A DNA stretch of 37,878 bases from Euryarchaeota archaeon TMED99 (GTDB lineage Archaea; Thermoplasmatota; Poseidoniia; Poseidoniales; Poseidoniaceae): the NCBI GenBank assembly GCA_002170315.2, contig NHFA02000052.1:12553-50430 (forward strand), read 5' to 3'. A model generated the notes under the pieces. That model did not search any database. It saw only the letters and a program-made list of their open reading frames with translations, and was not told the DNA's origin. The translations under genes were made by a program, and so were the position numbers. Of the stretch, positions 1-37,878 are shown piece after piece. Each line of letters begins with the position of its first letter. Within the stretch, counting starts at the first letter, position 1.

Positions 1-75
1 ATGGGCGGAGTTTGGTCCAGAGTTCGTAAGCCAGAAGATAAGAAAGAAGGCCATGTAGCACCTACAGCGATTTGA
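1..75 (+). CDS. C-terminal tail of an upstream protein (partial, 5' cut by window)
   Basis: Frame 1 is open from the window edge to a TGA at 73-75 and reads as a basic/acidic tail ending HVAPTAI. Codon choice (GAA, GAT, AAA, CCA) resembles real genes nearby. Frame 2 is also open, to a TAG at 56-58, so the frame is not certain. No function can be given from 24 residues. It would be the end of a gene just upstream of the large surface protein, in the same direction. Confidence 0.3.
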   Translation: MGGVWSRVRKPEDKKEGHVAPTAI

Positions 76-90
76 TTCCGGTAGAGAGTC

Positions 91-100
91 TCTTAAACTA
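91..100 (+). promoter_or_regulatory. TATA-like box of the 1366-aa surface protein
   Basis: The stretch TCTTAAACTA is centred about 23 nt before the ATG at 119, and no Shine-Dalgarno site lies in front of that ATG. Archaeal TATA boxes sit about 25 nt before transcription start, so the message would begin at or near the start codon (leaderless). Inferred from sequence only. Confidence 0.35.
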
Positions 101-118
101 TCACGGAATCGCTTGTTT

Positions 119-3100
119 ATGCCCTCTTCTCCAAGAACTACAAATCCAGGTAAAACCAACGCCCTGCTGTTGGCCTTGATGCTTGTCTTTACTACCATCA
201 CTCTTGTTGCTCCAACCGCTTCAGCAATCGGTCCAAACCAAAACGATTTTGCAACATCTATGGATTTACCTGACAACATGTCTGGAATAAATTCATCCTT
301 TGTCGCTAACCTTACAGGATTTGCTCCTGTGTTTTTCTCTGACTTCGGAGAATTCGATGTCAATGATGATGAAGATTGGGTCGCAATAAACCTTTCAGCG
401 AATGAAGGAATAGCGCTGGAACTTTCCTTTAACACAACATACACTTCTGCAAATGGTTCTACATACACAAACGATTTTGACATTGCAATCTTCGATGTAA
501 ATGGAAATATGATGGATTCTTCATACATGTTTAACCCCGAATCGGTAAGCACGAATAATTCAGCTACCGCACATGGAGGAACTGTTTATGTCCAAATGTA
601 TCGCTATGATGGATATGGTTTCTATACTCTTGACTTCTGGACTTTCAGCACCTCTTCTGGCAACGGCACTGGCGGGGGCAATGGAACATCACCGCCATCA
701 AACTGTGCTGGGTCCGGACTTCTCGTTTCGGATATTCTTGAATCAAACGATGCCACATCGACTGCCACACAAGCCTCGATGCTGCCGCTTTCATGCACTG
801 ATTTGACGATTCATAACTCACTGGACACTGATTATTTTGAAGTCGATATGATCACAGGTGTGACCTATTATGCAAACATTACCTTTAACGGTGCGAATGG
901 TGATATCGATACCGAATGGACAAGTGCAGCAGGTGCTTATCTCTCAAGCTCGGGCTCGACAGGGAACATTGAATCGATGACTGTTCTCTCCTCCACGAAT
1001 CAAACGACGTATTTGCGTGTTTATGGATACAGTGGCGCCACCAATGTCTATGACATTTCAATCACAACAAATCTGCCTGGAGGCGGGCAAACGTTTGAAT
1101 CGGTCGATGTGTCGATGAACACTACAACTGATTCACTACTCGAGTTCTCAGGGTTAACCGTCGGAAATTCGTATGCTTACAATTATTCAAGCGCTCAGTT
1201 TTTCATTAGTTCACCAGATAACTGGTCTGCTTCCACAAACGGAACCCTGAATGCAACAGCAACGACGATGACGGTGAATGCAACACTACCAAACCCCGTT
1301 ATGGTAGAATCAGAATATTGCTCTGTATCAGTATTGAAGGATACAACTGGCGCTATGCTTGACGAAGATTACGACTGCATATACATCGAAATGCTTGAAA
1401 TCGATGTCACCTCATCGACGACTGGTGAAATCTATGCATCGAATCTCACCATGTATACCGATTACACAATTTGGTGGCTTGTCTATGATGTGGTTGAATT
1501 CGACAACAACTTCACCAATTCTATGGACGTCGATGTAGCACTATCTGCATCCGTTGTTGACCAAGTGAATGTTACCTTCTCTACCGATACAGTCACCGAT
1601 AAATCTTGGCAGATTACATGGAATGGGCCGACGACCATGAACGATCATGGATTTGTTGCGTTCCTTTCCTTCAACAACACACAAGTCAATTTAACTTCAA
1701 ATGCAGGCGCAATTGGAATCCACAATGATGAGTTCATTCCTCAATTACCTACAATGCTCATCGACTCGTATTCGACCAGTCCAACTTCTGCAACCAATGA
1801 TGTCATGGTCAAAGGCAGCGACTTGGTTACTGGAGACCAATACAAATACCAAATTTTAGTTACCGATGCTGCTGGTGCTTCACTTGCATCTTCTGCTCTC
1901 ACGAATTTCACTGCGACTGCCCAAAATATGAGTATGCAAACCTTCACTTACGCAACACCAAACATGAGTGGAATCTACTGTGTGGTTGTCAATCTGTATT
2001 CTGATGTCAATGTCCAATTGATTGGTGACAGTGATTGCTTCTCTTTGACGCTTGATGATGATAACGATGGTGTTGCCAATGAGTATGACCTGTGTGCGAA
2101 CACGACTGCTGGTGCAACTGTAGATATGGATGGATGCGAACTTTCTCAGAAAGACTCCGATGGTGATGGTTACAACGACCTCATCGATGCATTTCCTACC
2201 GACAGCAGCCAATACTCTGACCTCGATGGAGATGGATACGGAGATAATGCTACTGGCAATTCACCCGATGCATTCCCGTTAGACAGTTCACAATGGGATG
2301 ACCAAGATGGAGACGGATATGGAGATAATCCGAATGGCAATTCATCTGATGCGTTCCCTTACGACCCGACCCAGTGGTCTGACCAAGATGGTGATGGTTA
2401 CGGAGATAATTCTGCAGGCAATTATGCAGACGAATACCCAGCAGACCCGACACAATGGGAAGATTCTGATGGAGATGGATATGGAGATAATCCAACTGGA
2501 AACAACGGTGACGCTTTCCCTGCTGACTCAAGCCAATGGGCTGACCAAGACGGTGATGGATATGGAGACAACCCAACTGGAACATCTCCTGATGAATTCC
2601 CGAACGACTCCACGCAATGGCAAGATTCCGATGGTGACGGATACGGAGATAATCCAACTGGAAACAACGGTGACGCATTCCCAACTGATTCAACACAATG
2701 GTTTGACCAGGATGGAGATGGCTATGGTGACAATCAAGCCGGTAACGACCCCGACGCCTTCCCAATGGATGGCACACAATGGCAAGATGCAGATGGTGAT
2801 GGTTACGGTGACAATCAAAACGGAAACTCTGCCGACCGATTCCCTGCTGAACCAACTCAATGGTTCGATGATGACGGTGACGGCTATGGAGATAATCCAA
2901 ATGGAGACACTCCTGACCAATGCCTCAATACTCCTGCTGGACAAACTGTCGATTCGAAAGGATGCAGTGCTCAACAGAAAGACGATGACCTTGATGGAGT
3001 AACCAACGACCTGGATGCTTGCCCAACAACACCAGCTGGTGAAACCGTTGATGACACTGGATGTTCCGGTTCTCAAGAAGATGGTGATAACGACGGAGTC

Positions 3101-4219
3101 ATGGATGCGTTTGACGCTTGTCCTATGACCCCATTGGGTTCCGCAGTTGATGCTGCTGGATGTGCAGATACCCAACGTGACACCGATGGAGACTCCATCA
3201 ATGACCAACTGGATGAATGCCCTTCGACACCACCCGGTTCGATGGTAAATGGCGTAGGATGTTCGGCTGCTGAGCGTGACACCGATGAAGATGGAGTCAA
3301 CGACATGGATGATTTGTGTCAAACGACTGCTGTTGGAGAGCAAGTCGATGAGAATGGATGTTCTGATGCACAACGTGATGATGACAACGATGCAATATGG
3401 AACAGTGACGATGAGTGTCCAGATACCGAAATAGGCCAAATAACCGACTCAACTGGATGTGCTGAAAATCAAATTGATGACGATGGAGACATGATCGACA
3501 ACACGATTGACTCGTGTCCAGCGACTCCTCAGGGTGAACAAGTCAACAACAGAGGTTGTGCAGACTCTCAACTCGACACCGATAACGATAACATCAACAA
3601 CAACAGAGATCTCTGTCCTGATACCGATGAGGAACATGGCGTTGATCTTGACGGCTGTTCGGAATACCAGAAAGACGATGATGAAGATGGTGTGAAGAAT
3701 TTTGACGATGACTGTCCACTCTCACCAATTGGCTCAATTGTGTTTGATGATGGATGTGCTTTGACACAAATGGATACTGACCAAGACGGTATCAATGATG
3801 CAGAAGACGATTTCCCACTCGACCGTAATGAGACGACTGACACCGATGGTGACGGAATCTCAGATACCTATGACTACTATCCTGAAGACCCTACACGTTC
3901 AGAGCAAGCTTCTGAAAGTGGCGGAAATGGTGGCTTAATCATCGCGGTTGTCGCTTTGCTGGTTTTCATTGCCATCGCAGCATTACTCGTTGTTCGAAGA
4001 AATCAAGGTGCCACTGATGCTTCTCCTTTTGCTGAACAACAGTACACTGACTTAGCAACTGATGCAAACATGCAATACCAGGATGTGAAAGAGATTCCTT
4101 CCATTGGACAAGAACCACAACAGTGGGAAGAGAATGGCGTAAACTGGTCAAAGGCAGCTGATGGCTCTCTCTCGTATTACGATGCGGAATCGGGCGCTTG
4201 GATTGCCTATGAACAGTGA
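119..4219 (+). CDS. Large cell-surface protein with PPC-like domains, calcium-binding repeats and C-terminal membrane anchor
   Basis: 1366 aa from the ATG at 119; the ORF-track start is a TTG two codons earlier. A signal peptide lies at about 14-36 (hydrophobic, ending TASA). Residues about 38-180 and 195-325 resemble two bacterial pre-peptidase C-terminal (PPC) beta-domains (DEDWVAI, then a closing Y-x-L pattern). Unassigned beta-rich sequence with many N-x-S/T sites follows. From about 646 to 1262 come acidic thrombospondin-3-like repeats: one 33-residue unit, about eight and a half 27-residue units (DGDGYGDN core), then nine 33-residue units each with two cysteines. Such loops bind calcium in known families and should form a stiff stalk. 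A transmembrane helix at about 1272-1295 is followed by RR and a roughly 70-residue cytoplasmic tail ending in a W/YY/W motif. Likely an adhesin or surface-structure protein; ligand unknown. The ORFs on other frames across the repeats are shadows. Confidence 0.85.
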   Translation: MPSSPRTTNPGKTNALLLALMLVFTTITLVAPTASAIGPNQNDFATSMDLPDNMSGINSSFVANLTGFAPVFFSDFGEFDVNDDEDWVAINLSANEGIALELSFNTTYTSANGSTYTNDFDIAIFDVNGNMMDSSYMFNPESVSTNNSATAHGGTVYVQMYRYDGYGFYTLDFWTFSTSSGNGTGGGNGTSPPSNCAGSGLLVSDILESNDATSTATQASMLPLSCTDLTIHNSLDTDYFEVDMITGVTYYANITFNGANGDIDTEWTSAAGAYLSSSGSTGNIESMTVLSSTNQTTYLRVYGYSGATNVYDISITTNLPGGGQTFESVDVSMNTTTDSLLEFSGLTVGNSYAYNYSSAQFFISSPDNWSASTNGTLNATATTMTVNATLPNPVMVESEYCSVSVLKDTTGAMLDEDYDCIYIEMLEIDVTSSTTGEIYASNLTMYTDYTIWWLVYDVVEFDNNFTNSMDVDVALSASVVDQVNVTFSTDTVTDKSWQITWNGPTTMNDHGFVAFLSFNNTQVNLTSNAGAIGIHNDEFIPQLPTMLIDSYSTSPTSATNDVMVKGSDLVTGDQYKYQILVTDAAGASLASSALTNFTATAQNMSMQTFTYATPNMSGIYCVVVNLYSDVNVQLIGDSDCFSLTLDDDNDGVANEYDLCANTTAGATVDMDGCELSQKDSDGDGYNDLIDAFPTDSSQYSDLDGDGYGDNATGNSPDAFPLDSSQWDDQDGDGYGDNPNGNSSDAFPYDPTQWSDQDGDGYGDNSAGNYADEYPADPTQWEDSDGDGYGDNPTGNNGDAFPADSSQWADQDGDGYGDNPTGTSPDEFPNDSTQWQDSDGDGYGDNPTGNNGDAFPTDSTQWFDQDGDGYGDNQAGNDPDAFPMDGTQWQDADGDGYGDNQNGNSADRFPAEPTQWFDDDGDGYGDNPNGDTPDQCLNTPAGQTVDSKGCSAQQKDDDLDGVTNDLDACPTTPAGETVDDTGCSGSQEDGDNDGVMDAFDACPMTPLGSAVDAAGCADTQRDTDGDSINDQLDECPSTPPGSMVNGVGCSAAERDTDEDGVNDMDDLCQTTAVGEQVDENGCSDAQRDDDNDAIWNSDDECPDTEIGQITDSTGCAENQIDDDGDMIDNTIDSCPATPQGEQVNNRGCADSQLDTDNDNINNNRDLCPDTDEEHGVDLDGCSEYQKDDDEDGVKNFDDDCPLSPIGSIVFDDGCALTQMDTDQDGINDAEDDFPLDRNETTDTDGDGISDTYDYYPEDPTRSEQASESGGNGGLIIAVVALLVFIAIAALLVVRRNQGATDASPFAEQQYTDLATDANMQYQDVKEIPSIGQEPQQWEENGVNWSKAADGSLSYYDAESGAWIAYEQ
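2216..2863 (+). repeat. Eight tandem 81-bp coding repeats (27-aa calcium-binding units)
   Basis: Eight consecutive units of exactly 27 codons share the core DGDGYGDN and end in a QW pair; a ninth begins at 2864 and switches into the next repeat type. The units differ by many synonymous changes, so they are old or maintained at protein level and not a recent DNA expansion. They lie inside the large surface-protein gene. Confidence 0.8.
2921..3811 (+). repeat. Nine tandem 99-bp coding repeats (33-aa Cys-paired TSP3-like units)
   Basis: Nine units of 33 codons follow the 27-residue block, each with the plan C-P-x-T-P-x-G ... G-C ... D-x-D-x-D. Two cysteines per unit suggest one disulphide each, and the Asp clusters suggest calcium binding. 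One lone unit of the same type lies before the 27-residue block (about 2090-2190), so the second repeat type sits nested inside the first. Confidence 0.75.
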
Positions 4220-4257
4220 ACGCAAGACTCATCAGTGACTGCCCAATCCAATGATTG

Positions 4258-4737
4258 ATGTCGCGAAGAGTCATTCTCATGCGTCATGCAAAAAGCGATT
4301 GGAATGATTCCTCGTTAACAGATCATCAACGACCTTTGAACCAAAGAGGAAAGCGCGATGCACCGCGAATGGCAGCGAAATTAGCTGAACTCGGTTGGCA
4401 GCCAAGTAGAGTGCTCACCAGTGATTCACAGCGAACAATGGAGACTTTGAACTTGATGAAGAGTTCATTTGGTGATATATCCTATGAACCTTTGAGTGAA
4501 TTGTATCACCCAACCGTACCAACTCTGTTTACATGCATGGCGTCTTCACAGCCTGAAGAAACGCTGATGGTTCTGGCACACAATCCAGCAACAGAACTTG
4601 CAGTGTATGAACTGACTGGCGAATACCATCCAATGCCGACTGCTGCTTGTGCTCTGTTCATCGAGCAAGGCGGCACTTGGGTATGCCAGAAAATTATGCG
4701 ACCAAAGGAACTCTTTGGTAAGGGCAATCAATCTTGA
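4258..4737 (+). CDS. sixA: SixA-like phosphohistidine phosphatase (histidine phosphatase superfamily)
   Basis: 159 aa from the ATG at 4258; the track's first residue is a TTG. The N-terminal motif MRHAKSDW carries the catalytic Arg9-His10 pair of the superfamily, LTSDSQRTMET follows at about 53-63, and the second catalytic histidine is His108 in LAHNPA. Length and the RHAKSDW signature match SixA-like proteins, which in bacteria remove phosphate from phosphohistidine; the archaeal substrate is not known. It starts 38 nt after the surface protein and ends one base before the convergent peroxiredoxin-like gene. Confidence 0.8.
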   Translation: MSRRVILMRHAKSDWNDSSLTDHQRPLNQRGKRDAPRMAAKLAELGWQPSRVLTSDSQRTMETLNLMKSSFGDISYEPLSELYHPTVPTLFTCMASSQPEETLMVLAHNPATELAVYELTGEYHPMPTAACALFIEQGGTWVCQKIMRPKELFGKGNQS

Positions 4738-4738
4738 A

Positions 4739-5281
4739 TCAATTACCTTTCGCAAAGTCAACCATTCTCTCAATTGGAAGGTGGTCAACAGTATCTCTGC
4801 AATAATGTGCTTCGGCAATTTTACCGTTCTCGTCAATCAGGATATCAACTGGAAGGGTAGAAAGTTTAGGAATTGAAAGCGTCAGTGGAATGTAACCGCG
4901 GACGACCGTTTCCAAGAACGTTAGTGGAGCACGTAAAGGCGCCAACATGACTCTGAAGAAAGACTTCTTTACGCCGTTGTTAAGGAAGTGTTCATAGGTT
5001 TCATCCGCAACCAATGTGAACGGAACTTTGTGCTTTTTCATTCGCTTCTTCAATGCACTCAACTTCGCATCAAAAATACCAACCATGACCGTATCTTCGG
5101 GGAATTCACCCCAACGCTTGACCAGTCGGTGAACCCGAAGGTTACAGAATGGACATGAATCAAAACGGAAAAAGGTCAGAATAACTCGCTTTCCTTTGAA
5201 CGTTGAAAGGTCAAAATCAGTTCCATCTACAGCAGGCAGTACGATTGAAGGTGCATCATCACCAACGCTCAGTTGAGGCAT
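4739..5281 (-). CDS. Peroxiredoxin-like (AhpC/TSA family) redoxin
   Basis: 180 aa, ATG start. The N-terminus GDDAPSIVLPAVDG is typical of AhpC/TSA thioredoxin-fold proteins, and the active-site region FFRFDSCPFCNLRV holds Cys43 and Cys46 as a CxxC pair. Family members reduce peroxides or act as thiol oxidoreductases; the CxxC makes a thioredoxin-like or atypical peroxiredoxin role possible. The stretch after about residue 100 (FFRVMLAPLRAPLTFLE) is unusually hydrophobic and basic and may touch the membrane. It lies 57 nt downstream of gdhA on the same strand and could be co-transcribed with it. The exact substrate cannot be read from sequence. Confidence 0.75.
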   Translation of the reverse strand: MPQLSVGDDAPSIVLPAVDGTDFDLSTFKGKRVILTFFRFDSCPFCNLRVHRLVKRWGEFPEDTVMVGIFDAKLSALKKRMKKHKVPFTLVADETYEHFLNNGVKKSFFRVMLAPLRAPLTFLETVVRGYIPLTLSIPKLSTLPVDILIDENGKIAEAHYCRDTVDHLPIERMVDFAKGN

Positions 5282-5338
5282 GGCGGATGCTACCTCGCAT
5301 GCTTTTATACTGTTTGCTTTAGATGCTCTGAGGCAACA

Positions 5339-6751
<1,413 letters not shown>

Positions 6752-6808
6752 TTACCATGGACAGCATTGCTTAGAGCCATGGTTTGGAGCAAATATGCTT
6801 CTTGCAAA

Positions 6809-7255
6809 TCAAAAAGGACAGACGGTATTGAATCGCTTCAAGCGTTCAAGTCTTCGGACACCGTTTGAATCTGTTTCAGCCATTGCGTGAATCGCTTCTT
6901 CAATCATCGAATGCTGATCTTCTTGCAGCCCGATGAGCGTTCGAAGAACAGTAAGCATAGCCCATTCGTCTTCGGTAATGACTTCATCATCAAGAGCAGC
7001 AATCAATGCTGACTGGTAGGTGATAGCGTCTCCAGTGTGATGGCCAGAGTAGTCAAATTCTGTTCCGTCAAACGGATTTTTCTCCTCGCCCCTCACGACG
7101 GCAAGACAAGATGCGGTATCACTGGGATTGACGCCAAGAGCAACGGCAAGTACATGCAAGATACTCGCTTCATCATCGGTGATGATTGAATCTTCCATTG
7201 CACTGGTAAGTGTTCGTAGGTAAAGGTAGAGTCCTCGGGATGGTTCAAGAGCCAT
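6809..7255 (-). CDS. Small TerB-like helical protein (function unknown)
   Basis: 148 aa, acidic and largely helical. Two internal segments are alike: IITDDEASILHVLAVALGV (about 20-38) and VITEDEWAMLTVLRTLIGL (about 92-110), each a D/E-D-E-x-x-x-L helix, which is the look of TerB/DjlA-type alpha-helical repeats. That assignment rests on pattern only. It is divergent from the ribbon-helix-helix regulator, with a 230-nt shared region holding two dyads, so the two may be linked in regulation. No catalytic motif is visible. Confidence 0.55.
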   Translation of the reverse strand: MALEPSRGLYLYLRTLTSAMEDSIITDDEASILHVLAVALGVNPSDTASCLAVVRGEEKNPFDGTEFDYSGHHTGDAITYQSALIAALDDEVITEDEWAMLTVLRTLIGLQEDQHSMIEEAIHAMAETDSNGVRRLERLKRFNTVCPF

Positions 7256-7313
7256 GTAACGTGCTAAAGTTGCCCGTATTAGAAGGTTCTACTGGGCGCC
7301 TCAAGACGTCGGT

Positions 7314-7380
7314 ATACAATTGTATGACGGCTGAATACGAAATTGTCTACAAAATCACCTCTTGAATGGCATGAAGAGGT
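7314..7380. promoter_or_regulatory. Two dyads in a divergent promoter region (candidate operators)
   Basis: The perfect 12-bp palindrome ATACAATTGTAT lies at 7314-7325, and a 7-bp inverted repeat ACCTCTT...AAGAGGT with a 10-nt spacer lies at 7357-7380. Both fall between the divergent TerB-like gene and the ribbon-helix-helix regulator. Regulators of that class bind short palindromes and often control their own promoter, so these are candidate sites; no direct evidence links them. Confidence 0.3.
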
Positions 7381-7441
7381 TACTGCGAACCGTTTTCCAC
7401 TGTAATCACTTGTAAGTCAATATGTCATCATTTACGCTACA

Positions 7442-7479
7442 TTCATATACCGCCTTACCTACCCAATGGATACGGAGGA
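7442..7479 (+). promoter_or_regulatory. TATA-like box and Shine-Dalgarno site of the ribbon-helix-helix gene
   Basis: TTCATATAC at 7442-7450 would place transcription start near 7472. A strong ribosome site GGAGGA at 7474-7479 then sits 6 nt before the ATG at 7486, leaving a leader of only about 14 nt. This supports the ATG at 7486 as the start. Confidence 0.4.
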
Positions 7480-7485
7480 ATCAAA

Positions 7486-7860
7486 ATGGCAACCCCAAGC
7501 AACCTTGTCTCACTCAGAATAACTGAGGATGAAATAGCACTGCTCGATGCACGAGTCGGTCTTGACGGAGCACGTAACCGCTCCGATGTAATCCGAGCTG
7601 CCATTCAACAATATCTCAAAGGCCAACCCATGCTTACTGGCATGGATTCAGTCCGAATCCCGATCGGCCACGGAGACAAGATGCTCCTTGGCCAACTCTA
7701 CGAACTTCAAGGAACAACTCCTGAAGCAGCAGCCCAGGAAGGGCTTTCACTCTACATAGAACAGGCGATTAAGAGCCGTTCTGAAATGACACAACAACTC
7801 GATGAACTACTGGCGGAAGCCAAGAGTTCAACGATACGACGCGAAGAATACCACGAATGA
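7486..7860 (+). CDS. Ribbon-helix-helix (CopG/NikR-type) transcriptional regulator
   Basis: 124 aa. Residues about 7-44 form the classic ribbon-helix-helix: the strand LVSLRITEDE, a first helix, then RNRSDVIRAAIQQYL, with the R-S-D-V-I-R turn typical of CopG/NikR DNA-binding domains. The remaining 80 residues (GHGDKMLLGQLYELQG ... LYIEQAIK, then a Lys/Glu-rich helical tail) are not a NikR nickel domain, as no metal-binding His/Cys cluster is seen. Such proteins dimerise and insert the strand into the DNA major groove. A perfect ribosome site precedes the ATG. Its target may be its own divergent promoter. Confidence 0.75.
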   Translation: MATPSNLVSLRITEDEIALLDARVGLDGARNRSDVIRAAIQQYLKGQPMLTGMDSVRIPIGHGDKMLLGQLYELQGTTPEAAAQEGLSLYIEQAIKSRSEMTQQLDELLAEAKSSTIRREEYHE

Positions 7861-7899
7861 GTGGGTGAGAGTGCAGGAGGGGATGGAAAATGAATTGGC

Positions 7900-8203
7900 A
7901 AAACGATGTTAGCGAGACTCGGGATGCCACCTTCAACGCCGTACGGGATTTGTCCAAGCCGTATGGATTTGCCGCTTTGCGTCTGCGTGCCCGTCTTGCA
8001 CGCGCTGGACTACAACAAAACCCAACACACCTCCCCTCGAAAGACGGGCGGGGGGACTCAGATTCCACACCAGCTTGCTAAGTTGGTTGGTTCCCACGTG
8101 TCCAGGACCCCCACATACCTGGGCACAATGACTCACAACAGTGCGACCGCTGTCAACTGTTATTTCCCCAATCCTTTAGAGGGGTCGACGCAGAACCCCT
8201 ACT
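7900..8203. ncRNA. GC-rich, hairpin-rich stretch; candidate structured RNA of unknown class
   Basis: About 340 nt between the regulator and the helicase lack a convincing gene. Hand counting gives about 59% G+C over 7981-8100, above the surrounding genes. Hairpins follow one another: 7985-8003 (GCGTGC stem), 8069-8087 (8-bp stem), 8098-8126 (9-bp stem with one wobble), 8137-8161 (AACAGT stem) and 8180-8200 (AGGGGT/ACCCCT). An imperfect direct repeat, GCCGTACGGGATTTG then GCCGTATGGATTTG, lies at about 7938-7971. Strand cannot be decided. I could not match it to RNase P, SRP RNA or tRNA. A 63-codon ORF at 7890-8081 with a fair Shine-Dalgarno site overlaps it, but its codon use (CGG, CTG, TTG) is unlike its neighbours, so it is a weaker explanation. 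Confidence 0.35.
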
Positions 8204-10267
8204 ATGACAGAAGGGGTGAGTCAAGGAAATGAGCAAATGTTTCCCTTTCTTGCCCATGAAAAGCCTCGACCTGGCCAAATTGAGATGATTCAAGAATCGA
8301 CCGAAGCACTTCGCAAGAATGGACATCATCTCGCAGCAGCTCCGACTGGTATTGGAAAAACTGCTGCTTCACTTGCTGCTGCATTAGAAATTGCCCGCAA
8401 CTCCAATTCTTCTTGTAAAATTCTCTTTTTGACCGGACGGCAATCCCAGCACAATATTGTGATTGAAACGGTAAGAAGCATCAATTCTCGGCTGAAAGAA
8501 GGTCAACGTCCAGTCAAGGTAGCAGACATTATTGGCAGAGAATCAATGTGCAGAGATGTTGATGTTTTGTCGGGAAAATGTTTCTGTGAACAAGGAACTC
8601 CTGATTCTGCAAAAGCCTCAGGACGAGAAGAAGTTCGAGATTTCATCCTTCAGTTTCCACGCCACGTCGAGGAAATTATCGAAAAAAGCCGTACATGGGG
8701 TGTTTGTCCTTGGTCAACATGTCGCTCTGCTGTGAAAGACTGTGATATTCTCGTGTGCGACTACAACCACGTCTTTTCAGAAGTCGTGAGAGAAAGTTCT
8801 CTTAGTGCAATGAATATTAGTTTGGGTCAATCAATTCTTATTGTTGATGAAGCCCACAACTTGCCTGATCGAATCAGAATGAGCATGGAGAGAGTGCTCA
8901 CGCCAGCCATCGTGCGTAATACTGAATTTGAACTTCAAGAATATGTCGAAACGCTCACTGAAACATATCAAAAGACAACTTCGACTTCAACGGCAATAGA
9001 ACTTGACGTGGCTACGTGGGCATGGGAGATTATGAAAATCGCCCGAACCAAGATGGAGGATTTGTTTCGACAACTTCGTTCCGACCTTATCGGGAATGAT
9101 GAAGAATCGTTTGTCGAAGTGGACCGTTTAACGGATATTTTCCACCGCTCATGCGATGAATACGAAGGATTGACGGGTCAAAAAACCTTGAACCAACAAC
9201 CTGCAGACCCTGAACGAGCAGTACAGCGAAATCACCGATTACCTCGATTGGCCGATGTTTTGAGTCGGGTTGTTGTTGAACAGGACCTCGAGAGTGATGA
9301 AGATGACAAAGAAACATTTTCTTTCAGATTGGGGCATGTTCTCAAATGCATAGAGTCATTTGGAGAAACAACAGCCATCACACTGGTATTCAGTTTGAGA
9401 GGCAGAGAAGGAAAAATCACATCGCATCTTCTTGACCCAGGGCTGGTTTCAGGACCTTTGTTCTCCTCAGTCCAAGGCTCAATACTCATGTCAGGAACAC
9501 TGTATCCCCCACAGATGTATGCTGATATACTTGATTTGCCGAAAGACAGAACAACAAAAACGGCGTATAGTTCGCCGTTTGCAGGTGAGCGAAGACCGGT
9601 GTTGGTTGCCCGAGATGTAACGACAAAATACACGCAAAGATCGCCGCAGATGTGGGATAAAATACGAAATCACATCCACGCTCTCATTGAAAAAACACCA
9701 GGTCACGTGGCAGTATTCTCTCCATCGTACAGAATGATGGAAGATATTCTCGGTGATGTCAAGTTCAAGGGTGTTGAGAAGATTATAGAAAGCAGAGATT
9801 GGAGTAAAAACGACATTGACCAACTCGTCGTGAAATTACGAGAAGACAAATCCGAGAAGAAGCGTATTCTTCTGTGTGGAGTTTTCGGAGCCCGACTTTC
9901 AGAAGGTATCGATTATCATGGTGGAATCTTGGATGCAGTTGTCTGCATTGGAATTCCAAACCCTCCTCCGTCTGTACTCTCTGATTCACTCAAAACATAC
10001 GCAGCAGACAGATTCGGCAAAAACAATGCTTGGCGATACACCGTAACTCAGCCTGCCATCAATGCCATTCTTCAGGCCATGGGTCGACCGATACGGTCAA
10101 TCGGAGACCGAGCATTGATTCTCCTTCTTGACCAACGGCATACTGACCGGACCTACATCAGTTGTTATCCAGGTGATTTACGTATGAATTCAACCAATGA
10201 CCCCCAAACCACGTCGAGTTTTGCTCGTCGCTTCTTTTCTAAAGTTCACACACTTGAAGAAGTGTGA
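8204..10267 (+). CDS. XPD/Rad3-family (DinG-like) superfamily-2 DNA helicase with Fe-S cysteines
   Basis: 687 aa. Walker A APTGIGKT is at 46-53 and the DEAH box (IVDEAHN) at 213-219. Between them five cysteines (116, 126, 128, 168, 173), including CPWSTC, match the 4Fe-4S-binding insert of XPD/DinG helicases, although which four bind iron is uncertain. The C-terminal half has the motif MSGTLYP, the segment GARLSEGIDYHG and motif VI QAMGRPIRS. Family members unwind DNA 5'-to-3' in nucleotide-excision or recombination repair. Start choice is open: the ATG at 8204 has no Shine-Dalgarno site, and an in-frame ATG at 8237 (MFPFLAHEKPRPGQ) with AAGG about 10 nt upstream fits the family N-terminus better. 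The downstream 166-aa gene may share its transcript. Confidence 0.88.
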   Translation: MTEGVSQGNEQMFPFLAHEKPRPGQIEMIQESTEALRKNGHHLAAAPTGIGKTAASLAAALEIARNSNSSCKILFLTGRQSQHNIVIETVRSINSRLKEGQRPVKVADIIGRESMCRDVDVLSGKCFCEQGTPDSAKASGREEVRDFILQFPRHVEEIIEKSRTWGVCPWSTCRSAVKDCDILVCDYNHVFSEVVRESSLSAMNISLGQSILIVDEAHNLPDRIRMSMERVLTPAIVRNTEFELQEYVETLTETYQKTTSTSTAIELDVATWAWEIMKIARTKMEDLFRQLRSDLIGNDEESFVEVDRLTDIFHRSCDEYEGLTGQKTLNQQPADPERAVQRNHRLPRLADVLSRVVVEQDLESDEDDKETFSFRLGHVLKCIESFGETTAITLVFSLRGREGKITSHLLDPGLVSGPLFSSVQGSILMSGTLYPPQMYADILDLPKDRTTKTAYSSPFAGERRPVLVARDVTTKYTQRSPQMWDKIRNHIHALIEKTPGHVAVFSPSYRMMEDILGDVKFKGVEKIIESRDWSKNDIDQLVVKLREDKSEKKRILLCGVFGARLSEGIDYHGGILDAVVCIGIPNPPPSVLSDSLKTYAADRFGKNNAWRYTVTQPAINAILQAMGRPIRSIGDRALILLLDQRHTDRTYISCYPGDLRMNSTNDPQTTSSFARRFFSKVHTLEEV

Positions 10268-10297
10268 ACAAAGAGAAACTATGGAGGACGAAGGTTC

Positions 10298-10798
10298 ATG
10301 GAGGCCGCACACAACCGAGACACCATGTCGACATGGGAACCCGTTCAACTGCACACGACTCTTTCCGAAGATTTCGTTGAAGAAACGACGCAGGCAAAGA
10401 CATTGGGGCTTGAGGCAGAGCCACAGCAACTCCATGCGGAGTTCCACGCTCATGCAGACCACATGACTGAAGTTCAAATGAATCATCAACGGGTACTTGT
10501 AGCATCAGGAATGATTCCAGAATCCCACTTAGCCGAAATTGAACCAGAGCGAAGTTTAGCTTGGATGGTTGAGCAATTGCATGGAACAGTAAATCCTGAC
10601 GGTCTCATCATCCCGCTTCATGGTGCTGATAACTCTGATATCGAGGTGTCAACACTCAACGATGAGGCACAACGTCAGTTGCGCTTGATTGTGAAAGAAG
10701 CAGGACACGATGACTTGACCAGAATCCTACCTCTACCTGCTCAAGCAGGTGAAATCCAAGCGCACTTCATCAACGGTCGACTTCACCTTCGATGGTGA
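10298..10798 (+). CDS. Conserved-looking hypothetical protein, 166 aa
   Basis: I do not recognise the family. The ATG at 10298 has GGAGG 10 nt upstream and begins 30 nt after the helicase stop, so a shared transcript is likely. The protein is soluble and His/Glu-rich in the middle (HAEFHAHADHMTEVQMNHQ), followed by a more regular alpha/beta part ending INGRLHLRW. A second in-frame ATG (10325, MSTWEP) is possible. It ends 4 nt before the convergent giant surface-protein gene. The His cluster could bind metal, but no known metal-site spacing is evident. Confidence 0.6.
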   Translation: MEAAHNRDTMSTWEPVQLHTTLSEDFVEETTQAKTLGLEAEPQQLHAEFHAHADHMTEVQMNHQRVLVASGMIPESHLAEIEPERSLAWMVEQLHGTVNPDGLIIPLHGADNSDIEVSTLNDEAQRQLRLIVKEAGHDDLTRILPLPAQAGEIQAHFINGRLHLRW

Positions 10799-10802
10799 TT
10801 CT

Positions 10803-13800
10803 TCATCGTGAAGGAATAGCAGCCAGCGATGAGATTTCTTGACCCATTCGTTCCAATGCTTGATGAGCAGCCGCTTTGTGCTGCTCACCCATCTCATCTC
10901 GACTGTAACGTGCTTGTTCAAACATGTTGTCCAGAGCTTGCAGTGCCTCCTCGGAGATCTGCGGCATGGCTTGTCGTATAGCCATCTCGAACTCACGAAC
11001 TGTTTCGAAATCACGACGCAGGAATCCATGTTCTTGGAAGGTCGAACAAAGGTTCTGATAACAGGTGAAAATTGCTTCACGGATAGAATCTCCAGCAGCG
11101 AGTAACTCTGCGGTATATGCAAAGATTTCAGCAGCCTCTTCCAACAATTCATTGGACTTACGTCGTCGATAAAGAACGGCACCGGCACCCGCAATTGCAA
11201 TGACAAGAAGAGTGAGAACATAGGCCCAAGCCGGAACTTGAGTGGCTTCTTCTTGGAATTCATATGAAAGCGCTGTGGATTCTTCAGAGTTCAGTGCAAA
11301 CTCATCGAGCGTTTGTTGAGAAAGACGTGGGTCGTTAATCAAAATCTCCAATGAAAGCCTGCCCCATTCTTGAGAAGAATCGCCAAATGGAGGGTCGGAA
11401 TTGAAATCAAACTCTGCCACACCATCTGCATTCGTAAGCGGCTGCAGAGGAGCGGATAATTGAGTTCCATTTTCAGAATACAAGTAAATCGTGACTGTGA
11501 TTCCGTCTACACCCTGTCTTGTGTCTTTGGCTATGATGAGAATCGAGCCACCAACATCTTCTTGCTCGTTTTCGATGATATCATCGAGAGTCACGGTGAT
11601 GTCGGCATTAATCTTGACAAAGATTGGATGAGAGACACTGGCCGTATTGAGATAATAGGCATCGTTACGTGGCGTTTCGAGGTGCAAGTATTGCGAACCA
11701 GCACTGAGGAACGATGGCGCTGTAGCAGTAAGTGAGTAATTTCCGTTGGACCAATCAATGAGTAAATCATCAATACAACGGGCACCGTCTTTCTGTGCAA
11801 GGCACTTCGAACCGTTTCCAAGATAGAGCGTGACATTATCGAAAACTTCCCCAAGTCCGCCAATTTCTGAAACTGATCCCGTCAAAACAATTGGTGAGAA
11901 GGTCGAGTCAGAACGAACGACAATGTTGGACGAAGTTCCATCAATGGTGATGAGAGCGTTTGCCCATACAGTTGCAGTACCGGAGGCTTGAGAGCCAATA
12001 TGTGCATCAGTGCCAGCAAAGAAGATGGTGAACTGATGGTTACCTCGTGCAAGGTCCATTGTTGCTGGAACAATGGCGGACCAGCTACCATCGTCTCCGG
12101 TCGTAAGCGTCGAAATCTCTACATCATCCAAACGCAAACTGAGTTCCATTCCACTCAAGCCATCGTTGTTGACTGTATCAATGTCAAACAAGCGTCCGGA
12201 AAGTGTCCAAAGGTTACCACGTGTTGCGTCTTTTCCATCATCAAAGATGAGTGTAACATCGGAACGGTGTGCGAGGAAGAAGGTCGTATTGCCTGTGTTT
12301 GAGCGGTAGTATCCTTGTGCATCGACGTTTGCAAACAGAGTGTGGTTGCCAAAGCCGAAGGTATCAGGAACATTCCAGGTAAATGTAAACGCTCCTTCAG
12401 AATCCGTAACGAGGGTTGCAATAATCAGCCCCTCAACTTCCAAATCCACCGTATGGCCAGAAATACCCAGTAATTGATTATCAACAACTGTGCCTGTAAT
12501 GGTCGTGTTTTGTCCAACCGCAACGGGGCTTTCCATCTCCACTTGAACCAGAATTTGGCTGTATATATCCCAAAGGCCTGTGGCATCACTCGGCAGATAG
12601 AAAGTCGTACCTGTGAATCGAGTCTCGAGAGAAATCGGACCTAATGGTGCATCTGCTGGAACTGGGTAGATAGCGATGAACAAACCTGTTTCATCTGTTG
12701 TCACATTGGTCATCCATTGTCCACCAAGCCATACTTCAACAGTGAGGTTACCGAGTGGTGCATCAACCAAGTCAAGAAGACGACCTTCAATGGTCATCGA
12801 TGCTTCACGATCGACTGTGCCGCTTGGAGTCAAAAGAATAATCTTTGTTGGAACACTGACGTTAAAGTCGACTTGAGCACTGCTCGGAAGATAGAAATCA
12901 GGGTTTGCAGGGTCACCTACGCCAATTGGGTCGACCCAATCTCGACCACCAAGGAATCGAACTTCAATCAAGTGAGCACCAGCAGAAGTATCTTCTGGCA
13001 AAGTCCATCCAATGGAATAATCACCCGTTGAAGCATTGGTTTCTACGCTCGATACCGGTACGCCGTCAACCAGAAGGTGAACAATCGCAATTGAAGAGAT
13101 ACCGTTGATTGAAAGCGTTTGGTTAAGGTCATCCAACAAGGTTCCCTGAACGGTAAATGAATCTCCTGCTACAAGCGTTGAAGGTGATGTAGAAATGACC
13201 ATGTTCGTTTGTGCAAGCACAACAAATTGCGTTGATGCGTTGGAACCGATGAGACCCGTTGTTCCCGGTGTTCCTGCAAAGGTCACTTCAAGGTCATTGA
13301 AGCCTACACTTTGATTACTTGGAATCGTAAGAACACCTGATGCTGTGCCGTTTTCAAAGGTCGTCATGAGAACACTGACATCTGTTCCAAGAAGCGATAC
13401 GACGACCTGTTGTGAACCGACTGGAGACATTGTATTGTCACGTAACAGAACTTGAAGTTGGAGGTCTTCACCACGTTCAGTGCGGTCATTCAGCGATGGA
13501 GTACCAAGACCGTCAATGGTTGGTTGAATAAACATCAGAGTAGTAAATCCACGGCTATCAAACGATGTATTACTTTTTGAGCCAACATAGTAGTTGACGT
13601 TTGGAACATATGAGGCTTCAAGCGTGTTGTTACCAGCCTCAAACCCTTCTCCAAGGAGAAGAGTTGCTGACCAAATTCCACCTGCAATGACTGAGCCACC
13701 AGTCACCGTGAATCCAGTGGGTTGATCGTTGATGCTGAACAAGATGTTTGCCGGCAGTATGCTGCCATCACGTTGTTCAAGGCCGCTTCCATTGTCACTG

Positions 13801-16800
13801 TTGACACGGCCGGTGACGTTGAATGAGGTTCCTGCAACCGGATTGTCAGCAATCGGGTCAATGATGAGGACCGTTGTCGAGCGAATCGTAATCGTTGAAA
13901 GGTTCACTTGTGTATTCAACAAGTCGACTGAGCCGTTGAAAACTAAACTGACAACAATGAGTCCAAGTGGGTGAGACATTGGAATCTGATGGCTGAAATT
14001 CGCATATCCTTCTCCATCGGTTTGCGTTCCTGTAAGCCAAGTCTCATGGAATTGGATATCGACGTCAAATGCTGAGAGTGGTGCGAACAGATTGGAAGAT
14101 TCGAGCAAGCGTCCAGTAATATTGACCGTATCACCGCGATTTATCGTGATTGGATTGAGCGGTTGAAGATTTTCAAACTGGCTGACACCCATTATGAGCA
14201 TTCCATTCTGTGAAGATGCAGTGAGGTAAAACGGAGAAGAACCTTCATTGACACTCAAGACCAAAATCTTGTTTCCTCGTTCAGTACCGTTGCCTGATGT
14301 ATCGGTTGGCACACTGATATTGAATGTTCCATTGGTCGAAGTTTGGTATGCTGCAACCAAAGTCTCATTCGGGTTATTCAGCCAAAATGCGGACATCTCT
14401 ACTGGTGTCGAAAGTGGACGAGTTGGGTCATCTGCGTCAAGAACTTGACCAAGGACATTGAAATTAAGTCCTGCTGTGGCAACGGTAGGAATCGAATCGA
14501 TTCGAATGTCACTCGGTACTTGAACGGTAAGATTGACGATTGAAGAGTTTCCAGTTCGTCGGGAATTGCCCTGTGCAAGTCCTGCAGTCAAATCATCATA
14601 GACCACGACGAGCACATCGTAATACCCAGGTGCAATACCTGTAGCAGTCCATTGGAGTGTCGAGTTTCCTTGAGCGTCTGAAACATCAGTACCCATTGAG
14701 ATGTTAGCGCCTCCATAATCGAAAATGTATTCGACGGTTGCTCCAGTTACATTGGACATATCTGCAACATCGGAAATCTTCGCATTAAAGTCGAGAGCTT
14801 GATTGACTTCTACAATCAGGGCTTCCCGTTCAGGCGCTACAACAAATTCCGACTCAATACCAACAAGTGTCGAAGGGAGCACCGGAGTGGCTGGAGGAAC
14901 TGTAGTGTCAACGAATCGGAAATAAGCACCGCCTGGTGGCGCTAATGTATCGAAGTCCATGTTCAGAATAAACTCATAGGAATCTGAAGGACTCGTTGTT
15001 GGAACGGTAAAGTTGAGAAGGAAACTGCCGGTCGTATTATTCAAGAAACCTTGAGCCAAGTCAATCGGCATACCTTCAGGAGTCATCATCAGAATGGTAA
15101 GCATCGTGATGTTATCCCCGAGGACACTGATGTTCGTGTATTGAGCATCGAAAATATCACCGAAAAGGTAACTGGTATTTCCTAAATGAGTCCAATCTTG
15201 ACTCAAACTCAGATTCCACGCTACTTCTGCAGCAACGCGCATCAATGCAGTACCTGTCGATGGTTGATAGAGATCAGAGCCGTTAAACGAAATGTCAAAA
15301 TCATAATCACCAGCGAAGAGAGTCGAATCAACCAACCAATTGATGGTCATCGTTTCTGTGAGAGGGTCGACAGTCGTGTTAATCCAGTTTCCATTGAAAC
15401 TGTAGTCGAAGTTTCCAGAGAGCATTAAGTCAGTTGAAACGCCACGATGGTCAAAAGCGGAAACAAGCACTGTCGCTTCTGTGCCCCGCAATTGAGCGGA
15501 TGAAAGAACTTGGAACTCAAGGAATCCACGCAAGAGGTAAGGTCCACCTGCAGAAACATTGGCATCATCTGTTGCTTCAATGGCGTCTGGGAAGAACCGA
15601 ATTTGTAATTCAAGAATACCTGCCATGACTTGAGCATCTGCAGTCGCCAAGAAATGTTGGATGTTGAAAGACCCATTCACACTGACATTGAAAACCTGTA
15701 CCCATTCTTGAGATGTTCCATTTTCTCGGATAGAAAGTGAGAGATTTCCAGGCATAGCAACAGGTGAAGCCCCCGTGGTAAGCGTGGAACCGTTCAACCA
15801 AATGTTGTCGTTAATGAGGAGAACGCTGCTGTTGGTAAGCGGTCCTTCGAGGGTTGCCGTAACATTTGGAGCATCTCTGACGTCGATGACAATTGAAGTC
15901 GTTGATGGGCGCAAATGGAATTGAGAAGGCGTAATGCCTGGTGCTTGGGTATCTTGCCATCCGGAAAATCCGAGTGTTGCAGAGATGTTGGTCTTTGTTT
16001 CAAGCGGGTCAAGTTCTAAATCAAAACTCCATGAACCATCGATGTTGAGGAACGAACTAAGATTAGTCAAGCCGCTTACAGAAGAGGTATAGGTTAACCA
16101 AACTGAAGGTGGAGTCGGATCATTCAATCCAATATTCTCAATCTTATTTGTTGGAGCATTCTCCAGTGAAAGAAGACCTCCAATAACCGTAAGGGCACCA
16201 GCTCCTGCAATAGGTGCATTGATCGCATTTGGAGATGTGTGGTTGATGATAGAATCTTCTGTGACGTTGATGTAACCGTCATAGATGATGCCAGACTCAG
16301 ACACATATCCGGATTCAGTGAGTTTGACAACGACACGATACATCCCCGGACCGTCTAATTCAGGAGGTGTTCCGTTGAAACTGAAGGTTCCATCTGCAAG
16401 AGTAATGGTAGAGCCAATCTCAAAGTTAGGAACAGCACCTTGGCCAGGAACTTCATTTTCTAAAGCCATAGGAACAAGGTATCCTACAACAGGAAGTTCG
16501 TTAATCGCAGAAGCATTCTCTGTGTAAATCAGTTGACCAGTTACGTTCAATGAAGCACTTGAATCACGGTCAAAGGTCATTGAAGAGATCGTTTGGCTTA
16601 CGATTTCAACTTCTTCTGGCTCAGGACATGCGTCAAAGGCGACCCAACCGAAGTCTGTTCCGCCGTTGGCTGTATTTTGCTGGAGTCGCACTTCACCCCA
16701 AGTGGTGAGGTGGGTAGGATATACTCCGTATCCATCGCCATTCCAGATGCCACCAGCAAAGCCTGTGACCTTACGCGCAGGAATCCCTGCAAGTCTTGCC

Positions 16801-19772
16801 ATAGTGACAAATGCAGTATTAAATTCAGAACACGTACCTTCTTTGGCAGCTTGCACCAAGGTAACGCTCAGGTCTTCAGAAGTTGGTATTCCTGAACCGT
16901 TGTAATTTCGCTTAAATTCAGTGGTCGCATTTCCTTCTACAAGGAACGTTTGCAAGGCTGATGCACTTGCATAAGCATTGGTTGCCCCAGCCTCGGTAAT
17001 GATGGCTGTCGTCACATTCAGAAGATAGGAGTGAGGGTGACTTGAATCGGTAAAAGACGATGGTAAAATCAATTGATAACTCGAATTGGTTCCAGGAACT
17101 GAACTTGCAGCAAGGCTTGACCAGTCAAAGTAATATTCAGGTTGCTGAACAAATATTTCTTGTATTGGCCCCGTGATTACTCCAATATTATGAGTGTCAT
17201 TTGAACGTTCAAGTTCGCCACTAATATCAGAATAGAAGGAGAGATTGGAAAGTGAATGAGGAACAATGAGGTTACCAGCAGTTGACGGGTTTCGATAAGT
17301 CATCTGCCAGTCGATTGTACCGTTTGAAAAGGCAAGGTCTGCAAGATGTGTAAGGTTTGATGAAGGCAGAATCATGGGTTCTGATGGGTGAACTTCTGCC
17401 AAATGCGCATAGGTTGTACCTGTGTAGAAGTCATTGGTGTATTGGCGCCATCGGTGGACTGAATCGATATCGACGACTCCAGAGGTATTGTTCGCCCAGA
17501 AGACAATTTCAGAGTTAACTAAATCGTCAGTCGGGTCAAAGGGGTCAAACGGTGAACCTACACATCCAACAATCCAGAATTGTTGAGAGCATTCTAACCC
17601 ATCGATCATTCCTCCACCATCGGTATCTGGATTGGTCCAGTCTGTTCCAGTTTGGTTTTCTACCGCATCTGGGATGCCATCACCATCGAAATCTGCAGGG
17701 AGAAGGTCGTCTGTTGGGTCATTTTCTGGATTTGTTCCATCGAAGTATTCATCACGGTCGCCAACGCCACCAGCATCGGTGTCTGCAGTCACATCATCGG
17801 TGACCCAAACGTCTGTTGAACCATTGAGGATACCAATCCATGAGAGGTCACAACCAGTTGAAGTCTCAAAGTAATTGTTCAAACCATCCAAATCATCGTC
17901 GAGCAGGTTTGTACAGGCTTGATTCGGGTCTGTGTTATCAAACACTTCATCGAAATCACTCACGCCATCGGCATCTGTATCGGCAAGTGTTGGGTTTGAG
18001 AACCATCCAAAAGTACCGAGTAATTCTTGCCAATCGGCTAATCCGTCACCATCTGAATCGTAATAATCGTCATCACAATGTTGTTGAGTTGTTCCAATGG
18101 TTCCTTGGGCAGTTGCATCGGTATGACAGAAGGAGCCGTTTCGGTTTGCAACTTGTGTCACACCTGAATTTGGTGCTGTTGAAACGCCCTGTATGGCGTT
18201 ATTGACCGTGCCTGCATAGGCGAACGGTATCCACGTTCCTGACGTATTATACCAGCCAACACCGCCACTTGGATTAAATCCTGAACCATCGGCAACATCA
18301 AGTCGACTTGTACCTGAACTCCAGGTGACAATCGTCGTCTCAAAATTAACTAAGGAATCGCAGGGGTCGGTTCCATGTGAAACGTTTCGCTCATCACCAT
18401 CATTAATTCCTCCAAAGTCTGTATCTGCGATATCCCAAGAAGTGCAGGAAAGGTTTTCTTCCCAATTTTGAATGCCGTCGTTATCTTCATCTCCGGAATC
18501 TTCCATTCGAGTCGGGTCAGTTTCACCCGCATCGATAACACCATTGAAATTGGTATCTTCTTCACCGTCATCAAACGCATCACCGTCAGTATTGTTGTCA
18601 CGAGGGTTGCTTGGTTGAGGCGGGGTGCCGTATGCACCGTTGACTTCAACACCATCATCGATACCATCGTTGTCAGTATCGGATGTCGTAGGATCCGTCA
18701 GAAGAGTCAATGCTTCGTAAGAGTCGTTAAGTCCGTCACCATCAGTATCTGCGCGTTGTGGATTTGTGCTGGTGATTCCATCGACTTCTGCAGTAAAGGT
18801 AGCACAGCCACCAGGCCCAATTCCTGCAACGGGGTCACAAGGTGATGTCGTTTCTGTCAAAACGCCATCTGGTCCGTTACGGAAACAAGGTGAAGAGCCG
18901 CACATGGTCGTCCATGTCGGATTGACATATTCCATGAGGTTGTTGAGTCCATCGCCATCAGGGTCGCCGTTTGGCCCATCGGCGTTTGATGCTGAAGTAG
19001 CATTCAAGCCATTTGCAGCCTCCCAGCCATCATCCATTCCGTCACCATCGGTATCCCATCCAGCAACGTCTTCATCAGCAATTCCATCGCCGTCATCATC
19101 ATTGGATGAACAGTCTGCATCTCCATCATTATCGGGGTCAGCAGAATCGACCAAGCCGTCTTTATCGTCATCAAAACCGTTCGTACAAATGTTACCTACT
19201 GGGTCTTCGTCACAGAGAATGACGTTTCCAACACCATCTGAACCGCTGTCACCACAGCCTGGCCGGTTGTATTGCATGGCATTTTCTTCATCCCAGTCAT
19301 TAACAGGAACTGTGCCATTCCACCAAACGCCATTGTCGAGAACTCCAGGTGTAGAGGAACTGTCCCAGCTTTGTGGTTGTAAGTATGAATATTCTTGCAG
19401 GTTCGACATTCCGTCTCCATCAGGATCGCCAACCGCACCATCGCCACCATTGCTTGAAAGTGGGTCAAGGCCGTATTTCCATTCCCAGCCGTCTGGCAAT
19501 CCATCATTGTCAGAATCAGGGTCATTTGGAGCGGTATTCATCAGGTATTCCAAACCGTAAGTCAAACCGTCACCATCTTGGTCAGAAGCCGCCAAAGCAT
19601 CGAATGAAATATATGGAATTGCAGCAAATGTTGAGAGCAACATCAAAGCCGCTAACGACAGGGATTTGAAGGCGTCACGGTGCTGAAGAATCTTCAGTTG
19701 GAAGCGCGGCTCGGTGGGAGAAACTGACGTGCGCATGGGATTCACGAATGCTGGGCTTGTTTGATGCCTCAT
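10803..19772 (-). CDS. Giant surface protein: calcium-binding repeats, transglutaminase-like core, Ig-like domains, membrane anchor and DUF4129-like tail
   Basis: About 2989 aa from the ATG at 19772; the track start is an upstream TTG. A signal segment lies at about 37-61 (SLSLAALMLLSTFAAIP). Residues about 62-770 hold acidic DxDGD loops spaced among Cys and Gly/Asn-rich linkers. A transglutaminase/protease-like core spans about 890-1065: Cys981 in GTCSEFNTAFVTMARLAGIPAR, the H-L-T-T-W-G-E-V segment (His1021) and Asp1047 in GWVAFDACP. Some 1700 residues of repeated beta-sandwich domains follow, with many N-x-S/T sites. A transmembrane helix at about 2848-2868 leads to RRRK and a cytoplasmic helical domain resembling DUF4129 (YQNLCSTFQEHGF ... 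ALDNMFEQARYSRDEMGE). Transglutaminase cores paired with DUF4129 tails are known from TgpA-type proteins. The role could be cross-linking, or cutting peptides at the cell surface. It lies 118 nt downstream of the 976-aa surface gene. Confidence 0.85.
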   Translation of the reverse strand: MRHQTSPAFVNPMRTSVSPTEPRFQLKILQHRDAFKSLSLAALMLLSTFAAIPYISFDALAASDQDGDGLTYGLEYLMNTAPNDPDSDNDGLPDGWEWKYGLDPLSSNGGDGAVGDPDGDGMSNLQEYSYLQPQSWDSSSTPGVLDNGVWWNGTVPVNDWDEENAMQYNRPGCGDSGSDGVGNVILCDEDPVGNICTNGFDDDKDGLVDSADPDNDGDADCSSNDDDGDGIADEDVAGWDTDGDGMDDGWEAANGLNATSASNADGPNGDPDGDGLNNLMEYVNPTWTTMCGSSPCFRNGPDGVLTETTSPCDPVAGIGPGGCATFTAEVDGITSTNPQRADTDGDGLNDSYEALTLLTDPTTSDTDNDGIDDGVEVNGAYGTPPQPSNPRDNNTDGDAFDDGEEDTNFNGVIDAGETDPTRMEDSGDEDNDGIQNWEENLSCTSWDIADTDFGGINDGDERNVSHGTDPCDSLVNFETTIVTWSSGTSRLDVADGSGFNPSGGVGWYNTSGTWIPFAYAGTVNNAIQGVSTAPNSGVTQVANRNGSFCHTDATAQGTIGTTQQHCDDDYYDSDGDGLADWQELLGTFGWFSNPTLADTDADGVSDFDEVFDNTDPNQACTNLLDDDLDGLNNYFETSTGCDLSWIGILNGSTDVWVTDDVTADTDAGGVGDRDEYFDGTNPENDPTDDLLPADFDGDGIPDAVENQTGTDWTNPDTDGGGMIDGLECSQQFWIVGCVGSPFDPFDPTDDLVNSEIVFWANNTSGVVDIDSVHRWRQYTNDFYTGTTYAHLAEVHPSEPMILPSSNLTHLADLAFSNGTIDWQMTYRNPSTAGNLIVPHSLSNLSFYSDISGELERSNDTHNIGVITGPIQEIFVQQPEYYFDWSSLAASSVPGTNSSYQLILPSSFTDSSHPHSYLLNVTTAIITEAGATNAYASASALQTFLVEGNATTEFKRNYNGSGIPTSEDLSVTLVQAAKEGTCSEFNTAFVTMARLAGIPARKVTGFAGGIWNGDGYGVYPTHLTTWGEVRLQQNTANGGTDFGWVAFDACPEPEEVEIVSQTISSMTFDRDSSASLNVTGQLIYTENASAINELPVVGYLVPMALENEVPGQGAVPNFEIGSTITLADGTFSFNGTPPELDGPGMYRVVVKLTESGYVSESGIIYDGYINVTEDSIINHTSPNAINAPIAGAGALTVIGGLLSLENAPTNKIENIGLNDPTPPSVWLTYTSSVSGLTNLSSFLNIDGSWSFDLELDPLETKTNISATLGFSGWQDTQAPGITPSQFHLRPSTTSIVIDVRDAPNVTATLEGPLTNSSVLLINDNIWLNGSTLTTGASPVAMPGNLSLSIRENGTSQEWVQVFNVSVNGSFNIQHFLATADAQVMAGILELQIRFFPDAIEATDDANVSAGGPYLLRGFLEFQVLSSAQLRGTEATVLVSAFDHRGVSTDLMLSGNFDYSFNGNWINTTVDPLTETMTINWLVDSTLFAGDYDFDISFNGSDLYQPSTGTALMRVAAEVAWNLSLSQDWTHLGNTSYLFGDIFDAQYTNISVLGDNITMLTILMMTPEGMPIDLAQGFLNNTTGSFLLNFTVPTTSPSDSYEFILNMDFDTLAPPGGAYFRFVDTTVPPATPVLPSTLVGIESEFVVAPEREALIVEVNQALDFNAKISDVADMSNVTGATVEYIFDYGGANISMGTDVSDAQGNSTLQWTATGIAPGYYDVLVVVYDDLTAGLAQGNSRRTGNSSIVNLTVQVPSDIRIDSIPTVATAGLNFNVLGQVLDADDPTRPLSTPVEMSAFWLNNPNETLVAAYQTSTNGTFNISVPTDTSGNGTERGNKILVLSVNEGSSPFYLTASSQNGMLIMGVSQFENLQPLNPITINRGDTVNITGRLLESSNLFAPLSAFDVDIQFHETWLTGTQTDGEGYANFSHQIPMSHPLGLIVVSLVFNGSVDLLNTQVNLSTITIRSTTVLIIDPIADNPVAGTSFNVTGRVNSDNGSGLEQRDGSILPANILFSINDQPTGFTVTGGSVIAGGIWSATLLLGEGFEAGNNTLEASYVPNVNYYVGSKSNTSFDSRGFTTLMFIQPTIDGLGTPSLNDRTERGEDLQLQVLLRDNTMSPVGSQQVVVSLLGTDVSVLMTTFENGTASGVLTIPSNQSVGFNDLEVTFAGTPGTTGLIGSNASTQFVVLAQTNMVISTSPSTLVAGDSFTVQGTLLDDLNQTLSINGISSIAIVHLLVDGVPVSSVETNASTGDYSIGWTLPEDTSAGAHLIEVRFLGGRDWVDPIGVGDPANPDFYLPSSAQVDFNVSVPTKIILLTPSGTVDREASMTIEGRLLDLVDAPLGNLTVEVWLGGQWMTNVTTDETGLFIAIYPVPADAPLGPISLETRFTGTTFYLPSDATGLWDIYSQILVQVEMESPVAVGQNTTITGTVVDNQLLGISGHTVDLEVEGLIIATLVTDSEGAFTFTWNVPDTFGFGNHTLFANVDAQGYYRSNTGNTTFFLAHRSDVTLIFDDGKDATRGNLWTLSGRLFDIDTVNNDGLSGMELSLRLDDVEISTLTTGDDGSWSAIVPATMDLARGNHQFTIFFAGTDAHIGSQASGTATVWANALITIDGTSSNIVVRSDSTFSPIVLTGSVSEIGGLGEVFDNVTLYLGNGSKCLAQKDGARCIDDLLIDWSNGNYSLTATAPSFLSAGSQYLHLETPRNDAYYLNTASVSHPIFVKINADITVTLDDIIENEQEDVGGSILIIAKDTRQGVDGITVTIYLYSENGTQLSAPLQPLTNADGVAEFDFNSDPPFGDSSQEWGRLSLEILINDPRLSQQTLDEFALNSEESTALSYEFQEEATQVPAWAYVLTLLVIAIAGAGAVLYRRRKSNELLEEAAEIFAYTAELLAAGDSIREAIFTCYQNLCSTFQEHGFLRRDFETVREFEMAIRQAMPQISEEALQALDNMFEQARYSRDEMGEQHKAAAHQALERMGQEISSLAAIPSR

Positions 19773-19890
19773 AAGGGAAATGGTGCGATGTTCATACAAT
19801 ACATCATTTCAAATTGCTAAATCCTTCGCCCGGATGAGACAAAAGTAGTTCGCAGTCTAATGCTTTTCAGTGAATTGATGCGAGAAAATC

Positions 19891-22821
19891 TCAAAGTTCT
19901 TCAAGTTCATCTAAAAGTTCCAAGTCATCGTCTTCTTCGACCGCGATTTCTTCCTGAATCTCTTCGAGTTGGAGTTGTCCAACTGCCTCTTCTTCAATCC
20001 AATTCTGTTGTGATTCATTCATGATTCCAGCGTTTTGTCCACGTCGATAAACAGCAAAGATGAGAACAAATACTAGGCCAAGTCCGAGCGCAATTGTTTG
20101 CGGTTCTGGACTCAAAATTTCGTTGATAAGACACGAGACTCCAGAACATTTCGTCTGATAGGTAAACGACATAACTTGAGTATATTCGCTGTCATAAGGA
20201 ACTTCTTCATCCATCGGCGTTACTGTGAGCGAGAATGTTGCTTCATCTCCATCCTTGAGATTTGCTGGAGGCGTCACGGTTACCGAGAAATCTTTGCTGG
20301 AATAGGCAGGGAGCGTTAGCAAGAGGAAACTTCCACCGTTCTGGCCGGAAGAGGCTTTGATCAAACCTTCCCAGCCATTGGGCTCATCAAGAGTGATGAC
20401 GACATCGAGAGGTATGTTGTTTTGATTATCAATCATGAAATTGATATTCCTTTCTTTACTTGATTCAAATTGAATGATTTCGCTGCTGGAGTCAGTGATT
20501 TCAAGTTGACCAGGCTGGACGTCATCACGAACTTCGACTGTAATTGGCAGGTCAAAGTAACGTGCCTCTTCTGAATCCACGCCTTCTTCAATAACACGCA
20601 CAAAGATAGTATGGAAGCCAGCCTCAACCTTTGTACGGAGAGTGAGGTCGAGTTTGACATCAACGTATTCATCAGGTTCAAGATACACAACAACGATGTT
20701 GGTTTCCGAACCGTTTGAAAGACTGTAATCCCATGTTCCATAATCTGGATTACCGTCTGGTTCCTCTAAATTACGGTCAAGGTCAGCAGGGTTTTGTATC
20801 CGCCATGTTGTCTGACCGAGCGTTTCACTCGAATCGGTAATTCTCATGTTGTAATACATGCTGGAACCAGGAGAGACTGGTCCAACCGTTCCGAGAGTGC
20901 CACCATCTGAATCTGCAATAACTTCGACCAAGATTCCAAATGTTCGGTGGACTGTGAAGGCAACTTCAGTGCTCAATTCGGTGTCACTGGTACTTGCGAC
21001 GGTGAATTTGACCAATCCAATATCTTGTTCGTCACGTTCGCTCGGAGGGTAAATCTCCATACGAACGGTAAGGATTTGATTCGAACCGATATCAGGGGTA
21101 ATCGAATAAATTGACTCTTCGGTCAACTCCATGCCTGTATCGTTATCGAAGAACTTGAATTGCCAGCTGATCGGTACATCAGTGACGCGAATCCTAAAGG
21201 AATCTGTAACGAATCCTGCATTGAACACATCGATGAAAAATTCACCTTTGGTTTCACCAGCATCGACATAGTGAGACAATGTCTCATCATATGCGTCAGG
21301 GCGAGTTGAATCTGCAATCTGTATTTGATGCTCGAAATCTTCGAACACTGCAATACGAGGCGGAGACAAGACTTCCGATTCTTCAAGCGACAAGACAATG
21401 GTTGAAAGTGCAACCTCTCGCTGAACTCCATCGATTTGAGCGAAGGCTCTCGCTTCAATTTCAATACTGCTTGGAGCATTTGTCAAATCTCCATCGACAA
21501 CATCGAAGGATAGGATGGGACGGGCAAAGGTTCCGCCACCGTTGAGGTCCACACCATCAGGAGAATCCCAAATTGGGTCCGACCATGAAGACGGGAATGG
21601 TGAGCCGACCAAATCGAATTTAACATTCATTGCCGCAGAGGTTGAACCTGTATGTTCGACAAGGAACTCAATGCTTGAAGTTTGACCTGGTGCGATAAGT
21701 ACTGTATCGGGTTGTGAAGAAGGTAATGAGAGGTAAAGGTCGTGTTCAATGAAAGTAATTCCTGAATGGTCGAACACAAGCGTGTGGCCTTGAACGTCAC
21801 TGATTTCAAGACGTAGAGGATATTCTCCAGCGGAGATTCCGGAGTCATACGTCCATGTATAATTTCCAATCAAACCTTCATTATCCAACTTGAGGTCGTT
21901 GTCTTCAAAAGATTTATCGAACACTGAATTTGCTCCATTTGGAGTGCTCATCACCAAATCAACACCTTGAATGTCGTCACGGCCAAAGGCATCCCGGACA
22001 TCGACAGTAAACTGCATGGTTCTGAAGTCAGGGCGGTGATTCGGAGACCATTCAGTGATCTCTTGGTCAAGGAAGCTCGCACCCGGGCGGTGGACTCTCA
22101 CTGAAGAATCAGCAAGTGCATTTGCCTTGAGTTCAAGTTTCGAAGTTCCAGAGGTATCTTCAACATCACCAAAAGCGACATTGACTTCACAACTACCGCC
22201 TCCAAAGCCACCGGTACTGCTTTCACACGTTGCCTGTGCATCGATGTTTAATTCAAGTTGTTCACCGCTTTCGACCATGAATCCACTCGAGGGGATTTCA
22301 AAATCAATCGTGGTCGTTACCCAAGGACAACTGCTTTGCCCAAGAGCGTTACCAGTACACGGATCTTCACGAGTCTCAGAGACAGAGTCAATCTCTGAAC
22401 CGCCAGAATCGAGAGAATAGGTGACATCAGCAGTCGAACCTTCTGTTCCCTTGAATTGCATGAAAACAGTAAGAGTTACTTTGTCGGTATTGTCACGTCC
22501 ATAAACGGCAAGGTCGGAAATCATCTCGTTACTTCGGAACTGAATGCCGCCAAGTGCGCTGAGTTCTTGGTGGGAGCCAGAAGGTTCCTCGGTGGTGATT
22601 GAACCATCGCCCCCGGTTTCTGAAGTCGACTCGTCCAAATACAAAGCATAGGATTGGCAACTTGTGCAATCGCTACCTGATGGCATGACTACGGACTGTT
22701 CGGCAAGTTCTTGCTCAACATCGGAGGCAGGAATTGAAGGTGCTGAAATCGGCAAGACAGAGCCGAAAAGAATGATCACCAAAAGGACCGGTAAAATGCG
22801 GTTGACGGAAGTTGCTTGCAT
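19891..22821 (-). CDS. Large secreted membrane-anchored protein with repeated beta-sandwich domains
   Basis: 976 aa from the ATG at 22821; the track start is a TTG seven codons upstream. A signal peptide (ILPVLLVIILFGSVLPIS) is followed by a Cys-pair (CTSC) and a long series of Ig/NEW3-like beta domains, with phrases such as PGQTSSIEFLVEHTG and YSSKDFSVTVTPPANLKDG that are typical of NPCBM-associated and COG1470-like domains. One Cys pair (CSGVSC) precedes the transmembrane helix at about 922-940 (IALGLGLVFVLIFAVYRR). The cytoplasmic tail is strikingly acidic (EEDDDLELLDELEEL at the end). No catalytic motif is visible. It is followed on the same strand by the transglutaminase-like giant and may act with it at the cell surface. 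Confidence 0.75.
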   Translation of the reverse strand: MQATSVNRILPVLLVIILFGSVLPISAPSIPASDVEQELAEQSVVMPSGSDCTSCQSYALYLDESTSETGGDGSITTEEPSGSHQELSALGGIQFRSNEMISDLAVYGRDNTDKVTLTVFMQFKGTEGSTADVTYSLDSGGSEIDSVSETREDPCTGNALGQSSCPWVTTTIDFEIPSSGFMVESGEQLELNIDAQATCESSTGGFGGGSCEVNVAFGDVEDTSGTSKLELKANALADSSVRVHRPGASFLDQEITEWSPNHRPDFRTMQFTVDVRDAFGRDDIQGVDLVMSTPNGANSVFDKSFEDNDLKLDNEGLIGNYTWTYDSGISAGEYPLRLEISDVQGHTLVFDHSGITFIEHDLYLSLPSSQPDTVLIAPGQTSSIEFLVEHTGSTSAAMNVKFDLVGSPFPSSWSDPIWDSPDGVDLNGGGTFARPILSFDVVDGDLTNAPSSIEIEARAFAQIDGVQREVALSTIVLSLEESEVLSPPRIAVFEDFEHQIQIADSTRPDAYDETLSHYVDAGETKGEFFIDVFNAGFVTDSFRIRVTDVPISWQFKFFDNDTGMELTEESIYSITPDIGSNQILTVRMEIYPPSERDEQDIGLVKFTVASTSDTELSTEVAFTVHRTFGILVEVIADSDGGTLGTVGPVSPGSSMYYNMRITDSSETLGQTTWRIQNPADLDRNLEEPDGNPDYGTWDYSLSNGSETNIVVVYLEPDEYVDVKLDLTLRTKVEAGFHTIFVRVIEEGVDSEEARYFDLPITVEVRDDVQPGQLEITDSSSEIIQFESSKERNINFMIDNQNNIPLDVVITLDEPNGWEGLIKASSGQNGGSFLLLTLPAYSSKDFSVTVTPPANLKDGDEATFSLTVTPMDEEVPYDSEYTQVMSFTYQTKCSGVSCLINEILSPEPQTIALGLGLVFVLIFAVYRRGQNAGIMNESQQNWIEEEAVGQLQLEEIQEEIAVEEDDDLELLDELEEL

Positions 22822-22895
22822 AGAGGACACCCTGTTCACCAAAGTGGCCTGTTCAGCCGAGTGTTAAACGGTTTTGCATTGAATGTTCAAGAAAA

Positions 22896-22912
22896 CCCCC
22901 TCTACGAGGGGG
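22896..22912 (-). terminator. Stem-loop with downstream T-run
   Basis: On the minus strand CCCCCTC-gta-GAGGGGG forms a perfect 7-bp stem followed by TTTTCTT. It lies 47 nt after the stop of the DUF4177-like gene and about 75 nt before the 976-aa surface gene. A second small stem with TTTTT (about 22919-22935) sits just before it. Archaeal termination mainly needs T-tracts, so the T-runs may matter more than the stem. Confidence 0.5.
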
Positions 22913-22958
22913 ATTCAAAAAGAGAGAATCTCTAAGAAAATGGGCTTAATTTCAAGAA

Positions 22959-23129
22959 TCATTCATTCCAATCATAGGCTCTCTTGAACCAGCCTTGAGC
23001 GCAATCGGAATCCGGGCTATTACCACGATGATGACGCCGAACTGAAACCAATTCCCAGTCCTCTTCTCCTCATTTATTTGCAGCTTCTTCAGTTAGGTTA
23101 TCAACTACAAAATATTCCCATTTAGTCAT
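22959..23129 (-). pseudogene. DUF4177-like small protein interrupted by one in-frame TGA
   Basis: Absent from the ORF track. Reading from the ATG at 23129 gives MTKWEYFVVDNLTEEAANK, then TGA (23070-23072), then in the same frame GEEDWELVSV ... GWFKRAYDWNE and a second TGA at 22959-22961: 57 codons including both stops. The start (KWEYFVV), the core G-x-E-x-W-E-L-V-S-V and the late F-K-R match the plan of the DUF4177 family, whose members are about 55-70 aa and of unknown function. Both halves are intact without a frameshift. A TATA-like box lies 27 nt upstream of the ATG and a stem-loop terminator lies downstream. The TGA may be a young nonsense mutation (TGG or TTA to TGA), a sequencing error or a recoded codon; the first two are simplest. 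Confidence 0.7.
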
Positions 23130-23151
23130 AGACGATGTGAACAATTGGCGG

Positions 23152-23160
23152 TTTAAATTA
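23152..23160 (-). promoter_or_regulatory. TATA-like box of the DUF4177-like gene
   Basis: The minus strand reads TAATTTAAA, centred 27 nt before the ATG at 23129, with no Shine-Dalgarno site between. This is a good match to an archaeal TATA box for a leaderless message. It lies between that gene and the upstream tRNA-Leu. Confidence 0.45.
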
Positions 23161-23213
23161 ATTTTGTAAATGAGGAGCTATACCCCATTTCCAACACCAT
23201 AGAGAGAGTGAAA

Positions 23214-23297
23214 TGCAGGGGGTGGGATACGAACCCACGAACCCATACGGGACCGGATCTTAAGCCCGGCGCCTTTGACCACCTCAGCCACCCCTGC
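23214..23297 (-). tRNA. tRNA-Leu (anticodon UAA)
   Basis: 84 nt folding as a class II tRNA. The acceptor GCAGGGG pairs with CCCCTGC and has discriminator A. The D-arm is GCTGAGGTGGTCAAAGGC. The anticodon arm is CCGGG-CTTAAGA-TCCGG with anticodon TAA. A long variable arm TCCCGTATGGGTTC and the T-arm GTGGG-TTCGTAT-CCCAC complete it. CCA is not encoded (the next bases are TTT) and there is no intron. It lies 51 nt downstream of the reductase gene on the same strand. Confidence 0.97.
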
Positions 23298-23348
23298 AGA
23301 CATCCGAACTACCAACAGGATTTGAAGAAAACCCCTCGGCCCAGTGCC

Positions 23349-24095
23349 TCAAGGTGAAACTGACCAGCCGCCATCAACATTGATGATTTGACCGGAAATG
23401 TAGGTCGATTCAAGTAAAAACATGATGGCTTTAGCGACATCGATGGGTTCACCTGCTCGACCCAAGGGGACTTTCTCAACAACAGATGCGAAATGTTCAC
23501 TTTCCCAGTCAGCGGCAATAATTGCCCCAGGTGCGACACAATTAACACGAACTTCAGGGGCAAGGTCTCCTGCTAAATTCATCATTAATTGCCTTAATCC
23601 CGCTTTACTTGAGGTGTAGTGAGAAAGTCCTTTCCAAGCAAGGCCAAGTGATGTGTCAACCATACCAATGACGCATCCATTTACAGATTTTAATTGGGGT
23701 AAAAGACCCTGAGTCAGTAGAAACGGAACTTCGATGTGAAGTCGAGTGTTGAGTCGCAGTGTTTCGAGAGAAACTGACGCATAGTCTTCTGAACTATAGA
23801 TTGAAGCGTTGTGAATAAGTGCATGCAATCCACCGTTCTTAACGACCATTTCGTGGTTGGATGCTGCTTGAAGAAGAGCGGCAATATCCTCATCGAGATT
23901 CAAGTCTGCTCGGATGATTTCTGCTGGTGCTTTCCTACCGTTTTTTCGCTCAAAATCCTCAAGAATTTGCTCGGCTTCAACAACCGAGTTTCGAACATGA
24001 AGAAGAACAAACCAGTCGTGTTCCATAAGTAAGGATACGGTGGCTGCACCAATGCGCTTACCGCCTCCGGTAATCAGTGCAACTCGCTGTGCCAT
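23349..24095 (-). CDS. Short-chain dehydrogenase/reductase, pteridine-reductase-like
   Basis: 248 aa from the ATG at 24095, which places the Rossmann motif at the usual distance from the N-terminus; an ATG at 24122 and a TTG at 24134 are alternatives. The cofactor motif TGGGKRIG (9-16) has the Arg typical of NADPH-using pteridine reductases (PTR1/FolM). The active site has Asp147 (MVDTSLG) where ordinary SDRs have Ser, with Tyr160 and Lys164 in YTSSK; Asp-Tyr-Lys is also seen in pteridine reductases. NAPG appears as HNAS and the late motif is VNCVAPGAI. It likely reduces a pterin or a similar carbonyl/imine substrate; the exact substrate is inferred only. Confidence 0.75.
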   Translation of the reverse strand: MAQRVALITGGGKRIGAATVSLLMEHDWFVLLHVRNSVVEAEQILEDFERKNGRKAPAEIIRADLNLDEDIAALLQAASNHEMVVKNGGLHALIHNASIYSSEDYASVSLETLRLNTRLHIEVPFLLTQGLLPQLKSVNGCVIGMVDTSLGLAWKGLSHYTSSKAGLRQLMMNLAGDLAPEVRVNCVAPGAIIAADWESEHFASVVEKVPLGRAGEPIDVAKAIMFLLESTYISGQIINVDGGWSVSP

Positions 24096-24251
24096 GCTCC
24101 ACTCGAACCGTTCGACCTTCATCAATGCTCTCAATAAAAACCGTACTCAAAAGAGGCTCCAAACAGAACTTTGTGCAAAGCAAGGAGAAAAAAAGCCCAC
24201 AGCACACCTTTTTGATAGGCAAAGCGTGGGGTGAAATAAGGGGGAGCAAGG

Positions 24252-25280
24252 ATGCCGGGTAAACAACTACCGATGGCGAGCAAAACTCCACCTGCTCTTC
24301 GGCCAAAACCAAAGCGTGAAAGACTACCAAGTTGGTTTCGAACGACACTCCCCTCTGGAGAGCAACAAGCGATTTTCAACAGCACCAAAGCAGCGGTGAA
24401 AGACAACACATTACACACCGTTTGCCAAGAGGCACGATGCCCAAATATCCACGATTGTTGGGCAAGCGGTGATGCTACATTCATGATTGCAGGGAAAGAA
24501 TGCACTCGCAGTTGTCGCTTTTGTGCAGTTGGAACGATCAAAAAAGCACCACCTCTTGATCCTGAAGAACCATCGCATCTTGCAACTGCTGTTGAATCTA
24601 TGAATCTTCGACACGCCGTAATTACCGTCGTCAATCGTGACGACCTCGCTGACAGTGGCGCAGACCATTACAAGAAATGCATTTCAGCTGTCCATGAACG
24701 AAAGCCAGACGTAACGCTTGAATTATTATGCAGTGATTTAGCAGGCGACCACCAAGCACTGGCCCATTTGCTTGAAGGAAGTCCACTTTCCGTTTTTGCA
24801 CATAATGTAGAGTGCGTTCCTCGACTGGATAAAACGGTTCGAGACCATCGAGCCTCTTTTTCTCAATCTCTGGAAATTCTCCGACAAGCGAAAGTTCTCC
24901 GACCTGATATCATCACGAAGTCCTCTTTAATGGTCGGCGTAGGAGAACGTGATGAGGAAATTACCGAAGCATTGCATCTCTTACGCGATGCAGGCGTTGA
25001 CCTCATCACAATTGGTCAATACCTAGCTCCATCTGACAAACATCTCGCAGTCGACCGATTCCCAGAACCAGAAATGTATGATGTCTGGGCAAAAGAAGCA
25101 ATCGCAATGGGATTCTCTGGTATTGCAAGCGGGCCCCTTGTTCGCTCTTCATTCAAAGCAGGCCTCTTGCTACGCAAAACGCGAGATACAGAGAACTCTG
25201 AAACAATGCCGGGTGCATATGTGTATGTTGCTCGTCATGAAAACGATACACCGACACCACTTAATGGCGGGGTCTACTGA
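24252..25280 (+). CDS. lipA: Lipoyl synthase (radical SAM)
   Basis: 342 aa. It inserts two sulphurs into octanoyl groups on lipoyl domains, using S-adenosylmethionine and two 4Fe-4S clusters. Cys58, Cys63 and Cys69 (VCQEARCPNIHDC) bind the auxiliary cluster, Cys84, Cys88 and Cys91 (CTRSCRFC) bind the radical-SAM cluster, and RSSFKAG near the C-terminus supplies the Arg-Ser-Ser motif that caps the auxiliary cluster. All are intact. The ATG has GGGGAG 5-6 nt upstream, and a TATA-like TTTTTGATAGG at about 24208-24218 would begin the operon. The E1-alpha gene begins 9 nt after its stop, so the enzyme is made together with its lipoylated partner. No lipB or lplA is visible in the window. Confidence 0.95.
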   Translation: MPGKQLPMASKTPPALRPKPKRERLPSWFRTTLPSGEQQAIFNSTKAAVKDNTLHTVCQEARCPNIHDCWASGDATFMIAGKECTRSCRFCAVGTIKKAPPLDPEEPSHLATAVESMNLRHAVITVVNRDDLADSGADHYKKCISAVHERKPDVTLELLCSDLAGDHQALAHLLEGSPLSVFAHNVECVPRLDKTVRDHRASFSQSLEILRQAKVLRPDIITKSSLMVGVGERDEEITEALHLLRDAGVDLITIGQYLAPSDKHLAVDRFPEPEMYDVWAKEAIAMGFSGIASGPLVRSSFKAGLLLRKTRDTENSETMPGAYVYVARHENDTPTPLNGGVY

Positions 25281-25289
25281 GGTGGAACA

Positions 25290-26531
25290 ATGACCGAGAG
25301 AGTGACAGCCACAACCAAGCCGTACACAATCGGTCGGCCACCGTTTCGGCCGGGTGACGATGCGGATTTTGGTGGCAAATTTGTCGAGCAGCCTGGCGAT
25401 TTGAATCGTCCAGATCCTGCAACATGTTCCGCTCAAGATACTGTCGCACATGCGTCTGGTTTGATACGTGTGCTTGATGATGAAGGAGTCGCTTCTGGCC
25501 AATGGAATCCCCAGTTGGATGCAGAAACGATGATTCAGGGTCTTGAATACATGATGAGACTTCGTATCTTTGATGACCGAATGATTAAGATGCAGCGTAC
25601 TGGTAAACTCTCGTTCTACATGCGATCATTCGGTGAGGAAGCAATTGCTATTGCTCAAACGATGGCTCTTGAAACTCAAGACTGGATTTTCCCATCATAC
25701 CGTCAGCCAGGTGCACAATTTGTTCGTGGACGTGACATGGTCAGCATGATTTGCCACTGCATTGGAAACACTGAAGACAACGTCAAAGGTCGCCAAATGC
25801 CAGTTCACTATACTTGGAAAGAAGGACGATTCATTTCAATCTCTTCACCGGTTGGAACTCAATTCTCTCAAGCAGTTGGTGTTGCAATGGCAAGTGCATA
25901 CAAGGGAGATGATGAAGTCTGTATCTCTTGGCTAGGAGACGGAACATCCGCTCAAGGCGACTACCACTACGCACTGAACTTTGCTTCAACATTCAAGCCT
26001 CCGGTGATTCTCAATGTTGTCAACAATCAGTGGGCGATTTCGACCCACGCCAACCTCGCCACTGGTGGACGAACTTTTGCTGAGAGAGGATTGGCTTACG
26101 ACATCCCTTCAATGCGAGTTGACGGAAATGATTTCCTCGCTCTTTACAGCGTCACAAAATGGGCTCGAGACCGTGCTGCTGCAGGTAAAGGCGCTACGCA
26201 CATTGAAGTCTACACCTATCGAGCCGGTGGGCATTCTTCTTCGGATGACCCGTCGGTATATCGCCCAGATGACGAATTCAAATGTTGGCCCGGTGGAGAC
26301 CCGATTTTGCGACTTAAAGAACATCTCATCAAGGCCGAATTATGGAATGAAACCCGACACACTGCATTAGCCAAGAAAATCGATGATGAAGTCATGGCTT
26401 CATACAAGGCTGCATGTGAGTTTGGAGATTTGGCAAGTGGACCTTATCCACCTGCTTCAACAATCTTTACTGAAGTCTATGAAGAAGTGCCTTGGCACAT
26501 CCAAGAACAGCGAGAGGAACTCGGGAAGTGA
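25290..26531 (+). CDS. bkdA1: 2-oxoacid dehydrogenase E1 component, alpha subunit (branched-chain type)
   Basis: 413 aa. With the beta subunit it decarboxylates a 2-oxoacid using thiamine diphosphate and passes the acyl group to E2. The thiamine-diphosphate motif starts at GDGTSAQGDYHYALNFAS and ends NNQWAIS. The phosphorylation-loop-like segment RAGGHSSSDDPSVYR is typical of branched-chain E1-alpha. Its length and long N-terminal extension also favour the branched-chain type over the pyruvate type, but the substrate is not proven. The ribosome site TGAGGTGG overlaps the lipA stop. Second gene of the lipA-E1-E2-E3 operon. Confidence 0.9.
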   Translation: MTERVTATTKPYTIGRPPFRPGDDADFGGKFVEQPGDLNRPDPATCSAQDTVAHASGLIRVLDDEGVASGQWNPQLDAETMIQGLEYMMRLRIFDDRMIKMQRTGKLSFYMRSFGEEAIAIAQTMALETQDWIFPSYRQPGAQFVRGRDMVSMICHCIGNTEDNVKGRQMPVHYTWKEGRFISISSPVGTQFSQAVGVAMASAYKGDDEVCISWLGDGTSAQGDYHYALNFASTFKPPVILNVVNNQWAISTHANLATGGRTFAERGLAYDIPSMRVDGNDFLALYSVTKWARDRAAAGKGATHIEVYTYRAGGHSSSDDPSVYRPDDEFKCWPGGDPILRLKEHLIKAELWNETRHTALAKKIDDEVMASYKAACEFGDLASGPYPPASTIFTEVYEEVPWHIQEQREELGK

Positions 26532-26540
26532 GGTGAGATT

Positions 26541-27551
26541 ATGACAAAAATGAACATGATTAAAGCACTTAACTCGGCTCTTGAGGTACAACTTGAGAAA
26601 GATAAGAACGTCGTCATCTTTGGAGAGGATGTTGGATTCTTCGGAGGTGTATTCCGAGTCACTGATGGTTTGCAAAAGAAGTTCGGCGAACACCGAGTCT
26701 TCGATTCTCCACTCGCAGAAGGCGGAATTGCTGCTATCGCAATGGGAATGGGATTGAATGGTCTTCGCCCAGTTGCAGAAATACAGTTTGCCGACTACAT
26801 TTTCCCCGCATATGACCAAATTGTCAACGAAATTGCGAAAGTTCGTCACCGCTCAGGTGGAGAATTTACTGCGCCTCTTACCTTTAGAACACCTGCTGGT
26901 GGAGGAATTAAAGGCGGACACCACCACTCTCAATCGCCTGAATCACAGTTTACACACACACCAGGTCTGAAAGTCGTCTATTGTTCAAACCCATACAATG
27001 CCAAGGGATTGCTCACCGCTTCAATTGAATGCAATGACCCGGTTATCTTCTTTGAACCAAAGCGATGTTACCGTGGCCCATTTTATGGCGACCCACACAA
27101 TGTTCCAACTTGGAATGACCATCCAGATGCTGAAGTTCCTGAAGGTCACTATGTTGTTCCTTTGGAAGAAGCACGAATCGTTCGTGAAGGCAGTGCTTGC
27201 ACCGTTATTGCATGGGGTACCATGGTTCACATGTGTGAACAAGCCATCAAAGATTCTGGCGTTGACTGCGAATTGATCGATTTGCAAACTCTTGTTCCTT
27301 GGGACCGTGATACGGTGGTCAATTCAATCAAGAAAACTGGCCGATGCGTTATTGTTCACGAAGCACCAAAGACCAGTGGTTTCGGTGCTGAAATGAGTGC
27401 ATCGATTCAAGAACGCTGCTTCTATCACTTGGAAGCACCAATTACTCGAGTGACAGGATGGGATACACCCTTCCCTCACACTACAGAATGGGATTACATC
27501 CCAAGTCCAGCACGAATTGCTGAAGCAATAAAGAAAACACAGGAGGAATGA
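26541..27551 (+). CDS. bkdA2: 2-oxoacid dehydrogenase E1 component, beta subunit
   Basis: 336 aa, full length for the family. It contributes the thiamine-activating Glu side of the E1 site; the N-terminal FGEDVGFFGGVFRVT and the PLAEGGIAAIAMGMGLNG segment are characteristic, and the C-terminal transketolase-like domain has LQTLVPWDRDTV and RVTGWDTPFPH. The ribosome site again overlaps the previous stop (TGAGGTGAG) and the gap is 9 nt. Its stop TGA overlaps the first possible ATG of the E2 gene (ATGA). Forms an alpha2-beta2 E1 with the preceding gene. Confidence 0.92.
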   Translation: MTKMNMIKALNSALEVQLEKDKNVVIFGEDVGFFGGVFRVTDGLQKKFGEHRVFDSPLAEGGIAAIAMGMGLNGLRPVAEIQFADYIFPAYDQIVNEIAKVRHRSGGEFTAPLTFRTPAGGGIKGGHHHSQSPESQFTHTPGLKVVYCSNPYNAKGLLTASIECNDPVIFFEPKRCYRGPFYGDPHNVPTWNDHPDAEVPEGHYVVPLEEARIVREGSACTVIAWGTMVHMCEQAIKDSGVDCELIDLQTLVPWDRDTVVNSIKKTGRCVIVHEAPKTSGFGAEMSASIQERCFYHLEAPITRVTGWDTPFPHTTEWDYIPSPARIAEAIKKTQEE

Positions 27552-27553
27552 AT

Positions 27554-28834
27554 ATGGGAACATTTGCATTTAAGATGCCAGATATCGGAGAAGGAGTCGT
27601 CGAAGGCGAAGTAGTAGAATGGATGGTCGCTGTTGGTGATATGGTCAAAGAAGACGACCCGATTCTTTCGGTGATGACCGATAAAGCAACTGTCGAAATA
27701 CCTTCACCTGTTGATGGAAAAGTCCTTTCAATTGTTGGTGAAGCAGGAGACACACTCCCTGTTGGCGTCGTTTGTATCGAGTTTGAAGTCGATGGAGATG
27801 GTAACGCATCTGCTGCGGAAGAAGCACCTGCTGCTGAACCTGAAGCAAAGCCTGAACCGAAAGCAGAACCTGCACCTGCTGCCAAAGCTGCGCCTGCACC
27901 TGCTCCAAAACCAGAACCTGTCGCTGCCCCTGCTGTCCAACGTGCACCAGGCACCAAAGCATTGTCAAGCCCTGCTGTTCGTCAGCGTGCTCGTCAAGCG
28001 AATATCGATTTGAATCTGGTCGCTGGCTCGGGACCTGCTGGTCGTATCAGCCATGCCGATTTGGATGCACACATCGCAGGTGGAGCAAGTGGTGCAAGCC
28101 GCTCTCGCCCAATGGGTGCTTCGGCTCGAACTGAACTGAATGGAACGGAAGAGATCAAGGTTATCGGACTGCGAAGAAAGATTGCAGAAGGTATGATTTC
28201 GTCATACTCAACCATTCCTCACTTCTCCTATTTTGAAGAAGTCGATGTTACGGCTTTGGAAGAATTACGCCAACACCTCAATGCAACTCGCCCTGAAGGT
28301 GCTCCAAAATTGACATACTTGCCGTTCATTATGCAAGCTCTTGTCAAGGCACTTGGCGAGCGACCAGAATGCAATGCTCTGTATGATGATGATTCCAATG
28401 TCGTTACTCGTCATGAAGCAATAAACCTTGGAATTGCAACGCAAACCGACCGTGGACTTTTCGTTCCTGTCGTTCAACATGTTGAAGCAATGGACATCTG
28501 GCAATCCGCAGAAGAAATGATGCGCGTAACCAGTGCAACTCGAGATGGAAAAGCAACTGCTGAAGACCTCTCTGGCTCGACATTCACCATTACCAGCCTT
28601 GGCCGACTCGGTGGATTGGGTGCAACCCCAATCATCAACAAGCCTGAAGTTGGAATTCTTGGTGTTCACAATGCAAAAGACCGTGCTGTCGTCAAAGATG
28701 GTAACATTGTTATCCGCCGAATCATGAACCTCTCCTCATCTTGGGACCACCGAGTTGTCGATGGACACGATGGAGCAAGTCTCGTTCAACTGGTGAAATC
28801 ATACCTTGAACATCCAGCAACAATTTTCATGTGA
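27554..28834 (+). CDS. bkdB: 2-oxoacid dehydrogenase E2 (dihydrolipoyl acyltransferase)
   Basis: 426 aa from the ATG at 27554. AGGAGG at 27541-27546 lies 7 nt before it but only 1 nt before the ATG at 27548, so 27554 is preferred. Domains: one lipoyl domain (about 1-78) with the lipoylated Lys in TDKATVE; an Ala/Pro/Glu/Lys-rich flexible linker (about 85-130); a peripheral subunit-binding domain (about 136-176, SSPAVRQRARQ ... GPAGRI); and the acyltransferase domain with the catalytic HRVVDGHDG near residue 399. It carries the acyl group from E1 to CoA and forms the core of the complex. Only one lipoyl domain is present, as in branched-chain and archaeal versions. Confidence 0.94.
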   Translation: MGTFAFKMPDIGEGVVEGEVVEWMVAVGDMVKEDDPILSVMTDKATVEIPSPVDGKVLSIVGEAGDTLPVGVVCIEFEVDGDGNASAAEEAPAAEPEAKPEPKAEPAPAAKAAPAPAPKPEPVAAPAVQRAPGTKALSSPAVRQRARQANIDLNLVAGSGPAGRISHADLDAHIAGGASGASRSRPMGASARTELNGTEEIKVIGLRRKIAEGMISSYSTIPHFSYFEEVDVTALEELRQHLNATRPEGAPKLTYLPFIMQALVKALGERPECNALYDDDSNVVTRHEAINLGIATQTDRGLFVPVVQHVEAMDIWQSAEEMMRVTSATRDGKATAEDLSGSTFTITSLGRLGGLGATPIINKPEVGILGVHNAKDRAVVKDGNIVIRRIMNLSSSWDHRVVDGHDGASLVQLVKSYLEHPATIFM

Positions 28835-28844
28835 GGTGCAAGAA

Positions 28845-30275
28845 ATGCAAACCAAAAAATGTCAAGTTCTCGTCATAGGTGCCGGACCTGGAGGCTATGT
28901 CGCCGCTATTCGTGCAGGACAACTCGGACTCTCAACCATCATTGTTGAAGGTGAAAAAGCCGGTGGAACCTGTCTTATTCGTGGATGTATTCCATCAAAA
29001 GCCCTGATTCACGCCGCTCACCAATTCCACAACTTGGCAAAACACGCTTCAAACGATGGACACATGGGTATCTCAATTCCTGGACCTGCTGAACTCAACA
29101 TGGGGAATCTGGTCGAATGGAAAGAAGGAATTGTCACCCGACTCAACAAGGGTGTTGAACATCTTCTCAAGAATGCTGGTGCTGAACTCATCAACGGTTG
29201 GGCAGAGTTCCAAGATGCAAAAACGGTCAAGGTTGGTGAAGGCAAAGATGCAATCATCATTCAAGCCGAAAACGTCATTCTTGCAAACGGTTCAGTTCCT
29301 ATCGAACTTCCATTCATGCCTTACGGTGACAATGTCATCTCTTCTCGAGAGGCTTTGTCTCTTGAAGAATTGCCAAAGCATGTTGCTGTTGTCGGTGGAG
29401 GATACATTGGCCTTGAATTAGGAATCACATTCCGAATGCTTGGGTCGGAAGTCACCGTTGTCGAAGCAATGGACAGCGTTCTTCCAATCTTTGACAAAGA
29501 AATCCGTCGTCCTCTTGAAATCTCAATCAAGAAGCAGAAGATAAAGACCCATCTTGGTGTATTTGCCAAGGGAGTTGAAGCGACAAAAGACGGGCGTACT
29601 CAACTCAACTTTATTGACAAGAATGAGAAAGATGAATCTAAAATGCAGAATGTTGTTGTCGATAAAGTGCTGGTTACCGTTGGTCGTAAGCCCAACTCCG
29701 CTTCACTTGCTCCAACTGGAGTCGCCCTTGATGAGCGTGGATTTGTCAAGGTCAATGACCGATGTGAAACAAACATGCGAGGCGTCTATGCCATTGGCGA
29801 TGTTTGTGATTCTGGAGAAATGCTTGCTCACGTTGCCTCTTTCCAAGGCGAAATGGTTGCTGAAATTATTGCTGGCCACAAGCGAGCATACGACCCCGTC
29901 GCTGTTCCTGCCATCGTTTTCACCGAACCAGAGATTGTATCAGTTGGACTCTCACCTGAAGAAGCAAAAGCTGCTGGTCATCCAGTGATTGTTGGTAAGT
30001 TCCCTCTTGGAGCAAACGGTCGAGCATTAACGCAAGAGGCCGAAAAGACTGCAGGATTTATTCGAGTCTGTGCACGAGAAGACGATCATCGAATCCTTGG
30101 GATTCAAGGTGTTGGGACTCACATCAGTGAATTGGTCGGAGAATGGACACTCGCTCTTGAGATGGGTGCATTACTCGAAGATATTGCTGGAACGATTCAC
30201 GCACATCCAACCATGACGGAAATGACACATGAAGGTGTTCTTGCAACTCTTGGTCACGCAATCCATACTGCTTAA
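28845..30275 (+). CDS. lpdA: Dihydrolipoamide dehydrogenase (E3)
   Basis: 476 aa from the ATG at 28845, which has GAGGTG 6 nt upstream; the track start at 28806 is a TTG inside the E2 gene. It reoxidises dihydrolipoamide with FAD and NAD. The FAD motif is GAGPGG (12-17), the redox disulphide Cys43-Cys48 is in GGTCLIRGCIPSK, the second nucleotide motif is VGGGYIGLELG, and the C-terminal HAHPTMTE carries the His/Glu pair of the partner subunit. The active-site spacing C-x4-C is normal. Last gene of the operon; its stop faces nrdA across 132 nt. It could also serve a glycine cleavage system if one exists elsewhere. Confidence 0.95.
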   Translation: MQTKKCQVLVIGAGPGGYVAAIRAGQLGLSTIIVEGEKAGGTCLIRGCIPSKALIHAAHQFHNLAKHASNDGHMGISIPGPAELNMGNLVEWKEGIVTRLNKGVEHLLKNAGAELINGWAEFQDAKTVKVGEGKDAIIIQAENVILANGSVPIELPFMPYGDNVISSREALSLEELPKHVAVVGGGYIGLELGITFRMLGSEVTVVEAMDSVLPIFDKEIRRPLEISIKKQKIKTHLGVFAKGVEATKDGRTQLNFIDKNEKDESKMQNVVVDKVLVTVGRKPNSASLAPTGVALDERGFVKVNDRCETNMRGVYAIGDVCDSGEMLAHVASFQGEMVAEIIAGHKRAYDPVAVPAIVFTEPEIVSVGLSPEEAKAAGHPVIVGKFPLGANGRALTQEAEKTAGFIRVCAREDDHRILGIQGVGTHISELVGEWTLALEMGALLEDIAGTIHAHPTMTEMTHEGVLATLGHAIHTA

Positions 30276-30407
30276 GATTGTAAAAGGAGCCTACGGGCAA
30301 GGAAAAGAAGCGTGATGATAACAACGCACTCAGGGCCTCACCCGCAGGACTTGAGCATCCCCGAGCAATGATTGAACCAGTCGAGTCTGTATAAACTTCG
30401 ATGAAGT

Positions 30408-32801
30408 TCACGAACCGCAACTTAGGCAGTCATCAGGAGTGTCGAGAGAACAAGCAATTGCTTCAAGGCTTGAAATGTCTTCAGCACGTCCTGCTAATCC
30501 ACCAACGGTTTGGTCTTCGGACTTCTTCGCTTCAACAGTGAATTGAATTGCATCTGCTGCAGCCTTTGTTCTCAAGTAATACATACCTGTTTTGAGTCCC
30601 TGCTTCCATCCATAGAAGTGCATCGAAGTAACCTTGGCTGGGTTTGCATCAACCATGTGGATATTGAGTGATTGACTTTGGTCAATGTATGCTCCACGGT
30701 CGGCAGACATATCCAAAACATGGCGTTGCTTGATTTCCCAAGTCGTCTTGTAGAGAGCCTTAATCGAATCAGGAATCCCAGGGATATTTTGAATCGAACC
30801 CTTGTGACGAAGGATTTCGTCTTTCATATCAAGTCCCCAAAGACCCATTTCGATGAGATCACGGACAAGGTGCTTGTTCAAGACAATGAATTCACCAGAA
30901 AGTGTTCGGCGAACATAGAGGTTCGAAGTAAAGGCTTCAAAGCACTCGTTATTTCCAAGGATTTGAGATGTTGAAGCAGTTGGCATTGGTGCAACAAGCA
31001 GAGAATTACGCATACCATTTTCAATAATTTCTTCCTTCAAAGAAGTCCAATCCCATCGTCCACTGTGGTCGTTCATTCCCCAAAGGTCGAATTGAAGTTC
31101 TCCTCTGCTTGCTGGAGAACCTTCGAACGTTGAATAAGGTCCTTCTGCGATAGCTCCATCTTTTGAAGCGGTGCAGGCTGCAAAGTAAATTGTTTCAAAA
31201 ATTTCTTTGTTGAGTTTTCGTGCTTCTGGGCTTTCGAACGGCATCTTGAGAAGCGCAAAAGTATCTGCAAGTCCTTGAACACCAAGTCCAATTGGTCGGT
31301 GTCGCATGTTTGAGTTACGCGCTTCTGGAACAGGGTAGTAATTCACATCGATAACTCGATTTAAGTTTCCAGTCGCATGGTAGGTGACATCATACAGAAG
31401 TTGATGATTGAAGGTTTGATTCTCCACATCAACATACTTGTTGAGTGCAATCGATGCGAGGTTACAGACAGCAACTTCGTCTTTTGCAGTGTATTCCATA
31501 ATCTCCGTACAAAGATTCGAAGAACGAATTGTTCCGAGATTCTTTTGGTTTGATTTTTCGTTTGCTGCATCCTTATACAACATGTAAGGAGTTCCTGTTT
31601 CAATTTGTGATTCAACCAGTTTGTCCCAAACAACACGAGCTGGCATTGTTTCACGAGCCAAACCTTGTGCTTCATAGGATTCAAACAATTCTTTGAATTC
31701 AGCACCGTATGCGTCTTGGAGACCAGGACATTCATTCGGGCAGAAGAATGCCCAATCGGCGTTTTGCTCGACACGTTCCATGAACAAGTCAGGAGTCCAA
31801 AGAGCGTAGAAAAGGTCACGGGCACGGAGTTCTTCCTTACCGTGATTTTTCCTCAAATCAAGGAAAGCGAGGATATCTGGGTGCCAAGGTTCGAGATAAA
31901 TTGCAATGGAACCCTTTCGCTTGCCGCCACCTTGGTCGACATAACGGGCTGTGTCGTTAAAGACACGAAGCATTGGAACAATACCGTTGCTTTGACCATT
32001 GGTTCCCTTGATGTAGGAACCCTTTGAACGGATGTGGTGAATTGAAAGACCAATTCCACCAGCAGACTTTGAAATCAAAGCGCATTGCTTGAGTGTATCG
32101 TAGATGCCATCAAGAGAATCTTCTTGCATAGTTAACAAAAAGCAAGACGACATTTGCGGAGTTGGTGTTCCAGAGTTGAACAGTGTTGGTGTGGCGTGCG
32201 TAAAGTAACCTTGACTCATCAAGTCATACGTTTCCAATGCTTTACTGATATTGGAGTGGTGGATACCAACTGCAACACGCATCAACATGTGTTGAGGACG
32301 TTCTGCAATCTCGCCATTCAAGCGTAGAAGGTAAGAACGCTCAAGTGTTTTGAATCCAAAATAATCGTAATTATGGTCACGAGAATAATCAACATGGTTG
32401 TTGAGAGTTTCAGCATTCTCCATAATGATCGAATAGACTTCTTCGGAAATCAATGGAGCGTGTTTACCCGATTCTGGGTCAATGTATTCGCGCAAATCGG
32501 TGACGACATCGGTAAAGACCGTCTTGGTCGAACGGTGGAGGTCATCGACACAGATACGAGCTGCAAGTCGGCTGTAGTCTGGGTGTTGCGATGCAAGAGA
32601 CGCAGCAGTTTCAGCAGCCAATTGGTCGAGTTCTCGGGTGGTAACTCCGTCATACAATCCTTCGATGGTCAATTTGGTAACGTGACCAGGGTCAATCCAA
32701 TTTGGATCTAAACCGTACGTTAACGTCTTGAGTTTATCGTGTATTGCATCGAAACGAACATCCTCTCGCTCGCCTTCTCTATTGACTACTTGCATTGTCA
32801 T
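30408..32801 (-). CDS. nrdA: Class Ia ribonucleotide reductase, large (alpha) subunit, eukaryote-like
   Basis: 797 aa. It reduces ribonucleoside diphosphates to deoxy forms. An N-terminal ATP-cone (about 1-90) predicts allosteric activity control. Active-site residues are Cys220 (SSCFLL), Asn429, Cys431 and Glu433 (NLCTEI) and Cys446 (CNLAS), offset by two from the human positions I recall. The C-terminus DCLSCGS gives the redox-shuttling CxxC (792, 795) and closely resembles the human RRM1 end. GGAGG lies 7 nt before the ATG, which is followed by a second ATG two codons on. It is downstream of nrdB by 60 nt on the same strand. Confidence 0.96.
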
Positions 32802-32861
32802 TTTTTTTCCTCCATTTGTTCATGTGTGATTGCGCAACATCTTCGTATGAGTGGGTACGGT

Positions 32862-33908
32862 TCAAAAGTCTTCGTCTACTGAGAAGCGCTGTTGGACACT
32901 TCCAAGGTTACCACCGTCTTTGACACCGGCCTTCTGGTATTCGCCAACTCTCTTCTCGAAGAAGTTGGTTTTACCTTGCATTGAGATCATTTCCATCCAA
33001 GGGAATGGATTTGTAGCATTATACAATTTACTCGCTCCAAGTGAGACCATCAATCGGTCAGCAACAAAGCGAATGTATTCCTGCATAAGGTCTGCATTCA
33101 TTCCAATCAAGGAGACAGGTAGTGCAGAAGTAACGAATTCAATTTCAATTTCGACCGCTTCAGAGATAATTCGGTGAATCATGTTTTCACCTGCACCTCG
33201 AATCAGTTTGTTGTGAAGGAGACAAGCAAAGTCACAGTGAAGTCCTTCATCTCTAGAAATCAGTTCATTGGAGAAGGTGAGGCCAGGCATGAGGCCGCGC
33301 TTCTTGAGCCAGAAGATAGCGCAAAAAGAACCTGAGAAGAAGATGCCTTCAACTGCAGCAAAGGCAACCAAGCGTTGAGCGAATGAACCCTTCTTTCGTG
33401 AGAGCCATCGAAGAGCCCAGTTGCCCTTCTTCTTCACCGATGGAACAGTTTCAAGAGCATTGAACAAGTGATCTTTCTCTACCGGGTCGGTGATGTATGC
33501 ATCAATCAAGAGCGAGTATGTCTCAGCATGAATATTCTCCATCATAATTTGGAAACCATAGAAGCAACGAGCCTCAGCCCATTGTACTTCATCGGCGAAG
33601 TTTGTAACGAGGTTTTCATTGACAATCCCATCACTCGCAGCAAAGAAGGCAAGAACGTGTTTGAGGAAGTGGCGCTCATTGTCGCTAAGTTTCTTCCAAT
33701 CTTTTGCATCTTCTGCCAAGTCGATTTCTTCAGCAGTCCAAAAAGAGGCAGCGTGGAGTTTGTACATCTCCCATATCTCTGCTTGTTCGATAGGGAACAG
33801 TACGAAACGATCTGGAGATTCTTGAAGCATCGGCTCGATATGTTCCTGAGAAAGGTCGAGTTCGAAACCGTCTGAGTTGGCTGAGTTCTTGTCGTGATCG
33901 ATTACCAT
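32862..33908 (-). CDS. nrdB: Class Ia ribonucleotide reductase, small (beta) radical subunit, eukaryote-like
   Basis: 348 aa. It houses the di-iron centre and the tyrosyl radical that starts catalysis in NrdA. The metal ligands Asp93, Glu124, His127, Glu187, Glu221 and His224 are all present with the same spacing as mouse R2, and the radical Tyr131 is in [11 protein letters not shown]. Long stretches ([20 protein letters not shown]) and the C-terminus (FSVDEDF, compare FTLDADF, which docks on R1) are strikingly like eukaryotic R2. A ribosome site (GAGGGGGATG) precedes the ATG. It is transcribed first, with nrdA behind. Confidence 0.96.
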
Positions 33909-33964
33909 TTGTCATCCCCCTCGTATGTTTCCCATGCTGGATTTCATTTGCCCTCCGAGGTAGT

Positions 33965-33972
33965 GTATAATG
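33965..33972 (-). promoter_or_regulatory. TATA-like box of the nrdB-nrdA operon
   Basis: The minus strand reads CATTATACAC about 60 nt before the nrdB ATG, which would give a leader of about 35 nt that includes the ribosome site. No NrdR-like paired boxes were recognised. Weak motif evidence only. Confidence 0.3.
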
Positions 33973-34042
33973 TTCACCCCCTTTGCTCAATGCTACGGAG
34001 CGATTTTGCGGGTGTTTTGGTAAACCTAAAAAATGCCTCAGT

Positions 34043-34082
34043 GGCCTTTAGGGAGACAATTTCTCCACAGACTATAAAGGCC
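34043..34082 (-). terminator. Long stem-loop with T6 run between cutA and nrdB
   Basis: GGCCTTTA pairs perfectly with TAAAGGCC, and an inner GGAGA/TCTCC stem closes a 5-nt loop. On the minus strand ATTTTTTAGG follows within about 10 nt. It lies 90 nt after the cutA stop and 135 nt before the nrdB start, so it best fits the end of the csp-cutA transcript. A role as an RNA element in a longer nrdB leader cannot be excluded. The flanking region (33973-34171) shows no gene. Confidence 0.45.
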
Positions 34083-34171
34083 GGTTTTCAACTGTAGAAA
34101 ATACACTGGCTCAAGGTTCGTTTCCACTCGAAACCTGTTTCCTTTTCTCAAGCGGATTAGAGAAGGCGACC

Positions 34172-34507
34172 TCACTGGCCTGAGAGAGTTGAGGAATCCT
34201 TTCGTATCCATTCACCATATGCATCAGATGGCGTTGCTTGCCAAAAGAGAATTTGCGGAACATCATAAGGATGAAGCTCTTGAATCTTCGAAATCACATT
34301 CTCTTTCCTAGAAACGTGTACTTTTATTTCCATGGCCCATTCTGAACTGGATTCGATTTTACCTTCCCAACGATACATCGATTGAACGGAAGAATGCTGA
34401 ACGCATGATGCGCCTGATTCAAGAAGACTCTGTGAGAAAGATCCAACTTCAAACTCTTTCCAGCTACGTGGAAGAGTTGTTTGTAGAATGATGACTGGTT
34501 CGCTCAT
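34172..34507 (-). CDS. cutA: CutA1-like divalent-cation tolerance protein
   Basis: 111 aa from the ATG at 34507; the track start at 34555 is a GTG that overlaps the end of the cold-shock gene. CutA proteins are small trimers related to PII, linked to copper and other divalent-metal tolerance, with an unclear biochemical role. The family plan is visible: the start VIILQTTLPRSW, the central YRWEGKIESSSEWAMEIK (where most members have W-x-G ... E), and the signature HPYDVPQI followed by YGEWI. It lies 45 nt downstream of the cold-shock gene on the same strand and probably shares its transcript. Confidence 0.88.
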   Translation of the reverse strand: MSEPVIILQTTLPRSWKEFEVGSFSQSLLESGASCVQHSSVQSMYRWEGKIESSSEWAMEIKVHVSRKENVISKIQELHPYDVPQILFWQATPSDAYGEWIRKDSSTLSGQ

Positions 34508-34551
34508 GAACCTTGCAGAGCGTTGCCGCTCAAGAACAATACGGTGAAACT

Positions 34552-34743
34552 TCACTCGACTTTACGAACGCTAACTGCGTTCGGTCCTTTCGGACCTTCA
34601 CCGACTTCGAATTCGACGGTGTCTCCGTCCTGAATTTCGCCTTCGACTTCAGAGATGTGAACAAACAGGTCGTTGCCGCCCTCTTGTTCAATAAATCCGT
34701 ATCCTTTTGTTTGGTTAAACCACTTGACTGTACCTTGTGCCAC
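34552..34743 (-). CDS. cspA: Cold-shock domain protein
   Basis: 63 aa, nearly the whole cold-shock domain and nothing else. It binds single-stranded RNA or DNA and melts RNA structure. RNP1 KGYGFI (13-18) and RNP2 DLFVHI (25-30) are intact, as are the N-terminal GTVKWFN and the late GPNAVSV. The start is a GTG at 34743. No Shine-Dalgarno site precedes it, but a TATA-like box is centred 25-26 nt upstream, so the message probably starts on the GTG itself. Such proteins are common in bacteria and rare in most archaea, which suggests an old transfer. Confidence 0.95.
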
Positions 34744-34764
34744 GAGGCTCGCTTTTTGTGATGG

Positions 34765-34772
34765 TATATTAT
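34765..34772 (-). promoter_or_regulatory. TATA-like box of the cold-shock gene
   Basis: The minus strand reads ATAATATA, centred about 25 nt before the GTG start at 34743. This predicts a leaderless message. A perfect 7-bp inverted repeat CGTTCTC...GAGAACG (34803-34809 / 34828-34834) lies further upstream, between this gene and the divergent 48-aa microprotein, and may be an operator. Confidence 0.45.
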
Positions 34773-34915
34773 CTAAGAGGGCTGTTTGTATTCTGACACG
34801 CTCGTTCTCAAGGCCCGCTCTTTACCCGAGAACGTGATTTCTTTCACCTCTACTCTCTAAGCCTTCGAGGCGAAAACTGGGAAATCTTCATCAAGAGAAA
34901 GGAGAAACAGACACC

Positions 34916-35062
34916 ATGGTCGCTGAGATTATCGCACCCGCAGTTGAAGCAATGGGTGATTTCATGGATGCTGAAGAAAACAAGTGGTGGGTGCGCCCAC
35001 TGAAGGTGCTGATTTACATCGGTGTATTCTCTGTCATCCCGTTGTATTTTTACTTCATTTAA
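34916..35062 (+). CDS. 48-aa single-pass membrane microprotein
   Basis: Too short for the ORF track. ATG at 34916, AAAGGAG about 11 nt upstream, TAA at 35060-35062. A charged amphipathic N-terminus (VEAMGDFMDAEENKWWVRP) is followed by one transmembrane segment PLKVLIYIGVFSVIPLYFYF that ends the protein. Its stop codon overlaps the stop of the convergent PKD-protein gene within TTTAA. It resembles in plan the 39-aa microprotein at 36614-36733 (PLKV at the membrane entry, Tyr/Phe-rich end). Function unknown; it could be a small subunit or regulator of a membrane complex. Confidence 0.55.
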   Translation: MVAEIIAPAVEAMGDFMDAEENKWWVRPLKVLIYIGVFSVIPLYFYFI

Positions 35063-35859
35063 GCACTGGAATCCATTGGTGCAGTCATGCTCCAATCCGT
35101 AAGTGGCTTGTGCCAATCACGAACTTGATCCGTTTCCAATCGGAATTGCATTCCTTCACCAGGTTCGATTTCAAGGTCAAACATCTCAAAAGGAATACTC
35201 AATTCATTACTTCTGAATGTATCATCGAAAAGAATCTCTTGCTCAACGACCGCACCATCAACTGTGTGCTCTAGGATGACACGAACATGACATTCTTGCA
35301 GAGGATTTCGCATCGAACAAGATTCGCTGCTCCCATCGTGTTCAACGGTAACTACGCCCTCTAAGGAGACAATGCCTGGAGATGGTCGCAAATCAATTAC
35401 AGTAGATTTGGCAGTGGGTGCGCAAACGCATTCCATGTTATCCGATTCAACATTTGATTGCAAATCTACAGTAATTTCAACCGAAGAGACTTGAATTGCT
35501 TCAATCGAAGTTGATGTCGCAGTAACAGTATAGTGGCCGGGAGTGGCATAAGAGTGCGTTGCTGAAGGTCCAGTAGAAACCATTCCATCTCCAAAGTCCC
35601 AAGTTACAATTCCGCCAGCGTTGTTACTTTCAAAGGTAAATTCATGGAGAATTTCTGTAATCACGTCCTCTTCGTTATTATCACCATCATCAACTTCTAA
35701 CAGTGTGAATTGATTGATACCATAAACCACTGGTGCGTCGATGGAGAAAGGGCTATCCGAGGTTGATGGAGAAGATACCATCGAAGTGAGAGCAGCGCCG
35801 GAGGCAGCGCCAAGCACAACCAAAAGAACAAGAGTTGCAACAGAAATTGAATACTTCAT
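35059..35859 (-). CDS. Secreted or N-terminally anchored protein with a PKD domain
   Basis: 266 aa. Residues 7-27 are a hydrophobic signal or anchor (VATLVLLVVLGAASGAAL), with no lipobox cysteine. A PKD (polycystic-kidney-disease) beta-domain spans about 65-135, with the hallmark WDFGDGMVSTGPSATHSYATPG. The rest (about 140-266) holds five cysteines, two of them as CVC and the others in SCSMRNPLQEC, and is otherwise unassigned. PKD domains mediate protein or polymer contacts outside the cell. The TATA-like CTTTGATAAG is centred 26 nt before the ATG, with no ribosome site, so the message is probably leaderless. Divergent from the 108-aa gene at 35971. Confidence 0.75.
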   Translation of the reverse strand: MKYSISVATLVLLVVLGAASGAALTSMVSSPSTSDSPFSIDAPVVYGINQFTLLEVDDGDNNEEDVITEILHEFTFESNNAGGIVTWDFGDGMVSTGPSATHSYATPGHYTVTATSTSIEAIQVSSVEITVDLQSNVESDNMECVCAPTAKSTVIDLRPSPGIVSLEGVVTVEHDGSSESCSMRNPLQECHVRVILEHTVDGAVVEQEILFDDTFRSNELSIPFEMFDLEIEPGEGMQFRLETDQVRDWHKPLTDWSMTAPMDSSA

Positions 35860-35880
35860 GGTTTGATTTAATCGTGTTGA

Positions 35881-35889
35881 CTTATCAAA
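35881..35889 (-). promoter_or_regulatory. TATA-like box of the PKD-protein gene
   Basis: The minus strand reads TTTGATAAG, centred 26 nt before the ATG at 35859, with no Shine-Dalgarno site. It shares the 111-nt divergent region with the next promoter. Confidence 0.4.
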
Positions 35890-35942
35890 GTCTGTTTGTT
35901 TATCCGGACATTTCTGAAGAGATTTTCGAATGAAATTGCGAG

Positions 35943-35950
35943 TTCATAAA
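35943..35950 (+). promoter_or_regulatory. TATA-like box of the 108-aa gene
   Basis: TTCATAAA is centred about 24 nt before the ATG at 35971 and no ribosome site is present, again predicting a leaderless message. Confidence 0.4.
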
Positions 35951-35970
35951 GGGTTGAATGCTGTAGAATT

Positions 35971-36297
35971 ATGGATGAAAATGATGAAGAAAAAAACCGC
36001 TTGAAGGCCATTCGAGAGAAGCTCGAATCACACATTATCTCAACATTTCACGGTAAAGAAATGTGGTATCAAGAAAAGAGATTACAATACAAAGGAATAC
36101 CAGACATCACTACTGATGCATGGGGGGTCACCGTTCATTTTGAATGTAAACGAGGACAACCAGTTCACCTCAGTGGACGATGGGATTTCATCATCGCCTA
36201 TGCAGATTATATCGGTGCAGCATATGCAGGCTGGAGTCTCAGTTTTGAATGTCCGCATCCCGAATGGGAAGAAGAATTGGATGAAGAGGAAAAGTAA
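35971..36297 (+). CDS. Small protein with a possible PD-(D/E)xK nuclease-like core
   Basis: 108 aa. After an acidic/basic helical start comes KGIPDITTDAWGVTVHFECKRG. A Gly-x-Pro-Asp and, 13 residues later, Glu-x-Lys fit the PD-(D/E)xK plan of small nucleases and Holliday-junction resolvases. LSGRWDFIIAYADYIGAAYAG could be the following helix and GWSLSFE the next strand. This is pattern-based and the protein is short, so it may be a minimal or inactive fold. The tail is very acidic (EWEEELDEEEK). The last 19 codons and the following 18 nt are repeated with decay at 36573-36647, evidence of a former tandem paralogue. Confidence 0.5.
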   Translation: MDENDEEKNRLKAIREKLESHIISTFHGKEMWYQEKRLQYKGIPDITTDAWGVTVHFECKRGQPVHLSGRWDFIIAYADYIGAAYAGWSLSFECPHPEWEEELDEEEK

Positions 36298-36315
36298 AGC
36301 AATGCAAGGAGGATG
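36241..36315 (+). repeat. 75-bp direct repeat, copy 1 (3' end of the 108-aa gene)
   Basis: An ungapped alignment with 36573-36647 gives 64 identical bases of 75 by hand count. Copy 1 encodes the C-terminus SFECPHPEWEEELDEEEK plus the stop and a short 3' stretch. Confidence 0.85.
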
Positions 36316-36340
36316 CTATCAATTGATAAATGAATGATGC

Positions 36341-36580
36341 ATGGGGAGAATTGTGTCAGAAAAGCGCGTCTTGAAAAAGATGAAAAAACTCGCTTCAAGG
36401 ATTAACAGTCAAATTGAAAGTGTCCGTGACATCGTGGAAGATCTTGAAATTGAGTTCGAACTTCTTCAAACTCAAATCTCCAAATTGGAAGCGAAGAAAG
36501 GTTCACGTAAACAGGAAGATGAAGAAGAGATAATCGATATCGAAAATACTTCATCTGTTACTGTCAAGCCGAAGTTTTGA
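36341..36580 (+). CDS. Small coiled-coil protein, function unknown
   Basis: 79 aa. After a basic start (SEKRVLKKMKKL), residues about 18-52 are a heptad-patterned coiled coil (INSQIESVRDIVEDLEIEFELLQTQISKLE), followed by an acidic, probably unstructured tail. The start is uncertain: an ATG at 36341, or a GTG at 36353 with GGGGAG 4 nt upstream. Its last codons and stop run into copy 2 of the 75-bp repeat in another frame. No family recognised. Confidence 0.5.
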   Translation: MGRIVSEKRVLKKMKKLASRINSQIESVRDIVEDLEIEFELLQTQISKLEAKKGSRKQEDEEEIIDIENTSSVTVKPKF

Positions 36581-36647
36581 ATGCCCACATCCCGAATGGG
36601 AAGCAGAATTCGATTAAGAGAAGTAGTAGAGCAATCCAATGAGGATG
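36573..36647 (+). repeat. 75-bp direct repeat, copy 2, with a 14-codon remnant of a lost paralogue
   Basis: The frame matching copy 1 reads SFECPHPEWEAEFD then TAA. The first ten codons differ only at silent third positions (TGT/TGC, CCG/CCA), which indicates selection on the protein after duplication. No start codon or body remains upstream, so it is a remnant. On the other strand the segment contains the 3' end of the 39-aa microprotein gene. Confidence 0.75.
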
Positions 36648-36733
36648 GCGACGTCGGCAACAATCATGAACACTTTGAGTGGCAAAGGTAGGCTTTTGAA
36701 AAAATGAAAGATGCTTGTCTCTTCTTGCTCCAT
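36614..36733 (-). CDS. 39-aa single-pass membrane microprotein
   Basis: Too short for the ORF track. ATG at 36731-36733, TAA at 36614-36616. A short acidic start (MEQEETSIFHFFKS) is followed by LPLPLKVFMIVADVAILIGL, one transmembrane helix, and a LYYFS end. The TATA-like CATAATACAT is centred about 23 nt upstream. Its 3' end lies antisense to the 75-bp repeat copy 2. The minus strand of copy 1 encodes a similar hydrophobic end (SILLALLYFS) where one TAA-to-TCA difference removes the stop. Resembles the 48-aa microprotein in plan. Function unknown. Confidence 0.5.
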   Translation of the reverse strand: MEQEETSIFHFFKSLPLPLKVFMIVADVAILIGLLYYFS

Positions 36734-36825
36734 AGCATAGCCTCTGTTCAATGTATTATGACTGTTACAGTAAGAAATCACTAATTTTACTCAACAATTA
36801 CATATTAGCACATCTCACGAGAATC

Positions 36826-37440
36826 ATGGATGCGTCAACGGCTCTTGTTCAGTTATTGGGGATAATTGGTATCGCGTTGTTGACGCCAGGACCCAATCCG
36901 TTGACCTGTTTCGCCCACAGTGGCATGTTTGGAAAGAAGAGTAATACCCCTCTTATCATCGGAATGGCTACAGGAATTATCGCCATCGAATTGACCGTCG
37001 GCCTGGTTATTGACTCGTTAAGCGAGAATACCACAGCTCTCATCGCCCTTCACTGGATTGGAATGCTGTTTTTAGCAGCAATGGCTATCGGCATGCTTCG
37101 GTTTAATCCAGCCTCAATACAAATCGAAGAAACAACCTCGAAACTCGGAATGAAGACCGGCATTGCAATGCAATTTGCCAACGGTAAAGAATGGGCTTTC
37201 ATCATTCTCATCATGAGCCAATACATCACGCCTCTCGGTGGAGGAATCACTGGAATACTCGTCATTATTAGCGTCACTATATCCATTTGTGTCGCTGCAT
37301 TATTCATTTGGACATACTTTGGTGACAAAGCCTCAAACCTGTTCAGTGACCCAGTAAAAGGACCTCGTATCTTCAAAATATGTGGAACCTTGCTCTCGCT
37401 TCTCTGGGTGGCATTCCTCTTGCGAGGGCCTGCTGTTTGA
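36826..37440 (+). CDS. LysE/RhtB-family amino-acid exporter
   Basis: 204 aa from the ATG at 36826; the longer track start adds 25 polar residues that do not fit the family. It is a membrane protein with about six helices. The family signature near the N-terminus is ALLTPGPNPLTCFAHSGMFGKK, matching the TPGPN motif of LysE/RhtB exporters, and helix six ends RIFKICGTLLSLLWVAFLL. Members export amino acids or similar small solutes using proton exchange; the substrate is not predictable here. A TATA-like CATATTA lies 22 nt upstream. It ends 3 nt before the convergent helix-hairpin-helix gene. Confidence 0.8.
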   Translation: MDASTALVQLLGIIGIALLTPGPNPLTCFAHSGMFGKKSNTPLIIGMATGIIAIELTVGLVIDSLSENTTALIALHWIGMLFLAAMAIGMLRFNPASIQIEETTSKLGMKTGIAMQFANGKEWAFIILIMSQYITPLGGGITGILVIISVTISICVAALFIWTYFGDKASNLFSDPVKGPRIFKICGTLLSLLWVAFLLRGPAV

Positions 37441-37443
37441 GCA

Positions 37444-37878
37444 TCACTTCTTCTCGTCGTGTAGCTTCTTGGCTTGCTTTGCCCACTGGTCTCGCTTGAC
37501 TCGACCCGGGAAGAACTCGATGGCCTTGTTGACCTGTTCTTCGATCTCTGAGTTCATGTTTCCGACCTGTTCAAAGGTGTAAATACCGAGCGCATACAAC
37601 TTTTCAGCAATAAACGGACCAATACCCTTGATGGTTTGCAAATCATCTTTTTCATCCAAAGTTGCAACACCAAGCGTAGCAAAATCAATTGATTCTGCAT
37701 TCTTCGAAATACGTTCCAAATCCTCTGCCTGCTTGAGTGCCTTCTCGTCGAGTTTGACATCCTCACCAAGCAAAATCTTAGCTTGATTTGCCCACTGGTC
37801 TCGCTTAACTCGACCTGGGAAGAACTCGATGGCTTCGTTGACTTGCGTCTCAAGTTTCGCATCCATGTTCGCAATTTG
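37444..37878 (-). CDS. Helix-hairpin-helix repeat protein (5' part outside the window)
   Basis: At least 144 codons, open to the window edge. The track's ATG at 37866 is internal, because QIAN before it matches the equivalent QVGN of the next repeat. One whole unit is visible: a helix-hairpin-helix DDLQTIKGIGPFIAEKLYALGI, then YTFEQVGNM, then EFFPGRVKRDQWAKQAKKL. The latter half of a preceding unit is also present, at a spacing of 103 codons. This unit is known from predicted flap-endonuclease-like H3TH proteins and appended to some ribosomal proteins, and binds DNA or RNA without sequence preference. The upstream part will decide the function. Confidence 0.75.
   Translation of the reverse strand, partial: QIANMDAKLETQVNEAIEFFPGRVKRDQWANQAKILLGEDVKLDEKALKQAEDLERISKNAESIDFATLGVATLDEKDDLQTIKGIGPFIAEKLYALGIYTFEQVGNMNSEIEEQVNKAIEFFPGRVKRDQWAKQAKKLHDEKK
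37472..37878 (-). repeat. Two coding repeats at 309-bp spacing within the helix-hairpin-helix gene
   Basis: The segment beginning GCTTGCTTTGCCCACTGGTC at 37472 recurs at 37781 as GCTTGATTTGCCCACTGGTC and stays alike for about 70 nt or more. Both encode EFFPGRVKRDQWA. The high DNA similarity suggests a recent internal duplication or conversion. Confidence 0.75.

Follow-up and report, generated by a model that had tools for sequence, protein, structure and literature searches.

The question raised by this locus is why the end of a 108-aa gene (hereafter gene A) is present a second time a short distance downstream. The window, i.e. the whole stretch of 37,878 nt that was analysed, belongs to the genome of Euryarchaeota archaeon TMED99 (G000; 57 contigs, ~85% complete), and a first-pass annotation of it had reported a 75-bp repeat, read as the remnant of a lost paralogue. 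A literature search on this locus found nothing. Recounting the two copies, at 36241-36315 and 36573-36647 (both read on the plus strand), gave the same values as first reported, 64 of 75 positions identical without gaps and a start-to-start offset of 332 bp. First-order Markov shuffling of 2.4 kb, repeated 60 times, gave best 75-nt self-matches with a mean of 38.9 and a maximum of 43/75, confirming that the repeat is real and far above chance. When the whole gene A protein was used as query against its own genome, matches appeared at the two repeat places only. The repeat can also be found in two independently assembled relatives (L032 of G088 and L033 of G042) and is therefore no assembly artefact of G000.

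Gene A (35971..36297, plus strand) takes part in the repeat from codon 91 onward together with its 3' flank, while the body of the gene lies outside the similarity. The first ten repeat codons differ only silently (TGT/TGC, CCG/CCA), as had been described; these differences show that both copies come from the same gene end and are no proof that a second gene A ever worked. The minus strand reads ...GLLYYFS-TAA in copy 2 and ...ALLYFSSS in copy 1, with TCA at the place of the TAA of copy 2, in agreement with the LLYFS-type ends noted earlier. This minus frame, running through copy 2 in the three genomes with the repeat and through a single copy in G079, is one conserved frame of 39 aa, ME(Q/R)EE...HFFKSLPLPLKVF.IVAD..ILIGLLYYFS, with an ATG start and a TAA stop in all four genomes. 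In the window it is located at 36614..36733 (minus strand) and encodes a predicted single-pass membrane microprotein, MEQEETSIFHFFKSLPLPLKVFMIVADVAILIGLLYYFS.

In the single-cell genome AG-333-I22 (G079, locus L034) gene A, ending ...EDESV-TAA, runs straight into AAGAGAAGTAGTAAAGCAATCCAATGAGGATG, the sequence found behind the relic of gene A in copy 2 of the window, and here the stops of gene A and the microprotein gene share TTAA in a tail-to-tail overlap. The earlier suggestion of an ancestral convergent, overlapping gene pair including a membrane microprotein is thus borne out, by this uninterrupted locus and by a 39-aa protein with conserved homologues. The duplicated 75 bp are the overlap region of the two genes. 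In copy 1 the gene A 3' end is the working one, and the microprotein 3' end is present as a non-functional copy. Copy 2 holds the displaced original 3' end of gene A, a relic reaching to a TAA at 36615-36617, and the microprotein 3' end that is in use. Decay is reciprocal and affects the unused half of each copy; the relic in copy 2 is broken by 1-bp deletions in G088 and G042, and in copy 1 the microprotein stop is lost and gene A, in the window and in G088, now ends four codons past the old stop.

The 257 bp between the copies (36316-36572) consist wholly of a third gene and its promoter, a 79-aa coiled-coil reading frame that the first-pass annotation had missed. This coil gene (36341..36580, plus strand, alternatively starting from GTG at 36353) encodes the conserved C-terminus ENTSSVTVKPKF and is preceded by a promoter-like element, TATCAATTGATAAATGA (36317..36333, plus strand), identical in 17 of 17 positions to the non-coding sequence that precedes the coil gene of G063, a sister-clade genome. 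The nucleotide similarity to G063 starts at 36317, two positions beyond the last base of copy 1, and stops at 36576, four bases into copy 2, and thereby abuts both edges of the repeat. At the right junction, AGTTTTGA (36573..36580, plus strand), the stop region of the coil gene coincides with gene A sequence in a microhomology, at least AGTT being common to the window and the nearest donor-like sequence, and no clear microhomology was seen at the left junction. Members of the coil family occur in 99 of the 171 genomes searched in the taxonomic family. The gene is single-copy, the 88 genomes with a match among 293 of the order having one each. In other genomes of the genus the coil genes sit at several different loci, and at most of these other locations the C-terminus D-[LI]-E-N-[TS]-S-x-V ... 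K-F is conserved together with an upstream element around ATTGATAA. As a working guess from its sequence, the gene may encode a small cytoplasmic coiled-coil oligomer. A THOC7-like assignment was considered and rejected, the matches to THOC7 and similar families falling below the cut-offs and looking like generic coiled-coil similarity.

Taken together, the repeat is very probably the scar of an insertion, in which the coil gene was placed in the overlap between gene A and the microprotein gene, the overlap was duplicated and the insert itself was probably foreign. The ancestor would have carried gene A and the 39-aa membrane microprotein gene in convergent orientation with stops sharing TTAA. 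A fragment of ~260 bp, holding one coil gene and its promoter and probably donated by a sister-clade relative, would then have been inserted at the overlap with duplication of ~75 bp around it. Gene A would since terminate in copy 1, copy 2 would have retained the end of the microprotein gene along with a useless gene A relic, and neither neighbour would have been broken. We infer template switching or microhomology-mediated joining (a microhomology-assisted templated insertion) as the likely mechanism, the right junction presumably set by AGTT...GA, which the region of the coil stop codon has in common with gene A.

The order of events is less simple than the uninterrupted site suggests. The insert and both repeat copies are present in three assemblies (the window, L032 and L033), and a tree of the flanking genes gave the topology (G088,(G000,(G042,G079))), with 100/100 for G042 with G079 and 82/86 for the wider group. 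The genome without insert is consequently nested among inserted genomes, which requires loss or gene flow and means that its state is not simply ancestral. AG-333-I22 probably lost the insert secondarily, perhaps when the two repeat copies recombined, or had it replaced through gene flow. The identities of neighbouring segments disagree among the relatives and recombination is therefore at work; together with the tree this limits any claim on the date of insertion.

Archaeal elements with tRNA-targeting integrases integrate at the 3' ends of genes and rebuild them, and the coil gene could be, or ride on, a small site-specific element of this kind. When analysing other locations, coil genes were found behind tRNA-Asn in G094 (L061 733-1870) and G056 (L050 13-500), in both cases followed by a copy of the tRNA 3' end, which is clear in G094 (CTCAATCGGCG) and decayed in G056. 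The same tRNA stands without a coil gene in G000, G042, G088, G079 and G041. The tRNA-Asn case is a separate insertion at the end of a gene whose 3' end has to some extent been duplicated, and like the duplicated 3' end of gene A it agrees with an integrative element. In G094 a gene for an HNH endonuclease-like protein lies between the tRNA-Asn and the coil gene. Against such an element stand the absence of any integrase or recombinase from the 257-bp insert, which holds the coil gene only, and the lack of a common core between the tails of gene A and tRNA-Asn, which are unrelated. A third coil site (L046 1405-1960, compared with L123, L124 and L125) is situated behind a hairpin, GGGGGTTCGCCCCC; it is unoccupied in G094, G079 and G041 and shows no visible target duplication. 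No comparable flanking direct repeats were found within 700 bp of the coil gene at the other contexts examined, the tRNA-Asn repeat of G094 lying just outside this span and having been spotted by eye. One other context represents a larger rearrangement. With this evidence a site-specific integrative element is an unlikely source of the repeat. Two cases with duplicated ends make no rule, yet they make the reading of the coil as a mobile gene testable. In its strongest form, in which the coil gene would be a minimal mobile gene, inserting time and again at gene 3' ends and duplicating them, with no encoded recombinase and leaving overlapping neighbours undamaged, this reading is speculative and rather doubtful; if true, a single conserved gene would hop between places and lineages.

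The lost paralogue of the first-pass annotation, a tandem duplicate of gene A decayed to its last codons, is very unlikely. Copy 2 does start with gene A codons showing silent differences only, and the last copy of a tandem duplication would also keep the original 3' flank, but the DNA between the copies is all coil gene and coil promoter, no trace of the first 88 codons was found there and copy 2 codes for the end of a conserved microprotein. The intact two-unit arrays that had been proposed as a check in relatives occur in none of the 171 genomes. That the copies are a shared regulatory or terminator element, as their position at gene ends might suggest, is extremely improbable, since the similarity spans gene A codons and opposite-strand microprotein codons, one relative has a single copy doing both jobs and the gene A protein has matches in its own genome at just these two places.

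Returning to the insertion and to the origin of the inserted gene, a tree of dihydrolipoamide dehydrogenase places the window inside one clade of the genus (97/90), and its coil protein falls outside 16 coil proteins of that clade (93/97). Joining the coil of the window to the G094 group or to the G087 group, both made up of copies from close relatives, was rejected (p 0.002 and 0.0044). Joining it to its own clade, minus G047 and G075, was not rejected (p 0.15), and a horizontal origin is therefore not proven. At the nucleotide level the window matches G063 at 82% across the first 216 nt, promoter included, and the coil copies of the own clade reach ~69-72% over the same part with the promoter excluded; promoter similarity was found only with sister-clade copies. 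A horizontal gain from the sister clade is accordingly the likely origin. The type of coil gene usual in the own clade was not found in the genome of the window, which points to a probable replacement of the gene by horizontal transfer at a new location. Where the locations that coil genes occupy in close relatives could be checked in this group, they were empty of it, namely the tRNA-Asn in G000, G042, G088 and G079 and the hairpin site in G079.

The conservation of the two neighbours was followed further. Homologues of the microprotein were found at unrelated loci in six further genomes with 38 to 67% identity, and their alignment shows eleven invariant columns. The best 19-residue hydropathy of the microprotein is 2.3, a membrane-helix value. 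Every pairwise comparison among the four genomes gave a dN/dS below 1, with low values in the more diverged pairs (e.g. 0.074/0.54). Like gene A, the microprotein is restricted to its lineage. Judging from this, it can be proposed as a working guess that the microprotein is a single-pass membrane protein and probably a small accessory factor.

Gene A belongs to a lineage-restricted family with matches in 39 of the 171 genomes at E <= 0.1, the weakest of them doubtful, and its dN/dS is ~0.1 among the four relatives. Searches of Pfam, NCBIfam, PADLOC, PHROGs and PDB gave no significant match, the RACK1-like matches being weak (E 0.011 and worse) and covering one short stretch, and an AlphaFold2 model built from six sequences was poor (mean pLDDT 51.5). 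W51, G52, S68 and W71 are invariant in the family. A PD-(D/E)xK-like nuclease was considered and rejected, E-C-K being changed to E-C-N or absent in most members; with the E-x-K stretch not conserved and no significant Pfam or PDB family, the description of gene A as nuclease-like was dropped. Its nearest further relatives, in G041 and G087, are without insert and without repeat and have different neighbours. The search for homologues on both strands, suggested at the outset, did find them; the pairing it was expected to show is kept only in the four close relatives, gene A and the microprotein gene occurring apart elsewhere. With the pairing confined to these relatives and no PADLOC match for gene A and the coil, the two that were scanned, the defence or toxin-antitoxin-like role that had been guessed found no support.

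The locus shares features with three known systems. As in insertions with target duplication, of transposon type or by templated repair, direct repeats of the target flank the insert and a near relative is without it, but transposon target duplications are usually far shorter than the ~75 bp seen here and the insert contains no transposase, being one ordinary conserved gene. As with archaeal integrative elements at tRNA and other gene 3' ends, the 3' end of the target is duplicated and the gene stays intact, whereas an integrase is missing here and the repeat does not form a shared attachment core. The short overlap with stops sharing TTAA is that of convergent tail-to-tail pairs, with the difference that in this locus the overlap was resolved when an insertion duplicated it. 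Such an event would offer a compact genome with no spare DNA a route to accept a gene, the tail overlap being duplicated and both genes surviving. Two small genes come to light here as well, one for a conserved, predicted membrane microprotein of 39 aa, a size often passed over by gene finders, the other single-copy and frequently relocated within one genus. What resembles the remains of a pseudogene in one genome can, on the opposite strand, be a gene end still in use.

On the left the locus is flanked by a gene for a PKD-domain protein (35059..35859, minus strand), syntenic in the relatives, and on the right by a LysE-type transporter gene (36751..37440, plus strand; PF01810, 30.8 bits against a cut-off of 25.6), divergent from the microprotein gene. 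Alignment with relatives suggests that the start of the LysE-type gene may be the ATG at 36826 and not 36751. In G042 the LysE-type gene (L033 6781-6998) is ~65-70% identical to that of the window, with neighbouring genes above 90%, and has probably been replaced by recombination. Further to the right a gene for a helix-hairpin-helix-like protein (37444-37866, minus strand) contains a 70-bp direct repeat (90%) at 37467-37536 and 37776-37845, which is an internal domain duplication.
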